Origin: Guptibacillus hwajinpoensis | Lineage (GTDB): Bacteria; Bacillota; Bacilli; Bacillales; Guptibacillaceae | Assembly (NCBI RefSeq): GCF_001039475.1 | Contig: NZ_LELK01000001.1 | Span: 1,514,819-1,578,818 of the forward strand | Length of the DNA: 64,000 nt | Direction of reading: 5' to 3' | Shown: positions 1 through 64,000 of the stretch, piece after piece | Layout: each line of letters opens with the position of its first letter | Position numbering within the stretch: the first letter of the stretch is position 1 | Made by a program: the position numbers and the translations under genes | Notes under the pieces: generated by a model | Seen by the model: only the letters and a program-made list of their open reading frames with translations | What the model was told of the DNA's origin: nothing | The model's database searches: none

Positions 1-138
1 CCTGCAGACCGACACGCTTCACTGAACAATTTGTCATATGACAGATTATCTTCACCTTTATTATAATCCGAAACCGCTTACATTACTAGGTTGTTCAACA
101 CAATGACACAAAAATGAAACCTTCGTCATTTACCTACA

Positions 139-173
139 CAGAGGTTATGATGCAAGCTGCAACATAACCTCTG
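139..173 (-). terminator. Stem-loop downstream of the 76-aa gene
   Basis: The arms CAGAGGTTATG (139-149) and CATAACCTCTG (163-173) pair perfectly around a 13-nt loop. The hairpin lies just past the stop codon of the minus-strand gene that ends at 180. It has no clear U-run, so it may act as a 3' stabiliser rather than a strong terminator. Confidence 0.5.
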
Positions 174-179
174 TTTACC

Positions 180-410
180 TTATCGACCTGTCATATTTTC
201 AATTTCTTGATTTCGCTTTTCTCTCTCTGAATCAGTTGCTAAATCATACTTTTTTAAGAGATGAAACAGCTCATTCAACGCTTCTTGAGAAATCGTTTGT
301 TGAAGAAATTTATAGGTCTTTTGAACAAGCGCATCAGGCATAAAGTCTGATTGATCTTCAAGCTTTGCTAAAACATCCCCATATGAATGATCAATGGTAC
401 ATTTCCCCAC
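180..410 (-). CDS. Small conserved-looking hypothetical protein
   Basis: A 76-aa soluble, charged, probably all-helical protein with no membrane segment or signal peptide. It starts at GTG (408-410), with an AGGGGG ribosome binding site about 9 nt upstream, which supports it as a real gene. The hairpin at 139-173 follows its stop codon. I do not recognise the family; the pattern of short amphipathic helices rich in Leu, Lys and Glu resembles small group-specific Bacillus proteins. No function is assigned, and the upstream neighbour is divergent and unrelated. Confidence 0.6.
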   Translation of the reverse strand: MGKCTIDHSYGDVLAKLEDQSDFMPDALVQKTYKFLQQTISQEALNELFHLLKKYDLATDSEREKRNQEIENMTGR

Positions 411-497
411 GGTGTCGAACCCCCTTTCTCTTATTAAATCTTTGTTTTTGGCTATTCTCGTACAAGTAGTTGGATAAGAGTAATAATTAAAAATGCC

Positions 498-587
498 TTA
501 CTTCTTCTTCGTGAATTTTGCTAACAATAGCGCGAATATAAGTAGAAACACGCCGATTAGCACAACATTATCAGATATCAATTCCAA
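498..587 (-). CDS. Possible 29-aa single-pass membrane peptide
   Basis: A very short frame from TTG (585-587) to TAA (498-500) encodes one hydrophobic helix of about 20 residues followed by a basic tail ending KFTKKK. That layout is typical of small membrane-anchored bacterial peptides. A second in-frame TTG lies two codons downstream. No strong ribosome binding site is visible, so this could be chance. It is the only coding-like content in the 479-bp gap 411-889; the rest of that gap shows nothing recognisable. Confidence 0.3.
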   Translation of the reverse strand: MELISDNVVLIGVFLLIFALLLAKFTKKK

Positions 588-889
588 TTAAGCCCATCTA
601 CCTTTCAAACGAAATGACATTAATAGCAAAAGGATACCATAATCCACTTCAAGATTGCTTTTAATTCCAATTGAACTGATGAAATTCGATCTTTCTCAAC
701 GTCGATTTAAGGAAAATATTGGTCTTTCGACTTCTTCCAATCATTTCCCCGGAAATTGACTATTAATTTACAGAGTCATTCTTTTAAACTAGACAAACCT
801 AATTTTTCTTCCTCGACACCAATAGTCCATTCTTTCAAATAAGCTTGTGTATAATCATTATATAATCTATCAACAGTGGGAGGAATCAT

Positions 890-2164
890 ATGAAAGCTCT
901 TCGTTTGATCTTCTTATTCGCCCTATTATTTCTCGTAACGTCGTGCAGTTTTCTAACGTCTTCCAATTCGTCTGAAGAAGTCGACGCCAAGAAAGAAACA
1001 GAGGACAAGCAGTCAAAATCGTCTAGTGAAATGAGCTCTTTGTTTCAAGAAGGAACATACAAATGGGAAGAGGATAACATGATTTTAGGAGCAATGGACA
1101 TCATCGAGCCGCAAGAAGGCTCATTTTCGTTCATTCTTCAGGCATATGATGGCCTAAATGTTGGAGAGCTGTCAGGTACAGCGGAAGTAGATGGCGACAC
1201 AGCGACGTTCACTGATCCCACTAATGAGAAGTGTAAAGCCACATTCGGTTGGCAACAAAATCAACTTGCAGTTGATACGAGTGAAGCCTGTCAAACGGAA
1301 GAGAACACCGTATCGTTCACAGGCATTTATACATTCATACAAATTGGTAAACAGGAAATATCAAATCCATCTGAGGCTGAGGAAACCACAGAAAGTAACG
1401 GATCCGATTGGCAGGAAGCTCTCTACATCGATGCTAGCTATGACCGAGGGAATCTCAGTATTTCAAACGTTTCAGAGGATTCTTTTCAGTTCAATTTTGA
1501 TATAAGCCATGCTGGTCAGGATGGTGAACTAACAGGAACTGCCGAAATCACTGGGGATGAAGCAACATTTCAGGATAAAGATGATCCAGCTTGTAAAGGA
1601 ACGTTTGCTCTTCTGAATAACGTTGTTACATTTAAAGAAGACTCCTGTATCAATTACCATGGTGCAGGAATAGAGTTTACAGGTAGCTTTACAATGACTG
1701 ACCAGAAACCTTTAACAACTACAAAACCAGATCCATCATGTACTGCTGCTCCATTTCATACTGAACTTCTGAAATTTGCGGAACAAGGTCATTTAAAAGA
1801 CTCTTCTGTTTTCCTGGGGATGACAGAAGATGAGTTGAAACAAGAGAAACCTTCCATGACGTATAACGAGGACCTTTATGAAGGGCTTCCTGGTTTCTTT
1901 GACAATAAATATACGTACTTAACTGTCGATCAAGAGGTCTTCAACCTACGTTATAATGCATTGTCAGAAGGTGAAGCTATTCCTTATTCCGATCTCGTTT
2001 GTCAGTTCGGTGAACCAGACGAAGTGATTTTCAATGAACTTGATAACGTCTATTTTCACGTCTATAACTCCGGAGAGAACAAGCTTTCCTTCGTTTCAGA
2101 TTCTAAAGAAGGCGACATTAAAGCCGTTCAGCTTGAATCGCAACGTAGTAAGTTAGCGCATTAA
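890..2164 (+). CDS. Lipoprotein with an internally duplicated beta-rich domain
   Basis: A 424-aa predicted lipoprotein with a hydrophobic signal peptide and a lipobox ending VTSC at about residue 19. A Ser/Glu/Lys-rich linker follows. Two related modules come next, at about residues 60-150 and 170-275; each has a G-E-L-[ST]-G-T-A-E turn, a following x-F-x-D-x-x-x-x-x-C-K-[AG]-T-F segment and a second Cys, suggesting one disulfide per repeat. A C-terminal region (about 285-424) contains an FLGMTEDEL motif reminiscent of extracellular bacterial modules. The start has a GGGAGG ribosome binding site. It is probably displayed on the outer face of the membrane. Function unknown; it is monocistronic and ends at a strong hairpin. 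Confidence 0.8.
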   Translation: MKALRLIFLFALLFLVTSCSFLTSSNSSEEVDAKKETEDKQSKSSSEMSSLFQEGTYKWEEDNMILGAMDIIEPQEGSFSFILQAYDGLNVGELSGTAEVDGDTATFTDPTNEKCKATFGWQQNQLAVDTSEACQTEENTVSFTGIYTFIQIGKQEISNPSEAEETTESNGSDWQEALYIDASYDRGNLSISNVSEDSFQFNFDISHAGQDGELTGTAEITGDEATFQDKDDPACKGTFALLNNVVTFKEDSCINYHGAGIEFTGSFTMTDQKPLTTTKPDPSCTAAPFHTELLKFAEQGHLKDSSVFLGMTEDELKQEKPSMTYNEDLYEGLPGFFDNKYTYLTVDQEVFNLRYNALSEGEAIPYSDLVCQFGEPDEVIFNELDNVYFHVYNSGENKLSFVSDSKEGDIKAVQLESQRSKLAH

Positions 2165-2170
2165 TTATCA

Positions 2171-2206
2171 GAAGAAGCCAGATGATAACCATCATCTGGC
2201 TTCTTC
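2171..2206. terminator. Bidirectional terminator
   Basis: A perfect 16-bp inverted repeat (2171-2186 and 2191-2206) with a 4-nt AACC loop lies between the convergent lipoprotein gene and the cell-wall subtilase gene. It can serve both strands, although the U-tracts are short. Confidence 0.8.
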
Positions 2207-2224
2207 TTTGTCATACGATTTACA

Positions 2225-5200
2225 CTATTCAACTAATGATTGCACTAGTTCATCTGATAAGGCAATCTTTCCACCAACAATGTAATATTTATCAGCAAAA
2301 GCGCCATACTTCGAAATTGTTTTCTTTGTTGTCGCCTGCGCTTGTGTCGCATGTGTTAAAAGAACTGGGGCTCCTTTAGATGCAGCTAAAGCAGATCCCG
2401 ATAGTGCGTCTGGATAATTACTTCCAGTAGCAATCAGAGGTGTTGCCATGTTCAGCTTACCTGCAAAGTAGTGAATCACGTTACTATTTGTTTCGTAGCG
2501 ATCGTTCCCGCTAATTCGCACGTATTTCCCAAGACTTTTCGCTACACTATTTGGTATTGCTGTTGTTCCCCCAATGACGAAAAACTCGTTCATCGAAGAT
2601 GTTTTCACATAGTTCCCTACCGAATCTGGAAGCGAACTTTTCTTTGTTAATAGAATTGGCATGTTAAGTGATGCCGCAATTGGGGCTATAGAAAGAGCAT
2701 CAGCAAAACCTGCTCCTGTTGTAACAACTGCCTTCTCAGATTTCCCTAGCTGTTTCGCAACATTAACAGACGTTTCATATCGATCACTTCCGCTAATTCG
2801 CTTAAATGTAATGCTAAGACTTTTCAGCTGTTTTTCAACATTCGTTGTAATTGCTGATTTACCACCTACTAGAATAACTTGCTCCACGCCAAGTCGATCG
2901 AGTTCCTTCATAACAGACTCTGGTAACGCATTCGTGTCTGTTAATAGGAGCGGTGCTTTGTTTCGATGAGCAAGTGGTGTTGCGCTAAGCGCATCTGGAT
3001 AATTTCGACCAGTGGCAATAACAGCAACGTTTGACTTTTTCCACCCTTTCTTCGAAACGTTCACTGCTGTTTCATAACGATTGGCACCTGAAATTCGCTC
3101 CATTGCCGCTTTCGTCCCATCTATAGCACGAACTGCACCAAATGCATCCAATCTCCCCCATCCGGAAACAAGATCGTATCCCGGAACTGGCTCCTCAAAC
3201 GGATAAGGCTCTTCCCCTTCATAGTAATACTCTTCATAATCACTGTAAGGATTATCTTGTTCATCAAAAACAACATCGATCGCTGTCTCAGTTAGAATCT
3301 CTTGTATTTCACCTGGTGTTAGTTCTGGTTTTTGTGAAAGTAATAATCCCGCAACAGCTGATACGTGAGGGGTAGCCATCGACGTTCCAGACATATAAGA
3401 AACATGACCATCAGGCATAATCGATGGAATATCTGTCCCAGGGGCTACTAAATCCAAGCCAGATCCATAATTTGAATAGTCCGAGACGATATCGAGACGA
3501 TTTGTTGCACCGACTGATATCGTATACTTTGAAGATGCTGGATAAGAAAGTTCCTCAAACCCATCATTTCCACTTGCTGCGATCACTGTTACACCGTGAT
3601 CGTTTGCATACTTTAGGGCATATTCAATTACGCGACTATAAGATCCCCCAAGGCTAAGGTTAATGACTTGAGCACCTTGATCTACTGCATATTTAATACC
3701 ATATGCAATCTGCTCGGTATCTCCAGATCCTGAAGCATCAAGCACTTTAACTGGCATAATCGTAGCATGTGAATTGAGTCCTGCCATTGAAAAATGGTTA
3801 TTAGCTTCGGCTGCTATAATTCCGGATACGTGAGTACCATGTCCATTGTCATCCATTGCATTCGAGCTTCGATCGATATAATTATAAGCGCTACTCGTAT
3901 CAACTGATGAGCTTAAGTCTGCTAACGTGTTATCAACACCTGTGTCGACAACGGCAATGACTGTGTTTTTCAACTTTTTTCCAATCATCCATTTTTGCAA
4001 CTCTTCGAATTGAACATCTACTCCACTCATTCCACCGTCACTGCCACTGTTATGAAGTGACCATTGATAAGAGTAGTGACGATCTTCAGTGAAAATAGAG
4101 TACTGTTGAACAGGTTCAACGAAATCCACTTGTGGAAGCTTCGAAATTTTATTTGAAGTAGTTTCAAGTGATTTTGCTGATGATTGATCCATTTCCATCA
4201 CATACATATTTGCAAACCCTGCTCCGTTCGCTTTAAGCGGGTCGATTGCATGAACACCATATGACTGTGCTTTTGAAGTAATACTTGAAACCTTCTGATC
4301 GTCCTTCAACTTCACAATCACACGATTACCAGCCTTTGGTGTTGCATAACCAGTATTTGTAAGAATAGACGAAATCGTTGATTGAGTTAGATTTGTAATT
4401 CCAACGCTCTTCGCAGTTGTTTGGATTTGCTTTTGAAGGAAAGCAGGTACAGAATCATGCGCTGTTTCATACAACCTGTTGATTGCATTTTGATCTTGCT
4501 GCGTCACTTTATACGTACTTGCACTTCCATGTTCAGCTACATCTCGGAATAAGTCCTTTAGTTGAACTAAGTCATGATAGACATTTTCTCTCATCGACTT
4601 ACTAAAAACCATTTTGGCACTAATAAACGGTGCACTCTTATAATAAAGCCCTGATAAATTCTTACCTTTGTCTGTTTGAGATAGAACGGTTTCACGTATC
4701 GTCCGAAGATCTTTGAGAATAACCTCACCATTCTCACGTTCATTCGTGCTAAGCTCTGCTGGACATTCTTCTGTCATAACATAATCTGATGGTGCAAGCG
4801 TAACACCGTCGTAAGATAAGGTATAGGCTCCGCTTATTTCACTTTCTATTTCCTCAAACTCTTCTCCACCATAGTGTTCAACCTTTATGTAATAAGGGCC
4901 GATCCATGCTAAAGGAAAATCGATCATTGCAGGTTCATTTTCAAATGAATATCCCATATAACGATCAAAAGCACGGTTGTCTACAGCATTCTCAAGGCTT
5001 GAGTAGACTGTAACGTTTAACTCCTGCTCTGACGTAAGCTTCATCCTGAAATGAGTATAGTCTTTAATATCTGATTCGGAAGGATGGACTACGTACCAGT
5101 GAACCTGCTCACTGTCATTAAAACTCCCTTCAATAGGGGTTGAACTTGTTAATGTGACCTCATTCTCTGGTACATTTCCAGTTGCACCCTGAACTTGTTT

Positions 5201-5269
5201 CACGGGGAACTGACTGAAAAGCATTGTGAAAATCATAACGACGACCAAGACGCTACTAATCTTCTTCAT
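2225..5269 (-). CDS. Cell-wall-associated subtilisin-like serine protease with CWB2 repeats
   Basis: A 1014-aa secreted S8-family protease. The chosen ATG (5267-5269) begins MKKISS, has GGAGG at 5276-5280 and opens a classical signal peptide; the longer frame adds 37 residues without signal character. From the N-terminus there are a beta-rich pre-domain (about 35-160), a helical region, an inhibitor-I9-like prodomain (about 315-390) and the catalytic domain (about 410-715). The visible triad is Asp442 (VVDTG), His477 (NGHGTH) and Ser630 (SGTSMATPH). A Tyr/Glu-rich insert precedes three cell wall binding type 2 repeats (about 723-1014), each starting RISGxxRYET, which in this family bind secondary wall polymers. 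It is likely retained in the wall for protein maturation or turnover. It is transcribed alone. Confidence 0.92.
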   Translation of the reverse strand: MKKISSVLVVVMIFTMLFSQFPVKQVQGATGNVPENEVTLTSSTPIEGSFNDSEQVHWYVVHPSESDIKDYTHFRMKLTSEQELNVTVYSSLENAVDNRAFDRYMGYSFENEPAMIDFPLAWIGPYYIKVEHYGGEEFEEIESEISGAYTLSYDGVTLAPSDYVMTEECPAELSTNERENGEVILKDLRTIRETVLSQTDKGKNLSGLYYKSAPFISAKMVFSKSMRENVYHDLVQLKDLFRDVAEHGSASTYKVTQQDQNAINRLYETAHDSVPAFLQKQIQTTAKSVGITNLTQSTISSILTNTGYATPKAGNRVIVKLKDDQKVSSITSKAQSYGVHAIDPLKANGAGFANMYVMEMDQSSAKSLETTSNKISKLPQVDFVEPVQQYSIFTEDRHYSYQWSLHNSGSDGGMSGVDVQFEELQKWMIGKKLKNTVIAVVDTGVDNTLADLSSSVDTSSAYNYIDRSSNAMDDNGHGTHVSGIIAAEANNHFSMAGLNSHATIMPVKVLDASGSGDTEQIAYGIKYAVDQGAQVINLSLGGSYSRVIEYALKYANDHGVTVIAASGNDGFEELSYPASSKYTISVGATNRLDIVSDYSNYGSGLDLVAPGTDIPSIMPDGHVSYMSGTSMATPHVSAVAGLLLSQKPELTPGEIQEILTETAIDVVFDEQDNPYSDYEEYYYEGEEPYPFEEPVPGYDLVSGWGRLDAFGAVRAIDGTKAAMERISGANRYETAVNVSKKGWKKSNVAVIATGRNYPDALSATPLAHRNKAPLLLTDTNALPESVMKELDRLGVEQVILVGGKSAITTNVEKQLKSLSITFKRISGSDRYETSVNVAKQLGKSEKAVVTTGAGFADALSIAPIAASLNMPILLTKKSSLPDSVGNYVKTSSMNEFFVIGGTTAIPNSVAKSLGKYVRISGNDRYETNSNVIHYFAGKLNMATPLIATGSNYPDALSGSALAASKGAPVLLTHATQAQATTKKTISKYGAFADKYYIVGGKIALSDELVQSLVE

Positions 5270-5602
5270 CCTAAACCTCCATCTAATAGATTCAATATAC
5301 AAATCTATTAAATCACAAATCGGATGAAAATGGTGGAAAATTTTTCTACAAAATGGAACATAAAGGATGTCGGAATTCACATAGAATAATGCTTACTAAA
5401 TACCTCAGCAAAATTGTTACTATTTCTACAATAAAAAGTGATCTATTCTCTAAAAAGAAACGTTATTCTAAAAGGGTATTATTAAGAAGATTGTTGTCTT
5501 TGTAAAAAGTTTAGTATTATAAACCTCAATTCATCACAATCACTACTCTTATAGCAACGATGTTTACGAATACACCCTTCTATTAAAAATGGAGGCGATA
5601 AA

Positions 5603-6172
5603 TTGTTACCAAATGCACGAAAAAAACAAATTTTAACTTGGCTCAAAAACGAAAAGGCGCTTAAAATCTCAGAGATTAGCAAACGACTTAATGTCTCAGA
5701 AATGACAATTTATCGTGACGTTAAACCATTAATTGAACTGAACCACGCACTGAAAATACCAAATGGAATCGGATTACCGAACCCTCCAAGGCGTCGGGAA
5801 GGTGAATGTCCCTCTTGTTTGAAACCTGTACATACTAGATTATCTTTTGAAATAAGTTTCGATAAGAAACAATTAGAAACTTTCTGCTGCGCTCGCTGCG
5901 GATTGATGCGCTACAATGATACGAAAGAGGATGTCACTCAAGTCATTTGCAAAGATTATTTAACGGATAAACCAATCGATGCAACAGGTGCAACCTACCT
6001 ATTACATTCAGATCTTAACCTCAATTGCTGTCAGCAGCAGATTATTACATTTGCGTCACGTATACATGCGAGACAATTCCAAACAGGATTTGGTGGAGAT
6101 GTCTATCATTATGAAGAAGCAATCAGAATCCTTACCTTTGAAATGGATGGAAACGCCAGTCAAAGAAACTGA
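5603..6172 (+). CDS. ycnK: YcnK-like copper-responsive DeoR-type transcriptional regulator
   Basis: A 189-aa protein starting at TTG with a GGAGG ribosome binding site 7 nt upstream. Residues 1-60 form a DeoR-type winged helix-turn-helix (SEISKRLNVSEMTIYRD). Next come a Cys-rich segment with two CxxC pairs (CPSC and CARC, plus an adjacent Cys) and a C-terminal NosL-like domain (about 125-180). This architecture and length match B. subtilis YcnK, which represses copper uptake genes when copper is sufficient. Here ycnJ/ycnI-type uptake genes are not adjacent, so its target must lie elsewhere or have been lost. The family call rests on architecture; the copper role is inferred from the homologue. 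Confidence 0.8.
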   Translation: MLPNARKKQILTWLKNEKALKISEISKRLNVSEMTIYRDVKPLIELNHALKIPNGIGLPNPPRRREGECPSCLKPVHTRLSFEISFDKKQLETFCCARCGLMRYNDTKEDVTQVICKDYLTDKPIDATGATYLLHSDLNLNCCQQQIITFASRIHARQFQTGFGGDVYHYEEAIRILTFEMDGNASQRN

Positions 6173-6198
6173 AGACGCAAAATCATTCTAACCATATA

Positions 6199-6238
6199 CA
6201 CAAAGAAAGAAGCGGCATTCACCGCTTCTTTCTTTGTG
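6199..6238. terminator. Bidirectional terminator
   Basis: A 17-bp stem (6199-6215 and 6222-6238) with a 6-nt loop. The arms are rich in A/G and T/C, so a U-rich 3' side forms in either direction. It separates the convergent ycnK-like and DUF1801 genes. Confidence 0.85.
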
Positions 6239-6239
6239 C

Positions 6240-6668
6240 TCATTTTATACCATCAGGATATGTCTTCTTTAGAAACACGACTGACTCATCGATTAATTGT
6301 TTCAATACTTCTTCATCAATATCAGCTACTTTATTAATATACACACAAGCTTTACCCGCTTTATGTTTACCGAACTTCTCTAACAACTGATTTCGTTCTG
6401 AATCCCCAGTAGCAAAATACAAACTGATTTTTGCTTTGCGTGGTGAGAAACCGACAAGTGGCGCATCCCCTTCATGACCTGAATCGTATTTGTAATGATA
6501 AGAACCAAATCCAATAATACTTGGCCCCCACATCTTAGCTTCATGTCCTGTTGTTTCAGTAAATAGATCTAACAGCCGATAAGCATCTTCACGCTTTTTA
6601 GAAGAATCTACATTCTCGATAAATTCAAGAACACTATTGTCTGTTTCTTTTGTTTTCAGTTCATACAT
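6240..6668 (-). CDS. DUF1801 domain protein (YdhG-like)
   Basis: A 142-aa cytoplasmic protein of the DUF1801 family, recognised from the order of the conserved segments: a helical N-terminus, WGPSIIGFGSYHYKYDSG, then SPRKAKISLYF. Biochemical function is not established for the family. The ATG at 6666-6668 is preferred over the TTG at 6672-6674, because AAGGAG lies 9 nt from the ATG but only 3 nt from the TTG. It stands alone and shares a terminator with the convergent regulator. Confidence 0.85.
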   Translation of the reverse strand: MYELKTKETDNSVLEFIENVDSSKKREDAYRLLDLFTETTGHEAKMWGPSIIGFGSYHYKYDSGHEGDAPLVGFSPRKAKISLYFATGDSERNQLLEKFGKHKAGKACVYINKVADIDEEVLKQLIDESVVFLKKTYPDGIK

Positions 6669-6744
6669 GCCCAATATCTCCTTCCGTTTTTCTATGCCTC
6701 ATTACTTTAGAATACCACGTCAACGATGCAACTCCTTTAAATAA

Positions 6745-6860
6745 GAACCTTTTCGTAGACGTTGTTGCTTATAGATAAGTGGTTAATTTCCGCTCCAATT
6801 AGCGAAGTTTGGTTTTCTAAACAAAAACCTTTAAAAGCAACAATCTTTTAGTAAAGACCC
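6745..6860. mobile_element. MITE-like element, family A, core-deleted copy
   Basis: A 116-bp element in the 372-bp gap between the DUF1801 and M50 genes. Its ends are inverted repeats of about 24 bp (6745-6768 degraded, 6837-6860 well preserved), matching the ends of the elements at 42.7 and 59.7 kb. The flanks are TTAAATAA (6737-6744) and ATAAATAA (6861-6868), 7 of 8 bases identical, consistent with an old 8-bp target duplication. TTCCGCTCC occurs once (6788-6796) where the 42.7-kb copy carries it twice around a GC-rich core, so this copy lacks exactly that core. The rest of the gap shows nothing recognisable. Confidence 0.7.
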
Positions 6861-7040
6861 ATAAATAAGCAGAATAACTTACCACAATTTTAAACATATA
6901 ACCAAAAGTATATCCCGCTTATTTCTTTTATTACGGTTTCATGTTTATTCCTCAAAATGAGTTAGTTAGAAGCCAAATCGGGAACGTTCTGTTCAAGAGT
7001 CACCATCAACAATAAGATAAAACATCACGGAGGTTTAACA

Positions 7041-7520
7041 ATGTTTACCTTAAATGACATCCCAATGTTTTTCGTGAATTTCTTCGTTATTTTGCCAATT
7101 GTAACGCTTGTTCACGAAGCTGGTCACGTGTTAATTGCAAGAGTCTTCGGTGGGAAAGTTAAATTCTGTATCGGTACAGGGCGCACCCTGTTTCAAATAG
7201 GACAGTTAGAAATAAAAAGAAAGTATTTTATGGAGGGCTGGTGTCAGTATGAAGAGTTGAAATACAACAAAACATGGGCACATATCGCCATTTATTTAGG
7301 TGGGAGTCTCTTTAATCTCATCGTAATACTTACAATTAACTATTTAATTGTTTCCGAAATCATGCCAGTGACTCTCTTTTTCTATCAATTCACGTATTTC
7401 TCGATCTACTTTATCTTCTTTTCTCTCTTGCCATTTCGAAATGACGATGGTCGTCCAAGTGATGGTATGGCTGTATTGGATGTTCTTCGATACGGAAAAT
7501 CTGCTGATCCAATTGATTGA
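7041..7520 (+). CDS. M50-type (site-2-protease-like) membrane metallopeptidase
   Basis: A 159-aa membrane protein with the zinc-binding motif HEAGH (about residues 25-29) in the first hydrophobic segment. Two more membrane segments (about 78-105 and 110-135) are followed by LPFRNDDGRPSDG, which corresponds to the second M50 motif region with a metal-binding Asp. The length suits the minimal M50 family without a PDZ domain. It probably cleaves within the membrane; the substrate is unknown. GGAGG lies upstream of the ATG. It is monocistronic with its own terminator. A non-proteolytic, M50-like role cannot be excluded. Confidence 0.75.
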   Translation: MFTLNDIPMFFVNFFVILPIVTLVHEAGHVLIARVFGGKVKFCIGTGRTLFQIGQLEIKRKYFMEGWCQYEELKYNKTWAHIAIYLGGSLFNLIVILTINYLIVSEIMPVTLFFYQFTYFSIYFIFFSLLPFRNDDGRPSDGMAVLDVLRYGKSADPID

Positions 7521-7526
7521 TACAAA

Positions 7527-7561
7527 AACGTGTAGAGGGATGGCACATCCCTCTACACGTT
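7527..7561 (+). terminator. Rho-independent terminator
   Basis: A perfect 16-bp stem (7527-7542 and 7546-7561) with a 3-nt loop directly follows the M50 gene stop. It also lies just past the stop of the convergent yuiD-like gene and could serve both. Confidence 0.85.
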
Positions 7562-7581
7562 CTACCATTTATAGTCTATAA

Positions 7582-8055
7582 CTAATCTTCTCTATTCTCA
7601 AATTTTGCAGAAACAAAACCTAATACTGAACCAAGAATCGCACCGCCAAGTACTTCGATCGGTTGATGACCTAGGAACTCGTTTAATTCTTTTTCTCTTT
7701 CTACAAATTCAAAGCTTGGAAAATCTCCTGAGAGGGAAGCGAAACTATCTTCCAATTCATTGACAAGGCGTGCAATTTCGCCTGTATGTCGGCGAATTCC
7801 CTGCGCATCATACATTACGATCACACCAAATATCGCTGCAAGGGCTGTTTCAGTATGGCGTGATCCTTTATTTGCAGCAATATATGTTGCTAGTGCTGAC
7901 ACGCCAGCTGAATGGGAACTCGGCATGCCACCTGTTGTTGCTACCTGCTTCACATCCCACTCACCTGTCACCTTTTTATGTGTTAGGATCTTTAACCCCT
8001 GTGCAATTGCAATCGACGAGATTGCTGTTAGAATTCCTCTGTTCATCTTTTGCAT
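7582..8055 (-). CDS. yuiD: YuiD-like divergent PAP2 (DUF212) membrane protein
   Basis: A 157-aa protein of the DUF212/divergent PAP2 family. The motif GGMPSSHSAGVSALA (about residues 42-56) corresponds to the PAP2 phosphatase SGH region, and IRRHTGE supplies a second His-containing segment. Hydrophobic stretches at the N-terminus, around 50-85 and at the C-terminus suggest a membrane location. The ATG at 8053-8055 has GTGGAGG 8 nt upstream; the longer GTG start would use the ribosome binding site itself as codons. B. subtilis YuiD has nearly the same length. The substrate is not established. Confidence 0.88.
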   Translation of the reverse strand: MQKMNRGILTAISSIAIAQGLKILTHKKVTGEWDVKQVATTGGMPSSHSAGVSALATYIAANKGSRHTETALAAIFGVIVMYDAQGIRRHTGEIARLVNELEDSFASLSGDFPSFEFVEREKELNEFLGHQPIEVLGGAILGSVLGFVSAKFENRED

Positions 8056-8177
8056 TATTTCATCCTCCACTTCGCAATCGTTTCTATCATAATGCTTCTT
8101 TTATCCCATTACCCTAAGTGGAGAATTTTATTCAAATGAGCAAGTTATTTCATGATGAATTTACTAGTTTGAATACT

Positions 8178-8519
8178 TCAATTCTTAAAATCTTGAATTT
8201 GGAAATAAGCCAAAATCAATCCTATTAGAAACCAAATTGTAGCAACACTAATCACCAATAGCTCTTTCCACACTTCCTTTATTATTCGTCGACGAGACAA
8301 CTGACTCTCACCCATTACCTCGACTGATTGAAAAGGCATACGTAGCAATAGACTCATGAGATACATGAAGAAATTCATTAGCCCTCTATGATTTGATACC
8401 ATCGCTAATCTGTAAAAAATGTAAAATAGCATGATGCTAACGATGAATAGATAGATCATAGAAGCAATAAACGTATAAAATTCAACTTGAGCAAGATCTT
8501 TTGCTTCTGGAAAAAACAT
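8178..8519 (-). CDS. Unrecognised small membrane protein
   Basis: A 113-aa protein with two clear hydrophobic segments (about residues 14-40 and 85-107), a shorter hydrophobic stretch around 48-60 and a basic, Arg-rich stretch (SRRRI) between. I do not recognise the family. The ATG has a weak ribosome binding site. It stands alone between yuiD and the threonine-synthase-like gene. Confidence 0.65.
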   Translation of the reverse strand: MFFPEAKDLAQVEFYTFIASMIYLFIVSIMLFYIFYRLAMVSNHRGLMNFFMYLMSLLLRMPFQSVEVMGESQLSRRRIIKEVWKELLVISVATIWFLIGLILAYFQIQDFKN

Positions 8520-8644
8520 TGAATCACTTCTTTCACGAACGATTGGTCTAATGGTTAGTGTAACAAAATCACTTTCTGATCTTTCATAGAAGATTTCTCC
8601 AGTACCTTAACAACTTAATATCTATATATTTTTTCTATCAAAAA

Positions 8645-8671
8645 AACCCCACTGATCACATCAGCGGGGTC
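8645..8671 (-). terminator. Rho-independent terminator of the cys operon region
   Basis: On the minus strand ACCCCGCTGA pairs with TCAGTGGGGT, followed by a run of seven T. It terminates the gene ending at 8689. Confidence 0.85.
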
Positions 8672-8688
8672 AAATTATCTACTAAGCT

Positions 8689-9912
8689 TTAATTCTCTTG
8701 AGAGAAGGAAACTCTCTCATATGGCTCTAATAAAGGCGCTTCCACTTCGAAAGCATCTGGATACTTTATTCCGAGCCCTGTATTTAAACAAACGACTCGA
8801 TCACTATCATGAATCCAGTTAGACTCTCTCAAGTGTTTTGCTGCTGCAAACGTCGCAGCCCCTTCAGGGCAAATAAACTGTCCTTCTTCCTTTGCTACAT
8901 CACGCTGAGCTTCTCTAATCTCATCTTCTGAAACAGCTACTGCACATCCTTCAGTTTGATAGATGGCATCAAGAACGAGAAAGTCACCGATCGCTTTTGG
9001 AACATTAATACCAAAAGCATGAGTCTCTGAATTCTCCCAGAATTCAGACTCTGTTTCCCCTTCCTGATAGGCTCTTACAATCGGCGCACACCCTTCTGAT
9101 TGAACTGCTACCAACCGAGGGAGCTTTCCGCTAATCCAGCCGAGTTGCTGTAGTTCGAGAAGAGCTTTGTATATTCCAATTAACCCTACTCCTCCCCCAG
9201 TAGGATACAGAATAACGTCGGGTAATTCCCAGTTCATTTGCTCTGCAATTTCATAACCCATCGTTTTCTTGCCTTCAATTCGGTACGGTTCCTTTAGAGT
9301 AGAAGCATCGTAGAAGCATCGTTCCTTCACCAAGTCCGCTACAATTTTACCTGCGTCACTAATTAATCCATTTACTAGAAAAAGCTGGGCTCCTGAAATA
9401 CTCACTTCTTTTCTCGTAATTTCCGGTGCATCTTCAGGCATAACAATATACGCTTCAATCTGAGCTTTCGCAGCGTATAGGGACCAGGCAGCACCAGCAT
9501 TTCCATTTGTCGGCATAGCGAGGTGTTTTACACCTAATTCCTTTGCTTTCGAAATCCCAACTGAAGCTCCCCTAGCTTTAAAGGAGCCAGTTGGCACCAG
9601 TCCTTCATCTTTTATGTACAAATTCGAAATCCCCATTTGTTTCCCTAGGAAGGGAAGTTTCGATAATGGGGTCATCCCTTCTTCAAAACTTATCACGTGT
9701 TCTTCATGCTCTACAGGCAGCAATTCATGATAGCGCCAAAGAGAATAAGGACGACTCTTCAATTCTTCTTTCGTTACCCTTTTTTTAACCTCATCTAGCT
9801 TATAATCAACAAGTAACGGCGAGCCGCATTTGCATAGCTGTTGAATTGTATTTGAAAGATACGTTTCGTTACATTTCGGGCAAGAAAGATGAGAAATCAT
9901 ACTGTATGTCAT
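8689..9912 (-). CDS. Threonine synthase-like PLP-dependent enzyme
   Basis: A 407-aa fold-type II PLP enzyme. An N-terminal zinc-ribbon-like segment (CPKC, then CKC) is followed by the PLP lysine motif GSFKARG and the glycine-rich phosphate-binding loop PTGGGVGLIG. This matches threonine synthase, which converts O-phosphohomoserine to threonine. The ATG at 9910-9912 has AGGAGG 8 nt upstream. It follows cysI after 82 bp on the same strand, not the usual hom-thrB partners. It may therefore be a paralogue tied to sulfur metabolism, for example a cysteate-synthase-like or other beta-replacement enzyme. The family call is firm; the substrate is open. Confidence 0.8.
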   Translation of the reverse strand: MTYSMISHLSCPKCNETYLSNTIQQLCKCGSPLLVDYKLDEVKKRVTKEELKSRPYSLWRYHELLPVEHEEHVISFEEGMTPLSKLPFLGKQMGISNLYIKDEGLVPTGSFKARGASVGISKAKELGVKHLAMPTNGNAGAAWSLYAAKAQIEAYIVMPEDAPEITRKEVSISGAQLFLVNGLISDAGKIVADLVKERCFYDASTLKEPYRIEGKKTMGYEIAEQMNWELPDVILYPTGGGVGLIGIYKALLELQQLGWISGKLPRLVAVQSEGCAPIVRAYQEGETESEFWENSETHAFGINVPKAIGDFLVLDAIYQTEGCAVAVSEDEIREAQRDVAKEEGQFICPEGAATFAAAKHLRESNWIHDSDRVVCLNTGLGIKYPDAFEVEAPLLEPYERVSFSQEN

Positions 9913-9994
9913 GTAAGCACCTCCTAGAATCATAAGAAAGTAGAAACCCAAAGAACTGCAGAAGAACTCTGGGTATCACACCTCTATCATTCTC

Positions 9995-11695
9995 TTATTT
10001 ATGAAAATCAAGTCCTGAATGAACTCTTTCAACATATCCTGCTCGTATCACATAATCACCAAAGTGCTCATTCTCTTCTTTTTCTTTTGCAAATTTAAAA
10101 AGAATTGGTTTCAAAGATTGTAGAATTTCCTCTTCACCAATGTTTTCTTTGTAAAGCTTACTCAATCTGTCTCCTACAAATCCTGCACCAAGGTACATGT
10201 TGTATTTTCCTGGTGCTTTCCCAATAAAGGCAATCTCACCAAGCGTTGGTCTTGAGCAACTGTTCGGGCAACCGGACATTCGGATAACGATCTCTTCATC
10301 ACGTAATCCTGCTTCATCAACGATGACCTCAATTTTATCAATGAGCGACGGCAAATAACGTTCCGCCTCAGCCATCGCAAGTCCGCACGTTGGAAAAGCT
10401 ACGCACGCCATCGAGTTTCGTCGTAGTGCAGAATTTTGCCTACCGTCAGTCAATCCATACTTCTCAACAAGTGCTTCGATTTCGGATTTTTTCTCTTCTG
10501 AAACACTCGCAATAATTAAATTCTGGTTCGGAGTGAGTCTGAAATCACCTGTGTGCACCTTCGCAATTTCCCGAAGTCCGGTCATAATCTCACTATCTCT
10601 CGAATCAACAATCCGACCATTTTGAATAAAGAGCGTTAGATGCCATTTCCCATCACCCTTTAACCATCCATAGCGATCACCATTATGATCGAAGTGGTAG
10701 GATCGCTCTTCTTCAAGATTCCAACCCAATCTATTATTTAATTCGGTACGTACCCATTCGAGTCCTCTGCGATCGATCGTATATTTAAAGCGAGCATATT
10801 TACGTTCAGAACGATCACCGTAATCACGCTGAATCGTAATGATTTTCTCAGCAACTTCAACGATCTTTTCCGGTGAGCAGAACCCAATGATCCGCGACAG
10901 CTGTGGATAGGTGTTCGGGTCACCGTGCGTCATTCCCATTCCGCCTCCTACTGCAACGTTGAAGCCTTGAAGCTTACCATCTTCAAGAATCGCTATGAAT
11001 CCAAGATCTTGAGAGAAAATATCCACGTCGTTTGATGGTGGAACAGCAACACCGATTTTGAACTTTCTTGGTAAGTACTGCGGACCGTACATTGGTTCAA
11101 TGATCTCACTGCGATCAAGAACCTTTTCTTCATCCAACCAGATTTCATGGTACGCTCTCGTTCTTGGGAGAAGATCATCGCTTAACTTCCGCGCCCATTC
11201 GTGCACTTCAGCGTGAATATTAGATTGATATGGATTAGCATTACACATCACGTTCCGGTTCACATCACCACATGCTGCGAGCGAATCCATTAAGGCACGA
11301 TCCATTGCTTGAATGCTCTTCTTCATATTCCACTTTAATACACCGTGCATCTGAAACGTCTGCCGAGTCGTTAACTTCAACGTACCATTTCCATACCTAT
11401 TCGCAAGGTCATCCATTACAAGCCATTGCTCGGGTGTCGCAACCCCTCCCGGTAATCGAACACGAACCATAAATTGATAGGCAGGTTCTAACTTCTGTTG
11501 CTTTCGTTCCTGCCGAAGATCCCTATCATCCTGCATATAGCTACCGTGGAATTTCAATAGCTTCGTTTCAGCATCTGGAATAGAAGAAGTAATGGGATCT
11601 GCAAAGCTTTCAACGAGTGACCCTCGTAAGTAATCGCTTTTCTCTTTAATGTTCTCCATTTCACTTGGGGTACCTTGTGTTGTCTTTTTAGACAT
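9995..11695 (-). CDS. cysI: Sulfite reductase (NADPH) hemoprotein beta subunit
   Basis: A 566-aa siroheme/[4Fe-4S] subunit of assimilatory sulfite reductase, which reduces sulfite to sulfide with six electrons delivered by CysJ. The four cluster cysteines are visible as C-x5-C (CVAFPTC, about residues 430-436) and C-x3-C (CPNSC, about 475-479). Duplicated nitrite/sulfite reductase half-domains and conserved Arg/Lys-rich substrate segments such as [12 protein letters not shown] are present, and the length is normal. It starts 21 bp after cysJ and is surely co-transcribed with it. Expression is predicted to be controlled by the upstream SAM riboswitch. Confidence 0.96.
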
Positions 11696-11716
11696 AATCG
11701 ATCTCCTTCCTGCTTC

Positions 11717-13513
11717 TTAATAAACATCTCTCTGGTAGCGCTTCTCGTTCCGAAGATCGGCAAGATATGCCTCTGCTTCTGATTCACTAATCTCTCTCTC
11801 TTCTCTTACAATCGTAACGAGTGCTGCGTGAACATCCTTTGCCATGTATTTCTCATCTCCACATACATACACATGCGCACCTGCTTCAAGCCACTCATAC
11901 AATTCTTTACTACGCTCTAACATGCGATGCTGAACGTATACCTTTTCATCTGTATCTCGTGAAAATGCCACATCCATTTTTGAAAGCACGCCTTTCTTGA
12001 GCCATTTCTGCCATTCGATTTGATAGAGAAAGTCTGTAACGAAATGTTGTTCACCAAAGAATAGCCAAGTATCTCCTTGTGAACCTGTTTCTTCTCGTTC
12101 TTGTAGAAAAGCACGATAGGGCGCTACACCTGTTCCTGCTCCAATCATGATGACAGGTGTATCTGGATGATCAGGAAGCCTGAAATTTTGATTTTTCTGG
12201 ACAAATACCGGTAATTCATCGCCAGGCAAAGAGCGTTCCGCACATTGACCTGAACATACACCTGCACGCTTTCGACCATGTGCATCATATCGGAGTGCTC
12301 CAATTGTTAGATGCACTTCATCCGGATTTGCTTTGGAACTGCTTGCGATTGAATAAAGTCGTACAGGTATTCTTCGCAGTACCCCAATAAATTCTTTTGC
12401 AGTTACTGGCCACGGACCGAAAGCTCGTATTAAATCAATTAAATCTCGACCGTAGAGGTATGTCTTCAACTCCTCGCTTTCAGCATTCAAAATGGTCGGT
12501 AATTCTTCATTTGGAGTGAGCGACGCTAATTTCTCAAGCAACGGTTTCGTTAAACTTGTAATCTCATAGGTTTTCGTTAACGCATCACTTAGAGACTGGA
12601 GATCTCCATTCTTATTAATTGGCACCTCTTCTTTAGGGTCCCACTTCATTTCTTCAATAAGCTGATCCACTAGCTTTGTATCATTCTCAGGATAAATACC
12701 GAGACTATCGCCAGGTTCATACTCTAATCCTGAGCCTTCAAGATCTAATTCAAGATGACGTGTTTCCTTGTTCGATCCGCGTCCGTTAAGATTCACATTC
12801 TCAAGAATTTGAGCTTTAAACGGATTTGTTCTTGAGTATGTTCCATGCGTTGAAACTTCCCGCTTTGCAGATTCCTCTGATAGTGGTGAATCATTTAATA
12901 CGGCGAATACACCTTCGAACCATTCTTCTGCAGGTTCCTCAAAATCAAGATCGCAATCAGCCCGAGGATAGAGTCTTGTTCCCCCAAGCTCTTCTAATCG
13001 TTGATCGAAATCCTTCCCTGTTTGACAGAAAAACTCATAAGAGCTATCGCCAAGAGAAAGGACCGAATACCTGAGATCCTCAACCTCTGGTGCTCTGTTA
13101 CTAAAAAGATAATCATAGAAACTCAGCGCGTTATCAGGAGGATCACCATCTCCATGCGTGCTTGTCAGGAGCAACAAATCCTTTACATTCTTAAGAGCTT
13201 TCGGTTTAAAATCATCTAGGGACGACAGGGTAACTTTATACTCTTCATTTTCTAGCTTTTGAAAAAATGACTCAGCAAGTGACTGACAATTACCCGTGTG
13301 AGACCCATAGAGGACGGTGATTTCACGCGTTTCTCTTTCACTTTCATTTTGCTTAGATGCAGGATCAGTAGTGGCGACGGATTCCGTTTCTCCACGTACT
13401 GAAAGATAACCGCTTAACCAGATTTTCTGTGTTTCAGTTAACGTTGGTAAGAGACGATTTAAAAGCTCTGTTTGTTCTTGATTGAAAGGACTATTCATAA
13501 CCTCGAACTGCAA
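11717..13513 (-). CDS. cysJ: Sulfite reductase (NADPH) flavoprotein alpha subunit
   Basis: A 598-aa diflavin reductase that passes electrons from NADPH through FAD and FMN to CysI. It has an N-terminal flavodoxin domain (YGSHTGNCQSLAE, about residues 68-210), then an FAD/FNR-type domain (RLYSIASSS, and GVCSGQCAE) and an NADP-binding C-terminus (MIGAGTGVAPYRAFLQERE) ending in an aromatic residue region (DVY). Translation begins at TTG (13511-13513), spaced from GTGAGGTG; the internal ATG at 13498 has a poorly placed ribosome binding site. It is the first gene of the riboswitch-controlled operon, about 115 nt after the regulatory terminator. Confidence 0.96.
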   Translation of the reverse strand: MQFEVMNSPFNQEQTELLNRLLPTLTETQKIWLSGYLSVRGETESVATTDPASKQNESERETREITVLYGSHTGNCQSLAESFFQKLENEEYKVTLSSLDDFKPKALKNVKDLLLLTSTHGDGDPPDNALSFYDYLFSNRAPEVEDLRYSVLSLGDSSYEFFCQTGKDFDQRLEELGGTRLYPRADCDLDFEEPAEEWFEGVFAVLNDSPLSEESAKREVSTHGTYSRTNPFKAQILENVNLNGRGSNKETRHLELDLEGSGLEYEPGDSLGIYPENDTKLVDQLIEEMKWDPKEEVPINKNGDLQSLSDALTKTYEITSLTKPLLEKLASLTPNEELPTILNAESEELKTYLYGRDLIDLIRAFGPWPVTAKEFIGVLRRIPVRLYSIASSSKANPDEVHLTIGALRYDAHGRKRAGVCSGQCAERSLPGDELPVFVQKNQNFRLPDHPDTPVIMIGAGTGVAPYRAFLQEREETGSQGDTWLFFGEQHFVTDFLYQIEWQKWLKKGVLSKMDVAFSRDTDEKVYVQHRMLERSKELYEWLEAGAHVYVCGDEKYMAKDVHAALVTIVREEREISESEAEAYLADLRNEKRYQRDVY

Positions 13514-13627
13514 TACGATTCACCTCACAATATAATTGACGATCATAATTCACCCTAGTTCAAGCTGTTTACTCGGAATTAATCCCAAAAAGGAACATCT
13601 CCTTTCTAACTGTAGATTCAACGTACG

Positions 13628-13666
13628 AAAAAAAACCCCTCTTCTAACATAAGAAGAAAGGTTTTT
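13628..13666 (-). terminator. Riboswitch-controlled intrinsic terminator
   Basis: On the minus strand an approximately 14-bp stem (AAAACCTTTCTTCT with AGAAGAGGGGTTTT, including G-U pairs) ends in a run of T. It lies immediately downstream of the S-box aptamer and upstream of cysJ, the standard position of an S-box attenuator. Confidence 0.9.
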
Positions 13667-13686
13667 ATTAATAGGATCTGCCCATC

Positions 13687-13796
13687 TTCTCATCTTTCAG
13701 GTATGCACCTGCTGGATTTGGCACAGTTCGTGATCGATCATCACATCCGTTGCCGAGGCTTCAAAGGGCCAGTCCCTCCACCTCTCTTGATAAGAA
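13687..13796 (-). ncRNA. SAM-I riboswitch (S-box) aptamer upstream of cysJ
   Basis: The minus strand carries the conserved S-box core in order: CTTATCAAGAGAGGTGGAGGG, GCCCTTTGAAGCCTCGGCAAC, GTGCCAAATCC, AGCAGGT, and ACCTGAAAGATGAGAAG. P1 closes between 13789-13796 and 13687-13694. With the following terminator this forms an off-switch: S-adenosylmethionine binding favours termination and lowers cysJ-cysI expression. In B. subtilis the S-box controls methionine, cysteine and sulfur genes; here it directly precedes sulfite reductase. Confidence 0.96.
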
Positions 13797-13836
13797 ATGT
13801 TGCTATGGAATTTTCAAAATACAATGATTGTTTCAA

Positions 13837-13865
13837 ATTTTATCTTCTGAAGAAAGAAATGTCAA
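13837..13865 (-). promoter_or_regulatory. SigA-type promoter of the cysJI operon
   Basis: The minus strand has -35 TTGACA (13860-13865), a 17-nt spacer and -10 TAAAAT (13837-13842), nearly consensus. The predicted start near 13830 lies about 35 nt upstream of the S-box aptamer. The remaining gap to 14209 contains an inverted repeat AAGCGTAAA/TTTACGCTT (14031-14039 and 14078-14086) of unknown role and no gene that I can see. Confidence 0.85.
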
Positions 13866-14209
13866 TCCTTTAAAAGAAAATATCTCGGCATTTGTTTAAT
13901 TAAATATGGATGGCTTTTTATTCGATAACTTGATTGTAATAGGATAAACAGGCAGAAATAAAATTAGCCAACCAACTAAGGAAACAACGGCTATGATGCA
14001 TTTAAATCCATACAAAAAAATGCTATAAAAAAGCGTAAACCTTTCGAAAACATAGTGACTTTGAGAGTAGTGGTTGATTTACGCTTCAGGTGCTCCTATC
14101 AGCCCTTATTTAATAGCGAGTCTCTTTCATAAACTTTGTCCATTTTCTACAATTCTCACAAGTTGAAACACAAGCCTTCTCTTTTATAATAAACGTAATG
14201 AGAAAGCAC

Positions 14210-15076
14210 CTATTTCATTTCCTTCTCAATCTCCATCCCATTCACGAATTCCTGTATTAATTCCTTCTCATCTTCCGTTAATTCTCTTTCAACTCGGTTT
14301 ATGTACTTTTCTGTCATATATTCATGATTACCATTGCACTCATCCGTCAATGAAGCCATTGTTCTTAACATAGCGACTTCCTTCATAAACTCCTCTTTTG
14401 AAATCGCACTTCCATGCGAGAGGATAAACCATTCAGCATCGAACGTTTCAAGCTTATCTAGTAAAGTCAGTGTGGTATTCACTGTGTAATTCGTTTTTGG
14501 CGAGAAAATATCTGGATAGAAGCAATCACCAAGGAAGAGAATCTTCTCTTCTTTTATATAGATGACAGTTGAATCTGCTGCATGATCTCCACCTACTTGG
14601 TGCAATTGACAGGTAACGCCACCAAGATCAATCTCCATATTTCCTTCGAACGTGATGTCCGGTAATGCAATCGTGATCTCACGATGATCCACGAACTCTT
14701 TTTTAATCGCTGTTGCACAGAATTCGATTTCAGTCCCTTCTCTCACCCGCTCATCTAAATCACGATCCGACCACCCTAGATGAACAAGCTTCTCCATTTC
14801 TCGCTTTGTTTCTTTAGATGAAATGGAAACAACATCAAGCGTAGATAACCCGAAAATGTGATCCCAGTGCCAATGCGTTAGTGCTAGGAGTTTCGGCTCT
14901 TGAACTTCTCTTTTCTTAAGTTCTTCAAGAAAATAGTTTGCATGGGCTTCTGAATTTCCGGCATCGATCATAAGAGTTTGCTTTTCCCCAACAACCATTC
15001 CGAGAATGGGCCGATCCGTCTCTGAAACAGGCGTTTGATACCAAAACCGTTCCCCAATTTTCTTAATCTGTTGCAT
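14210..15076 (-). CDS. MBL-fold metallo-hydrolase
   Basis: A 288-aa protein with the metallo-beta-lactamase fold signature THWHWDH (about residues 81-87, the HxHxDH motif). Further metal ligands are GGDHAADS (about 173-180), a downstream FLGDCFYPD Asp and SHGSA (His). These bind two metal ions in hydrolases that cleave ester, thioester or phosphodiester bonds. The C-terminal helical tail suggests a cytoplasmic enzyme. The substrate cannot be told from the sequence. AGGAGG precedes the ATG. It is transcribed alone in the same direction as its neighbours. Confidence 0.85.
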   Translation of the reverse strand: MQQIKKIGERFWYQTPVSETDRPILGMVVGEKQTLMIDAGNSEAHANYFLEELKKREVQEPKLLALTHWHWDHIFGLSTLDVVSISSKETKREMEKLVHLGWSDRDLDERVREGTEIEFCATAIKKEFVDHREITIALPDITFEGNMEIDLGGVTCQLHQVGGDHAADSTVIYIKEEKILFLGDCFYPDIFSPKTNYTVNTTLTLLDKLETFDAEWFILSHGSAISKEEFMKEVAMLRTMASLTDECNGNHEYMTEKYINRVERELTEDEKELIQEFVNGMEIEKEMK

Positions 15077-15158
15077 AACATGTCCTCCTACATAAACTTT
15101 TAACTCTCTTCATTTTATCACTAATTCAGTCTTAAGATTATTGCTCAGCATTTAAAAA

Positions 15159-15176
15159 CACCTCCATTTGAAGGTG
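15159..15176 (-). terminator. Weak terminator of the Tad pilus operon
   Basis: On the minus strand CACCT and AGGTG form a short stem around an 8-nt loop followed by five T, about 55 bp after the tadC stop. Confidence 0.5.
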
Positions 15177-15231
15177 CCTTCGATTTTTTACGATGTAGGT
15201 GTTGAGTAGGAAATACGTTATACATTTTGAT

Positions 15232-16158
15232 TCATCCTAATCCATCCACAATAATTTTCACCACCATAGGTCCGATTATAACGATAAAAAGAGGTGGGAA
15301 AATAAAGAGAATCATAGGAATGAGCATCTTTACTGGAGCTTTCATTGCAAGTTCACGAGCTGCTTCACGTCTTTGTTCACGAATACGATTCGTTAAATTT
15401 TTGATAACTTTGGACATGCCAATCCCAAGGTGGTCTGCTTGAATAATGGACATCATCACACCTTGAAAACGTTCGGAAGGAACTCGTTGTTTCAAACTAT
15501 GGAAAGCTTCACGTCGCGACTTTCCACGCCTCATTTCATCCAGGGCCTGTTTAAATTCTTCAGACAATGGACCTGGCTTTCTTGAGCAAACATTCGAGAT
15601 GGCTCCCTCAAGTCCAACTCCCGCTTCAAGAAGTAAGCTAACCATATCGAAGAAATCCGACATCTCTTTATCAATCTGTTTAATTCGCTTGGTTTTTTTC
15701 TTAGCCAGATAGAATAGTGGGTAGCGATAGAATAAGAAGACGATGGCGAGCACTAGTAATAACGCAAAGGAACTATTACTCTCTGAACCTGGTGCGATAA
15801 GTAAGAATGCTAAGAAACCACCGGTTATGCTAATTAGAAGTTGCATCAATCGAAATTCCACCGCTGACCGGTTTCCATATCCAGCTTCATGTAGAAGGAG
15901 ATCTAGCTTCTTCTGATTTTTCTTTGCAAAGGTTTTATTTACCTGTTCTACTCCAATCTGCCAGTATTTATGAACTAGTGGATTTGATAACAGGTTGGTT
16001 CTTTTCTTCTTTCTAGAACTATTTTCTTCCTTTTTCCCAAAGTATTGTTCGAAACGATATTCCACTGCTATTTCTTTACGATAGATCGTATTAAGAATAG
16101 CCGAAAACATTAGCACGAAGAACAGTAAGGCACAAATTATAAATAAGAAAGGAATCAT
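15232..16158 (-). CDS. tadC: TadC-like type II secretion F domain inner-membrane protein
   Basis: A 308-aa integral membrane protein with an N-terminal membrane helix, a cytoplasmic T2SSF domain (about residues 160-285, including LLLEAGVGLEGAI and the ADHLGIGMSKVI segment) and hydrophobic helices around 110-150 and 270-305. With TadB it forms the membrane platform that the CpaF ATPase drives to assemble Flp pili. GAGGTG precedes the ATG, and the gene follows tadB by 2 bp. It is the last gene of the operon. Confidence 0.88.
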   Translation of the reverse strand: MIPFLFIICALLFFVLMFSAILNTIYRKEIAVEYRFEQYFGKKEENSSRKKKRTNLLSNPLVHKYWQIGVEQVNKTFAKKNQKKLDLLLHEAGYGNRSAVEFRLMQLLISITGGFLAFLLIAPGSESNSSFALLLVLAIVFLFYRYPLFYLAKKKTKRIKQIDKEMSDFFDMVSLLLEAGVGLEGAISNVCSRKPGPLSEEFKQALDEMRRGKSRREAFHSLKQRVPSERFQGVMMSIIQADHLGIGMSKVIKNLTNRIREQRREAARELAMKAPVKMLIPMILFIFPPLFIVIIGPMVVKIIVDGLG

Positions 16159-16160
16159 TT

Positions 16161-17120
16161 CTACACCTCAATTCGAACAATCTTTTGGATCAGAACCCAA
16201 CCAATGATTAAAGATATCGCCCCTGATACAAGGAGAAACATGCCTAACGGATTCGTTAACATTGGTTCAAAATAACTCGGACTAACGAAGAAAAGATAAA
16301 GCGCCATGACTAGAGGTAAAGCAGTAATAATGACCGAAGATAACTTTCCTTGTGCTGTCAGGGTTTTCAGCTCTTCTAGCACACGAATTCTTCCCCTAAT
16401 CGTCTCCTCCATCGTATCCATAAGCTGTGCTAAATTACCCCCACTTTTACGCTGTGCCAGAATAGCCTGGACAACTACTTCAAGTTCCTTGTTTGGTAAG
16501 CGAGCTAGCAAGCTAGTAAATACGTCATCCATTGGTATTCCCATACCGATTTCCCGAACAGCGCGGTCAAATTCTGGTCCGATCGGATCAGGCATTTCTT
16601 TCCCTATTAGCTGCATCGTTTGCAGGAAGCTAAAACCCGCCCTCATTGAATTAGACATCGTCCCAAGTGCTTCGACAAGTTGATAAGAAAGAAGCTTCAC
16701 TCGCTTTCTTCCTTTGTATTTCATATAACTATTTGGAATGGCAAACCCAATGCATGCTGAAGGAACAGCAACATACCAGGGGAGACCTACTAGATAAAGG
16801 CTAACACTAGAGCCCAATGCACTTAACAGTCGAACAACGAAGAATTCTTCTTCTTTTAAAGGACTTCCCGCTTGCTCCAACAACTGCTTCGTTTTTGAAC
16901 TCAACTTTATTCCTTCGAAAAAGCGAGATACAGAAGAAACGAATCGTTTTAAGACGTTATTATTTTGGACATGCTCGACCTCATCTTTGGAGGCTGGAAG
17001 AGGAATAAATGTATGGATTCGCTTGTTCATCTGCTTCTTTCTAGCAATACGAGTCGAAACGATATAGAAAACGATTGTAAAAGTGAGCAAAAGCGTTCCA
17101 ATTACAATGAAATCCTTCAT
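16161..17120 (-). CDS. tadB: TadB-like type II secretion F domain protein
   Basis: A 319-aa integral membrane protein, partner of TadC in the Flp pilus assembly platform. The ATG at 17118-17120 (MKDFIVIG) is chosen: GAGGTG lies 9 nt upstream, and the first helix starts at once. The longer frame would overlap cpaF by about 80 nt. Membrane helices lie near 4-22, around 90-125 and 260-315, and a T2SSF domain occupies about 150-275 (SMRAGFSFLQTMQ, GGNLAQLMDTM). The stop of cpaF is adjacent, indicating coupled translation. Confidence 0.88.
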   Translation of the reverse strand: MKDFIVIGTLLLTFTIVFYIVSTRIARKKQMNKRIHTFIPLPASKDEVEHVQNNNVLKRFVSSVSRFFEGIKLSSKTKQLLEQAGSPLKEEEFFVVRLLSALGSSVSLYLVGLPWYVAVPSACIGFAIPNSYMKYKGRKRVKLLSYQLVEALGTMSNSMRAGFSFLQTMQLIGKEMPDPIGPEFDRAVREIGMGIPMDDVFTSLLARLPNKELEVVVQAILAQRKSGGNLAQLMDTMEETIRGRIRVLEELKTLTAQGKLSSVIITALPLVMALYLFFVSPSYFEPMLTNPLGMFLLVSGAISLIIGWVLIQKIVRIEV

Positions 17121-17121
17121 C

Positions 17122-18456
17122 TTACCACACCTCTTTAAACCAGGATGCAGGAATTTCGTATCCGTTCTGTTCCAAAAGCTCTGAAACATTCGGGCGAACA
17201 CCCGTCGACTGAAATTCTCCTATTATCTTTCCATCTGGCCCTCTCCCTGTTTCTTTATAAATAAATAAATCCTGCAGTACGATAATATTCTCTTCCATGC
17301 CGAGCACTTCCGTAATACGAGTAATCTTTCGCGTTCCATCTTTCATTCTAACTTGTTGTACGATAAGATCTAACGCATTTGCAATCTGTTCCCTAATTGC
17401 CTTTAAAGGTAAATCGAAACCTGCCATTAGAACCATTGTTTCAAGTCTCGATAGCATATCTCTTGGAGAATTGGCATGACCAGTACTTAAACTTCCATCG
17501 TGTCCTGTGTTCATCGCTTGAAGCATATCAAGCGCCTCAGCTCCACGAACTTCCCCTACGACAATACGGTCTGGTCGCATTCGGAGGGCGTTTCGTACTA
17601 GGTCACGAATGTTTATTTCACCCTTACCTTCTATATTAGGAGGGCGTGATTCGAGAGAAACGATATGGTCTTGTGATAGATTTAGCTCGGCAGCATCCTC
17701 AATCGTCACGATCCGTTCATCATTTGGAATAAAGGATGACAGGACATTAAGAGAAGATGTCTTTCCAGATCCAGTACCCCCACTAATGAAAATATTCAGC
17801 CTGGATTTGACTGCCATCTCAAGAAACTCTGCCATTTCCTTACTTAACGTGTGATAGCTAACTAAATCCTGCATTAGAAATGGCGTTTCAGAGAATTTTC
17901 GGATCGTGAGTGACGGTCCTTTCAATGAGAGCGGTGGAATAATTGCATTAACACGGGAACCATCAGGCAATCTGGCATCAACCATAGGTGAGCTTTCATC
18001 AATACGTCTTCCTATCGGTGCTACAATTCGCTCAATAACACGACTCACATGAGCATCATCCCGAAACGTTGAATCACTTTTTTTCAATTTACCGAATTGC
18101 TCATAGTAAATATCAAATGGTCCATTGACCATAACCTCAGACACGGTAGGGTCATCAAGAAAAGGGGTAATTGGTCCGTAACCTAGTAGTTCATACTCTA
18201 CTGACTCCAGTAATAATTTCTTTTCTTCAAACGTAAACCGCTCGCCTTCCTTATCCAGAAAAGCTTTGCCCCATTCTCGAATTTTTTGAGACTCTTCTTC
18301 CTTCTTAAATTGCTTTTTCTTTAATTCATCAAGTAAGTAGTTTTGTAAGCTTTCTTCTAGTTGACTGTAATCAGCCGTTTTAACAACGGTCAATTCTTTT
18401 CGTTCAATTACCCGATTAGGCGCCTCTTCTTCCACATACCGCTTAAACAGTGACAA
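17122..18456 (-). CDS. cpaF: CpaF/TadA-type pilus assembly ATPase
   Basis: A 444-aa secretion ATPase of the type II/IV (VirB11-like) family that powers Flp pilus extrusion. It shows an N-terminal domain, a Walker A motif GGTGSGKTSS (about residues 226-235), an Asp box around IVTIEDAAEL, and RPDRIVVGEVRGAEALDML containing the Walker B region and conserved Arg. A His box is formed by NTGHDGSLSTGHANS. The length is typical. It is a cytoplasmic hexamer that docks on TadB/TadC. It starts 13 bp after tadZ. Confidence 0.95.
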   Translation of the reverse strand: MSLFKRYVEEEAPNRVIERKELTVVKTADYSQLEESLQNYLLDELKKKQFKKEEESQKIREWGKAFLDKEGERFTFEEKKLLLESVEYELLGYGPITPFLDDPTVSEVMVNGPFDIYYEQFGKLKKSDSTFRDDAHVSRVIERIVAPIGRRIDESSPMVDARLPDGSRVNAIIPPLSLKGPSLTIRKFSETPFLMQDLVSYHTLSKEMAEFLEMAVKSRLNIFISGGTGSGKTSSLNVLSSFIPNDERIVTIEDAAELNLSQDHIVSLESRPPNIEGKGEINIRDLVRNALRMRPDRIVVGEVRGAEALDMLQAMNTGHDGSLSTGHANSPRDMLSRLETMVLMAGFDLPLKAIREQIANALDLIVQQVRMKDGTRKITRITEVLGMEENIIVLQDLFIYKETGRGPDGKIIGEFQSTGVRPNVSELLEQNGYEIPASWFKEVW

Positions 18457-18469
18457 CCGAACCCCTCCT

Positions 18470-19642
18470 TTATCGACTTAGTAAAGCAAGACGTTTCACC
18501 TTTTTCACCGGTTGTTCATTAGGCGGAAATAGTTTCTTTCCTAGAAGCTGTATCCCCTTGCTGAATGGACTTCTCGACGATTTAACGACAAGTGGAACTC
18601 CCTCATTAACTGATGAAATGGCAAGCTGCCCCTGATCAGGTAAAGTTGCAAATATTGACTTTTGTAGAATTTCTTCCATCCGCTTTTCTTCAATGGTTCG
18701 ATGCTTAGAATCTCGATTTAAGACGACTCTGACTTTTTCTTCGAAATGCAGCGTTTCCATCATATCGAGATAGAGCTTACTATTTCGAAGATCTGGTAAC
18801 TCACTTGTCGTTAATAGAAGGGTTTCGTCTGCTAGAGCAAGACATGTTAGATGAATTTCTGATATATACGTAGGTGTATCTATGAGAATGACATCGTATC
18901 TTTTCTGAAGCTCTGTCACAGCGATTTTCAAGTGTTCCTCTGTCATAATCTCAAAGAATTCTGGACGAGGAGGCTTTGCGAGAATGGAGACTCCACTTTT
19001 GTGATGGGATAAGTATGATTCAATCCCATACTCTCCTCGCTCAACACCTTCCTTCACCCACTCATAGATGGAATTCTTCGGCTTAATATCGACATACATA
19101 GCCACATCACCGAATTGAAAGTTAGCATCAAGAATAGCTACTTCTTTCCCTTCTTTGGCTAGTGATGCTGCTAGATTCACTGTAAGAAATGTTTTTCCAG
19201 ATCCACCCTTAGAGCTACAAACCGCTATGACCCGACTGTTTTCTTTCATTAATTGAAGAGAAGGTTCTCGACTATTCCGTTGCTTCATATAAGCTTGAGC
19301 CTGGAATATAACGTCTGTTACTTCATCACCAGTTGATGAGAAAGTGAGCATGTCTGAAGCACCAACCTGCATTGCTTTTTTCGTATTCTCTAAATTTTCT
19401 GGAGAGATGATAATCATATAAATATGCGGGAATTTAAACGATATCTCTTGACAAAGATCATACACATTGTATGTTGTATGTGCTCTTAGAAAAAGAACGG
19501 CATTTGGTGTGCTCTCAAGCTGTTTAAGGAGATCTTCTAAACGATAGAAACTGGTTAACGACTCATTCTTGTTAGTCAGGATGGTTTCAATTTCATCAGC
19601 TCTAGCATTCGTATCTGAATAAAAATACCAATATAAATTCAT
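18470..19642 (-). CDS. cpaE: TadZ/CpaE-type MinD-like pilus localisation ATPase
   Basis: A 390-aa protein. An N-terminal receiver-like domain (about residues 1-120, no obvious phosphoacceptor Asp cluster) is followed by a MinD/ParA ATPase domain with the deviant Walker A motif SSKGGSGKT (about 143-151), LDANFQFGDVAMYVD and DVILIDTPT. TadZ/CpaE proteins position Flp pilus machines at a cell site. It begins one base after the cpaB stop. The final segment is rich in basic residues. Confidence 0.9.
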   Translation of the reverse strand: MNLYWYFYSDTNARADEIETILTNKNESLTSFYRLEDLLKQLESTPNAVLFLRAHTTYNVYDLCQEISFKFPHIYMIIISPENLENTKKAMQVGASDMLTFSSTGDEVTDVIFQAQAYMKQRNSREPSLQLMKENSRVIAVCSSKGGSGKTFLTVNLAASLAKEGKEVAILDANFQFGDVAMYVDIKPKNSIYEWVKEGVERGEYGIESYLSHHKSGVSILAKPPRPEFFEIMTEEHLKIAVTELQKRYDVILIDTPTYISEIHLTCLALADETLLLTTSELPDLRNSKLYLDMMETLHFEEKVRVVLNRDSKHRTIEEKRMEEILQKSIFATLPDQGQLAISSVNEGVPLVVKSSRSPFSKGIQLLGKKLFPPNEQPVKKVKRLALLSR

Positions 19643-19643
19643 A

Positions 19644-20222
19644 TTAATTACTCTCCTTATAAACCTGACGTGTTTCTTTCAACGCTTTCTTACTTACTCC
19701 ATCATCCTCTTTATTTCTTAGCATTAAATAGAACCCGCTCTCGTCTTTCGCAGCTAGACTAAGCAGAACCCCTTCTTCTGGCGTTACTTCAAGTGTCACT
19801 GTTTCATAGTGAAGTGCCTCATCTACGCTATCAGGTGCTTTACCTGAGGTAAGGACCTTTTTATTCTGCAAAACGAGAACAGCTGACTTGTATTCCTTAT
19901 CTGTTTCTTCATCTATACTTTGTTCATAAGCAACAACGTCCACATATGAATTAGGTTCAATGTACCCTGAAACCCCACCAGCGAGATCAACGTTTATGGA
20001 AATGGCGCGATTCCCTTCGCTCACCTCTGCAATTGGATTTGCCATCTCACGTCCTGCAATTGTTTCTTCTGCTTCCGTTAACACTTCTGTTTTCTCGGCT
20101 TCTTTCACTTCTGTTGAATCTGTACTTACAGCCGTTAAATTTGTAAATAACCCTACATAAACGATCAATGTAGCGAATACCCCAAATATAAGCGACCACA
20201 TCCAAATACGTTTGGTTTTCAT
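19644..20222 (-). CDS. cpaB: CpaB/RcpC-like Flp pilus assembly protein
   Basis: A 192-aa protein with an N-terminal membrane anchor (about residues 8-28), a Glu/Thr-rich linker and an RcpC/CpaB-type domain (about 70-180; AISINVDLAGGVSGYIEPNSYVDVVA). In diderm species this protein works near the secretin. In this monoderm, where no secretin gene is present, it probably acts between membrane and wall. The N-terminal SAF-like part is shorter than in typical CpaB. Operon position between the TadG-like gene and tadZ supports the call. Confidence 0.82.
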   Translation of the reverse strand: MKTKRIWMWSLIFGVFATLIVYVGLFTNLTAVSTDSTEVKEAEKTEVLTEAEETIAGREMANPIAEVSEGNRAISINVDLAGGVSGYIEPNSYVDVVAYEQSIDEETDKEYKSAVLVLQNKKVLTSGKAPDSVDEALHYETVTLEVTPEEGVLLSLAAKDESGFYLMLRNKEDDGVSKKALKETRQVYKESN

Positions 20223-20249
20223 GCGCTCACCCCTATTTCTCCATTAAGA

Positions 20250-21149
20250 TCATTCAACAAGCTTAACTCCATACACGTTACCAGGGCCGCTTCCCCCTAT
20301 TTCACCTGAAGAGACGGTTTCTTTGAATTTCCCAACAATCTGCTTATCATCTTCAACTCGTTCAAGCCAATAGGATGCAAATCCGACGATTTCAACTAAC
20401 GATTTTCCATTCACACCAGCCCACGTTTTTATTAGGGGTATGATGATAATACGATCACAAGATTTATCCGCTGTAGCTGCGCTTTGGCAATGTGGTTTAG
20501 TAGCATCATTATCAATCAATGTCTGAAATGCATTCTTCACAGGTCCCCACTTTTGTCCTGGCTCAGTTTGTACAAACTTCGTCCCGGGTGCCAGCTCCAC
20601 ACCGTTTATGATGTTAGTAGCCAATCCGCTTGCACCATTGCTATTAATGTCAAGATAGCCACAGTTCCCCTTATTTTTGCCCGGATTATCACACTTCAGC
20701 TGAGTTTCATGTGGGATTGCCGTATATTCGATCGTGATTGGCGTTATTCGTTTCACAGATTTTAATAACCCAACTTCCGCTTTTGCAGAGGCACTGACTG
20801 AGGCTTGCTGGATACCGAATATGCGAGCGAATGTCATTGGTACTGTAGATTCTTTCGCTACCTTAATCGACTGACTCGTAATCGTTAAGTCGCCACTCCC
20901 AATAGGAAATGCATTCTTATCCGCATACTCTTTCGCAAGTGTCGAAGCTCTCGCTTGACTCGTTAGTAATCCTTGAGCACCAGCTAGGGCAGACGCATCC
21001 ATGGCATTCTGGAGTATTCTTTTCTCGTGATAGAGTCTTCCAATATCGACCACCATTGCGGTTGCTCCTAACAAAACAGTCATGCTAATCGCAAACATGA
21101 CTGCTACATTTCCACGTTCGCTTTTTAGTAACGACCTGAGTGCCTTCAT
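20250..21149 (-). CDS. TadG-like pilus-associated protein with Tad N-terminal domain
   Basis: A 299-aa protein whose N-terminus (SERGNVAVMFAISMTVLLGATAMVVDIGRL) is the Tad/TadG-type pseudopilin-like region: a short basic cytoplasmic head, a Gly-Asn start and one membrane helix, followed by an extracytoplasmic domain with several Cys (for example CDNPGKNKGNCGY and CQSAATADKSC). The ATG at 21147-21149 has GAGGG upstream and shares a base with the tadE stop; the GTG one codon earlier is less likely. No von Willebrand MIDAS motif is obvious. It is probably a minor surface component of the Flp pilus. Confidence 0.8.
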   Translation of the reverse strand: MKALRSLLKSERGNVAVMFAISMTVLLGATAMVVDIGRLYHEKRILQNAMDASALAGAQGLLTSQARASTLAKEYADKNAFPIGSGDLTITSQSIKVAKESTVPMTFARIFGIQQASVSASAKAEVGLLKSVKRITPITIEYTAIPHETQLKCDNPGKNKGNCGYLDINSNGASGLATNIINGVELAPGTKFVQTEPGQKWGPVKNAFQTLIDNDATKPHCQSAATADKSCDRIIIIPLIKTWAGVNGKSLVEIVGFASYWLERVEDDKQIVGKFKETVSSGEIGGSGPGNVYGVKLVE

Positions 21150-21523
21150 CACTCAACCCTCATCGCGGCCGAACTTGATAAGGTAATTGGACCACTTATC
21201 GAGGAGATAACTGGTGTTAGGAACGTAATAGGATAGGTAATGGTCACCCTAACATCGTTACCAGCTGTTTTCGTCCCACCTGGAGAAACAGAAACCTGAC
21301 CTGAAGAAAGGTGAATACTAGAACCACTCGTAACGGCCGTGGACACAATCTTTGAATCACTTTCACCAATACTTGCTACTCTAACTGCTTCGCGACTTGC
21401 ATGATCGATTGTGATGTAAGCATGAAAGATGCGTCCAAAATCGACGATTCCAAACAACAGCATGACAAGAACGGGAAGGACAAGAGCGAACTCTACCATC
21501 GACTGTCCTTTTTCAGATTTCAT
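21149..21523 (-). CDS. tadE: TadE-like pseudopilin
   Basis: A 124-aa minor pilin. The N-terminus MKSEKGQSMVEFALVLPVLV contains the G/QxxxxE prepilin processing motif directly before the hydrophobic helix, and a further FGIVDFGRI segment typical of TadE follows. The ATG at 21521-21523 overlaps the prepilin peptidase stop as ATGA and has AGGAGGG upstream. The longer frame would run into the peptidase gene. After cleavage by the neighbouring peptidase it would be incorporated into or prime the pilus. Confidence 0.88.
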   Translation of the reverse strand: MKSEKGQSMVEFALVLPVLVMLLFGIVDFGRIFHAYITIDHASREAVRVASIGESDSKIVSTAVTSGSSIHLSSGQVSVSPGGTKTAGNDVRVTITYPITFLTPVISSISGPITLSSSAAMRVE

Positions 21524-22014
21524 CCAATCCCTCCTAGAAGTGCAGCACATACTGTTCCAAGTGTAATCGCTACGCCATAAGGGTATGTTAGTCCACTGTT
21601 TTTGCTGATCCCTTTTACATTCAACAGTGAGTAAAGTGTATAAGTAGGGGATTTAAACACATTCCAAAGCCCGCTTCTTTTCAACAATAAGATAAGACCA
21701 ATAACTCCACCAATAAGAGCAGTATAGAAAAATGAATGTAGAACGAACGAAGTGCCCATAAGTGCTCCTACAGCAGCAAGCAGCTTCACATCCCCTGCCC
21801 CCATCCCGCCTAGTAAATAAGGAATTAGTAGAAGAGAAAAACCAATAAGTAGTCCTGCTCCGCTGTATAGAAAACCTTGAAAACCGAATGTTATCGTGTA
21901 GTAAAGTAACCCTATGATCATTGCTGGGAACGTGACGATATTAAGAATACGCCGGTTTCGAATGTCGGTTATAAACGAAATAAGTAAGGTAATGCCCAGG
22001 ATACTGTATGTCAT
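21520..22014 (-). CDS. A24 prepilin peptidase (TadV/CpaA type)
   Basis: A 164-aa membrane aspartyl protease. The two catalytic Asp residues are visible: one in SFITDIRNRRI (about residue 17) and one in the GxGD motif GGMGAGDVKL (about residue 75). About five to six membrane helices fill the rest, and no N-methyltransferase domain is present, as expected for TadV/CpaA. It would process the Flp pilin at 22089-22250 and TadE. It is separated from flp by a hairpin and starts the assembly-gene part of the operon. Confidence 0.9.
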   Translation of the reverse strand: MTYSILGITLLISFITDIRNRRILNIVTFPAMIIGLLYYTITFGFQGFLYSGAGLLIGFSLLLIPYLLGGMGAGDVKLLAAVGALMGTSFVLHSFFYTALIGGVIGLILLLKRSGLWNVFKSPTYTLYSLLNVKGISKNSGLTYPYGVAITLGTVCAALLGGIG

Positions 22015-22040
22015 ATTAGTACCTCTTTGTTTTTAAATTT

Positions 22041-22064
22041 AGCCCCACTTAGGTAAGTGGGGCT
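22041..22064 (-). terminator. Stem-loop between flp pilin and assembly genes
   Basis: A perfect 10-bp stem AGCCCCACTT/AAGTGGGGCT (22041-22050 and 22055-22064) with a 4-nt loop lies between the flp stop and the prepilin peptidase start. It lacks a U-run in the transcript direction, so it more likely stabilises or processes the mRNA, giving more pilin than assembly proteins, than fully terminates. Confidence 0.55.
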
Positions 22065-22088
22065 AGGATGATTTATTTTATTATTCTC

Positions 22089-22250
22089 TTACAGGTCATC
22101 GATAACTGATTGAATCAAACTTTCAATTTTTTCACCTAGTGTAATAAAGATACCTGCAGCTACTACCGCTACTCCCGCAAGAATCAACCCGTACTCAGCC
22201 ATTCCCTGTCCCTCTTCTTCTTTTACCAAACGAGCCATTTTGTTCAACAT
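22089..22250 (-). CDS. flp: Flp/Fap major pilin
   Basis: A 53-aa frame from ATG (22248-22250) to TAA (22089-22091), with GGAGG about 8 nt upstream. It encodes a short basic head, then EEEGQGMAEYGLILAGVAVV, the classical Flp motif: cleavage before the hydrophobic helix with Glu and Tyr at positions +4/+5 (G-Q-G-M-A-E-Y). A roughly 20-residue hydrophobic segment and a short polar tail follow. It is the structural subunit of the Tad pilus and heads the operon. The 433-bp gap upstream to the DUF192 gene holds no other gene that I can see. Confidence 0.95.
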   Translation of the reverse strand: MLNKMARLVKEEEGQGMAEYGLILAGVAVVAAGIFITLGEKIESLIQSVIDDL

Positions 22251-22623
22251 AATCATTTCCTCCTCGAATTTTATAATTTTTTTGTTTTGAAAAACATGTA
22301 TGAATGAATCATTACTACCTGAAATAAAGTGTCTTAATTGTAACGGAATAAGATTAGAATCATGGCGACAACGATTTAGAATGTATCGTAACCTTTATTC
22401 TCTCTGAGAAAGCACTTGATCTTCTCCCCATCCGTTCCCCCTTTCAAAGATGTTCTGGAATAACCTCAAGCTTCACTGTTCAATATAGTGTTCGCTTTTG
22501 ATCACTTTGTTCTTTTTATAGAACATCTCTTGAGTTAATAATAGTTCGTTATAGAGAATTTGTAAATACCTTTTTTTAAACTTTTTTCTTCTTTTTGCAA
22601 AAAAACTAGTAAAATATTCGTTA

Positions 22624-22652
22624 TTGAGTATTAAAAAGACTTCCTATATAGT
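22624..22652 (+). promoter_or_regulatory. Candidate SigA promoter of the DUF192 gene
   Basis: TTGAGT (22624-22629), a 17-nt spacer and TATAGT (22647-22652). It sits inside the longest reading frame, which supports the internal ATG at 22684 as the real start. Confidence 0.6.
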
Positions 22653-22683
22653 AAAGACAACGTCATTATATAGGAGAATCGTC

Positions 22684-23025
22684 ATGATAAACTCTAAGAA
22701 CAGCGCACTATATCGAACAATCCCTTTTACAGTTATACGAGCAGATTCCTTTTTAACTAGATTAAAAGGTTTAATGTTTCGTCGAACACCGCTAGAAGAA
22801 GGCCTTCTAATCGTCCCATGCAATTCTATTCATATGTGTTTCATGTTTTTCTCCATTGATGTTGTATTCCTGACCCAGAACAATGAAATCATCAAAGTAG
22901 TAGAAAACTTAAAACCCTGGCGATTTGTTCCACCAGTTAAAGGTGCTCATGCAGTATTGGAATTACCAGTTGGAGCGATTAGAAGTTCTTCTATTAAAGT
23001 AGGAGAATTCATTAACCTCCAATAA
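22684..23025 (+). CDS. DUF192 family protein
   Basis: A 113-aa small protein of the DUF192 family, recognised from LKGLMFR, the PCNSIHMCFMFFSIDVVFL segment and the ending LELPVGAI. Family members are small beta-barrel-like proteins of unknown function, often found near tad or secretion loci. The ATG at 22684-22686 has AGGAG upstream; an earlier frame start would fall in the promoter. Divergent from the flp operon and ended by a strong terminator. Confidence 0.85.
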   Translation: MINSKNSALYRTIPFTVIRADSFLTRLKGLMFRRTPLEEGLLIVPCNSIHMCFMFFSIDVVFLTQNNEIIKVVENLKPWRFVPPVKGAHAVLELPVGAIRSSSIKVGEFINLQ

Positions 23026-23059
23026 AAAATGACAACGCCACTAAAGCGTTGTCATTTTT
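23025..23059 (+). terminator. Rho-independent terminator
   Basis: A 14-bp stem (23025-23038 and 23046-23059) ending in a T-run overlaps the end of the DUF192 gene. Its A-rich left arm also lets it work for the convergent methyltransferase gene. Confidence 0.85.
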
Positions 23060-23065
23060 TAATAA

Positions 23066-23815
23066 TCATTTCTTGGCTAGTATCATAAACCTTTTTGAAT
23101 TCGTTCGAATGCCTTTATCCGTCTGATTGTCTTCAATAAAGCGGTTCAACTTATGAAAGTCTTCGTTTTGCTCCCCAAACTGAGGGATTATTGGGGTATG
23201 TGTAAGAAGAAAAATGACATCTTCTGGCCTATGAAAATAATCGATTGCATCAAATTCAAACGATTGAACGTCTGAAAACCCCGCTTCTAGTAGCTCATTA
23301 ATATACCTTTGCTTCAAAGAACCATCCTCTACTCCAAAGGATTGACCTCTTCCAAACGCCTCTTTCATATTACTCTTATCCGCTTCACTTACTTGCTGCG
23401 TTAAAAATAGTCCTTCCTTCTTTAGTACTCTTGAAACTTCTTTAGAATTAAAAGGAGCATGGCAGCATGAAACGATATCGAAAAAGCTATCAGGAAATTG
23501 TAAGGAATCTGAAGACATCTGAGCAAAGCGTACATTTGTTACGTTTGCGTTTTGAAGATTCGATTGAGCTGTGTCCATCATGCCTGATGAAAGATCAATC
23601 CCGACTAATAGATGAGAGGAAGACGCAATCTTTAAGAGGTTCTCTCCTCCCCCAGTTCCAATATCTAATAATAGATCAGTCTCCCTCACTCTTTTCGTAA
23701 CTTCATCATAGAAGTCCCACTTCACTCCTTCAGAGGTAAACTGTAAAGAACTGAAGTCCCATCCGTTTTCTTTTCCTACTTTATTATAGAACGTTTCGTA
23801 TTCTACTTGATTCAA
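23066..23815 (-). CDS. Class I SAM-dependent methyltransferase
   Basis: A 249-aa cytosolic protein with the Rossmann-type SAM-binding motif LLDIGTGGGENL (about residues 49-60), the acidic end of strand 2 (VGIDLSSGMM), and FFDIVSCCHAPFNSKEVSRVLKKEG for motifs II/III. The closest pattern is the UbiE/Methyltransf_11 group. It starts at TTG with AAAGGATG about 8 nt upstream. The acceptor substrate is unknown; the gene is isolated. Confidence 0.85.
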   Translation of the reverse strand: MNQVEYETFYNKVGKENGWDFSSLQFTSEGVKWDFYDEVTKRVRETDLLLDIGTGGGENLLKIASSSHLLVGIDLSSGMMDTAQSNLQNANVTNVRFAQMSSDSLQFPDSFFDIVSCCHAPFNSKEVSRVLKKEGLFLTQQVSEADKSNMKEAFGRGQSFGVEDGSLKQRYINELLEAGFSDVQSFEFDAIDYFHRPEDVIFLLTHTPIIPQFGEQNEDFHKLNRFIEDNQTDKGIRTNSKRFMILAKK

Positions 23816-24047
23816 CCGAGTTCATCCTTTCTTACCTTTTCACTACACATAACATACCATTAATCACCTAGTTATGAACTTACCATTACCATTATTGGAA
23901 TCAATAAGTAAGTAAGAGGTTTATTACACTATCTATAAAAGAGTGTCATTTCTACCATATTAAGCATCAAGAACATTCAATAAGTTTAACACTGTCTATT
24001 TTCGGATACATACCTACTAGACACGATAATAAAGGAGATGAAGTAAA

Positions 24048-24353
24048 ATGGCAGAGAAGGATGCAAAGCAAGCAGTAGCAAAAATGAGCGAGGACAAGAA
24101 AGACGATATCATGCAGAATTTCCAATCTTTTAAAGATTATCTTGGCGATCAAGTTCATAAAGGTGAGAAGCTTGGTCTAGGTGAAGAAGGTCTTGCTAAA
24201 GGTGCTAAGCGCGTAGCAGATTATCTAGCAGATCACGAAGAGCCACGTAACCGTGAAGAAAAAGTTCTAAATGAACTATGGAACGTAGCGAACAAAGAAG
24301 AACGCGAGCACATGGCTCACGTACTTGTAAAACTAGCATCTGAAACAAACTAA
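24048..24353 (+). CDS. ymfJ: DUF3243 family protein (YmfJ-like)
   Basis: A 101-aa acidic helical protein of the DUF3243 family. The segment NFQSFKDYLGDQVHKGEKLGLGEE, with the KxVADYLADHEEPRNREEKVL block, matches B. subtilis YmfJ. No catalytic motif is present, and the function is unknown. A strong GGAG ribosome binding site and terminator, plus codon use biased to highly used codons, suggest abundant expression. Confidence 0.88.
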   Translation: MAEKDAKQAVAKMSEDKKDDIMQNFQSFKDYLGDQVHKGEKLGLGEEGLAKGAKRVADYLADHEEPRNREEKVLNELWNVANKEEREHMAHVLVKLASETN

Positions 24354-24362
24354 GTGACTCAC

Positions 24363-24401
24363 AAAACCGCTGTTCTCTTGTAACAAGAGAACAGCGGTTT
24401 T
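24363..24401 (+). terminator. Rho-independent terminator
   Basis: A perfect 18-bp stem (24363-24380 and 24384-24401) with a 3-nt loop and T-run lies after the DUF3243 gene; it can also serve the convergent NirD-like gene. Confidence 0.92.
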
Positions 24402-24419
24402 TTACATTCTTTCCCGACC

Positions 24420-24734
24420 CTATTCTAACGTTAGATAGACAAAACCTTTATCCACTTCTACTAAGAAGGTTTCAACTACTTCGTTTCCTGCTTCCACCTT
24501 CCCATTACTCAAATGTATTTCACAATCATGATACTCGCAGAAAAGATACTCCTTAAGAACCACACCATTCACTAACTCTTCACCTCTTGGACAGCGATTA
24601 TGAATCGCGCGAAAGGTGCCATCTGATAAACGAAATACAGCAATAGACAGTTTTAATAGATCTACTTTCGTCCCTGTTCCTTTTGTAAAATCTCGTACTT
24701 TTCCTAAATTGATCTTAACCGCCTGAACTGGCAT
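24420..24734 (-). CDS. NirD-like Rieske-fold protein
   Basis: A 104-aa protein resembling the small subunit of NADH-nitrite reductase. The second ligand motif C-x2-H is seen (FCEYHD), but the first motif is HNRCPRGEEL: the usual C-x-H has Arg in place of His. A normal [2Fe-2S] Rieske cluster is therefore unlikely, as in several NirD proteins that keep only the fold. The ATG has GGAGG upstream. It lies 24 bp after the flavoprotein gene in the same operon and presumably partners with it. No siroheme catalytic NirB/NasD gene is nearby. Confidence 0.75.
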   Translation of the reverse strand: MPVQAVKINLGKVRDFTKGTGTKVDLLKLSIAVFRLSDGTFRAIHNRCPRGEELVNGVVLKEYLFCEYHDCEIHLSNGKVEAGNEVVETFLVEVDKGFVYLTLE

Positions 24735-24758
24735 GTGTACGATCCTCCCGAGAGTTTG

Positions 24759-26024
24759 CTATGAATGGCGATGAGAACGACTTGAAAGAGCCTTTTTCGT
24801 TACGATTTTAAGAGTAGAATGTGAACTTATATCTTCTCCTCTAAAAAGGTGATTTGAAGGGATGCTAGAAACCGGTGCAAGTTCTTGCACCAGTCTTTTA
24901 AGATGCTTTGCTTCAGATGTATCTCCGTATAGAATAGCTCCAATCACTCGACCATGAAGGGTTACGATTTTTTTGTAGACATGACGAATGGGATCAATCC
25001 ATTGAAACGTTCTTGTTTCTTCTGTCTCAAGAACCTGACCGCTTGAGAAAACGTTAATACCACCAATGTTAAGGTGAGTAGAGACTGTTGAACCCTGGTA
25101 ACCAGTGGCGAGGAATCCTGTTAGCGTTCTTGCCAAAGAATCCGCTTGCTCATATATTGGTTCAGTCGCACCGTAAGTTGCCTCTCGGTGCTCGATGCAT
25201 TCACCTATCGCAAAAATGTTAGGCATACTCGTTTGCAGGTCGTCGTTCACTACAATACCACGGTGGACTTCAAGACCCGCCTTTCGAGCTAGCTCAATGT
25301 TTGGTCTGATTCCAACTGACATCAGGACTAGATCGGTCTCCAATATCGTCCCATCAGCAAACCTTATTCCCTCCACTTGTGAATTCCCTAATACCTCTTT
25401 CGTTCGTTTACTAAGTAAGAAAGTCACTCCTCTTTCCTCAAGCTCTTCTTGAAGCATTTCAGCAGAAAGTCGATCTAGCTGACGATTCATCACATTCGGT
25501 TGATGATGGACAACCGTTGTTTCCACTCCGAGTGAAACGAGTCCCATCGCTGTTTCAAGCCCAAGAACACCTGCGCCAATAACAGCTGCTTTCTTATATA
25601 GGTGAGCATTTTCCAAAAGCGCATAACAGTCTTCCAACGTTCGAAAGGTTCTAACTCCCTGCTTCCCTACGCCTTTAACAGGTAATAAATGTGGTGTGGA
25701 GCCAGTTGCCAAGACGAGATAATCGTATCTAACTTTCCTACCTCGATCCGTTTTCACTTGCTGATCATTACAATCGATAGATTGAACTTTTTCATTCATT
25801 AAAAAGCGAATACCATTTCTCTGATACCACTCCTGCTCATGTGAGAGTGTTTCTTCTACCCTCATCTCACCCTGCAAAACACGCGATAGAAGATGTCGTT
25901 TGTATGCAGGCTGACGTTCTTCCCCAATAATCATGATTTCAAATCTGAACGATTTCACAGATAGGAGGCTTTCAAGAAATCGAATTGCTGCCATACCTGC
26001 CCCAACTACCACAATTCTCTTCAC
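24759..26024 (-). CDS. NasB/NirB-N-terminal-like FAD-dependent NAD(P)H oxidoreductase
   Basis: A 421-aa two-dinucleotide-binding-domain flavoprotein. FAD binding is shown by VVGAGMAAIRFLE (about residues 5-17), NAD(P) binding by AAVIGAGVLGLETA (about 144-157) and the second FAD motif by NIFAIGECIEHRE (about 272-284). It matches the N-terminal half of NirB and the electron-transfer subunit NasB rather than the full reductase. It starts at GTG with AAGGGG upstream. As first gene of a two-gene unit with the NirD-like protein it may feed electrons to an unlinked nitrate or nitrite reductase; a stand-alone role is possible. Confidence 0.8.
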   Translation of the reverse strand: MKRIVVVGAGMAAIRFLESLLSVKSFRFEIMIIGEERQPAYKRHLLSRVLQGEMRVEETLSHEQEWYQRNGIRFLMNEKVQSIDCNDQQVKTDRGRKVRYDYLVLATGSTPHLLPVKGVGKQGVRTFRTLEDCYALLENAHLYKKAAVIGAGVLGLETAMGLVSLGVETTVVHHQPNVMNRQLDRLSAEMLQEELEERGVTFLLSKRTKEVLGNSQVEGIRFADGTILETDLVLMSVGIRPNIELARKAGLEVHRGIVVNDDLQTSMPNIFAIGECIEHREATYGATEPIYEQADSLARTLTGFLATGYQGSTVSTHLNIGGINVFSSGQVLETEETRTFQWIDPIRHVYKKIVTLHGRVIGAILYGDTSEAKHLKRLVQELAPVSSIPSNHLFRGEDISSHSTLKIVTKKALSSRSHRHS

Positions 26025-26248
26025 AGTATCCCCTTCTTTCTACTCTGAACCACTATAAAGAAATCCTAACATGATTGAATAGTCAAAATAACAACTTGGT
26101 GAGATAGCCTTACAATGTTTTGCAGAGAGCTTTATTGCCTCGTAAATTACCTATCATCAGGCATTAGAAAATAGATACCTATCTCTGCGGATAGAACGGT
26201 TGTCATTGCAAACACTATAGAGTAGAAAACGTTTGGGGTGATATCTTA

Positions 26249-27697
26249 ATGAGAATACGTCGAAGCAAACACAATAAAACTACAAATTCATCGACATTAG
26301 AGAATCAAATCAAACTGGAATTTCACAACACTAGTGATCTTCAATTCAAGAAATTTAAAGTGGCTTCTCTGGATATTACACTTGCTTTTCTAAAAGATAT
26401 TTCTGACCCTATAATAATACAGAAAACCATTATTTCTCCGCTTCTTACAGTCTCAGATGGAGATAACTCAATTCAAATAGAAGGTCTTCCTGACCTCCTA
26501 CCAATTGCATCCATTCAAAAGGTTACTGATTATAACTCCATAACAGAACATGTAATGGACGGTTGTACGATCATCATTGTGAGGGATAAACAGACACAGA
26601 ATGTTTATGTTGTTGATACGATTAAATTCATTAAACGTACACCTGATGAACCAGTCAATGAGCCAACGATTAGTGGTCCTAGAGATGGGTTTATTGAATG
26701 TATTCAGGACAACAAGACTCTGCTTCGCATGCACTTAAAATCAAAGGATTTGATCTTTGAGAAGTTTACTTTAGGAACGGATGTTTCAACTTATATATAT
26801 TTGGTTTATCTAAGAGGAAAAACAAAAGAAACGTTAATACAGGAAGTAAGAGATCGAGTCAGTTCCGTGGAAGTGGACTATGTTAAGGATGGGGCAATTC
26901 TTGCACAATTACTTGAACGAAATAAGTTTTCTGTGTTTCCCGAATTAACATCAACTCAAACCCCTACGAAAGTAGCCAATGCTCTCTTAGAAGGAAGAGT
27001 ATCCTTGTTAACAGATGGTTCTCCAACCGCTTTGATTGCTCCAACGACGCTGAATATGCTTTTACAAACGCCAGATGATTATCATTTCAAGTGGATTCCA
27101 GCTTCATTAATTCGCATGCTAACGTATATTACAGCATTCATATCAGTACTCCTTCCTGCCACCTATATATCATTGGTTTCTTTTCAACACGGCCTAATTC
27201 CAACAAGTCTTGCAGTTTCTCTTTCGAAAACAAGAGAAGGTGTACCATTTCCCTCAGTGATTGAGGCATTTCTTATGGAGTTAACCATCGAGATACTCCG
27301 TGAAGCTGGAGTAAGACTTCCTAAGCCAATTGGCTCTACAGTAAGTATTGTCGGGGCAATTGTTATTGGAGAGACTGCTGTAAGTTCTGGTATTGTTAGC
27401 CCGATGATGGTAATGGTCATCTCATTTACAGCAATTTGTTCTTTTGCAATTCCAAACTATCAATTAAGTCTCGCATTACGAACCATTCGCTTTTTTATTC
27501 TGTTCTCAGCAGCAACACTTGGTATATACGGCATGCTGATTGCAATTTTTATTGTCTCAACCCATCTCGTTAAATTAAGAAGCTTTTCTGTTCCATACCT
27601 TGAACCTTTTGCACCTATCAACATAAAAGAATGGAAAGACGGCTTTATCCGTTTGTACTTTAAGGCAGGGGCTAAGGAGGATAACGTAAATGAATGA
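26249..27697 (+). CDS. Spore germination receptor subunit A (GerA family)
   Basis: A 482-aa GerAA-type protein. It has a large hydrophilic N-terminal domain (about residues 1-270), DGSPTALIAPTT at its end, and four to five membrane helices in the C-terminal part (about 280-440). The motif REAGVRLPKPIGSTVSIVGAIVIGETAV is characteristic of GerA proteins. These sit in the spore inner membrane and, with the B and C subunits, form the germinant receptor. GGGGTG is the ribosome binding site. The start of gerB overlaps its end by 8 nt. Confidence 0.95.
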   Translation: MRIRRSKHNKTTNSSTLENQIKLEFHNTSDLQFKKFKVASLDITLAFLKDISDPIIIQKTIISPLLTVSDGDNSIQIEGLPDLLPIASIQKVTDYNSITEHVMDGCTIIIVRDKQTQNVYVVDTIKFIKRTPDEPVNEPTISGPRDGFIECIQDNKTLLRMHLKSKDLIFEKFTLGTDVSTYIYLVYLRGKTKETLIQEVRDRVSSVEVDYVKDGAILAQLLERNKFSVFPELTSTQTPTKVANALLEGRVSLLTDGSPTALIAPTTLNMLLQTPDDYHFKWIPASLIRMLTYITAFISVLLPATYISLVSFQHGLIPTSLAVSLSKTREGVPFPSVIEAFLMELTIEILREAGVRLPKPIGSTVSIVGAIVIGETAVSSGIVSPMMVMVISFTAICSFAIPNYQLSLALRTIRFFILFSAATLGIYGMLIAIFIVSTHLVKLRSFSVPYLEPFAPINIKEWKDGFIRLYFKAGAKEDNVNE

Positions 27698-28778
27698 AAA
27701 ACAGCCTTCCCTCCCGATCATTATTTTTCTAATTTCAACGATTATTGGGGTGGGGATTGTAACGTTGCCAAGACAAACCGCTTTAATCGTTGGGCAGCCG
27801 AACATGTGGGTGAGCGTTATTTTCGGCTCAATTGTCGCTTTCTTAAACGCTTGCCTCATTTTCATGTTGATTAAAAGATTTCCAAAACAAACGTTGTTTG
27901 ATTTCGCTCCAAAGGTAGTAGGAAAGTGGATTGGGAAGTTATTTAGTTTAATCTTTGTTATGTACGCCATCTCCATCTCAGCTTTTATCATTCGAACCAT
28001 GTCTGAAATCGTCAATTACTACTTATTAGATAGAACACCAAACTCTGTCGTACTTGCCGTACTTGTTCTGTCGTGTATGTATCTTGTCTCGAGTGGGTTA
28101 TCGAACATCTTGATGTTCTTTCAGCTTTATTTTCCTATCATCATTTCCATGTTCATTATACTCACCATTTTAAGTATCAAAAGTATTGAAGTGACCCATT
28201 TACGTCCGATTTTTGTGAATGATGGATTGGAACTTTTAAAAGGGACAAATACAACCTTTTTTTCTTTTGTAGGTTACGAGCTTATAATGGTTCTTTCAGG
28301 GTATCAGACGTTTACAAAATGGCGATGCATGACCAAAATCATAGGCATTAGCCTAGGCTCTGTTTGTGCTATTTATGTTCTTTTCTTTATACTGAACATT
28401 GGAATATTGAGTATTGGTGAATTAAAAGTAATTACCTTTCCAACAATTGAAATGGCAAAAACGATTGAATATCAAGGTTTTTTCTTCGAGCGATTTGAGC
28501 TTTTATTTCTCTTTGGTTGGATCGTAACCATCTTTACAACACTGACTGCATATTATTATTCAGCCCTTCTCGGCGTATGTAAAATTATCAACTGCAAACG
28601 AAACATTTGCCTAAACACCTTAGTCGGTACAGCTATTTTCTCGCTCGCACTCGTTCCATCTGGTATAACTGAGCTTTTCTCATCCGCTACTTATTTAAAC
28701 AACCTATCGTATGCTGCACTCATTGGAATTCCATTTATCCTACTAGTAATTTCTTTTGCAAAGGAGAAATTCCAATGA
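27690..28778 (+). CDS. Spore germination permease-like subunit B (GerB family)
   Basis: A 362-aa polytopic protein of the APC-like GerB family with about ten membrane helices. The first reads IIFLISTIIGVGIVTLPR, and later segments include FFSFVGYELIMVLSGYQTF. GerB subunits bind the germinant in characterised receptors. The ATG at 27690 has AAGGAGG 9 nt upstream inside the end of gerA, so the genes are translationally coupled; the stop overlaps gerC by 4 nt (ATGA). Germinant specificity cannot be predicted from the sequence. Confidence 0.95.
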   Translation: MNEKQPSLPIIIFLISTIIGVGIVTLPRQTALIVGQPNMWVSVIFGSIVAFLNACLIFMLIKRFPKQTLFDFAPKVVGKWIGKLFSLIFVMYAISISAFIIRTMSEIVNYYLLDRTPNSVVLAVLVLSCMYLVSSGLSNILMFFQLYFPIIISMFIILTILSIKSIEVTHLRPIFVNDGLELLKGTNTTFFSFVGYELIMVLSGYQTFTKWRCMTKIIGISLGSVCAIYVLFFILNIGILSIGELKVITFPTIEMAKTIEYQGFFFERFELLFLFGWIVTIFTTLTAYYYSALLGVCKIINCKRNICLNTLVGTAIFSLALVPSGITELFSSATYLNNLSYAALIGIPFILLVISFAKEKFQ

Positions 28779-29923
28779 AAAGAAAACATCTTATGGTACT
28801 CATCCCACTCCTATTACTGAACCTATCTGCCTGCTGGGATAGTGATGAAATCGAAGACCTTGGGATTATTATGGCAATTGGTCTTGACTTTCTAGATGAA
28901 GAATCAGCTCGCTACTCCATGACGAATCAATACGTTGTACCAAATAACATACCAAGTTCCCAGACAGGAGGGAGTGTTGGAACACCGTATCAAAATATGA
29001 CATTAAATGGAGACAGTTTCCTATCGATCATCCGCCAAAATTCATTAGAGTCAGACCGCCCCCCTAATTACACCCACCTTAAATCAATGGTCGTCTCAGA
29101 AAAGTTATTGAGAAATGAACCAATCAACAATATCATAAGTTTCTTTCTGCGCGATCATGAATTTAGACGAACGGTCCCAGTGTTTATAACAAGGGAAAAC
29201 GTGGAGGACATTCTTAGTATTGAACCAACTAAAGAAATGTTCCCAGCTGTACAAATTAAAGAATTAACACAGAACATTGACCGAAGTCTTAACGTTCAAG
29301 ATAATCTGGACTTCGGTGATCTATCGAAACACATTTCCGATCGATCAAGCTTTGTTATTCCTGAAGTTTCTATTAATCAAAATCGAATCCGGTTGACAGG
29401 TGCAGCAATTATCTCAAACCTGGATCATAAAATTGCTGGTTGGCTAAAACCTGACGAAGTTGGTGGATTAAAGTGGATTAAGGATACCGTACAAGGAGGA
29501 GTTGTAACCATCGATGAGGAACATTCAGGAGAAGAACCGGTAATACTTGAAATTAATAAATCGAATACAAAAATTGAACCTGTACTAAAAGGGGATCAAC
29601 TATCGATTAATCTGTCGGTCAACGCCTCCCTTCGACTTGCAGAAGATTGGAATGTGGAACGAAATGTATTTAAACCGGGATGGGATAAAGAAATTAAGAA
29701 AAACAGTGAAGCAGTTGTGAAAGAATCAATCGAACACGTCATATCACTCGCACAAAAAGAATACGGATTAGATTTTCTTGAATTTTACACTTGGGTAAGA
29801 ATTCAGCATCCTGACTATTGGATGAAACACGAAAAAGAATGGAATTCGAAATTCAGTGATGTCCCAGTCAATGTTGACGTTGATTTTACGCTTACAGGCT
29901 ATGGAACACAGGATATTAATTGA
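28775..29923 (+). CDS. Spore germination lipoprotein subunit C (Ger(x)C family)
   Basis: A 382-aa lipoprotein with signal peptide and lipobox LSAC at about residues 17-20, followed by the hallmark CWDSDEIEDLG. N- and C-terminal Ger(x)C domains fill the rest, and the length is typical. It is anchored to the outer face of the spore inner membrane and is needed for function of the A/B subunits. It is the last gene of the gerABC operon and is followed by a strong palindromic terminator. Forespore (SigG) transcription is expected, although I could not identify a convincing SigG promoter. Confidence 0.95.
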   Translation: MKRKHLMVLIPLLLLNLSACWDSDEIEDLGIIMAIGLDFLDEESARYSMTNQYVVPNNIPSSQTGGSVGTPYQNMTLNGDSFLSIIRQNSLESDRPPNYTHLKSMVVSEKLLRNEPINNIISFFLRDHEFRRTVPVFITRENVEDILSIEPTKEMFPAVQIKELTQNIDRSLNVQDNLDFGDLSKHISDRSSFVIPEVSINQNRIRLTGAAIISNLDHKIAGWLKPDEVGGLKWIKDTVQGGVVTIDEEHSGEEPVILEINKSNTKIEPVLKGDQLSINLSVNASLRLAEDWNVERNVFKPGWDKEIKKNSEAVVKESIEHVISLAQKEYGLDFLEFYTWVRIQHPDYWMKHEKEWNSKFSDVPVNVDVDFTLTGYGTQDIN

Positions 29924-29983
29924 TTCACGTTGAATATTAATGAAACTACTGTTTTCTCATCAGATAATTATTCGTTCATAAGT

Positions 29984-30017
29984 AAAGCAGAAGAACCTCT
30001 AGAGGTTCTTCTGCTTT
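29984..30017. terminator. Bidirectional terminator, perfect palindrome
   Basis: A 34-bp perfect palindrome with 17-bp arms (29984-30000 and 30001-30017) lies between the convergent ger operon and a small membrane protein gene, with A/T-rich outer ends. Confidence 0.88.
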
Positions 30018-30027
30018 AAAACACGTT

Positions 30028-30258
30028 TTATTTATCAAGTACGACTTTTTTTCTTTTCTCGCACCATCTTCCAACAAGGTAAGTAACCACTGCAGCAATA
30101 CCAAAAGGAATGAGAGAGCCACCTGCTTCAAATCCATCTGACGTTTCCGTGTAGAATTGAAACATCAGAATCTCAATTTGAAACGTGTTACCAACGAATA
30201 TAAGAATACCGCTTACAACAAAGAAAGCCAAAAGCCCGAGTAGCACTTTCTTGAACAT
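30028..30258 (-). CDS. Small two-helix membrane protein, unknown
   Basis: A 76-aa protein with two hydrophobic helices (about residues 4-24 and 44-64) joined by an acidic loop and ending in a basic tail (RWCEKRKKVV). The ATG at 30256-30258 is preferred over the GTG one codon upstream, because GAGGTG is better spaced to it. No family is recognised. It is monocistronic. Confidence 0.65.
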   Translation of the reverse strand: MFKKVLLGLLAFFVVSGILIFVGNTFQIEILMFQFYTETSDGFEAGGSLIPFGIAAVVTYLVGRWCEKRKKVVLDK

Positions 30259-30305
30259 CACAACACCTCATTCCATTCAATTTTCAGTGATGAATTTACT
30301 ATATG

Positions 30306-31613
30306 CTACGATTTGAGAAAAAGTCGATTCCGCTCTATAATTAGCTCCACTGCTTTTTGTAAGTCGATATCCTCGTGGATGTGATGTTTAGACCATGGAA
30401 TATAAAGATCAGGTTCGATTCCTTTCCCACTCATGCCTCTCCCTATTTCCACTCTAGATAATTTAGAAGTAGGATACCAAAGTTCAAATTCATCATGCCA
30501 ATTTCTAACTGCAAGGTTGGAATAATCATTTAATCCCATTGTTGGCCTTCCGACGACCGTAACCTTGGAGGAATGTTTACACACCTCAACAAAAGAGTCG
30601 CCTGAACTTCCACAATATACATCTGTTAAAAGAATAACGTTCTTTGGACCTTCTTTCGTTTTGATGAGAAGACTGTCCTCTATAGCTGTAGAGGTCAATT
30701 CAACAAAGCCCTTCCCTTTGTTTTCTTCCAATACACAGATAAGAGCGTTTAGCTGATTCAATGTATTCTCATCCTGAATTGAATGTCGAATCTTCTCTAG
30801 AAATTCCACACGCAACTCAACGTTACGCTTTGTACAATTTGTTAGCATACGATCTGTCGTGAAATCCGCTAAGTTAATTTCGTCTCCTTCAAAAAGGTAA
30901 GGGAGTAACTCAAAATAAGCTAAATCATTGCCACCTTTGTTTATACGAACGTCGATGATTAAGTGATCACACCTTTTAAGTAGGTTACTGTTCTCGTCTA
31001 TTAACGATGAGATCGCGTGATGATTCATAAAGTCTGTTAGCGTTAACAATAATGTGTCTGGTGCTACTTCTTTTAGGGAATAATCCGCTTCGTACGGCTC
31101 TTTCTCATAGTTTCGAAGATCGAGCGTGAACGTTTGTCCTTCCTGATCCGTCACTTGTGCTGTCTCGTATCGTGTAAGAATTGGGCTCCAGTTTTCTCGT
31201 TCTGCCTGCGTTTCCATTAAGCGTCTTTTGTGAGTTTCGACAAGCTGAGAGATACTTATCCCATCTAATGCTGTTATGCAATCTCCTGGTTTCAATCTAT
31301 TTTCTTCCGTACTTGAAATAATGTATAGACGATCCTCGTATCTCCGAACGGTAAAGCCAACATAACTCGTAGGTTCTTTAGCCTTATTTGTCGCTCGAAA
31401 ACTCATATGTAAGTCTTTGAAATCAAGTAAATAGTCTTCTACAAACTCTACAAAGGTATGATTATTTAAACCACCTTGATCTTGAAGCCTGTTAATCTTA
31501 TTTCGATAATCATGAGGCGAATCCCACCCTTTCTTATCGATACAGCCGGCGTAATCATGATGCAGGATTTGAACAATTTCATCAAAAATAGTTACAAACA
31601 TCTTATCACCCAT
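30306..31613 (-). CDS. S41-family peptidase-like protein
   Basis: A 435-aa protein with an N-terminal helical region, a PDZ-like segment (about residues 95-145; LKPGDCITALDGISISQL) and an S41 (C-terminal processing peptidase/tail-specific protease) domain. It contains LIIDVRINKGGND, and the nucleophile region LLTDVYCGSSGDSF (candidate Ser about 338-341). No signal peptide is seen, so it may be cytoplasmic, unlike CtpA/CtpB. The start is uncertain: the first ATG has no ribosome binding site, and an ATG four codons later (31601) has GGGTGA. Substrate unknown. Confidence 0.75.
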   Translation of the reverse strand: MGDKMFVTIFDEIVQILHHDYAGCIDKKGWDSPHDYRNKINRLQDQGGLNNHTFVEFVEDYLLDFKDLHMSFRATNKAKEPTSYVGFTVRRYEDRLYIISSTEENRLKPGDCITALDGISISQLVETHKRRLMETQAERENWSPILTRYETAQVTDQEGQTFTLDLRNYEKEPYEADYSLKEVAPDTLLLTLTDFMNHHAISSLIDENSNLLKRCDHLIIDVRINKGGNDLAYFELLPYLFEGDEINLADFTTDRMLTNCTKRNVELRVEFLEKIRHSIQDENTLNQLNALICVLEENKGKGFVELTSTAIEDSLLIKTKEGPKNVILLTDVYCGSSGDSFVEVCKHSSKVTVVGRPTMGLNDYSNLAVRNWHDEFELWYPTSKLSRVEIGRGMSGKGIEPDLYIPWSKHHIHEDIDLQKAVELIIERNRLFLKS

Positions 31614-31704
31614 TTACTGTTATTTTATAGCAACCACTCTACTTACCAATTATTTCAAATGACCCTCCTAAACTCAATAACATTTTTCTTTCATTCCACC
31701 AAAA

Positions 31705-31729
31705 AAGACGCTTCTATCTAAAGCGCCTT
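31705..31729 (-). terminator. Terminator of the P-loop protein gene
   Basis: On the minus strand AAGGCGCTT pairs with AAGCGTCTT (one G-U pair) around a 7-nt loop, then a T-run follows. It lies immediately after the gene ending at 31736. Confidence 0.7.
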
Positions 31730-31735
31730 CCTTGT

Positions 31736-32290
31736 TTAGTGGAATCCAAACTTCTTTTTGATCATTTGTGCCACTTCTTCAGCACTAATATTCTCATTGT
31801 TTATTCTCAAGTAGTGATCTCTATCTATTTCTCCAACTTCTGAGTTCACGCGGAACTCTTTCATGGTAGAAAGCAAGTTTCCTTCTGACTGCTCAATGTT
31901 CCGTTTCGTTGGTTTATGTTCGAGTCTATTCGGTGTCGTATTCCGCTTTAGTCTTTCATCGACACCAGCTTCCAACTCAACGAAATAGATTTCAGCTTCG
32001 CTAAAGATCTCGCAAATTTTTTCAACGAACTCCCAATCTTCCGGCTGATCAAAGGCCCAGACATAAGTGAAAATCATCCCATAGTTGTCCGTTTTGGCGA
32101 ATGATGAGAAGATTTCTTCTCTCATCAAAGTGGATAGTCGCCACATTTCTGGGCTAAACCCAAAGAAAGGTTCAAGAAAGTCAATTGTCATATGGTTATG
32201 AAACAGATTAAGATCCGTTATTTTCTCTAATTCTTGACCAACAGTCATTTTACCTACTGCTTGTGGTCCAAATAGTAATACAAACTTCAT
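31736..32290 (-). CDS. P-loop kinase-like NTP-binding protein
   Basis: A 184-aa protein with the N-terminal Walker A motif GPQAVGKMT (about residues 8-16) and the pattern of small-molecule kinases (shikimate kinase/AAA-like): a helix-rich lid with RLKRNTTPNRLEHKP. The first Gly-rich loop has Ala-Val where Gly-Ser is common. It probably phosphorylates a small molecule, which is not identifiable. GGAGG lies upstream of the ATG. It is monocistronic. Confidence 0.7.
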   Translation of the reverse strand: MKFVLLFGPQAVGKMTVGQELEKITDLNLFHNHMTIDFLEPFFGFSPEMWRLSTLMREEIFSSFAKTDNYGMIFTYVWAFDQPEDWEFVEKICEIFSEAEIYFVELEAGVDERLKRNTTPNRLEHKPTKRNIEQSEGNLLSTMKEFRVNSEVGEIDRDHYLRINNENISAEEVAQMIKKKFGFH

Positions 32291-32331
32291 GTAAAATGCC
32301 TCCTATTCTATTTTTTCTATGTAATCACCAT

Positions 32332-33591
32332 TTACTGCACTTCCACCGTCCTAGTTGCATTGATTTTATGTCGATGAAGGGCGAGTTTCGTAAAGAATAT
32401 TCCAGCACAGACGAGGAGGAGATATAGCACACTCATTCCAACTCCTCCGATCACGTTTCCTATAATTAACCCGAGTCCACCTAGCATTTTACCTAACTGA
32501 AATACAAGACCGTTAAAAGCCATATACGCTCCCCTTCGACGATCGTCAACGACTTCAGCTAACATCGCTTGTCTTGTTGGAACATAAAGGAGTTCACCGA
32601 TCGATAGAACAACAACGGCAAGGAATAACCCAGGAAGGTTTATGCTAAATGCCATATACGCATACCCCAATCCAAAAAGAATAAATCCAGCATACATTAG
32701 CGGTTGCTCTCCTTTCCCTTTTATCCATTTCGAAACGATGCCAGTAAAGAGGACGATGATAAGTGTATTCGTAACCGTAAGGAGACTTAACAGCTTAATG
32801 CCATCGAGTTCAAAGGAATAGATGTTTATGAAATCAACAATCATTGGCTGTATGTCTCGCTCAAGGCGCACCGATATGTAATTATTGCGCTGGAATTCAA
32901 TGGCTAAGATCGCAACGCCTCCAAGTGTGAAGGCTAGAAATGAAAGATCTTTGCAAACGAGCTGATAGCTCTTAAGCAGTGGCTTAATTCCGTATTGCCC
33001 ACGAGATTTCTCCGAAGTCACCACATACGTATCGATAATAAACGTTACTGTCATCCATAACGTAAGAATACTTAGTGCCATAAGAATAATGAGCAGTTCA
33101 AATAAATAATCTTCGAAAAACCATCCACCAATACTAAGTCCAATCATAATGGAGAGGTTAACCGCCCAGTAGTTAACGGCGTACATAAATGACCTCGTTT
33201 CTTTCGTACTAACGTCGATTAACATCGCTTCTGCAGCGGGGTTAACGAGCCCACCTGAAACACCAACAAGAAGCATCATCACATATGTAAGCAAAGCTGA
33301 TTCATACCATGGTGAATTGGCTAGAAGCATGCCAATAAAAGCACCTACTTTAATAACTTCACCAGCTACCATTAACCGTTTGCGTCCTACAAGATCGGCT
33401 AAATGACCACCATACAAACCTGTAATAAATTGAATGAAAACTTGACTAATAACAAGAACGCCGGCAATGGACGCATTCATTCTTGTTGTAAAATAAATGG
33501 CCATAAACGGGAAAATAGCAGAACCTACAATACGACTTAGAAAAGAGGTATAAATGCGGATTTTAATATTTGGATGCAGTGTGCGAAACAA
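32332..33591 (-). CDS. MFS multidrug or sugar efflux transporter
   Basis: A 419-aa major facilitator with 12 predicted helices. The loop 2-3 motif GGHLADLVGRKRLMVAGE (about residues 63-80) is the MFS signature. TTG at 33589-33591 is preferred as start, since AAGGAGG is 7 nt away from it but only 1 nt from the ATG two codons upstream. It is divergent from the SgrR-like regulator gene. This arrangement resembles E. coli setA-sgrR, where the regulator controls a sugar exporter. The substrate is unknown and drug efflux is equally possible. Confidence 0.82.
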   Translation of the reverse strand: MFRTLHPNIKIRIYTSFLSRIVGSAIFPFMAIYFTTRMNASIAGVLVISQVFIQFITGLYGGHLADLVGRKRLMVAGEVIKVGAFIGMLLANSPWYESALLTYVMMLLVGVSGGLVNPAAEAMLIDVSTKETRSFMYAVNYWAVNLSIMIGLSIGGWFFEDYLFELLIILMALSILTLWMTVTFIIDTYVVTSEKSRGQYGIKPLLKSYQLVCKDLSFLAFTLGGVAILAIEFQRNNYISVRLERDIQPMIVDFINIYSFELDGIKLLSLLTVTNTLIIVLFTGIVSKWIKGKGEQPLMYAGFILFGLGYAYMAFSINLPGLFLAVVVLSIGELLYVPTRQAMLAEVVDDRRRGAYMAFNGLVFQLGKMLGGLGLIIGNVIGGVGMSVLYLLLVCAGIFFTKLALHRHKINATRTVEVQ

Positions 33592-33622
33592 GACCATCCC
33601 TCCTTCCCCTTTATTATCATCT

Positions 33623-33650
33623 TTGCAAAAGGGGTTAAAAAGGGTACACT
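33623..33650 (+). promoter_or_regulatory. Candidate promoter of the SgrR-like gene
   Basis: TTGCAA (33623-33628), a 16-nt spacer and TACACT (33645-33650) place the transcript start near 33657, just upstream of AGGAGGTG (33673-33680). Inverted AAAAGGGG (33627-33634) and CCCCTTTT (33665-33672) flank the region and could be a regulator-binding dyad. Confidence 0.55.
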
Positions 33651-33685
33651 TTAAGAAATCTTGTCCCCTTTTAGGAGGTGCTTCT

Positions 33686-35413
33686 ATTCAAGTCGAGCGC
33701 TATTTCACACTAAGATCATATATGTACGAGCGAGAAAAAGACTGTACTATATCCTTTAAATTATCCGAAGTGGCGGATATGTGGTACACATCAATTAAAA
33801 ACGCAAAGCGCATTTTGAATAGCTTAGAAGAGAAGAAATGGCTTACTTACATACCCGGCAAAGGAAGGGGAAACGTTTCAAAAATCACGTTTCCTATTTC
33901 CTTCCAAACCGAAGTGGAATCCTATGTGAAAAAATGTCTTCAAAATGAGCAATTGGATTTAACCGCGCACATTTTAAGACTACCAATTCCACAATCGTGG
34001 ATTGCTAAATCTTCGAAAGATATTCGCAGGCTTTTCGGTTATCAAGAAGATACCGCTTCAAGCGATATTCTCCGGTCGTTTATTTCTAGACCTGTAACAA
34101 CGCTTCACCCTCTTAAGGTAGCTATTGCATTCGAAGCTCACGTTATCGAACAGCTTGGCGATTCATTAGTGAAGTATGATCCTTTAACAGACACTGTGGT
34201 CCCTCACCTCGCGCATCACTATGAGACAAATGACAGTGGACATAAGTGGATCTTTTATTTAAGAAAAGGGATCCAGTTTCATCACGGAGATGAACTGACT
34301 AGTACAGATGTGGAAGCGACTATTCAACGCGTCAAAGAAGGACCAGCATCTTTTTCATGGCTCACACGTGGCATCCAACAGGTACAGTGTAATAATCGGT
34401 ATCAATTAACGATAACGCTGAAACAACCTAATCCATTTTTCCTACGATACATGGCATCACCAAACCTTTGCATTCTTCCAGCAGGCGTTCCATTTCACGA
34501 AGAAGACTGGATTGGAACAGGTCCCTTTTATCTTAAGGAAAGGAAGAAGCACAAGATTGTACTTGCAGCATTTGATCGCTACTTTAAAGAACGACCGCTG
34601 CTTGATGAAATTCATTTCTACGTTGTGTCACAAGAAATCGCAGATCTCGTAAATTACACGGTCGATGATGATGTAAGTACACCGCCCCTTCAAAAGCAGG
34701 AAATCGAATCCGGGTTTCGGTATTTAATCTTTAATCACAACAAGAGAAACGTCGTACGTGATTCACACTTTCGAGAAGCGATATATCACCTTCTTGACAT
34801 GGAGATGATGGCAAGTGACTTGAATTGGGAAAAGTGGATTGAAGCGAGTAGCTTTCACTATTCAAGATCGACTCACCACGCTAAAGAGGCTAATAAAATC
34901 AAACCATCGCTCCGTCAATCTTCATACAGTGGTGAAACGCTACAGCTCTATCACCTTGATTTTACTAGTGCAAAACAAGAAGCTGACTGGTTAGTTGAGA
35001 GAGCTCAAACGTACGGAATTGACCTTAAGCCCACGGCCTTTACATTAGATGAGTTCGTTGAGCGGAGTATGGATGGCGAAGCAGATCTGATTTTTATGGG
35101 TGAAGTCTCATCCCTTGATCCCCACCTTTCCTTCCTAGATGCTTTCTACAACGAGACGCTCCTGTTCCGTCGCATGTTCCCTGATCATGCTCTTCACTGG
35201 ATTGATCAACAATTAGAACTTGTGAAAGCAAGCCCTACAACAGAGGGTAGGATAGCTTTCATGAAAGGAATTGAAGAAAAAATACGCAGTGATAACCTAT
35301 TACTCTTCCAACACCATCCTCTCAAAACAAGAACGTTTCATCCGCTCATTAAAGACGTCGAATTTCAGTCCTTTGGACATCTCGATCTGAAGAAACTATG
35401 GATTCCGCATTAG
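33686..35413 (+). CDS. SgrR-family transcriptional regulator fused to a peptide/solute-binding domain, probable AUU start
   Basis: About 575 aa. An N-terminal winged helix-turn-helix (about residues 15-80; FKLSEVADMWYTSIKNAKR) is followed by a complete SBP_bac_5-type solute-binding domain (about 150-570; VVPHLAHHYETND, WIFYLRKGIQFHHGDELTSTDVEATI). No signal peptide is present, so it is a cytoplasmic ligand-sensing regulator as in SgrR. The first in-frame ATG is 36 nt downstream without a ribosome binding site. AGGAGG sits 7 nt before an in-frame ATT (33686-33688), and the conserved N-terminal helix begins right there. The longer frame would overlap the MFS gene and the promoter. Confidence 0.82.
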   Translation: MQVERYFTLRSYMYEREKDCTISFKLSEVADMWYTSIKNAKRILNSLEEKKWLTYIPGKGRGNVSKITFPISFQTEVESYVKKCLQNEQLDLTAHILRLPIPQSWIAKSSKDIRRLFGYQEDTASSDILRSFISRPVTTLHPLKVAIAFEAHVIEQLGDSLVKYDPLTDTVVPHLAHHYETNDSGHKWIFYLRKGIQFHHGDELTSTDVEATIQRVKEGPASFSWLTRGIQQVQCNNRYQLTITLKQPNPFFLRYMASPNLCILPAGVPFHEEDWIGTGPFYLKERKKHKIVLAAFDRYFKERPLLDEIHFYVVSQEIADLVNYTVDDDVSTPPLQKQEIESGFRYLIFNHNKRNVVRDSHFREAIYHLLDMEMMASDLNWEKWIEASSFHYSRSTHHAKEANKIKPSLRQSSYSGETLQLYHLDFTSAKQEADWLVERAQTYGIDLKPTAFTLDEFVERSMDGEADLIFMGEVSSLDPHLSFLDAFYNETLLFRRMFPDHALHWIDQQLELVKASPTTEGRIAFMKGIEEKIRSDNLLLFQHHPLKTRTFHPLIKDVEFQSFGHLDLKKLWIPH

Positions 35414-35455
35414 AAAAAGCGCGGGGGACGCAACTCCTCCTCGCATTCTATTGTC

Positions 35456-36241
35456 TTATACCTTCGGACTCATCTTAATTGCTCTCGTTGCAATAAAGGT
35501 TTTAATATACCGATCAAGAACTCTTGATCCACCGAAATCATCTTCATAGAAGCCCGATATCAAGAACCCCGCATCCAGTTGTCCTTTTATAAGCTCCTCC
35601 AACGTATGAGCATATTCAATCGTTTGATTCGCTTTCAAATGTGCTTCTATTTCTTTTTCACCCAAGGTATCTAACGTTGAGGAAGGCACAGCATGTTTCA
35701 CACTCAGTACCCCTTTTTGCTCCTCATTGTCATCAAAGATAAATAGAAGGGGATTCGTAGAACCAGATATCAGTACACCATTGTTCTTCAAAACTCGAGA
35801 CGCTTCTCTCCAAACCGGTGCAACATCTTTAACAAAAACATTCGAAACCGGATTAACAACGATATCGAAAACCTCATCATCAAAAACGTGGAGATCTGTC
35901 ATATCGCCTTGCACAGTATGGAGTTCTAATCCATCACGTTTCGCCACAAATTCATCTTGCTCTAACTGTTTCTTAGAAATGTCCATCACCGTCACATCTG
36001 CCCCTGCTGCTGCAAGAACAGGACCTTGTTGGCCTCCTCCTGAGGCGAGACAAAGCACCTTTACACCATCCAAGGATGATGGAAACCATTCCCTTGGCAC
36101 TGATTTCTCAGTCGTCACTGAAATGGACCAATTGCCCTTCTTGCTCTCCTCTATTATTTCTGTACTAACCGCTTGCGTGTACCTCGCACCTTCTTCAACC
36201 TTTCGATCCCATGCATTGCTGTTATGTAGCGTTGAGTCCAT
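35456..36241 (-). CDS. Class I SAM-dependent methyltransferase
   Basis: A 261-aa Methyltransf_11-type protein. SAM motif I is VLCLASGGGQQGPVLA (about residues 62-77), with VTVMDISKKQLE (acidic strand 2 end) and VFDIVVNPVSNVF following. The N-terminal AWDRKVEEGARYTQAVS block is typical of small-molecule methyltransferases in Bacillus. GAGGGGGG lies upstream of the ATG. Substrate unknown. It is distinct in sequence from the methyltransferase at 23 kb. Confidence 0.85.
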   Translation of the reverse strand: MDSTLHNSNAWDRKVEEGARYTQAVSTEIIEESKKGNWSISVTTEKSVPREWFPSSLDGVKVLCLASGGGQQGPVLAAAGADVTVMDISKKQLEQDEFVAKRDGLELHTVQGDMTDLHVFDDEVFDIVVNPVSNVFVKDVAPVWREASRVLKNNGVLISGSTNPLLFIFDDNEEQKGVLSVKHAVPSSTLDTLGEKEIEAHLKANQTIEYAHTLEELIKGQLDAGFLISGFYEDDFGGSRVLDRYIKTFIATRAIKMSPKV

Positions 36242-36324
36242 GATTTAACCCCCCTCTTCGATTAAAGAATACCATAAACTGGTTATAATCTGGAATCATC
36301 ACTATTTTTACTAATCAACTAGAA

Positions 36325-36352
36325 AAAGCAGCTGTCACATACCAGCTGCTTT
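36325..36352. terminator. Bidirectional terminator
   Basis: AAAGCAGCTG (36325-36334) and CAGCTGCTTT (36343-36352) form a perfect 10-bp stem with an 8-nt loop. On the minus strand it is followed by a T-run and ends the DHA2 transporter gene. Confidence 0.85.
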
Positions 36353-36361
36353 CCTCTTCAC

Positions 36362-37882
36362 TTAATTGGTAACCAATTTACCTGATTTTTGCTCTTTCAC
36401 TACACCTTGATCATCTGTTTTCCCTTCGAAACCTGCCCGTTTAATAAAGAACGATAGGAAAAGGGCAAGACCCGCGATAAACGTTGCAATAAAGAAGGCA
36501 TAGTTAATTCCTTCAAGCATCGCTTGCATAGCAACCTGCTCTTGCATGGTGGCTAGTGCTGCCGGATCCGTTTGGGTGCCTGCACTTGATGACATTAAGT
36601 CCGAAGCGACAGATTCCGTCCTATTGGACATAATCGTTACAAGTAACGCAGTTCCAATCGCACCAGCTACTTGGTTCAGCGTATTGTTCATGGCAGTACC
36701 GTGCGGATAGAATCGAGCAGGCAATTGATTTAACCCGTTCGTCGATACAGGCATCATAACCATCGAAATACCAAACATCCTTACAGCATGAAGAATCATG
36801 ATCGAATTGTACGTCGTATCCATCGATAGCGTACTAAATAGATAGGTTGTTACGACTGTAATTGATAGCCCAGTAATCGCAAGAATGCGCCCGCCAAACT
36901 TATCAAACAGGCGTCCTGTAATAGGAGACATAAATGCCATTACAAGTGCACCTGGAAGCATCATTAATCCTGCATCTATCGGTGAGATGCCTCTAATCGT
37001 TTGCACGTAGATTGGCAGAAGCAACATAGCTGAGAACATTGCCATGTTCAACACCATCGAAATTGATGAAGATAGAGCGAACATCGGATAGTTAAAGATT
37101 GTAAAATTGAGCATTGGGCGCTCTAGTTTAGACTGACGAACGATAAACGTTACGAGCGATACAAAGCCAATACCAATTGTTAAATAAACTTGTGGGCTAT
37201 CCCATCCTTTATTTCCTGCTGAACTAAATCCGAATAGGATCCCGCCAAAACCTGCGCTTGATAATAGTAAAGAAGTGAAATCAAGTCGAATATTCACTTT
37301 TTCCTTTCTATCTTTTAATAGGAAGAAGCCTAGTAAAAATACAGTGATGGCAATTGGCGTTACGAAATGGAATAGCATCCGCCAATCGTAGTTTTCAATA
37401 ATCCACCCTGATAAGGTAGGTCCTATTGCAGGTGCTGCCATAAGAATTAAACCAAAAACACCCATTGCCGCTCCCCTTTTCTCAATCGGAAAGCTAACAA
37501 GCATAACGTTCATTAAGAGCGGCATCATGATTGCTGACCCAGAAGCTTGCAGCATACGCCCACTTAAAAGAACTTGAAAAACATCTGCGACTCCAGCTAC
37601 AACTGTGCCTAAGGTAAATAACCCCATAGCCATTAGAAAAAGTCTTCTTACTGTATATTTTTCAATTAGGAAAGCTGTTGTTGGAATCAAAATTCCGTTC
37701 ACTAGCATAAATCCAGTTGTTAACCACTGGACCGTAGCCGTCTCGATTTTCAAGTCCGCCATTATGGAAGGTAACGCTATATTTAGTAATGTATTGTTTA
37801 GAAATGCAATGAAAGCACCAATGATTAGCACAGCTAGAATGCCATACTTTGGACGAGGCGTTTCAGTCATTGTTTTGCTCAT
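36362..37882 (-). CDS. DHA2-family (EmrB/QacA-type) MFS drug efflux transporter
   Basis: A 506-aa transporter with 14 predicted helices, typical of DHA2. Conserved segments include LLNIALPSIMADL in helix 1, GFMLVNGILIPTTAFL and the motif C-like GVFGLILMAAPAIGPTLSGWI in helix 5 (drug antiporter motif). It uses proton antiport to export lipophilic drugs in this family. The ATG at 37880-37882 has GGGGGA upstream; the longer frame adds six codons without a ribosome binding site. It is divergent from a TetR regulator that probably represses it. Confidence 0.9.
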   Translation of the reverse strand: MSKTMTETPRPKYGILAVLIIGAFIAFLNNTLLNIALPSIMADLKIETATVQWLTTGFMLVNGILIPTTAFLIEKYTVRRLFLMAMGLFTLGTVVAGVADVFQVLLSGRMLQASGSAIMMPLLMNVMLVSFPIEKRGAAMGVFGLILMAAPAIGPTLSGWIIENYDWRMLFHFVTPIAITVFLLGFFLLKDRKEKVNIRLDFTSLLLSSAGFGGILFGFSSAGNKGWDSPQVYLTIGIGFVSLVTFIVRQSKLERPMLNFTIFNYPMFALSSSISMVLNMAMFSAMLLLPIYVQTIRGISPIDAGLMMLPGALVMAFMSPITGRLFDKFGGRILAITGLSITVVTTYLFSTLSMDTTYNSIMILHAVRMFGISMVMMPVSTNGLNQLPARFYPHGTAMNNTLNQVAGAIGTALLVTIMSNRTESVASDLMSSSAGTQTDPAALATMQEQVAMQAMLEGINYAFFIATFIAGLALFLSFFIKRAGFEGKTDDQGVVKEQKSGKLVTN

Positions 37883-37940
37883 GGTAATTCCCCCATACAC
37901 CTTTAGTACAATAATTTATACTATCGTTTCAACTCTTCAC

Positions 37941-37969
37941 ATCATATACCATGAGTTCACTAATTGCAA
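37941..37969 (-). promoter_or_regulatory. Promoter of the DHA2 transporter gene
   Basis: The minus strand has TTGCAA (37964-37969), a 17-nt spacer and TATGAT (37941-37946). Confidence 0.65.
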
Positions 37970-37987
37970 TCAATAAAATTTCCCTAT

Positions 37988-38026
37988 TCTAAGGCATTTG
38001 TCTTAGAGTTAAAAGTAATGTATGAT
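37988..38026 (+). promoter_or_regulatory. TetR gene promoter with overlapping operator dyad
   Basis: TTGTCT (37998-38003), a 17-nt spacer and TATGAT (38021-38026) form the promoter. The dyad TCTAAG-8 nt-CTTAGA (37988-38007) covers the -35 and lies 18 bp from the -35 of the divergent transporter promoter. It is a candidate site for autoregulation and co-repression by the TetR protein. Confidence 0.6.
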
Positions 38027-38081
38027 CATTTTTATACAGGCAGTACAATTCATAAAAATAACTATTCTCAAAGGTGATACG

Positions 38082-38993
38082 ATGAATAATCGAAAACAAC
38101 ATGTTATACAAATGGCTCATCAGCTTTTCATAGAACGAGGATTTCAATCAACTTCGATTCAAGATATTCTAGAATATAGCAGCATTTCGAAAGGCACTTT
38201 CTACAATTACTTCTCTTCCAAAAATGAGCTGTTAATTGCACTTTTTAAATCACTGTATGAATCAATGGAATCAAGCAGAAATGAACTTCTCATTGGGCAA
38301 GATCCATCTAACCTAGACATCTTCGTCAAACAAATTGAATTCCAGATGAACACAAATAAAAAGAATAAGTTGATCACGTTATTTGAAGAAGTTTTCGTCT
38401 CTACGGATGAGGAATTGAAAAACTTTCTTAAAGCGGGACAAATGAGGATGTTAAATTGGGTATTTCATCGGTTCATTGAGTTATTCGGTGAGGAAAAGCG
38501 CCCATATTTACTTGACAGTTCAATCATGTTCCTTGGAATGCTTCATCACAATGTGAAGTATTATTCGATTGCTAATGGAGCAAGTGCAGACATCTACCCT
38601 GTTGTCCGATATACTGTCGATCGAATCGTGAATATCGTTAACGGAGCTTCGGAATCAGGCGATCAGTTAAACACCCCTGATCAAATGAATAGCTGGTTAC
38701 CTGATGCGACGAGATCCGAGCAAGACTTTCAAGATAAGCTTTACCAAACGATACAGACTCTTAAAGAAAAGCTTGTACCGAAACTAAATCATGCGAAATC
38801 TATCCAACTGTTAGACTTTGTACAAGATGAATTACTCCACTCCAAGAAGCCTCGGAAATTCTTAATTGAAAGTGTGCTACTTTCAATTCGCAATGATGAA
38901 ATGCTAGATCAGAAAGCAGTGGAAACACTTAGCGGGTTAGTGGAACGTTATTTTGAGCGTGTTGCCGAAGCTTGCGAGGAAAGTACGGATTAA
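38082..38993 (+). CDS. TetR-family transcriptional regulator of the divergent efflux gene
   Basis: A 303-aa regulator with an N-terminal TetR helix-turn-helix (about residues 5-50; STSIQDILEYSSISKGTFYNYFSSKNELL). The ligand-binding part is unusually long, about 250 residues. A Gln/Asn-rich patch around 200-215 separates the usual domain from a C-terminal helical extension. The ATG at 38082 has AAGGTGA upstream; the longer frame would start in the promoter. Efflux substrates are the probable inducers. Confidence 0.88.
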   Translation: MNNRKQHVIQMAHQLFIERGFQSTSIQDILEYSSISKGTFYNYFSSKNELLIALFKSLYESMESSRNELLIGQDPSNLDIFVKQIEFQMNTNKKNKLITLFEEVFVSTDEELKNFLKAGQMRMLNWVFHRFIELFGEEKRPYLLDSSIMFLGMLHHNVKYYSIANGASADIYPVVRYTVDRIVNIVNGASESGDQLNTPDQMNSWLPDATRSEQDFQDKLYQTIQTLKEKLVPKLNHAKSIQLLDFVQDELLHSKKPRKFLIESVLLSIRNDEMLDQKAVETLSGLVERYFERVAEACEESTD

Positions 38994-39015
38994 TAACAAA
39001 TGGAATTCACACTAA

Positions 39016-39054
39016 AAAAGAGCTTGGAGGCGAAGTGCCATTCCAAGCTCTTTT
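39016..39054 (+). terminator. Terminator of the TetR gene, overlapping a MITE end
   Basis: A 13-bp stem (39016-39028 and 39042-39054) ends in TTTT. Its right arm and the following bases (39046-39069) match the terminal repeat of the family A MITEs. Confidence 0.8.
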
Positions 39055-39069
39055 CTAAAAGACTGTTGC
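39046..39069. repeat. Solo terminal repeat of MITE family A
   Basis: These 24 bases match the family A terminal repeat at 42728 and 59657 at all but two positions. No second end is found within about 300 bp on either side. It looks like a relic, now forming the right arm of the TetR gene terminator. Confidence 0.65.
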
Positions 39070-39095
39070 TATTGCTTCCACATCAATTAGTTGTT

Positions 39096-39734
39096 TCAGA
39101 CACTCTCTGTTTGATGCAGTAACTTCTTCAATAATAGACTTGCTATAACTAGCGAGAGTGTGATGACAAGAAGAAGAACAGGAAGAGTATAGGTTAAAAA
39201 GACTGAAATTAAAGTCACAACTCCTACGATCAATATAAAAAGTAAGTTGACCCATTTTTCATTTAAGCCTTTATGTAAAGCATAAAGTGAAGCCAAAAAT
39301 GCAGCTGGTGCATAAAAGAGTAGATTAAGAAAGATGACTAGGAAATAATGAATTTGATAAAGAAAAGGAATCGTTTTATCTAAGTAGGATTTGCTCTCAG
39401 GACTAATAGAGAATGTAACTAGTAATCCAATAATAATTAGAACTGCTGTAATTAAATAGTGAACCAGCTTAGCAAAAAACTTTGCATAAATAAGCTCACT
39501 TCCATTAGCAAGTTTATCTTTCCAAATAATAAGTGCTTGTGCATTTGGCACTTTAGTAATTAGTACAGCGTTTTGCGCCGGCAAGATGTACAGAGATAGA
39601 AATAAGTAAATAGCCCAGTTGACTCCAATGTTTGATAAGTACGGAACTGTAATCATTAAAACAACAAATAATATCGTTAGTTTTAATAAACTAAATTTGA
39701 TCTTTTTCACTTCATTTTTTACTAGTTCAGACAA
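39096..39734 (-). CDS. Polytopic membrane protein, unknown
   Basis: A 212-aa protein with about six hydrophobic helices: around 15-35, 38-55, 85-108, 125-150, 160-182 and 183-205. It starts at TTG with GGAGG upstream. Such proteins often form the permease half of small ABC exporters, but no ATPase gene is adjacent. I do not recognise a specific family. It is followed by the relic MITE end and terminator of the convergent TetR gene. Confidence 0.65.
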   Translation of the reverse strand: MSELVKNEVKKIKFSLLKLTILFVVLMITVPYLSNIGVNWAIYLFLSLYILPAQNAVLITKVPNAQALIIWKDKLANGSELIYAKFFAKLVHYLITAVLIIIGLLVTFSISPESKSYLDKTIPFLYQIHYFLVIFLNLLFYAPAAFLASLYALHKGLNEKWVNLLFILIVGVVTLISVFLTYTLPVLLLVITLSLVIASLLLKKLLHQTESV

Positions 39735-39806
39735 CTGTTACCTCCAAAAGTGATTCTTTTATTGTTTATCGATTGACGTACAGTTTTTCCAATCCAAGTA
39801 AAAACT

Positions 39807-40460
39807 CTACTTCTTCCTACGACGATAAAGATCCAGCGTTTTGTACCCCTCTGATAACACCTCGATCATTTGCTTCGTTCGCTTATCTCGAGTGGCCTGT
39901 TGCTTAGCGGAGAAAATTTGCCTTGCCCAGTCTCGTTGATAGCCAGGAGTCAGATTACGGAAAAACTCTTGCTCTGTGAGATGGTCGGACAAGAGGTTTT
40001 CTACATCACGTACTTGATCTTCATAGTCCGATACACACTGACTCGCCGGGGCAGTTTTTGGTGCTTTCTTCTTTTCCTTTTTCATTCCAACCACTGTAAA
40101 AACATCATCCATGCTGACCATACGAGAAAATTTAATGTCGCTGTCTTTCACATAGCCATCTTCTCCAACCTTCAACGAGGGAAACATTTCATCTCGATGA
40201 ATGTAAGTTTCATATTTTGTATTGCCCTTTTTAGGATAAGCGAAGAACAAATACCCTTTTGGCTGAAGGACTTCATCATTCGCGATTACATGATTTAAAT
40301 TCTCAGCCATCTCCTCAATATTCTTCACAAATATAAAGATAGCATCGTGATCCCTAGATAATGAACTCAAGTATTCATGAAAGATCTCGTATTCTCCTGG
40401 GTTATGAAGAACTGCCATATTTTTATATTTTGATAACTTTAACTTATCAACAATCGACAT
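39807..40460 (-). CDS. YdeI/OmpD-associated family protein
   Basis: A 217-aa cytosolic protein. The C-terminal module (about residues 165-215; LTPGYQRDWARQIFSAKQQATRDKRTKQMIEVL) is the YdeI/OmpD-associated signature. The N-terminal half (about 1-130) resembles a small alpha/beta DUF3052-like domain, joined by a Lys-rich linker. Its role is unknown; Gram-negative relatives have been linked to peptide resistance. GGAGG precedes the ATG. It is monocistronic. Confidence 0.78.
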   Translation of the reverse strand: MSIVDKLKLSKYKNMAVLHNPGEYEIFHEYLSSLSRDHDAIFIFVKNIEEMAENLNHVIANDEVLQPKGYLFFAYPKKGNTKYETYIHRDEMFPSLKVGEDGYVKDSDIKFSRMVSMDDVFTVVGMKKEKKKAPKTAPASQCVSDYEDQVRDVENLLSDHLTEQEFFRNLTPGYQRDWARQIFSAKQQATRDKRTKQMIEVLSEGYKTLDLYRRRKK

Positions 40461-40684
40461 CTAATGTAACGCCTCCTGAACAAATGTATGTTAGTTCTCA
40501 AATTCAAAATCATTCATCTTCAATACTAATTAACGCTACACCGACCTCAACCTCTTTTATAACGCCATTTTCAATACAGCTGTCAGCAAAATCCTTTACA
40601 CTCTATTTTAAGCCAAATCAATCAATAACAAAACAGCTTCTACTATTGAACATAAACCTTATATTATAACGCTAATTCCTTAAC

Positions 40685-40713
40685 TTGTTGATTGGGAAAC
40701 CAATGTATATAAT
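40685..40713 (+). promoter_or_regulatory. Candidate promoter of the subtilisin gene with spacer dyad
   Basis: TTGTTG (40685-40690), a 17-nt spacer and TATAAT (40708-40713). The spacer contains the dyad ATTGG-GAAA-CCAAT (40691-40704), a possible regulator site. A leader of about 175 nt would separate it from the start codon. The rest of the 434-bp gap, including the GC-rich GGGCCCGGG near 40820, shows no gene. Confidence 0.5.
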
Positions 40714-40894
40714 ACCTTTTTAACCTCTATTAATCTCTATCTATTTCCCAATATTATAAACTTCTGGTTCGTGTTACCATGAAAATAGTAATAGTCGAAC
40801 TTTTCTGACACATACATTCGGGCCCGGGACCTGAGCACCACGAGTACATAGTTTGATTGTTATCCGTTATAAAATCATGATTGGAGGAAAAGAA

Positions 40895-42034
40895 ATGAAA
40901 GTTACATTAAGAAAATTAAGTATTATTTTCAGCATGGTCCTTGTTCTATCCTTATTGGTTGGTTTCTCTTCACCTTCTGCATCTGCTGCACCGGCGGACA
41001 AAGGACCAAAGAACTTCCTCGTTGGTTTTAAAACAAATATTAATCAAGCTCAAATTAACAACATACAGAAACTAGGTGGACAGGTTAAGCATCAGTTTAA
41101 ATTTATGGATACGATGCTTATTTCATTGCCTGAACCAGCGGCTAAGGCACTAAAGAAAAACCCTAATGTGTCATATGTAGAAGAAGATCAAGTGGCACAT
41201 GCAATTGGACAAACAACACCTTGGGGTATTCCTCATATCAAAGCAGATCAAGTTCAAGCGACTGGAAACACTGGCTCTGGTGTTAAAGTTGCAGTTCTAG
41301 ATACAGGAATCGACGCTAGCCACGAAGACCTTAACGTGAGCGGCGGTGCGAGCTTCGTTTCTGGTGAACCAGACGCAACGACAGACGGTAATGGCCATGG
41401 TACACACGTTGCTGGTACAGTTGCTGGACTGAACAATAGTGTTGGCGTCCTTGGTGTTGCACATTCTGCTAGTTTATATGCTGTAAAAGTACTAGATAGC
41501 TCAGGTAGCGGAACTTACAGCGGCATTATTCAAGGAATTGAGTGGGCAGTTGATAACAACATGGATGTGATTAACATGAGTTTGGGTGGTAGCTCTGGTT
41601 CAACTGCACTTAAAAATGCGACAGACAATGCCTACAACTCAGGTGTATTAGTTGTTGCGGCAGCAGGAAACGAAGGAACGTTCTTCGGATTCAATACAAT
41701 CGGCTATCCTGCAAAATACGACTCTGCAATGGCAGTCGGTGCAGTAGATTCCAATAACAAACGCGCATCGTTCTCAAGTGTAGGATCAGAGCTTGAGGTA
41801 ATGGCGCCAGGTGTTAACATTTCAAGCTCCGTTCCGGGTAATGGCTACGACAGCTACAATGGTACGTCTATGGCTTCTCCTCACGTAGCTGGAGCAGCAG
41901 CGCTAGTCATGGCAGCCAATCCGGGACTATCAAACGCAGATGTTCGTCAAAAGCTTAATGATACAGCCATACCTCTAGGAAGTTCTTTCTATTATGGTAA
42001 CGGCGTAATCGATGTATACGAAGCAACAAGGTAA
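40895..42034 (+). CDS. aprE: Secreted subtilisin (AprE-type alkaline serine protease)
   Basis: A 379-aa pre-pro-enzyme. The ATG at 40895 has TTGGAGG upstream and begins a signal peptide (about 1-31, ending SASA). An I9 propeptide (about 38-102; KNFLVGFK to VSYVEEDQ) acts as intramolecular chaperone and inhibitor. The mature enzyme of about 276 aa shows Asp136 (VLDTG), His168 (NGHGTH), Ser325 (NGTSMASPH) and oxyanion Asn in AAAGNEG. The compact size and lack of extra domains match industrial-type subtilisins. It is released to the medium as a nutritional protease. It is monocistronic. Confidence 0.95.
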
Positions 42035-42045
42035 TAGAGTAGTAG

Positions 42046-42084
42046 AAAAGCATGGGTCAACATTTATTATGATCCATGCTTTTT
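42046..42084 (+). terminator. Rho-independent terminator
   Basis: AAAAGCATGG(G)TCA and TGATCCATGCTTTT pair around a short AT-rich loop, then a T-run follows. It ends the subtilisin gene. Confidence 0.88.
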
Positions 42085-42119
42085 TATACTTACTTGTATA
42101 ATTATCCATTAAAGAGCTA

Positions 42120-42596
42120 TTAGTTTAATACAATCTCCATTTTTCTACTTTTTGTAGTCATCCCAATTGATTTATAGAATTCAATAGCAAACGTATTTTT
42201 CTCAGATACACCTAATTCAATACTATCAAATCTGAGGTTCCTGCCTAAATCAAAAACGTATTTCGTTAGTTTCTTTCCTATTCCCTTCGTTCGATACTTT
42301 TCACTAACGGATAAACTGTTTATTACTAATACTTTCCTCGCTTTGACAAATGAGTTTTCAGTTGATTTCTCCTCCTTGGTCACTATAACGCCAACCAATT
42401 CATCACTTACTGCGGCAACAAAAATGTGCTGTTTAACATCACTCAACTGGCTTTCAAAGAACTCTTGCTCAACTGGAGTCAAATTCTCTTTGTACAAATC
42501 TGGTCTTATATCAACGTGGAGGTCATGAACTTGCCTAAATAAAGGCAACAATGATTCATAATCGTTTTGCTCAGCTCTTCGAATAGATATATTCAT
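42120..42596 (-). CDS. GNAT-family N-acetyltransferase
   Basis: A 158-aa GNAT protein. The acetyl-CoA-binding motif A is VSEKYRTKGIGKKLTKY (about residues 96-112, R/Q-x-x-G-x-G/A), followed by a beta-strand and IELGVSEKNTFAIEFYKSIGM typical of the C-terminal part. The acceptor is unknown. GAGG lies before the ATG. It sits at the start of an AT-rich group of small genes. Confidence 0.85.
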   Translation of the reverse strand: MNISIRRAEQNDYESLLPLFRQVHDLHVDIRPDLYKENLTPVEQEFFESQLSDVKQHIFVAAVSDELVGVIVTKEEKSTENSFVKARKVLVINSLSVSEKYRTKGIGKKLTKYVFDLGRNLRFDSIELGVSEKNTFAIEFYKSIGMTTKSRKMEIVLN

Positions 42597-42727
42597 ATAT
42601 TTCTACCTCGCAATTAGTTTAATTTTTAATCGATCACGTTTCACACTGTGCAGAAGTAATTTGTTAAGCCATTCTTCCTTTCTTGAAAACTGGTAGCTCA
42701 ATTACCCTGTTTGGTCTCAATTAATTA

Positions 42728-42925
42728 GGCTCTTTTCTAAAAGATTGTTGCTTTTAGAAGTATTCGTATTCTTTGTTGCTATACGGGTTAATTTCCGCTC
42801 CAGGATGCTCGCTTTCCGCGGGGCGGGCGGTGAGCCTCCTCGTCGCTAACGCTCCTGTGGGACCTGTCCCGCTAGTCCCGCAGGAGTCGAGCATCCTTCC
42901 GCTCCAATTAGCGAAGAAAAGAGCC
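42728..42925. mobile_element. MITE-like element, family A, with intact 8-bp target duplication
   Basis: A 198-bp non-coding element starting GGCTCTTTTCTAAAAGATTG and ending GAAAAGAGCC. It is flanked by exact 8-bp direct repeats ATTAATTA (42720-42727 and 42926-42933). The GC-rich core (42802-42896) is enclosed by 9-bp direct repeats TTCCGCTCC (42793-42801 and 42897-42905), and its ends GGATGCTCG/CGAGCATCC can pair. The right terminal repeat is shortened. The right copy of the target duplication contains the stop codon of the neighbouring 63-aa gene. No protein is encoded, so mobilisation would need a transposase elsewhere. Confidence 0.85.
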
Positions 42926-42930
42926 ATTAA

Positions 42931-43122
42931 TTAAAAGATAAATAAAATCAGTGCAATGATGTACATTAGAATATAGGCAACAGAACCTATCCTCCCGAAG
43001 GTTACAAAACAGCCCTTGTCTTCTCTTAAGACAATTAAATAGATGATACTCAGAACAACCATTAATATATACAAAGGCGAGACTGTAAGTAATGCAAATT
43101 CATTAGCCATATGTTCATTCAT
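42931..43122 (-). CDS. Small membrane protein next to a SUKH gene
   Basis: A 63-aa protein with two hydrophobic helices (about residues 11-29 and 45-63) separated by a short charged loop. The start overlaps the end of the SUKH gene, so translation is coupled. Its stop codon lies inside the target duplication of the MITE at 42728-42925, and the hydrophobic helix ends abruptly at the stop. Family not recognised. Confidence 0.6.
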   Translation of the reverse strand: MNEHMANEFALLTVSPLYILMVVLSIIYLIVLREDKGCFVTFGRIGSVAYILMYIIALILFIF

Positions 43123-43540
43123 CCTCTTCTACTTCTTCAGAGTACGAAATAACAAATTCTCTTAGGCTTGAAGCTATTTCTTCAAATCTTCCTGTTTCGT
43201 GGTACCAAATAAATATTTTGTTATCATACTCTCCACTAACATGCCTAAAGCATAACTTGTCCCCTGTTCCATCTTCGCCAATAAATATGAGCTCTGCTGG
43301 AATATCTTCATCTCTTAGCTCTATGTTTTGTCTTACTATGTCATCCCATGTTTTCTTTCTATTTTTAGCGTCTATTATTGGGAACAAAGTCCATTCACCA
43401 ACTTGAGCACAATTAGTCAGTTTAAAAAGTTCTTTGTACTGAGTTGGAAAGGTTACGCCTAATTTCTCTTCAGTTAAATGAATATCTAAGTCGGTAACTC
43501 CTAGTTTATTTGATTCAATTAAGTCAATGATGTCTCTCAT
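43115..43540 (-). CDS. SMI1/KNR4 (SUKH) domain protein
   Basis: A 141-aa acidic protein with the SUKH pattern: LGVTFPTQYKELFKLTN at the N-terminus, then a GEWTLFPI strand and an LIFIGEDGTGDKLCF strand pair ending in a DNKIFIWYHET segment. Many SUKH proteins are immunity proteins against contact-dependent or polymorphic toxins; others are housekeeping. The ATG at 43538-43540 with AGGGA upstream is preferred to the TTG three codons earlier. No toxin gene is next to it, so the immunity role is only inferred. Confidence 0.82.
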   Translation of the reverse strand: MRDIIDLIESNKLGVTDLDIHLTEEKLGVTFPTQYKELFKLTNCAQVGEWTLFPIIDAKNRKKTWDDIVRQNIELRDEDIPAELIFIGEDGTGDKLCFRHVSGEYDNKIFIWYHETGRFEEIASSLREFVISYSEEVEEDE

Positions 43541-43574
43541 TATATGCAACGTCCCTTCTACTTAGCTTAACTAG

Positions 43575-44030
43575 TTAAATAGAATACTTAAATATGAGTT
43601 CACCGTTAGGGTCTCTTTCATTTATGTACTCAAATCCCATGCTCTTATATAGATTAAAAGCGATTCTATTCTCCTCAACGATACTTAAATAAATATCGGT
43701 TACTTCAAATTTTCTTGAAACAATTCCAATTAGTTTCTTCATTGCAATTCTCCCATAGCCTTTTCCTTGATAATTTTCATCAATGATGATTCGATCTATC
43801 CAAGTATCTTTATTAGGGCCAAAAGAACCGTACATCGCAAACCCAATCATTTCCTCATTATGATAGATAGCTACTGGGTGCCATCCTTTATAAGTAGTTG
43901 CTTCTTCTAAACATTCATCTACTGTTTCAATAAATTCTTCTTGTCCAGATTTTAATGCTATCTTTCTTGCTGCTGATTCATTAGAAGTAGTAATGTTTCT
44001 AAAATAAACATCCCTCACGCTAAAATACAT
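43575..44030 (-). CDS. GNAT acetyltransferase, spermidine acetyltransferase-like (BltD/PaiA-type)
   Basis: A 151-aa GNAT protein. IDENYQGKGYGRIAMKKLI (about residues 87-105) binds acetyl-CoA, and IVEENRIAFNLYKSMGFEY is the C-terminal GNAT signature. The order resembles B. subtilis BltD, a polyamine acetyltransferase. The start is uncertain: AAAGG abuts the ATG, and a GTG four codons in is possible. The substrate is inferred from resemblance only. Confidence 0.78.
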   Translation of the reverse strand: MYFSVRDVYFRNITTSNESAARKIALKSGQEEFIETVDECLEEATTYKGWHPVAIYHNEEMIGFAMYGSFGPNKDTWIDRIIIDENYQGKGYGRIAMKKLIGIVSRKFEVTDIYLSIVEENRIAFNLYKSMGFEYINERDPNGELIFKYSI

Positions 44031-44094
44031 CCTTTCAGTGGATTAATGATTAATTAGATATTAACCTTTAGTTGTGGTTTATCCTTTTAATGTT

Positions 44095-44382
44095 TCATCC
44101 TCCAAATGACCAACCAAACAGAAAGAACCAAGTAAACCCACCCAAAACAACACTTAAACTGGTCGTTATAACTGGCAATGCTCTACTGTTACCGGTTTCC
44201 TTAATTGAGCCAGTAACTCCAAAGATCAGACCCAATAAAGAAGTGAATGGTGCTATTCTGATAAAGTTCACAATTGCACCAAATCCATTATTACTAAATA
44301 GGTTAATAATAAAAACAACAACTTGTATTACGAAAATAGCTAATATTATTCCAGCTAATCTTCCTGAAAAAGTTTTCGGCAT
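44095..44382 (-). CDS. Small three-helix membrane protein
   Basis: A 95-aa hydrophobic protein with helices at about residues 9-29, 36-60 and 72-92, and an AAGGGAG ribosome binding site before the ATG. The pattern resembles small DUF4190-like membrane proteins of Bacillus. Function unknown. Confidence 0.65.
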   Translation of the reverse strand: MPKTFSGRLAGIILAIFVIQVVVFIINLFSNNGFGAIVNFIRIAPFTSLLGLIFGVTGSIKETGNSRALPVITTSLSVVLGGFTWFFLFGWSFGG

Positions 44383-44545
44383 AAGCTACTCCCTTCAGTC
44401 TTCATATGTTACTACCAATTATTTCAAATTCCAGCAACCAAAACAATGACGATTTCATAAAAAGGGAGCTTATACGAATAACGGATAAGCTCCTAATTAA
44501 AGATCAGCAAAATCAATTGGTAACAGTTTGCTTTATTCGCAATTT

Positions 44546-44719
44546 CTATAATTGGATATTTTTAAGAAGTGAGAACGTCAGTATTATTGTTAACAAAGTA
44601 CCAGCAGACATTAATGTAACAATCTTCTGATTATCCTTTTCTTTTGACGATGACCCTAGTTCTCTAGATACAGTACTCCAAATAACGATAGATACTACAG
44701 CAACTATAAAAACAAACAA
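44546..44719 (-). CDS. 57-aa two-helix membrane protein
   Basis: A frame from TTG (44717-44719) to TAG (44546-44548), with GGGGG 7 nt upstream. It encodes a hydrophobic helix (FVFIVAVVSIVIWSTV), a polar loop (SRELGSSSKEKDNQKI) and a second helix (MSAGTLLTIILTFSLL). The clear alternation of membrane and polar segments supports a real gene rather than the opposite-strand frame 44406-44630. Confidence 0.6.
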   Translation of the reverse strand: MFVFIVAVVSIVIWSTVSRELGSSSKEKDNQKIVTLMSAGTLLTIILTFSLLKNIQL

Positions 44720-44811
44720 TGATTAACCCCCATTTTATGTATTGCAATAGTGTAATACTTGAATAACCCAATATCGATTTGAAACTATTGCACATAATCC
44801 TATCTATTATT

Positions 44812-45075
44812 CTATAGATAATTTCCAATCAACAATAAGATAAGACCTGTCATGAAAATAAATGGTAATATGAACCAAAATATTAATCCTGTCCATGGGT
44901 CTTGAACAATTACTGCATACGTTAATCCAATCGCAATCGATAAGGCTGGTGAGATCGGCAGCATAATAGCGATTCCCCATACTTTTAGTTTTCCTTCAAT
45001 GGCCTTTCCTTTGCCTAGTTCGAGTGCTACAAGAGCACTTAGAAATGCCACTACATAGCCTATTACCATCACCAT
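44812..45075 (-). CDS. Small membrane protein, unknown
   Basis: An 87-aa protein with three hydrophobic segments (about residues 3-20, 32-55 and 62-86). The ATG region has several possible starts (MVMVIG) and no strong ribosome binding site. It belongs to the run of small membrane-protein genes between 42.9 and 45.1 kb. Confidence 0.55.
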   Translation of the reverse strand: MVMVIGYVVAFLSALVALELGKGKAIEGKLKVWGIAIMLPISPALSIAIGLTYAVIVQDPWTGLIFWFILPFIFMTGLILLLIGNYL

Positions 45076-45161
45076 TTTGCCACTACTTTCTCTGATTTTT
45101 TTTAAATACTCTCAGTCTCATAATGTGAATACGTGATCACTTAATAATTAATTAAATTTAA

Positions 45162-45356
45162 TTACCCCAAGGAGTCTCGAATTTTTTCATCGTTCATATA
45201 ACGGATGCTTGTAATTTTTCTTTCTTCATTTTCCTGATTGGTATATGCAACTTCCATATTTACCATAAATTGTAACATAAACAACAGATTAGAAACTGCT
45301 ACTCCTCGAAATAAAAAATACACACCTCTGATTTCATGTGTGTATTTGGCTATCAT
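45162..45356 (-). CDS. Doubtful 64-aa small protein
   Basis: A short frame with a hydrophobic N-terminal half and a charged C-terminal half (TNQENEERKITSIRYMNDEKI). No ribosome binding site precedes the first ATG. The C-terminal half looks protein-like, so a shorter or formerly longer gene is possible. Confidence 0.3.
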   Translation of the reverse strand: MIAKYTHEIRGVYFLFRGVAVSNLLFMLQFMVNMEVAYTNQENEERKITSIRYMNDEKIRDSLG

Positions 45357-45384
45357 TTGGTTGTGAACCTATCAACTAAGTCCA

Positions 45385-45531
45385 TTAGCTTCTAGAATGG
45401 CGGGACTCAGTCACCGTTCCTTCTGTTTCAATGTGTTCCATCATAAAGTGGCATTCCGGACATTGTTTTAAAGGTTCAACTTCAAGAGAGAATTCAGAGA
45501 TATGACAATCAGGACAAAAGTATTCATACAT
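45385..45531 (-). CDS. Small zinc-ribbon protein
   Basis: A 48-aa frame from ATG (45529-45531) to TAA (45385-45387), with GGAGGG upstream (spacing about 10). It encodes two CxxC knuckles, FCPDC near residues 5-9 and QCPECH near 23-28, separated by 14 residues, then a polar tail. This is a classic one-zinc ribbon. Partner and function are unknown. Confidence 0.7.
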   Translation of the reverse strand: MYEYFCPDCHISEFSLEVEPLKQCPECHFMMEHIETEGTVTESRHSRS

Positions 45532-45632
45532 GAGCTGTAATCCCTCCCTTATAATTGTATTGTTAAAGCCAGGGACAGTTCTAAAAGAATAATTCTGCGC
45601 CTGAGCTGGTTTTCCTTTAACGATTGTAATAG

Positions 45633-45656
45633 GGGGTCAGACCGCTGTCTGACCCC
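45633..45656. repeat. GGGGTCAGAC palindrome
   Basis: GGGGTCAGAC (45633-45642) and GTCTGACCCC (45647-45656) form a 10-bp stem with a CGCT loop. It lies upstream of the zinc-ribbon gene and downstream of the InhA gene. It belongs to the dispersed hairpin class also seen at 48.8, 55.3 and 55.8 kb. Confidence 0.7.
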
Positions 45657-45713
45657 AACTCTTTCTCAACATATAAATAAGAAGCGCTTATCACTAAGCG
45701 CCCCTCATCCTTA

Positions 45714-48104
45714 CTATTTTCTTGTGATTGAAACTCGGCCAACAGAACGGTCTGTTGCTTCGCCTGTTACCTTGAAATTCAAGCCATATTCCGTTACATT
45801 ACGACCTGCATCAGGAATCGCTTCGTTAAGATAGCTCTTGCTATCATCAAACTTTTTCACAAATTGATTTTTCTTATCTGTCATTGTTAGTCCATTGATA
45901 CTTGAGTAGTCAATAAACATCTTACTATCTTTACGTAGACTGAAAGCAGCATCATGGATCTGATAACGTGTCTGCGCAGGAGTACCATCACTCCAGAACA
46001 ATTCGTGCTGATCAGCATCCACTACGCCAAGGAAACCTTCGCCTGGGTGAATACCAGTCCAGTTCTCCGAATATTTATTATCTGCATACCAGACAACAAG
46101 ACCAGGTTCAAATGACATCATACTCGCGCCACGGCGAATGTTTCCTAATCCTTTATCTACTCCCTGATGATTTCTCCATTCAAGCAAGTAGTAATGTTCA
46201 GATACCTTCACACCATCGTCTTTTGTAAATCCTTGGAGATCAACCTTAGGCGTACCTTCAGCATCATCAAAGAATAATTCGTTTCCATCAGCTGTTACAC
46301 GAATATCATCAATATAGAAGCCAGGATTCGATACAGCACCGTCTGTTAAATAGTTGAATTTAACAAATACTTCTTTCCCAGCATAATCACTCAAATCAAA
46401 TGTTCCATCAATCCAACCATCAGAATTACCAGTAATTCCGTTTCCAGGATTCGTTTCGTATGGATCCGTATCTGTTGTAATGTTACCTGGAATAGCTGTC
46501 CAGTTCTTTCCATCTTCACTTACTTGTACTGACCCATAATCCCAGTCTGTCTCAATGTCATACCATGTTTTAAACGACAATTCTCCGTTTGAAGCATCTG
46601 TCAGATTAACATTAAATACTGCAGAGTTATTTAGATCATCTGCACTTCCACTGAAATAGTCAAATTCTCCACTAAAAGGCGTGTTGATTTGAGTCTTTTT
46701 ATCAGGAAGATTGATCCTGAGGGCATCAAGATTCGTACCTTTCGTATTTGCTTGATCAAGGTATACTTCCAACCCTTTTTTATCAATATCTTCCAAGTCT
46801 ACTTCATCGTACTTTAACCAGTTTCCACCGTGTGCTGCTTGAAGGAATTCTTTCGACCATGCGCTAAATCCTGTTGGCTCTGTTCCTGGAAGTTTACCAG
46901 CCCAGCTTCCTCCAGCCATAAGCGACCAATACGAAACAGCTTCACCAGCACCTGAGTATTGCGTGTCGTATTCATCAGGCAGGCCTAAATCATGGCCATA
47001 TTCGTGTGCAAATACGCCAGCTGCTCCATCTGCCGGTTCGATTGTGTAGTCATATGCATACATAGAACCCTGTTCCCAGTAATCTACTTCTGGCTCCGGA
47101 GATCCTGCGATTGGGAAAACGCCACCAAGATTCCAACGGTGAGACCAGATCGCATCTTCACCAAGCTGACCTCCACCAGCTTCTTCTCCAACCGCTGAAT
47201 GAACAACCATTAAGTGATCAATTAGTCCGTCTGCTTCGCGGAAGTTACCATCGCCGTCAAGATCATAGCGATCTTCCTGGTCATATTCTGCTAGATTCAC
47301 GCTAGGATCTGCAGCTGCAGCAGTAAGCGCCTCTTTAACCAAACTACGTGCATCTTTGTCGCTGCCACCATTAGGGTTATTTCCACCGTATTCAGCAGCA
47401 TTCTTAGAAGCCATATACCAACCGGCAACATTACCATTAACCGTGTAAGCTCCATCGGTTTGTTCTTCATAGAATTGTTTCATAGATACTAGATTTTCAC
47501 CGTTTGGACCTTCATACCCGTCTTCACCGAAAATCATATCTTGATAGTGTTCTTTCACGTAATCTTCATAATACATATCCGACTCATCTGGCTGGATACT
47601 ATTATGAGGGAAATCAGGAAACTCGACTAGAAGAACGAGAACGTTATCTGAGCGAACATCACCGTGATAGTCTTCCTCAACAACAGTGTCCAGCTTCTTG
47701 CCGCCTTTACGTCCATTGTCTTTCGCTTTCTTATCATTGTCATTCTTAAGCTTATCCTTGATCTCTTTCTCAAGTTCAAGCTTTTCATCATTCAATTCTC
47801 CAGCTGACTCCATATCTTTAAGCGCATTTGATTTATTTTCGAGAAATTGATTTAGTTCTTTTTCAGCTTCCGTCGCAGAAGCATTCTTGGAAATTTCTCC
47901 ATTTTCTTTCAGCATTTCAATCAGTTTCTCTTCATTAGCTACCGCTAAATCAAACGGCCCTTGTTTATGTACATGTTCTTTCTTCACTTCTTGCTTTACG
48001 GAAGTAGATGGTTCCGCATGGACTGTACTGCTTGTACTTGGTGCTAATGACCCTAGTGTTAAAGCTGCAATCATTGCCATTGACAATACGTTTTTCCCTT
48101 TCAA
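45714..48104 (-). CDS. inhA: Immune inhibitor A-type M6 metalloprotease
   Basis: A 796-aa secreted zinc protease. A signal peptide (about 1-31) precedes an N-terminal prodomain (about 50-125), then the M6 catalytic region with HEYGHDLGLPDEYD (zinc ligands His367 and His371, Glu368 catalytic, third ligand in GLPD). A beta-sandwich, MAM/immunoglobulin-like part follows (about 480-620), then a C-terminal module. The size equals that of Bacillus InhA enzymes, which degrade extracellular proteins such as antimicrobial peptides. GGGGGATTGAG precedes the ATG. A lipoprotein resembling the prodomain is encoded upstream on the same strand (48391-48756). Confidence 0.94.
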   Translation of the reverse strand: MKGKNVLSMAMIAALTLGSLAPSTSSTVHAEPSTSVKQEVKKEHVHKQGPFDLAVANEEKLIEMLKENGEISKNASATEAEKELNQFLENKSNALKDMESAGELNDEKLELEKEIKDKLKNDNDKKAKDNGRKGGKKLDTVVEEDYHGDVRSDNVLVLLVEFPDFPHNSIQPDESDMYYEDYVKEHYQDMIFGEDGYEGPNGENLVSMKQFYEEQTDGAYTVNGNVAGWYMASKNAAEYGGNNPNGGSDKDARSLVKEALTAAAADPSVNLAEYDQEDRYDLDGDGNFREADGLIDHLMVVHSAVGEEAGGGQLGEDAIWSHRWNLGGVFPIAGSPEPEVDYWEQGSMYAYDYTIEPADGAAGVFAHEYGHDLGLPDEYDTQYSGAGEAVSYWSLMAGGSWAGKLPGTEPTGFSAWSKEFLQAAHGGNWLKYDEVDLEDIDKKGLEVYLDQANTKGTNLDALRINLPDKKTQINTPFSGEFDYFSGSADDLNNSAVFNVNLTDASNGELSFKTWYDIETDWDYGSVQVSEDGKNWTAIPGNITTDTDPYETNPGNGITGNSDGWIDGTFDLSDYAGKEVFVKFNYLTDGAVSNPGFYIDDIRVTADGNELFFDDAEGTPKVDLQGFTKDDGVKVSEHYYLLEWRNHQGVDKGLGNIRRGASMMSFEPGLVVWYADNKYSENWTGIHPGEGFLGVVDADQHELFWSDGTPAQTRYQIHDAAFSLRKDSKMFIDYSSINGLTMTDKKNQFVKKFDDSKSYLNEAIPDAGRNVTEYGLNFKVTGEATDRSVGRVSITRK

Positions 48105-48390
48105 ATGCTCAATCCCCCTAAAAAAATGTTTTTTTACAAAACCTTTACAATAGACTCACTATAATATGTTTTCTGAAAAATTAGAATGATCCAAAAGTCT
48201 CAAAATGCGTCATTTTACTGCAAAAATACCAATTTCATCTAATAAAAATACACTTTACTAACTAAAGACCCGTGTCAAAAGGACTATGATTCGACTTTAC
48301 TATTGTTTTCTCGCAATAACGCTTTAACCTGTTAACTTAACAAAAAAAGAGACTCATCATCTGAGCCTCCCATCGCAAATTTATCTAAAG

Positions 48391-48756
48391 TTACGATCCT
48401 TTACCAAGTTCCTTCTGAATCTCTTTCTTCAACTCCTCAATTGTCTTCTTATCTGATTTCTCATTCATTTTGTTTTGTTCTGCTTTCTTTTGAAGGTAGT
48501 TGTTTACTGCTTCTTCAATTTCTTCTGACGTTGCGTTCTCTTTTATAGCACCTGAAGATTTTAGCATTTCAATGATTTTCTCATCGTTTGCAATCATCTT
48601 TACCTGATCAGACCGCATCTCTTCTTCTACCGTTCCATCTTTTGTAGCGTTTGATATAGAAGAAGCATTTGGCTGTTGCTCTTCATTCCCTGTACAACCC
48701 ATCATACCCATAAGAAGGATGCTTAGCAGAACAAATCCCATACTTCTCAGCTTCAT
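48391..48756 (-). CDS. Lipoprotein resembling the InhA prodomain
   Basis: A 121-aa lipoprotein with a signal peptide and lipobox MMGC at about residues 18-21. After a Ser/Asn/Glu linker, residues about 53-120 (ANDEKIIEMLKSSGAIKENAT) align with residues about 56-122 of the adjacent InhA (ANEEKLIEMLKENGEISKNAS) and keep the C-terminal Glu/Lys-rich helix ending. It is therefore a stand-alone, membrane-anchored copy of the protease prosegment, likely arisen by duplication. It could bind or restrain the mature protease at the cell surface. It lies 286 bp upstream of inhA with no strong terminator between, so co-transcription is possible. Confidence 0.82.
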   Translation of the reverse strand: MKLRSMGFVLLSILLMGMMGCTGNEEQQPNASSISNATKDGTVEEEMRSDQVKMIANDEKIIEMLKSSGAIKENATSEEIEEAVNNYLQKKAEQNKMNEKSDKKTIEELKKEIQKELGKGS

Positions 48757-48833
48757 AGAATGACCTCCATTCTATTTATTGCATTTCTTATCTCATTAGA
48801 CGTTATGAGTAGGGAGAAGGTTACATTGATAAG

Positions 48834-48865
48834 AAGAAGGGTCAGGCACATGCCTGACCCTTCTT
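48834..48865. terminator. Palindromic terminator of GGTCAG type
   Basis: Perfect 15-bp arms (48834-48848 and 48851-48865) built on AAGAAGGGTCAGGCA with a 2-nt loop. It ends the 96-aa membrane protein gene and shares its core with the hairpins at 45.6, 55.3 and 55.8 kb. Confidence 0.8.
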
Positions 48866-48886
48866 AATCTATTCTTGTTTCTATCA

Positions 48887-49177
48887 TCACATAACCAAGT
48901 ATGAAATTGGGATGAACAAGACGACTGCATTTAGGATAATGCCTGTAATCGCAATTTTACTTTTTGATAAGCGATAAGCAGTAAGACCAAGTATCATTCC
49001 AACAGCACAGATTAATATAGGTAGAATAACGGGGAAGAACTGTTTTTGTATTGGTTGAAGATCAATCATACCTGATAAGAAGCTACCAGCTATAATAAAT
49101 GCAAGTCCTGCTGCCGCAATGGACACAATTGAAATAAAGGTACTACTACCATTGATTGAAGTAGGTGTGTTTGTCAT
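48887..49177 (-). CDS. Small three-helix membrane protein
   Basis: A 96-aa protein with helices at about residues 15-37, 47-67 and 74-94, and an AAGGAGAG ribosome binding site. Its layout is similar to the 95-aa protein at 44.1 kb (hydrophobic segments and a Tyr/Arg/Leu-rich loop), which suggests a DUF4190-like group. Function unknown. Confidence 0.65.
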   Translation of the reverse strand: MTNTPTSINGSSTFISIVSIAAAGLAFIIAGSFLSGMIDLQPIQKQFFPVILPILICAVGMILGLTAYRLSKSKIAITGIILNAVVLFIPISYLVM

Positions 49178-49262
49178 GGTATTCTCTCCTTTTGTTTACG
49201 CTCTCTAGCTCTAAACGTTTATTACCCTAGATGACTCAAACCTAATCAAATCAATGTGCTTC

Positions 49263-50132
49263 CTAAGGCAGTAGTTGCTCCTCTAGTGTTATCGCTTCAA
49301 CCCTTAAGGTCTCTTCTTCTTTCAATAAATGGAGCAAACCTCTCATTACAAGCTCATCAGGTTTTGATTTTCTTGATTCTTCTGAAATGCGATTTGTCAC
49401 TTCAAGGAAGTAGTGTTCGTTATCAAGCGTATGAATTTTCTCGTATACCGCCTTCCAAGCTTTCTCTCTTTTCTCGAAAGAAGTAAACGCTCCTTCTCGA
49501 TCCATTCCAACGGAGAATGGACGCATCATATCGTCATCAAGCAATGGCTTGCTTTTCCCAGCTAGAAAATCGTTTGCAAGAATTTCAATCTGGCGAACAA
49601 TATGATGTCCTAGTTTCTTTGGATCAAGCTCGTTTTCTGATGAAATCATAAGCCCTGTGTAAGACGTATAGATCGACTGCGTCATCCACATCAAATCCCA
49701 CTTATACGGAGATATCTTCTCTCCATATAGCTCGATTAGATTTCGCTCGAGCCAGCTGAACAATCTTCCCCTCATCCGATGACCCATGCTTTCTAACTTC
49801 TCACTGCTTTGCGCTGTTTCTCCTCGCATTTGCATTTTCATATAAGATTTGTATTCAAGTATTCCTTCGAACTGGACTTGGAACTGTTTGGCGAACCGTT
49901 CATATGGTGGAAGATTGCCATCTAGTCCAACGACAAATGCACGCTCGAACACGAGTTGCTGATAATGTTCATAAATCGATATAATCAAATCTTCCTTTGA
50001 TGGAAAAAATGAATAAAGTGATCCTTTCGATATCCCAACGCTATCTGCGATTTGTTGCATTGATGTATGTGTATAGCCCTTAGCGCCAATTAACTCAACG
50101 GCCGCTTCAAGAATTGCTTTTCTTTTATCCAT
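49263..50132 (-). CDS. yerO: TetR-family regulator, YerO-like
   Basis: A 289-aa regulator with an N-terminal helix-turn-helix (about residues 5-50; TSMQQIADSVGISKGSLYSFFPSKEDLI). The long ligand domain and the divergent RND gene match B. subtilis YerO, which neighbours swrC/yerP. The ATG at 50130-50132 has GAGGTG about 8 nt upstream; the GTG three codons earlier overlaps that site. It presumably represses the pump through the dyads at 50300-50313 and 50367-50380. Confidence 0.88.
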   Translation of the reverse strand: MDKRKAILEAAVELIGAKGYTHTSMQQIADSVGISKGSLYSFFPSKEDLIISIYEHYQQLVFERAFVVGLDGNLPPYERFAKQFQVQFEGILEYKSYMKMQMRGETAQSSEKLESMGHRMRGRLFSWLERNLIELYGEKISPYKWDLMWMTQSIYTSYTGLMISSENELDPKKLGHHIVRQIEILANDFLAGKSKPLLDDDMMRPFSVGMDREGAFTSFEKREKAWKAVYEKIHTLDNEHYFLEVTNRISEESRKSKPDELVMRGLLHLLKEEETLRVEAITLEEQLLP

Positions 50133-50272
50133 TGTATTCACCTCGATGTTCTCATCCTAACTCATAAACCAAATCATACCTCTTCTATTCAAAAAGAGCG
50201 AATTTCAAATGGGGGTTGAAGCTTTACAAAACGTATTCCCTTTAAAGATAGTGTAAGGAACACACTCATTTC

Positions 50273-50380
50273 TTGACATCCTCTATTATCTAGGTAAAAT
50301 GACTAGTGAGTCAAGAAGCTCAAAAGTTTATGTTTCAGTACTTAAAGGGTATAAACGAATACACACTGACCGACCAGTCG
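50273..50380 (+). promoter_or_regulatory. RND pump promoter with two TetR-type operators
   Basis: TTGACA (50273-50278), a 16-nt spacer and TAAAAT (50295-50300) form a near-consensus promoter. The 14-bp dyad TGACTAGTGAGTCA (50300-50313) overlaps the transcription start. A related, less symmetric TGACCGACCAGTCG lies at 50367-50380. Both have the TGAC-N6-GTCA-like form common for AcrR/TetR regulators. Confidence 0.7.
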
Positions 50381-50404
50381 AAAAAGAAAAGAGGAGGCCA
50401 TTTT

Positions 50405-53400
50405 ATGCTCAAGTGGATTCTACAACGATCCAAGCTGTTCATCATATTTATCCTACTATTTGTTATTGTTGGAGTATTTACATTCGTCCAACTCCCGCAG
50501 CGTGAAATTCCTGAAACGACCATTAACATTGGAACAGTTAACACTGTCTATCCAGGTGCTACTGTCGATACAGTAGAGCGCTCAATTACAAACCCTATTG
50601 AATCATCGCTTAGTTCAATTAATGGGATCGCTGAAGTGACTTCTTCATCAGCAGCCGGTTTTTCTACAATTGTTGTAGAAGTTGCAGAAGGCGAAAGTAA
50701 GAAAGAGATATTTAGCGACGTCCGTCAGGCGGTTTCAGATGCGCAAACTTCTTTCCCAGAAGATGCGTTTGAACCTGAAGTGAATGAATCAACGGCAAAA
50801 ATGCCGATCGTTTCCTATCACTTGACTAGTGAGAACCGTGATAATCTTTTTGCCCTGCAGGAAGAGTTGAATCGCTGGAAAGATGAAGTTGAAGAACTAT
50901 CAGGCGTTTCTGACGTTACGATTAAAGGATTACCTGAAGAGCAAATTCTAATTGAATTAAAACAAGAAGAATTGAAAGAGTCAGGGCTGAACGTCACCGA
51001 TGTTCAAAGCGCCATTAATAATGAATATTATCCTACTCCTCTTGGCAAACAGGAAATGGATGATGAACTTGTGCAACTCTCTGTTGAGAACTATGATTCA
51101 CTTGACCAAATGGAAGAGCTTTTCATCGGTAAAAACCCCGAAGGCGATTCCGTCTTTCTAAAAGACATTGCGAGTGTAGAGGTGAGTCCGAAAGAACTTA
51201 CTGACATCATCACATTCGAAGGAAAACCTTCCATCTCCTTCACTGCCTACGTAAAACCTGGTGAAGACATTCCAACTGTGGATGAACGGGTTAGCGAAAA
51301 AGTGGACGAACTTTCTGAAGGATTACCTTCTGATGTTGAATTAGAGTCCTACTACTCACAAGCATCAATCGTAAATGATATCTTCGATGGACTATTCCTA
51401 TCACTTGCCATTTCGGTTCTTGCTGTTATCGTTGCAACATCATTAGGACTTTCTGGATCCGGTGCACTTGTTGTTGCTCTTGCTGTTCCGATATCGGTCT
51501 TAATGGGATTCATACCACTTCCGTTCGCAGATGTTGATCTTAACCAGATTTCAGTTATCGGGTTGATCATTGCACTCGGAATTATCGTGGATGACTCCAT
51601 CGTTATCAACGACAACATTCAGAGAAGGTACAAGCTTGGTGATAAAGGATTAATGGGAGCAGTTAACGGCGTAAAAGAGATTTGGGTATCAATCGTCACC
51701 TCCTCTCTTGCCATTGTCTTTACATTTCTACCGCTCATTTTCCTATCAGGCGGTAACGGAGCCTTTATTAGAGCATTGCCGACTGTACTTATTACGACGA
51801 TCATCGCATCAACACTTGTCGCGCTTATTTTCGTACCAATCTTAAGATACTTCTTGAGCCGTAGATCTAAGAAGCCGATGTCAGATGCACCAGGCCTTCT
51901 CGGAAAGCCTTTAAACAAGCTTGCTGACGTCTATGCGGATAAATTATTGAAGAAGTTCTCGAAAAAACCAATTCTTGTTTCGATTATTGGTCTATTGTTC
52001 ACAACTGCGATCTTCGGATTAGTTGTTTTAACACCGTTCGAATTCTTCCCTGCAGCTGATAAAGAAGAAGTAACGGTAGACATTACACTGCCAATTGGTA
52101 CACCGATTGAAGAAACGCATGAAACGCTGCAAGATATTGAGGAAAGATTACAAACAGACGATGGCGTCTATGAAACAAGCGTCTTCACAGGAACTGGAAC
52201 TCCAGGGCTATTTAATAGCACGCTTACGAGTTCTGGCGAGAACACCGGACAGATCGTTGCCCGTGTTGATCGTGAAAATCAAACAACTCAAGGATTGATT
52301 GATGACTGGACGGACAAGCTTCGTACTGAATACCCTGAAGCTGAAATTTTCATGGAAACAATCCAACAAGGTCCTCCAGTAGGGGCACCTGTGACGGTAA
52401 CTGTTTCTGGTCCTGAAATTGACAAATTAATTGATCTAAGAGATGAATTAACGTCAGAAATTGAACAACTAGAAACCGATCTAGTCGTTGACAACGTTGG
52501 CGATTTCGCACCGTCACTCGACTACGTTCCTGACCGTGAAGCACTTGAAGAAAACGGAATTACAGTTAACCAGATTAGCCAACAAATCCGACTAGCAACA
52601 GCCGGCATTCCACTAAAAGCGTTCGATAATGGTGTCGTGAAGCGGGATATGAACATTGTGCTTGAAGATAGCGACGAAGAAGTGGATCTATCAAGCCTAG
52701 AGCTTCCTGCTGCATCAACCGGGGGTCCACCAGAACTTGTCGCACTCGATGAGCTCGTTACAACAGAGCGAAACGAAAAGCTTCAAACCATTCCTCACAT
52801 TGATGGTGAACGCGCAATTACATTACGTGCTTTCCCAGAAAATGAAGAGAATTACAAAGCAAACGTAACAGAAATTGTTGAGAAACAGCGCGATCAGCTT
52901 GAAGCTGATTACAGCATTACACTTGGTGGTGAGAATGAAGCACAAAGTGATTTCTTCGCAGAAATTACCGTCCTCTTCATCATCGTCCTTTTCCTTGTGT
53001 ATCTGCTTATCGCCCTTCAATTCAACTCACTTTCACTACCGTTCCTTGTTCTCGTTGCCGTTTATCTCGCAATTGCAGGAGCGATACTCGGACTATTCGT
53101 TACCCAAACGCCGATCAGTTTCCTTGGTGTAATGGGCATGGTCTCGCTCACAGGTATCGTCGTAAGAAACTCAGTAGTGCTAATTGAATTCATTGAACAA
53201 GCAGTGAAAAAAGGCATGGATGTGAAAGAAGCTGTCATTGAATCAGGACGCGTACGATTACGCCCTATCCTTCTAACAGCAATCACATCAATTGTTGCCT
53301 TAATCCCAGTTGCCGTATCTGGTGATGCACTCTTCACACCGCTTGCCGTAACGATTATTTCAGGTATCCTATTCTCAGCGATTCTTACACTCATTATGGT

Positions 53401-53464
53401 ACCTATGCTGTATCTTGTCTTCTATCGTTTTAGAAGAAAGAAAATGGCTCAAGAAGAAATATAG
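50405..53464 (+). CDS. swrC: RND-family efflux permease (SwrC/YerP-like)
   Basis: A 1019-aa, 12-helix RND pump of the AcrB/HAE type. The ATG at 50405 has GAGGAGG upstream and begins with the first helix; the longer frame adds 33 hydrophilic residues containing the operator region. Two large extracytoplasmic loops (about 40-310 and 530-830) flank helix blocks, and helix 4 carries the proton-relay acid pair (IIALGIIVDDSIVINDN). In B. subtilis SwrC exports surfactin and other amphiphiles. The adjacent YerO-like gene supports the assignment. It is monocistronic with its own terminator. Confidence 0.92.
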   Translation: MLKWILQRSKLFIIFILLFVIVGVFTFVQLPQREIPETTINIGTVNTVYPGATVDTVERSITNPIESSLSSINGIAEVTSSSAAGFSTIVVEVAEGESKKEIFSDVRQAVSDAQTSFPEDAFEPEVNESTAKMPIVSYHLTSENRDNLFALQEELNRWKDEVEELSGVSDVTIKGLPEEQILIELKQEELKESGLNVTDVQSAINNEYYPTPLGKQEMDDELVQLSVENYDSLDQMEELFIGKNPEGDSVFLKDIASVEVSPKELTDIITFEGKPSISFTAYVKPGEDIPTVDERVSEKVDELSEGLPSDVELESYYSQASIVNDIFDGLFLSLAISVLAVIVATSLGLSGSGALVVALAVPISVLMGFIPLPFADVDLNQISVIGLIIALGIIVDDSIVINDNIQRRYKLGDKGLMGAVNGVKEIWVSIVTSSLAIVFTFLPLIFLSGGNGAFIRALPTVLITTIIASTLVALIFVPILRYFLSRRSKKPMSDAPGLLGKPLNKLADVYADKLLKKFSKKPILVSIIGLLFTTAIFGLVVLTPFEFFPAADKEEVTVDITLPIGTPIEETHETLQDIEERLQTDDGVYETSVFTGTGTPGLFNSTLTSSGENTGQIVARVDRENQTTQGLIDDWTDKLRTEYPEAEIFMETIQQGPPVGAPVTVTVSGPEIDKLIDLRDELTSEIEQLETDLVVDNVGDFAPSLDYVPDREALEENGITVNQISQQIRLATAGIPLKAFDNGVVKRDMNIVLEDSDEEVDLSSLELPAASTGGPPELVALDELVTTERNEKLQTIPHIDGERAITLRAFPENEENYKANVTEIVEKQRDQLEADYSITLGGENEAQSDFFAEITVLFIIVLFLVYLLIALQFNSLSLPFLVLVAVYLAIAGAILGLFVTQTPISFLGVMGMVSLTGIVVRNSVVLIEFIEQAVKKGMDVKEAVIESGRVRLRPILLTAITSIVALIPVAVSGDALFTPLAVTIISGILFSAILTLIMVPMLYLVFYRFRRKKMAQEEI

Positions 53465-53480
53465 AATGAAATAGTGAAAG

Positions 53481-53502
53481 AGCCTGGGGAAATCCCCAGG
53501 CT
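53481..53502 (+). terminator. Rho-independent terminator
   Basis: Perfect 10-bp stem AGCCTGGGGA/TCCCCAGGCT with a 2-nt loop and T-run, just after the RND gene. Confidence 0.93.
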
Positions 53503-53574
53503 TTTTTGGGTTATTAAAGAAATAACAGAGATTCGATCAACTAATACCTCTACTATTCTAGGCTGATCTGTTAG

Positions 53575-54462
53575 TTAGCTCTTTTTACTTTTATATGGGA
53601 TAAACAATGTTGGATTACTGGCAGAGCATTGCGTGTTTCTTGTATTCGAAGTACAGGTATTGTCAAAGGGAAATGGAATTGCTTGTCTGAACGGTGGCGG
53701 GCGTAACCTTGCATGTAAATTTTCGAAGTAAGGTGTATCAACTCTCTTACCACTAGCGTTACGTTGACGCCTTAACTGTTCGACAGCAATTCCTCCAATT
53801 TGTCTTCCCATTACAAGTGCTGCGTCATTGTCCACAGGGAAATGAACGCCTGCATAAAGTCTCGATACGGCAGCTTCTTCAGCAAGTTGGTGGAGTCTGT
53901 TTGCTTCTCCAGGGAAAAAGTAACTTAACATAACTTCAGCGCAACCAGCTATTGCCGAATGGCCAGATAGATAAGTCGGAAACCTCGGTGTACATAAAAT
54001 TGGTTCGAGCTCCTGGTCATATTGGATTGGACGAGCAACATCCCACAAATATTTATAATACCAGCCCGTGACAAATGTATCGTTAATTCCCGCTTGAACT
54101 GTGTCTAAAATCCGTGCAGCATAAGGAGGCGTTGCACCATACGTATCAATTAACCTATCAATAATTGGAGTCCATTGTTTAGTTGCAACGCCTGTACCCC
54201 AATACTTAGCAATTCGGATTTGTTTTGGTGTAATGTTATTTAATGTTTCTTGTACCACTTTCAACTCTGCTTCCCAATCGATTTGATTCGGATCTGGAAT
54301 GTCGAAATGAATGGGGCCTCTAGGGCTGTAAAATCGATCTCCCCTTCGTTCAATAAAAGTCGTCGGCCATGACCCAGCAAGAGGATTAACAGGATCAGTT
54401 GGTGGCTTTGTTTCACCACCATATGGTACCTCTGACCATTTCAAATAGTTATCTCTACTCAT
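53575..54462 (-). CDS. Vanadium-dependent haloperoxidase-like / PAP2-fold protein
   Basis: A 295-aa cytosolic protein without signal peptide. The vanadate/phosphate-site signature is present in order: KYLWDVARP (K-x6-RP), PTYLSGHSA (SGH with the catalytic His) and SRLYAGVHFPVDND (SR-x5-H). This is the vanadium haloperoxidase/acid phosphatase superfamily; the spacing and the central RP motif favour the haloperoxidase branch. The C-terminal 35 residues form a Pro/Asn/Thr/Cys-rich tail. The ATG at 54460-54462 has AGGTGA upstream. Halide oxidation versus phosphatase activity cannot be decided by eye. Confidence 0.82.
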   Translation of the reverse strand: MSRDNYLKWSEVPYGGETKPPTDPVNPLAGSWPTTFIERRGDRFYSPRGPIHFDIPDPNQIDWEAELKVVQETLNNITPKQIRIAKYWGTGVATKQWTPIIDRLIDTYGATPPYAARILDTVQAGINDTFVTGWYYKYLWDVARPIQYDQELEPILCTPRFPTYLSGHSAIAGCAEVMLSYFFPGEANRLHQLAEEAAVSRLYAGVHFPVDNDAALVMGRQIGGIAVEQLRRQRNASGKRVDTPYFENLHARLRPPPFRQAIPFPFDNTCTSNTRNTQCSASNPTLFIPYKSKKS

Positions 54463-54597
54463 GATTATCACCTATCATTCAGTTTTAATATAGTATGAGT
54501 AAATTGAAATTGCGTGTCCGTTTTTACTTTTAATATAAAAATAATAGCTGACAAACAATAAAACGTCTCCATTTAAGGAAACGTCTTACTTGTTCTA

Positions 54598-55071
54598 TCA
54601 ATAAAGCTTTTTAACAAATACAACCCGCTCTTTGTCAGGTCCATCGTAATTCGAGTGAACGGCAATGCCATTCACAACGCGGTTTCCTCCTTCAATTTCA
54701 AATCCCATCCTGATGTGATAAGCTATCGATGTTTTGTTGACCGGAGACGTGACACACCGTACGATACTGCGACCATAGAGCTTAATTGCTTCAAAGAACT
54801 GATGATACAGTTGCTTGCCCACGTTCCGGCCGCGATAGTTTGGATGAACACCAACAAAATGAATATAGCCTTCATGAAGATGGGTCTGAGATAAGAATCC
54901 AATGAGAAAACCGATAATCTCGCCATCCTCTTCTGCTACAAAGCTCGTTGAAGTAAAGTGGTCAAAAAATAGCTTAGGTAACATCTCTGCCATTTGTCTT
55001 CCATTCCACCACTCGTTGATTGTCGGAGAAACAACATAGTAATCGGATTGCTTTACGTTTCGAATCTGCAT
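54598..55071 (-). CDS. GNAT-family N-acetyltransferase
   Basis: A 157-aa acetyltransferase. Acetyl-CoA binding is indicated by VHPNYRGRNVGKQLYHQF (about residues 78-95), and the C-terminus has SIAYHIRMGFEIE. The segment HEGYIHFVGVHPNYRG is typical. The ATG at 55069-55071 with GAGG upstream is chosen over the GTG two codons earlier. Substrate unknown. Confidence 0.86.
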   Translation of the reverse strand: MQIRNVKQSDYYVVSPTINEWWNGRQMAEMLPKLFFDHFTSTSFVAEEDGEIIGFLIGFLSQTHLHEGYIHFVGVHPNYRGRNVGKQLYHQFFEAIKLYGRSIVRCVTSPVNKTSIAYHIRMGFEIEGGNRVVNGIAVHSNYDGPDKERVVFVKKLY

Positions 55072-55282
55072 ACGCACCTCTTATCTTGTGATCTGTGAAT
55101 TTATGAATTAAGACTAAATAATAACAACCTGGTTATTCACGAAACGCATTATGTAATTTACTTTCCATTCGCTTCATCCTTTATGTACATTTTAAATCTT
55201 ACATCGATCATAACCAGTTCTCCCTATCTCTCTAATTACAACGCAGATTGGTAAACTCCTCCTTTTGAAGGGGTCATTTGAA

Positions 55283-55306
55283 GGGGTCAGGTACGTACCT
55301 GACCCC
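55283..55306. repeat. Perfect 24-bp GGGGTCAGGTAC palindrome
   Basis: GGGGTCAGGTAC (55283-55294) is followed immediately by its complement GTACCTGACCCC (55295-55306). A partial copy, GGGGTCATTTGAAG, precedes it at about 55270. It sits in the 329-bp gap between the acetyltransferase and CMD genes, with no other gene visible. Confidence 0.8.
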
Positions 55307-55400
55307 CACCACACTAAACCATTAAAGCACATCCATTTGTTTACAACCTTAACCAAAAGAGGAATGGTTCACTAGTGATAAAGAAATGGAGAGTGAAAGC

Positions 55401-55748
55401 ATGAGAATTAACGCTGAACAGAACCTAGAAAACTACCGCAAAGGCATAGAACAATTAAACGAACATCTACCTAATGCTATTTCTGAGTACAATCGTTTCA
55501 CAGGTGAATCATTTGAAGGTGGAGAGATTGATCGCCCACACAAGCATTTAATGGCACTAGCCATTAGCATCAAAGACGGTGACGAAGCGAGCATCACGTA
55601 CCATATGGACCAATGTGTAGCAATGGAATGCACAGATCAACAAATCTACGAAACAATGGTCGTTGCTGCAGGCTATGGTGGTGGTTCTGCTATGAGTCAA
55701 GGTGTTACAGCAGGTCTCGAAATACTGAAACAACTACGTAACCGTTAG
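55401..55748 (+). CDS. Carboxymuconolactone decarboxylase (CMD) family protein
   Basis: A 115-aa all-helical protein of the CMD/AhpD-like family: the segment HKHLMALAISIKDGDEASITYHMDQCVAMECTDQQI carries the conserved Glu/Cys region, but with C-x4-C (CVAMEC) rather than the AhpD CxxC. VVAAGYGGGSAM follows. Such proteins act as peroxidase-like reductants or decarboxylases. The ATG at 55401 has GGAG upstream. Confidence 0.82.
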   Translation: MRINAEQNLENYRKGIEQLNEHLPNAISEYNRFTGESFEGGEIDRPHKHLMALAISIKDGDEASITYHMDQCVAMECTDQQIYETMVVAAGYGGGSAMSQGVTAGLEILKQLRNR

Positions 55749-55763
55749 AATCAAAATAAGAGA

Positions 55764-55800
55764 GAAGGAAGTCAGGTACGTACCAGACTCCCTTCTCTCT
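55764..55800. terminator. Near-palindromic terminator of GGTCAG type
   Basis: Two 19-nt arms around GTCAGGTACGTACCAGAC with two mismatches, and A/G-rich and T/C-rich outer ends (AGAGAAGG/CCTTCTCT). It follows the CMD gene and shares its core with the 55.3-kb palindrome. Confidence 0.75.
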
Positions 55801-55927
55801 TTTCTACTTTCTTAAACACTATTTACTGGTACTAAAACTTAAATGAGAAAAATAACGATGGGGTTTAGCGCTTTAACGAAGCGGGGGACAGTGAAGTAAT
55901 CCCCTTTTGGTAGACACCTGACTCCCA

Positions 55928-56962
55928 TTATGTTAACAAAACAATTTTCCCAAGCTTTCCTGACTTCTTGAAATAACTTTGCGCTTCTCTTGCTTCTTCG
56001 AGTGGAAAGGTGCGGTCGATGATGGGTTTGACTTTCCCATCTGTTACGGCTTTCATAAGGCGTTCGAATTCATCTCGTGTTCCAAGAACTGAACCGATTA
56101 ATGTAATGTGTTTTAAGTACATTGTTCTGAAATCAAGCTCTGTTTTCTGTCCACCAGCAGATCCTGATGTGCAGAAGCGTCCACCTTTTCTTAATACGTG
56201 AAGAGAGGTATGGAACAAAGCATCTCCCACCACATCCAAAACAGCATCAATTGGACCGCCATTCGCTTCAATGATTTCTTCTGCTAGCTTATCGGATCGA
56301 TACGATAGAACGTGCGTAGCACCTAGTTCTTTCATCTTCCCTTCAAGCGATAAATCTCCAACGATAGCGATAACCTTTGCACCAAATACATTGGCAGCGA
56401 TTTGGACATTGAGTGAGCCCACTCCGCCATTCGCACCTGTCACCATCACAGTTTCTCCTCGTTTAATAGCGGATTGTTCAACCATATGCCAAGCTGTCAT
56501 TCCACTCACTGAGAACACTGCACTCTCTTCATAATTAGGGAGGGCCATTGGAAGACATAGATTTGCTGGCCAAACGACGTATTCCGCATAACCACCGTCA
56601 TACTCAGAACCAATAAACGACATATCTTCAGAAATATGTTCGCTTCCTGGTTCACCACTAGATGTAAAAGGAAACAGCACTACGTCTTCTCCTTTTCGCT
56701 TCACATCCACGTCCGTTCCGATCTCAATAATTTGTCCTGTAATATCAGAGCCAGGAATTCTAGGAAACTGAACGCCTTCAGGACGCCATCCTGATTTCCC
56801 TTCTGTTCCATATGCTCCTTCACGCATCCAAATTTCGGTATTGTTGATCGCACATGCCTTTACCTGTATAAGTACTTCGTTTGCTTTGGGTTTAGGAATC
56901 TCCCTTTCCACAACCTCTAATTGATCTAAACCACCATAACCTGATACTTGAACTGCTTTCAC
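55928..56962 (-). CDS. Zinc-type alcohol dehydrogenase / quinone oxidoreductase (MDR superfamily)
   Basis: A 344-aa medium-chain dehydrogenase/reductase. The GroES-like N-terminal catalytic domain starts MKAVQVSGYGGLDQLE, and the Rossmann NAD(P)-binding domain has VTGANGGVGSLNVQIA (about residues 169-184). The catalytic Cys/His zinc ligands of true alcohol dehydrogenases are not obvious, so the quinone-oxidoreductase branch is likely. It starts at GTG with AAGGTGGG upstream. Substrate unknown. Confidence 0.85.
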   Translation of the reverse strand: MKAVQVSGYGGLDQLEVVEREIPKPKANEVLIQVKACAINNTEIWMREGAYGTEGKSGWRPEGVQFPRIPGSDITGQIIEIGTDVDVKRKGEDVVLFPFTSSGEPGSEHISEDMSFIGSEYDGGYAEYVVWPANLCLPMALPNYEESAVFSVSGMTAWHMVEQSAIKRGETVMVTGANGGVGSLNVQIAANVFGAKVIAIVGDLSLEGKMKELGATHVLSYRSDKLAEEIIEANGGPIDAVLDVVGDALFHTSLHVLRKGGRFCTSGSAGGQKTELDFRTMYLKHITLIGSVLGTRDEFERLMKAVTDGKVKPIIDRTFPLEEAREAQSYFKKSGKLGKIVLLT

Positions 56963-57062
56963 TTTAATATCCCACCTTCTTATGCTACCTATTTATACTT
57001 GCACCATCCATCATCATTCCCGTTTTCGTTACAATTATTTTTCTTATGTAAAGATCTCATAG

Positions 57063-57710
57063 TTACTCAACTACCTTCACCCCGAGCAACTTCGCAAACC
57101 CAATCGCCTGCTCAGGAGAAACGCTACACCCTTCAAGGCACTCTAGATCTAAATGAATCCGTTCAAATGTACATGTGCTAATGTCCACACCTCTTAAAGA
57201 CGTTTCATAGAAATTCGCATCATGTAGATCACAATTCGAAAAGCCCACTTTCGAGAACAAGGTATGATGAAAATTTGCTCCTTGTAACGACGTTTGAAGA
57301 AAGTTCACTTGCTTAAGGCGCGCATCGACAAAGCTACTTAAGTTCCCTTTGCAAGATGCGAAAGACACATTCCCTAATGTCGCTTCAGAGAAATCCGTCC
57401 CCATTAGTTTGCATTCTTTAAACGTCACACGGTGAATAAGTCCTTCTTGAAAACTCACATTGGCGAGGTTGCAATTATCGAAAATCACATCAACCATATC
57501 AATTTGAGGGAATGTCGCATTCGTAAACGTTACCTTTTTGAAAATAACTTTTGATACTATGACATGATCAAGCTCCTGGTCGATTACATGTTCACCTGTT
57601 ATCATGCAATTCATCATTTGTAACTCTTCGTCATGATTCACTTCACCAAACGTTCCTTCTTCAAGTATTGAGGGTATTTTCGGTTGCTCAAGCTTTATTT
57701 TTGTAGCCAT
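57063..57710 (-). CDS. Pentapeptide repeat protein
   Basis: A 215-aa protein built of pentapeptide repeats, with a recurring A/S/D-N/D-L/F-x-x pattern: for example KVTFTNATFPQIDMVDVIFD, NCNLANVSF, GTDFSEATLGNVSF, NFLQTSLQGANFHHTLF, and DANFYETSLRGVDIS. These fold into a right-handed quadrilateral beta-helix. Some relatives protect DNA gyrase from quinolones, but most have no known role. A short N-terminal tail and a C-terminal helix flank the helix. A weak ribosome binding site precedes the ATG. Confidence 0.85.
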   Translation of the reverse strand: MATKIKLEQPKIPSILEEGTFGEVNHDEELQMMNCMITGEHVIDQELDHVIVSKVIFKKVTFTNATFPQIDMVDVIFDNCNLANVSFQEGLIHRVTFKECKLMGTDFSEATLGNVSFASCKGNLSSFVDARLKQVNFLQTSLQGANFHHTLFSKVGFSNCDLHDANFYETSLRGVDISTCTFERIHLDLECLEGCSVSPEQAIGFAKLLGVKVVE

Positions 57711-57742
57711 GCAAACAACACCGTTCTAATTATTTTAAAAGA

Positions 57743-58357
57743 TCACTTTACATCAAGCGCCATTTTTAAGTACTCTACAAACAGAATAGATTGCTCTTTT
57801 AGCTGAATTTGCTCTTTTGATAGTATCGCGTAGTCTAGCGCAAGGCCGTCGACAAACGAGACAATGGTACGAGCGAGCGTCGAACTTTTGTACTTTCTAC
57901 TAAATTCGCCACTTTCTTGCCCTGCTTTAATAACATCCTCGTACACCCTGACACCGATTTGGTAACGCTCCTCCCCATACGCTCTACGTCGTTCATCGTT
58001 TCGACCCGTAATAAAGAATTCCAAATTACTCGGTGCTAGTGGATCCATTCGATCATTCGGCTCCATTTTCTCACCGAACAATCGTTTAAGTAGAAGATCC
58101 CAATGTGAATCTACTTCGCCCATCAGTGATTCATTGTCTTCAACTGCTCTCGATAGACCTTCTTCGAGAATCGCTTCATACAGCTGTTCTTTATTAGAGA
58201 AATACTGATACAAGCCACCACGGCTCACATTTGCTTCATCCATCACATGCTTCATCGTAGCACGCTCATACCCATTCTCTATGAAAACACGCTTCGCTGC
58301 TTCTAATATGTTAGCTCGGCGCTGTTCCATGTGTTCCTTGCTTACTTTTGGAGACAT
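57743..58357 (-). CDS. TetR-family regulator co-transcribed with an MFS transporter
   Basis: A 204-aa TetR protein with an N-terminal helix-turn-helix (about residues 15-60; ATMKHVMDEANVSRGGLYQYFSNKEQLY). It starts within the last 47 nt of the MFS gene, with GGAGG upstream, so translation is coupled. The doubled 18-bp operators at the MFS promoter indicate autoregulation of the operon. Confidence 0.9.
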   Translation of the reverse strand: MSPKVSKEHMEQRRANILEAAKRVFIENGYERATMKHVMDEANVSRGGLYQYFSNKEQLYEAILEEGLSRAVEDNESLMGEVDSHWDLLLKRLFGEKMEPNDRMDPLAPSNLEFFITGRNDERRRAYGEERYQIGVRVYEDVIKAGQESGEFSRKYKSSTLARTIVSFVDGLALDYAILSKEQIQLKEQSILFVEYLKMALDVK

Positions 58358-59570
58358 GATCTTTCCTCCGCTCTATTTTGCTTTTTGTTACGAATCCAAT
58401 AAAGGATAAAAGGATTAATAGTGATGCGGTAATCAAGAACGTCGGGATTACACCGATCACAGTTGAAAGCCATCCACCAAGAATTGGACCAATAATCGTT
58501 GCGGTTGTGGTCACACTGTTCACTACACCAAAAACCCTTCCGGTTAGTTGAACAGGCGTATCTACTTGGACTGTTGCTTGAAATGGAACGAAAACAAGAC
58601 TTGCCGAAAATCCAGCTACCAATCCGAAGGCCGGACCCCAAAGGAGCGATAGTCCTACATCATAAGACGTTAATATTGCCATCATACCAAAGCTGATTCC
58701 GATTCCACAAACACCAAGTAGCATTAAAGAAAAAGGTCTATAATCTGTTTTCCTAGCAAGAATCACTCCAGATACAAACATTCCAACACCAGAAGAAGCA
58801 ACGAGATAACCAAACAAATCAGGTGAAGCCTCTGATAGCTCTCGAATTAATACGATTAACTGCGAGTCTGAGAGCTGTAGAATGAGGAGACTAAAGCCGA
58901 GAAAAAACAGTCCTACAAGAACAGGTGCTTTGGATTTAATAAACAGAATCCCTTCCATAAACTCCTCTTTAAAAGAAGAATGAGGTTCGGCCTTCTCCGT
59001 AACCCTTTGAACCGTTTTTGGTAACAAAAAGAGTAACAGCGCGGATAACAGAAACGTACCAGAATCGATAAAAAACACAGGATGTGCACCTAAAGCTGCG
59101 ACTAGAATCCCACTTAATAAAGGACCGATCACCTTTGTACTTGAATCAATCATCGACGTCACTGCCATAGCGCTTCTCATATCGTGATCGGCAACAAGCT
59201 CCTTCAGCACTCCATTCTTCGCAGGAATGAAAACAGCCGAGAACAGCCCAACCGTAATGAGACATACATACACAACCCAGAGGGATTCAGCATAGGTAAG
59301 AACTAGAATCACACCAGATCGGACTAAGTCAGAAACAACCATCAAAGCTTTCCGATTAAGTCGATCCGCTACTGTCCCAGCAACAGGTCCAAATAACGCC
59401 ATCGGAAGTGCTAGACAAAGGATAATGAACGACACTTCCATTGGAGAGGCATTCCACTTCAACCCAACAAGCGTCATTATTGCAACGATACTCAACCAGT
59501 CTCCAATGCTCGAAATCGTTTGTGCCATCATCAACGTCACATACCCCTTGTTTCTCAATAACCCCTTCAC
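58311..59570 (-). CDS. MFS transporter (probable drug or metabolite exporter)
   Basis: A 419-aa, 12-helix MFS protein. MAQTISSIGDWLSIVAIMTL is helix 1, and GTVADRLNRKALMVVSD (about residues 65-81) is the loop 2-3 motif; it resembles the MFS_3/EntS-like group. It starts at GTG. The C-terminus ends in a basic tail overlapping the TetR gene. The promoter is strongly regulated by the TetR protein, so expression is probably inducible by an exported compound. Confidence 0.86.
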   Translation of the reverse strand: MKGLLRNKGYVTLMMAQTISSIGDWLSIVAIMTLVGLKWNASPMEVSFIILCLALPMALFGPVAGTVADRLNRKALMVVSDLVRSGVILVLTYAESLWVVYVCLITVGLFSAVFIPAKNGVLKELVADHDMRSAMAVTSMIDSSTKVIGPLLSGILVAALGAHPVFFIDSGTFLLSALLLFLLPKTVQRVTEKAEPHSSFKEEFMEGILFIKSKAPVLVGLFFLGFSLLILQLSDSQLIVLIRELSEASPDLFGYLVASSGVGMFVSGVILARKTDYRPFSLMLLGVCGIGISFGMMAILTSYDVGLSLLWGPAFGLVAGFSASLVFVPFQATVQVDTPVQLTGRVFGVVNSVTTTATIIGPILGGWLSTVIGVIPTFLITASLLILLSFIGFVTKSKIERRKDHVSKSKQGTHGTAPS

Positions 59571-59585
59571 CCTAACAACCCCTTT

Positions 59586-59643
59586 ATCGACACTAATGTC
59601 GTTTTGTTAATTTTATTATAACGACATTAGTGTCGATATTCAA
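59586..59643 (-). promoter_or_regulatory. MFS-TetR promoter with duplicated 18-bp TetR operators
   Basis: The minus strand has -35 TTGAAT (59638-59643) and -10 TATAAT (59615-59620), 17 nt apart. The spacer holds CGACACTAATGTCG (59622-59635 as read on the complement), and the same 18-bp sequence recurs in inverted orientation at 59586-59603, after the start site. One operator fills the spacer and the other covers the initial transcribed region. Confidence 0.88.
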
Positions 59644-59656
59644 CCTTTATTTATTA

Positions 59657-59860
59657 GGCTCTTTTCTAAAAGATTGTTGCTTTTGAAACAAATAAAAAAC
59701 CACAATTAGCAGATTTGAGCGGAAGGATGCTCGACTCCTGCGGAACTAGCGGGACAGATGAGACCCCGCAGGAGCAACGAGGAGGCTCACCGCCCGGCCC
59801 ACGGAAAGCGGATAGGAGCGGAAATTAACCCACTCATGTAGCAACAATAAAAAAACTCTC
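59657..59860. mobile_element. MITE-like element, family A, full-core copy in reverse orientation
   Basis: About 204 bp. The left end at 59657 starts GGCTCTTTTCTAAAAGATTG, and the rest is the reverse complement of the 42.7-kb element: the GC-rich core (GGATGCTCGACTCCTGCGG, and GAGGAGGCTCACCGCCCGG) and GGAGCGGAAATTAACC. The right end is degraded (GCAACAATAAAAAAACTCTC), and no target duplication can be seen. It lies 13 bp upstream of the -35 of the MFS-TetR promoter. Confidence 0.78.
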
Positions 59861-59937
59861 ATACTGCTTTAAAATTCTTGAGGGTGAAAACACCTTCGTT
59901 TTCAGCTTTGATCACAAAACACAAATTAACTTAAAAA

Positions 59938-59967
59938 ACTTGTAAAGGAATGGTATCCTCTACAAGT
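59938..59967 (-). terminator. Terminator of the KAS III-hydrolase-SDR-ligase operon
   Basis: On the minus strand ACTTGTAGAGGA pairs with TCCTTTACAAGT (11 of 12 pairs plus a wobble), followed by TTTTTTAAG. It lies 150 bp after the ligase stop. Confidence 0.8.
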
Positions 59968-60117
59968 GTCATAATCGTCATAGAAAAAAGTGAGATTAGC
60001 AGTTGTTTTGGTATAAAATCTAACTGCTAATACCACGTGATTTCCAAGCTTCAATAGTCTTCTTAAATGTTTCCCCCTCATTTGTGATCATCTGGATTCG
60101 CTTCAACTAGAGCGTCA

Positions 60118-61617
60118 CTACGTATCGATTTGTAAGGTCTTACTTCCATATGAACAGCTCACTAGCTTGTTTCTATCAATTTTCCCTACAGGCGTCTTAG
60201 GTAATTCAGTAATCAGAATGATCTCCTTTGGTACTTTATAAGTAGCAAGAGATTGCTTCATAAACACTTCTAGACAAGCAACATCTACCGAATTTTTTGA
60301 AGCAACAAAGGCAACTGGCTTCTGGCCCCATTTTTTATCCTCAAACCCAACAATCGCAGCTTCATCCACATCAGGGTGACGAAGAAGGATATTTTCGATC
60401 TCGGCCGGATAAATATTCTCACCTCCGGAAATAATCATTTCTTTTTTTCTACCTACAATGTAGTAATCCCCATCTTCATCACACTTCGCCATATCACCCG
60501 TATGAAGCCATCCACCTTGTAGTGTCTTTTTCGTTGCTTCGTCATTTCGGAAATACTCCTTGAACACATGCTTACCTCTAATTAACAGTTCACCAACTTT
60601 GCCACTTCCAACAACCATGCCGTTTTCGTCAACGATCTTCACATCATTAAATAACATGGGTTTTCCAATAGATCCTCTCTTTATCGCAGATTGTTTTGGG
60701 TGGATATAGAAATTATTAGGACCAGCTTCAGTTAATCCATATCCTTCTTTAAAAGGGAGCCCACGTTCTCTGAATCTTTCGTAGATCAATTCTGGACAAG
60801 GTGCACCGCCAGATAAGAACGCGTTCACAGATGCAAAGGGATACCTTTCAAAGTTATTGTCCGTTACAATCATATGGTACATCGTTGGCACAAATAGAAC
60901 GATTGTACATTCAAATTCGTGCAACAGTTCCATCGCCTCGTCTGGTGAGAACTTATTTGCTACAATTACTTTCCCTCCAGCCATTAGGACTGGGAGTGAT
61001 AACGCATTAAGTCCTCCAGTATGAAACATCGGCAGATATGTTACCGTTGTATCCTTATGAGACAAGCCCCAGCTAATTATAGTATTGTAAGCATTCCAAT
61101 TAACTGAACGATAAGAAAGGATCGCGCCTTTTGATTTCCCTGTCGTACCCCCTGTATAAATCATCATCCACGGATCCTCTTCTGTCATTTCTATCGTAGG
61201 CAACATAGGATCATTCTGTTCAATTAAATACTGATCTTGAAAAGAAACGCATTTGATTTTTTTATCAACACACTCGGAAACGAGTTCTTCTGTATATTCA
61301 TCAAATAAAAGAAGAGCTGGTTCTGCGTGTTCGATTTGTTCTGCAAGTTCCTGACCAGAAAGCCGCCAGTTTAGGGGAACAAAAATCGCTCCAAGCTTCT
61401 GACAAGCAAATAACACTTCAATCATTTTTGGAGAATTATGAGCTACTACTAGTACTCGATCTCCTTTTCCTACAGCATTCTCGTGGAAATACGCTCCCCA
61501 GCGTATGGCTTTCTCATTCAACTGTTTATATGTCCACTCTTCACGTGTAGTTCCATCAATCAACGCAATCGTATCCGGAAAGAGACCTGCTCTTCGTTCA
61601 ATCCAGTCAAGTTCCAC
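60118..61617 (-). CDS. Class I adenylate-forming acyl-CoA synthetase
   Basis: A 499-aa AMP-dependent ligase that activates a carboxylic acid, probably a fatty or beta-keto acid, as acyl-AMP and then usually transfers it to CoA. Motif A3 is MIYTGGTTGKSKG (about residues 152-164), A5 is GYGLTEAGPNN, and A7/A8 is WLHTGDMAKCDEDGDYYIVGRKKEMIISGG. The catalytic Lys A10 is in PVGKIDRNKL. The length is normal. It starts at GTG with GGAG upstream and follows the SDR gene after 45 bp. It is the last gene of the four-gene operon. Confidence 0.92.
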   Translation of the reverse strand: MELDWIERRAGLFPDTIALIDGTTREEWTYKQLNEKAIRWGAYFHENAVGKGDRVLVVAHNSPKMIEVLFACQKLGAIFVPLNWRLSGQELAEQIEHAEPALLLFDEYTEELVSECVDKKIKCVSFQDQYLIEQNDPMLPTIEMTEEDPWMMIYTGGTTGKSKGAILSYRSVNWNAYNTIISWGLSHKDTTVTYLPMFHTGGLNALSLPVLMAGGKVIVANKFSPDEAMELLHEFECTIVLFVPTMYHMIVTDNNFERYPFASVNAFLSGGAPCPELIYERFRERGLPFKEGYGLTEAGPNNFYIHPKQSAIKRGSIGKPMLFNDVKIVDENGMVVGSGKVGELLIRGKHVFKEYFRNDEATKKTLQGGWLHTGDMAKCDEDGDYYIVGRKKEMIISGGENIYPAEIENILLRHPDVDEAAIVGFEDKKWGQKPVAFVASKNSVDVACLEVFMKQSLATYKVPKEIILITELPKTPVGKIDRNKLVSCSYGSKTLQIDT

Positions 61618-61661
61618 TTCGCTTCATCTCCTCATCACAAAATGGATGAATAATTAAATCA

Positions 61662-62402
61662 CTACATCATAATGCCTCCATCAACGTGAAGAGCAGTTCC
61701 ATTAACATAATCGGATTCATCACTCGCGAGAAATACATACGCATTCGCTATGTCTTCTGGTTTGCCAAGTCGCTTTACAGGAACCATTGCAACCATCTTT
61801 TCAATCACTTTCTCAGGTACAGCGGCTACCATCCCTGTTTCAGTAAAGCCAGGGACCACAGCGTTCACGTTAATCCCTTTGCTTCCTAATTCCTTTGCCC
61901 ACGTTTTCGTCATACCAATAACCGCCGCCTTAGCAGCTGCATAATTTGTCTGACCGACATTTCCATACACACCACTCACTGAGGAGGTATTGATAATTTT
62001 ACCTTTGCCCTGTTTGACCATATAAGGCATAGCTGCCTGAGCACAATAGAAGACGCCATTCACGTTTACATCCATCACTTTCTTAAAATCTTCACTGCTC
62101 ATCTTATGAAGCATGCTATCTTTTGTTATTCCGGCATTGTTAACGAGAATATCAATTCTGCCATAGACATCTGCAATTTCTTTCATCGTATGTTGAACGT
62201 CTTGTTCATTAGCAACATTTAGACGAAAGAACTTAACGTGATATCCTTCTGACTGAAGCTCTTCAGCTTTCTGCCTTCCTAGTTCTTCGTTAAAATCTAC
62301 GATCGAAACCTGAGCACCTTCTTGAGCAAAACGTTCCGTTGCTGCAAAACCAATCCCGTTCGCACCACCTGTGATTACAGCTACCTTACTTTGAAGCCTC
62401 AT
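61662..62402 (-). CDS. FabG-like short-chain dehydrogenase/reductase
   Basis: A 246-aa classical SDR of the 3-oxoacyl-ACP reductase type. TGGANGIGFAATE (about residues 11-23) binds the cofactor, NNAG follows, and the catalytic Ser is in INTSSVSG, with Tyr/Lys in YAAAK (about 150-154). The ATG at 62400-62402 has AGGAG 8 nt upstream; the GTG three codons earlier is poorly spaced. Length and motifs equal FabG, although the acyl carrier is unknown. A MITE now separates this gene from the hydrolase gene. Confidence 0.92.
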   Translation of the reverse strand: MRLQSKVAVITGGANGIGFAATERFAQEGAQVSIVDFNEELGRQKAEELQSEGYHVKFFRLNVANEQDVQHTMKEIADVYGRIDILVNNAGITKDSMLHKMSSEDFKKVMDVNVNGVFYCAQAAMPYMVKQGKGKIINTSSVSGVYGNVGQTNYAAAKAAVIGMTKTWAKELGSKGINVNAVVPGFTETGMVAAVPEKVIEKMVAMVPVKRLGKPEDIANAYVFLASDESDYVNGTALHVDGGIMM

Positions 62403-62423
62403 CCAGTCCACTCCTATTCTTTA

Positions 62424-62576
62424 GGCTATGTTAATGAACAATGTTGATTTTGGGCTCATTTACGCACTGCGGTGACCAATCGCTTCGAGCAAATTCATTT
62501 GCTCAGGCGAGTGAAACTAAGGTTTCACTCGAATGAGCCAAAAATCGAGAAATCAACAATATGAGTTAACATAGCC
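62424..62576. mobile_element. MITE-like element, family B, with exact 8-bp target duplication
   Basis: A 153-bp element ending in GGCTATGTTAA (62424-62434) and its complement TTAACATAGCC (62566-62576), with further subterminal similarity (TGTTGATTT, and GGCTCATT). It is flanked by identical 8-bp ATTCTTTA (62416-62423 and 62577-62584). Inside are two perfect hairpins: GAGCAAAT-TC-ATTTGCTC and GAGTGAAAC-TAAG-GTTTCACTC. No coding capacity. It splits two genes of a tight operon and supplies the stop codon of the alpha/beta hydrolase gene. Confidence 0.88.
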
Positions 62577-63474
62577 ATTCTTTAAGAAAATCAGCAATGA
62601 TCACATTCAATTGTTCAATATCGTCAACAAAAGGAGAGTGACCAGATTCACGTAGTTCTTTGAACGTTGCGTTTTCACCTAGATCCTCTATGATCTCCTC
62701 GGCCATTTTCTTACTAATAACAAGATCGTGCTCACCTCTTAGAACAAGTACAGGAATAGAGATATTCCGAGCCTGATTTGTTCCATTAGAAAGCCCGTTA
62801 TGAACAGAACTAATATTAAAGGTATTTAAAGCGTGGTAAACATCCGCAAGATTTCGCTGTGTTCTCATATCATCGACATACGCATCGTATTTGGTCTCGC
62901 TAGGTTTGTGATGGGTATAAATAAGCGAATTCCAAATGGTTTTAAGAAGATCGCGATTATTCGTATCATAAGCTTGTTGTATTGGTATTGTTCTTGTTGG
63001 ATCTTTCTCCACTTCTTCAATGGTTTCTAACCTTTGATCTAAGTTCGGTGTACCGTCCGAATGCGTCGCAAAGAATGGATAGCCTCTTGTCGATGCAGAA
63101 CCAACAAGAACGAGCTTTTCGCAATAACCTGGGTATTGTGTTTCAAACTGCATACAAACTGCCCCACCAGTAGACCACCCAATTAACGAGAAATTCTTTA
63201 AGTTCATCTCATCCACAAATAGCTTCAGGTCTTCTGCAAAATCCTGAATGGAATTAATCCTTTTCTTATAGGAGGATTCACCGAATCCCCTCATATCGAT
63301 TGCAATGAGCGTATAAGCTTCTGAGAACGTCTCGAAAAAAAGATCCCAATGTGTGGATGAAGTCATATTCCCATGAACTAGTAGAATCGTTTCCTCTCCA
63401 CCGTCTCGTTTTCTATATCCCATTTCTTCGCCATTCGAAAGCTGAATTTTTTTAACGGTTGGTATTGTAATCAC
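62566..63474 (-). CDS. Alpha/beta hydrolase
   Basis: A 302-aa hydrolase. The nucleophile elbow is GWSTGG (G-x-S-x-G, about residues 98-103), LLVHGNMTS carries the oxyanion HG motif, and a late His follows in ESGHSPFVDD. The enzyme probably cleaves an ester or thioester. It starts at GTG with AGGAGGG upstream, overlapping the KAS III stop (GTGA). The last three residues and the stop codon come from the MITE at 62424-62576; removing the insertion would leave a TAG stop two codons earlier, so the fold should be intact. Confidence 0.9.
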   Translation of the reverse strand: MITIPTVKKIQLSNGEEMGYRKRDGGEETILLVHGNMTSSTHWDLFFETFSEAYTLIAIDMRGFGESSYKKRINSIQDFAEDLKLFVDEMNLKNFSLIGWSTGGAVCMQFETQYPGYCEKLVLVGSASTRGYPFFATHSDGTPNLDQRLETIEEVEKDPTRTIPIQQAYDTNNRDLLKTIWNSLIYTHHKPSETKYDAYVDDMRTQRNLADVYHALNTFNISSVHNGLSNGTNQARNISIPVLVLRGEHDLVISKKMAEEIIEDLGENATFKELRESGHSPFVDDIEQLNVIIADFLKEWLC

Positions 63475-64000
63475 GTTAATCCCTCCTCGGTTCCCCAGAT
63501 CATTGTTGTCGCTCCCCAGGCATACCCAATTCCCGCTGATACTAGCACAACAACGTCTCCTGATTTAATTTTCCCTCGCTCCTCCGCCAACTTTAATGAT
63601 AGAATCTGATCGATCTGACCAATATGCCCGTATTCTTCTAAGTAAATGGAATGATTTTCGGTTAAGCCTAGTTTTCGCAAAACAAAGTCATGTGCTGATT
63701 TCTTCATATGTAGCATCGCAACATATGAAATATCACTCTCTTCTTTTCCACTCTTATGAAGAGATTTTCGAATAACGGACAAGAAGTTATCCATCGATTT
63801 TTGCTCAAGGCGTTTCTTCATTCCTACAGGATCAATGACATCTAGTCGATTAGTGCCTAATTCTAGCTCACGAATTGTAATCGGATTTTTCGTACCACCT
63901 GCTGTAACGACAACGTCCTCCGAGAAAGAGCCATCAGTCATGATATGAGACTCTAAAAGCATGTTTTTGTTATTACCTTTTTGTAAAATAAGTGCGCCTC
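63471..64000 (-). CDS. Beta-ketoacyl synthase III-like (FabH-like) enzyme, partial
   Basis: The 3' 176 codons of a KAS III-type condensing enzyme; the frame stays open to the window edge, so its start and the active-site Cys lie outside. The visible part covers the C-terminal domain: MLHMKKSAHD at the position of the catalytic His motif, YLEEYGHIGQIDQIL where FabH has GNTS, and the final VVLVSAGIGYAWGATTMIWG. The YGHIGQID form lacks the canonical Asn. It forms an operon with the hydrolase, SDR and ligase. Confidence 0.85.
   Translation of the reverse strand, partial: GALILQKGNNKNMLLESHIMTDGSFSEDVVVTAGGTKNPITIRELELGTNRLDVIDPVGMKKRLEQKSMDNFLSVIRKSLHKSGKEESDISYVAMLHMKKSAHDFVLRKLGLTENHSIYLEEYGHIGQIDQILSLKLAEERGKIKSGDVVVLVSAGIGYAWGATTMIWGTEEGLT

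Follow-up and report, generated by a model that had tools for sequence, protein, structure and literature searches.

Bacterial MITEs, of which bcr1 of the B. cereus group, cited in PMC2267715, is an example, are in general short, non-coding, present in many copies and mostly intergenic. The element described here resembles them in all these respects but differs in having two distinct ends and a shared hairpin, and the likeness to bcr1 is one of kind. According to PMC8101967, IS1595 elements usually have 8-bp repeats as well as zinc-ribbon and DDE domains, and for ISApl4 PMC12561309 gives A/T-rich 8-bp repeats, mostly non-coding insertions and a circular intermediate. The Bhal-1 stem-loop family of B. 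halodurans, for which PMC2267715 gives 36 copies of 74 bp, is like our hairpin an intergenic stem-loop repeat of a Bacillaceae genome, the likeness being one of description. The main text of the RepRanger paper on REP sequences contains neither IS1595 nor MITE (PMC12306157). In the literature searched, which left most subscription papers outside its scope, no paper was recognisable as describing this MITE family or its hairpin module, and six hairpin strings of 14–18 bases had no occurrence.

IS1595 elements on plasmids of Niallia sp. Man26, Cytobacillus solani and Priestia flexa, together with a truncated one in Paenibacillus tyrfis, share the 24-bp ends of the MITE at 17–24 of 24 positions and, like it, have AT-rich 8-bp target repeats. 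Unlike the MITE, they are 1.1–1.8 kb long and contain transposase sequence, in some cases with further genes. The hairpin was found in none of the 10 IS1595-type elements checked, and the MITE therefore did not arise from any of these by simple deletion. In Peribacillus sp. R9-11, IS1182-family elements share the hairpin module, at 75.8% identity to our copy, but have other ends and another transposase.

We conclude that the element is very probably a non-coding MITE with the ends of an IS1595 subgroup, moved most likely by an IS1595-type transposase in trans, whose interior is a conserved hairpin module. This reading corrects the likely mobilising family for a very abundant Bacillaceae repeat. 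The MITE itself is of a known kind; the less expected part is the hairpin common to several transposon families, which raises the question of whether the mobile elements of bacteria exchange non-coding parts in the way that they exchange passenger genes.

The window copy and its siblings

The window is the whole stretch of 64,000 nucleotides that was analysed (C14:1514819–1578818), from a genome of 4.26 Mb in 14 contigs. Within it, the MITE copy occupies positions 42728–42925 on the plus strand; the sequence, the ORF list and an inverted-repeat check define it as a 198-bp element without a gene, overlapped only by two mechanical frames, 53 and 57 aa long. The terminal inverted repeat, GGCTCTTTTCT/AGAAAAGAGCC, is perfect over 11 bp, and direct reading shows the same octamer, ATTAATTA, on the left at 42720–42727 and on the right at 42926–42933. 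The right octamer contains the reverse-strand TAA (42931–42933) of a 63-aa hydrophobic ORF (42931–43122, minus strand). The duplication preserved this stop codon, and the neighbouring ORF was therefore spared. The original prediction had described a 198-bp element with inverted ends, exact 8-bp direct repeats, no encoded protein and a stop codon within the right duplication, all of which we find; it overlooked the conserved hairpin of the interior and the rearranged pair of ends. Promoter and terminator scans over 42600–43150 returned nothing, and there was no match among 50,697 phage records.

Alignment to other members of the family shows a typical order of right end, hairpin and left end. 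The window copy instead begins with a left-type terminal repeat, GGCTCTTTTCTAAAAGATTGTTGC (42728–42751, plus strand; in full agreement with the 24-base left-end pattern), followed at 42763–42786 (plus strand) by a remnant that aligns with the inner part of the right-type end of typical copies and lacks the outer bases, a presumed rearrangement joint. The hairpin module follows at 42787–42908 (plus strand), and the copy closes with a left-type end reduced to its final 11 bp (42915–42925, minus strand), all that is left of the right terminal repeat, with the left-type base at position 11. Judged by this alignment, the window copy is a rearranged variant. A second copy, L012, starts with a left-like end in such an arrangement but is decayed. 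Since the target repeat is exact, either the window copy inserted in rearranged form or the rearrangement happened in place; the truncated right end is presumably a product of that rearrangement.

Related copies had been placed at 6.7, 39.0 and 59.7 kb of the window. The one at 6745–6860 (minus strand) is complete, a 116-bp sibling without most of the hairpin and with one mismatch in its target repeat. The one at 59657–59847 (plus strand) is partial: its left end has no mismatch and its hairpin lies at 59713–59847 (minus strand), but the right end is unrecognisable, and neither it nor a target repeat was found. At 39046–39073 (plus strand) the end scan detects a lone left-type end, for which no partner end was found. 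Elsewhere in the window, positions 13687–13796 (minus strand) match the SAM riboswitch (RF00162); nothing else in the window reaches an Rfam gathering score.

The ends are abundant in the genome. A 20-base left-type end gives 173 matches at ≤3 mismatches against 1 for a reversed-pattern control, and a 24-base right-type end gives 148 against 0; the terminal 10-mer alone is weak (8 matches at ≤1 mismatch, 5.05 expected). Among the matches listed, exact ends occur in many named genera. We collected 295 distinct ends from 162 fetched loci and the window, and paired those facing each other at 60–420 bp, each end being used once. This yielded 105 distinct sibling pairs, 100 of them left/right, three right/right, one left/left and one ambiguous; the window copy is absent from the set, as the 24-base scan does not pick up so short a right end. 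The flanking 8-mers of the pairs agree at all eight positions in 36, at seven in 23, at six in 11, at five in 16 and at four or fewer in 19. Agreement at no fewer than seven positions (59 of 105 pairs) falls to 0–2 pairs when the flanks are shifted outward by 1–20 bases, and to a mean of 4.1 with a maximum of 10 when partners are shuffled.

The target repeats tend towards TTWWWWAA (61 pairs, some sharing an end), and some copies are inserted in the end of another copy, with TTTCTAAA of that end as the target (L013 and L039). Copies measure 210–240 bp (42), 150–170 bp (32), 100–125 bp (19) or other lengths (12), and the size classes differ by the amount of hairpin retained. Identity between nearest siblings does not exceed 97.3% (median 89.8%; 101 of 105 compared), and recent activity is therefore not evident. 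At two further loci of this genome (L010, C7:224662–225230; L161, C7:304657–305177), three hairpin copies lie in tandem at a spacing of about 200 bp; these arrays seem to have arisen by tandem duplication of decayed MITE copies.

Evidence of movement comes from the relative G003, of which 400 kb were fetched and 11 sites aligned. Three of these are clean empty sites. Where our genome has a 221-bp copy (L020), the orthologous site holds a single TTTAACAA; where it has a 154-bp copy (L103), a single TATTTAAA; and the site of a 109-bp copy (L119) is empty, with seven of eight target bases. Seven other sites are ambiguous and one, L026, is occupied in both genomes. This last (L026 1446–1670) is an orthologous insertion shared by the two genomes, with the shorter hairpin in G003, and the pair suggests that size classes can arise through in-place deletion. 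Of 52 insertion points, nine fall within an ORF of ≥300 nt, compared with 699 of 1040 positions drawn at random from the same flanks; the 52 are those that passed target-repeat and flank-length filters, out of a list of 115 pairs that includes the window copy and some pairs sharing ends.

The window copy is short and carries no transposase gene, and it and its siblings have inverted ends and target repeats of fixed length. The original prediction had proposed a genome search with the terminal sequence and the flanking 8-mers, and its interpretation as a MITE is borne out by consistent ends and 8-bp repeats in the 105 pairs and by the empty sites of siblings. The empty site it had called for exists in a relative for the three siblings but not for the window copy, whose right flank matched in two of 14 other genomes, neither match reaching the junction.

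The hairpin module and its carriers

Three lines of evidence define the module at 42787–42908: its borders in four other carriers, its covariation and its distribution. Of the 150 Bacillales genomes sampled, 85 contain matches to the query 42787–42912 at E ≤1e-4, many of them several, with at most five candidates scored per genome. In other genomes the module is bordered by GTTGATT...AATCAAC. When 30 copies, one from each of 30 genomes, are aligned, they support one long hairpin in which 97.1% of cells are paired. Changes on both sides occur in 13 of 40 pairs, against 3.2 in shuffles and 2–7 in slid versions, and the covariation of 0.103 compares with 0.047 for shuffles and at most 0.038 for slid versions; none of 500 shuffles was as good.

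For a survey of carriers in other genomes, 85 loci were reduced to 69 distinct sites by dropping 16 that repeated the same site. Type-1, IS1595-like ends flank the hairpin on both sides at 12 sites, seven of them with ≤1 mismatch in the target repeat, and a second end type, GGCTCTGTTAAA...TGTTGA, is present at five, all with ≤1 repeat mismatch. One end is found at 13 sites and none at 39. Two longer IS1595-family elements (L364 and L366) have the second end type.

The hairpin also occurs with IS1182. Two plasmids of Peribacillus sp. R9-11 each bear a copy of an IS1182-family element (98.7% identical to one another over 1921–3683) in which the hairpin separates the left end from the annotated transposase gene. 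In three other genomes (G115, G042 and G137) hairpins lie near C-terminal fragments of IS1182. The G115 fragment scores 9e-26 against the IS1182 model, short of the whole-protein cut-off, and passes Pfam DDE_Tnp_1_6. Compared with a type-2 MITE and three IS1182-type carriers, the window copy gives one match to each, all covering exactly 42787–42908, at 75.8–85.8% identity. Different carriers therefore contain the hairpin with identical borders.

In both R9-11 plasmids (L475, pA; L476, pB), the IS1182-family copies adjoin terminator-like palindromes near 1921 and 3683. In L476 the palindrome flanks the element on both sides, resembling a long target duplication.

How the hairpin relates to its carriers can be read in several ways. 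The covariation across 30 genomes is what would be expected if a conserved RNA gene or regulatory hairpin were the functional unit, the ends being incidental and no transposon being involved, but we consider this highly improbable. Target repeats and empty sites demonstrate movement, and copies without most of the hairpin have target repeats as well, one of them, the 109-bp copy, with an empty site. Furthermore, the orientation of copies relative to neighbouring ORFs shows no clear bias (12/10/9/5 in four classes among 36 copies, a count that took in copies without the hairpin, oriented by their ends), and no Rfam family reaches its gathering score on the element: four matches in 42700–42960 are weak and fall far short. 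REP-like palindromes, whose partner transposase is RAYT, offer another comparison, as the module likewise combines a conserved hairpin with many copies. An independently mobile element of this kind, inserting as a unit into MITEs and insertion sequences, would account for the same borders in four other carriers with unrelated flanks and for the 39 of 69 sites without an IS1595-type end. It is nevertheless unlikely, as the demonstrated target repeats and empty sites belong to whole elements and none to the module alone, and at several end-less sites the flanks resemble decayed type-1 carriers or IS1182. The module might alternatively be a part of IS1182-family elements, located beside the transposase gene, that was captured once by an IS1595-type MITE and spread with it. 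The arrangement in R9-11 and the C-terminal fragments in G115, G042 and G137 agree with such a capture, which we regard as possible though doubtful: the side of the transposase sequence on which the module lies varies between IS1182 lineages, and the module is present in two IS1595-type end classes. A bolder reading, which we consider somewhat less likely than not, is that the hairpin of about 130 bp may be an order-wide, exchangeable module of mobile DNA that passes as a unit between unrelated transposons (two classes of IS1595-type MITE and IS1182, with a position as transposase leader in one lineage). Its fold would be kept by selection, and as DNA or leader RNA it might aid persistence of the element, either by insulating or damping transposase expression or by aiding transposition.

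The mobilising family

Seven elements with IS1595-type transposase sequence have ends that agree with those of the MITE at 17–24 of 24 positions, together with 8-bp repeats, whereas IS1595 elements of another end type reach 15–18 of 24 (two scored). Among the matches listed when genome contigs were scanned for the degenerate end, we found a 1118-bp element of Paenibacillus tyrfis whose left end agrees at 24 of 24 positions and whose right end agrees at 22 of 24, flanked by an exact repeat, TTATTTTA. It contains a CopZ-like gene and a short ORF that scores above threshold (40.8 bits) with the model of the IS1/IS1595 N-terminal zinc domain; a zinc-domain model of IS256 type comes close at 40.4 bits, and the ORF matches no Pfam family. 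The ORF matches 78 plasmid records, of which we fetched four from Bacillaceae. All four elements have such ends (17–21 of 24). Their 8-bp repeats are exact in three and contain a single mismatch in the fourth, and two of the elements contain annotated IS1595 transposases.

In relatives, 15 IS1595 loci gave end pairs in five cases and none in 10; four of the five are of another end type, and the fifth, in G019, is of the MITE type. This 1612-bp element, with one mismatch in the repeat, encodes a transposase of 335 aa that passes the Pfam threshold for DDE_Tnp_IS1595, its zinc ribbon falling just short; the zinc ribbons of L365 and L381 are below the Pfam cut-off. A genome of the window's own genus (G006) holds a remnant, a transposase fragment adjoining an end that agrees at 22 of 24 positions.

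The longer insertion sequence with matching ends that the original prediction had suggested looking for exists as IS1595-type elements, though none was found in the same genome. The IS1595 DDE domain (PF12762) has no match in our genome, G003 or G011, and a weak stretch of 29% identity, interrupted by stops, is the closest sequence in our genome to an IS1595 helper, which is therefore missing or lost. An autonomous IS1595 element would be recognised by a transposase with a zinc ribbon and DDE_Tnp_IS1595; here the element has no gene and the genome no PF12762. We file it, from its ends, as putatively IS1595-dependent and not as an IS1595 insertion sequence.

We infer trans-mobilisation by IS1595 from the comparison of ends. 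In the mechanism that we propose, the two 24-bp ends (GGCTCTTTTC-6 bases-ATTGTTGC) are those of an IS1595-family subgroup, and an IS1595-type transposase acting in trans would move the MITE, mostly into intergenic DNA, at AT-rich 8-mers with the TTWWWWAA trend, duplicating 8 bp. Rather than residual transposase sequence, the interior is a hairpin module that has borders of its own and was acquired from, or is common to, other mobile elements.

The original prediction had named ISL3 as the mobilising family, on the grounds of ends that start with GG and AT-rich 8-bp duplications. The guess was reasonable, since most Bacillales ISL3 elements start with GGCTCT or GGTTCT and they duplicate 8 bp (paired ends were obtained at 4 of 30 loci). 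The 24-base ends differ, however: beyond about six bases the similarity fades, and four delimited ISL3 elements agree with the MITE at 9–14 of 24 positions. The ISL3 transposase (PF01610), present in 22 of 61 genomes, has no match in our own genome (G000), G003, G011 or G001, which of 15 genomes of the family have the most left ends. We have rejected an ISL3 helper on these two counts and consider mobilisation by ISL3 extremely improbable, with an IS1595-type transposase as our preferred candidate. Across the genomes searched, the presence of neither ISL3 nor IS1595 tracks copy number.

One candidate for an autonomous copy, of 1455 bp in L041, was rejected. Its longest frame resembles a formyltetrahydrofolate deformylase and no transposase, and the pairing of its ends looks accidental. 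Extra genes are present within the IS1595-type borders of L239 (2582–3699), L380 (2338–4023) and L381 (2294–4058), where they include a CopZ-like iron-sulfur metallochaperone, a hypothetical protein and a DinB-family protein.
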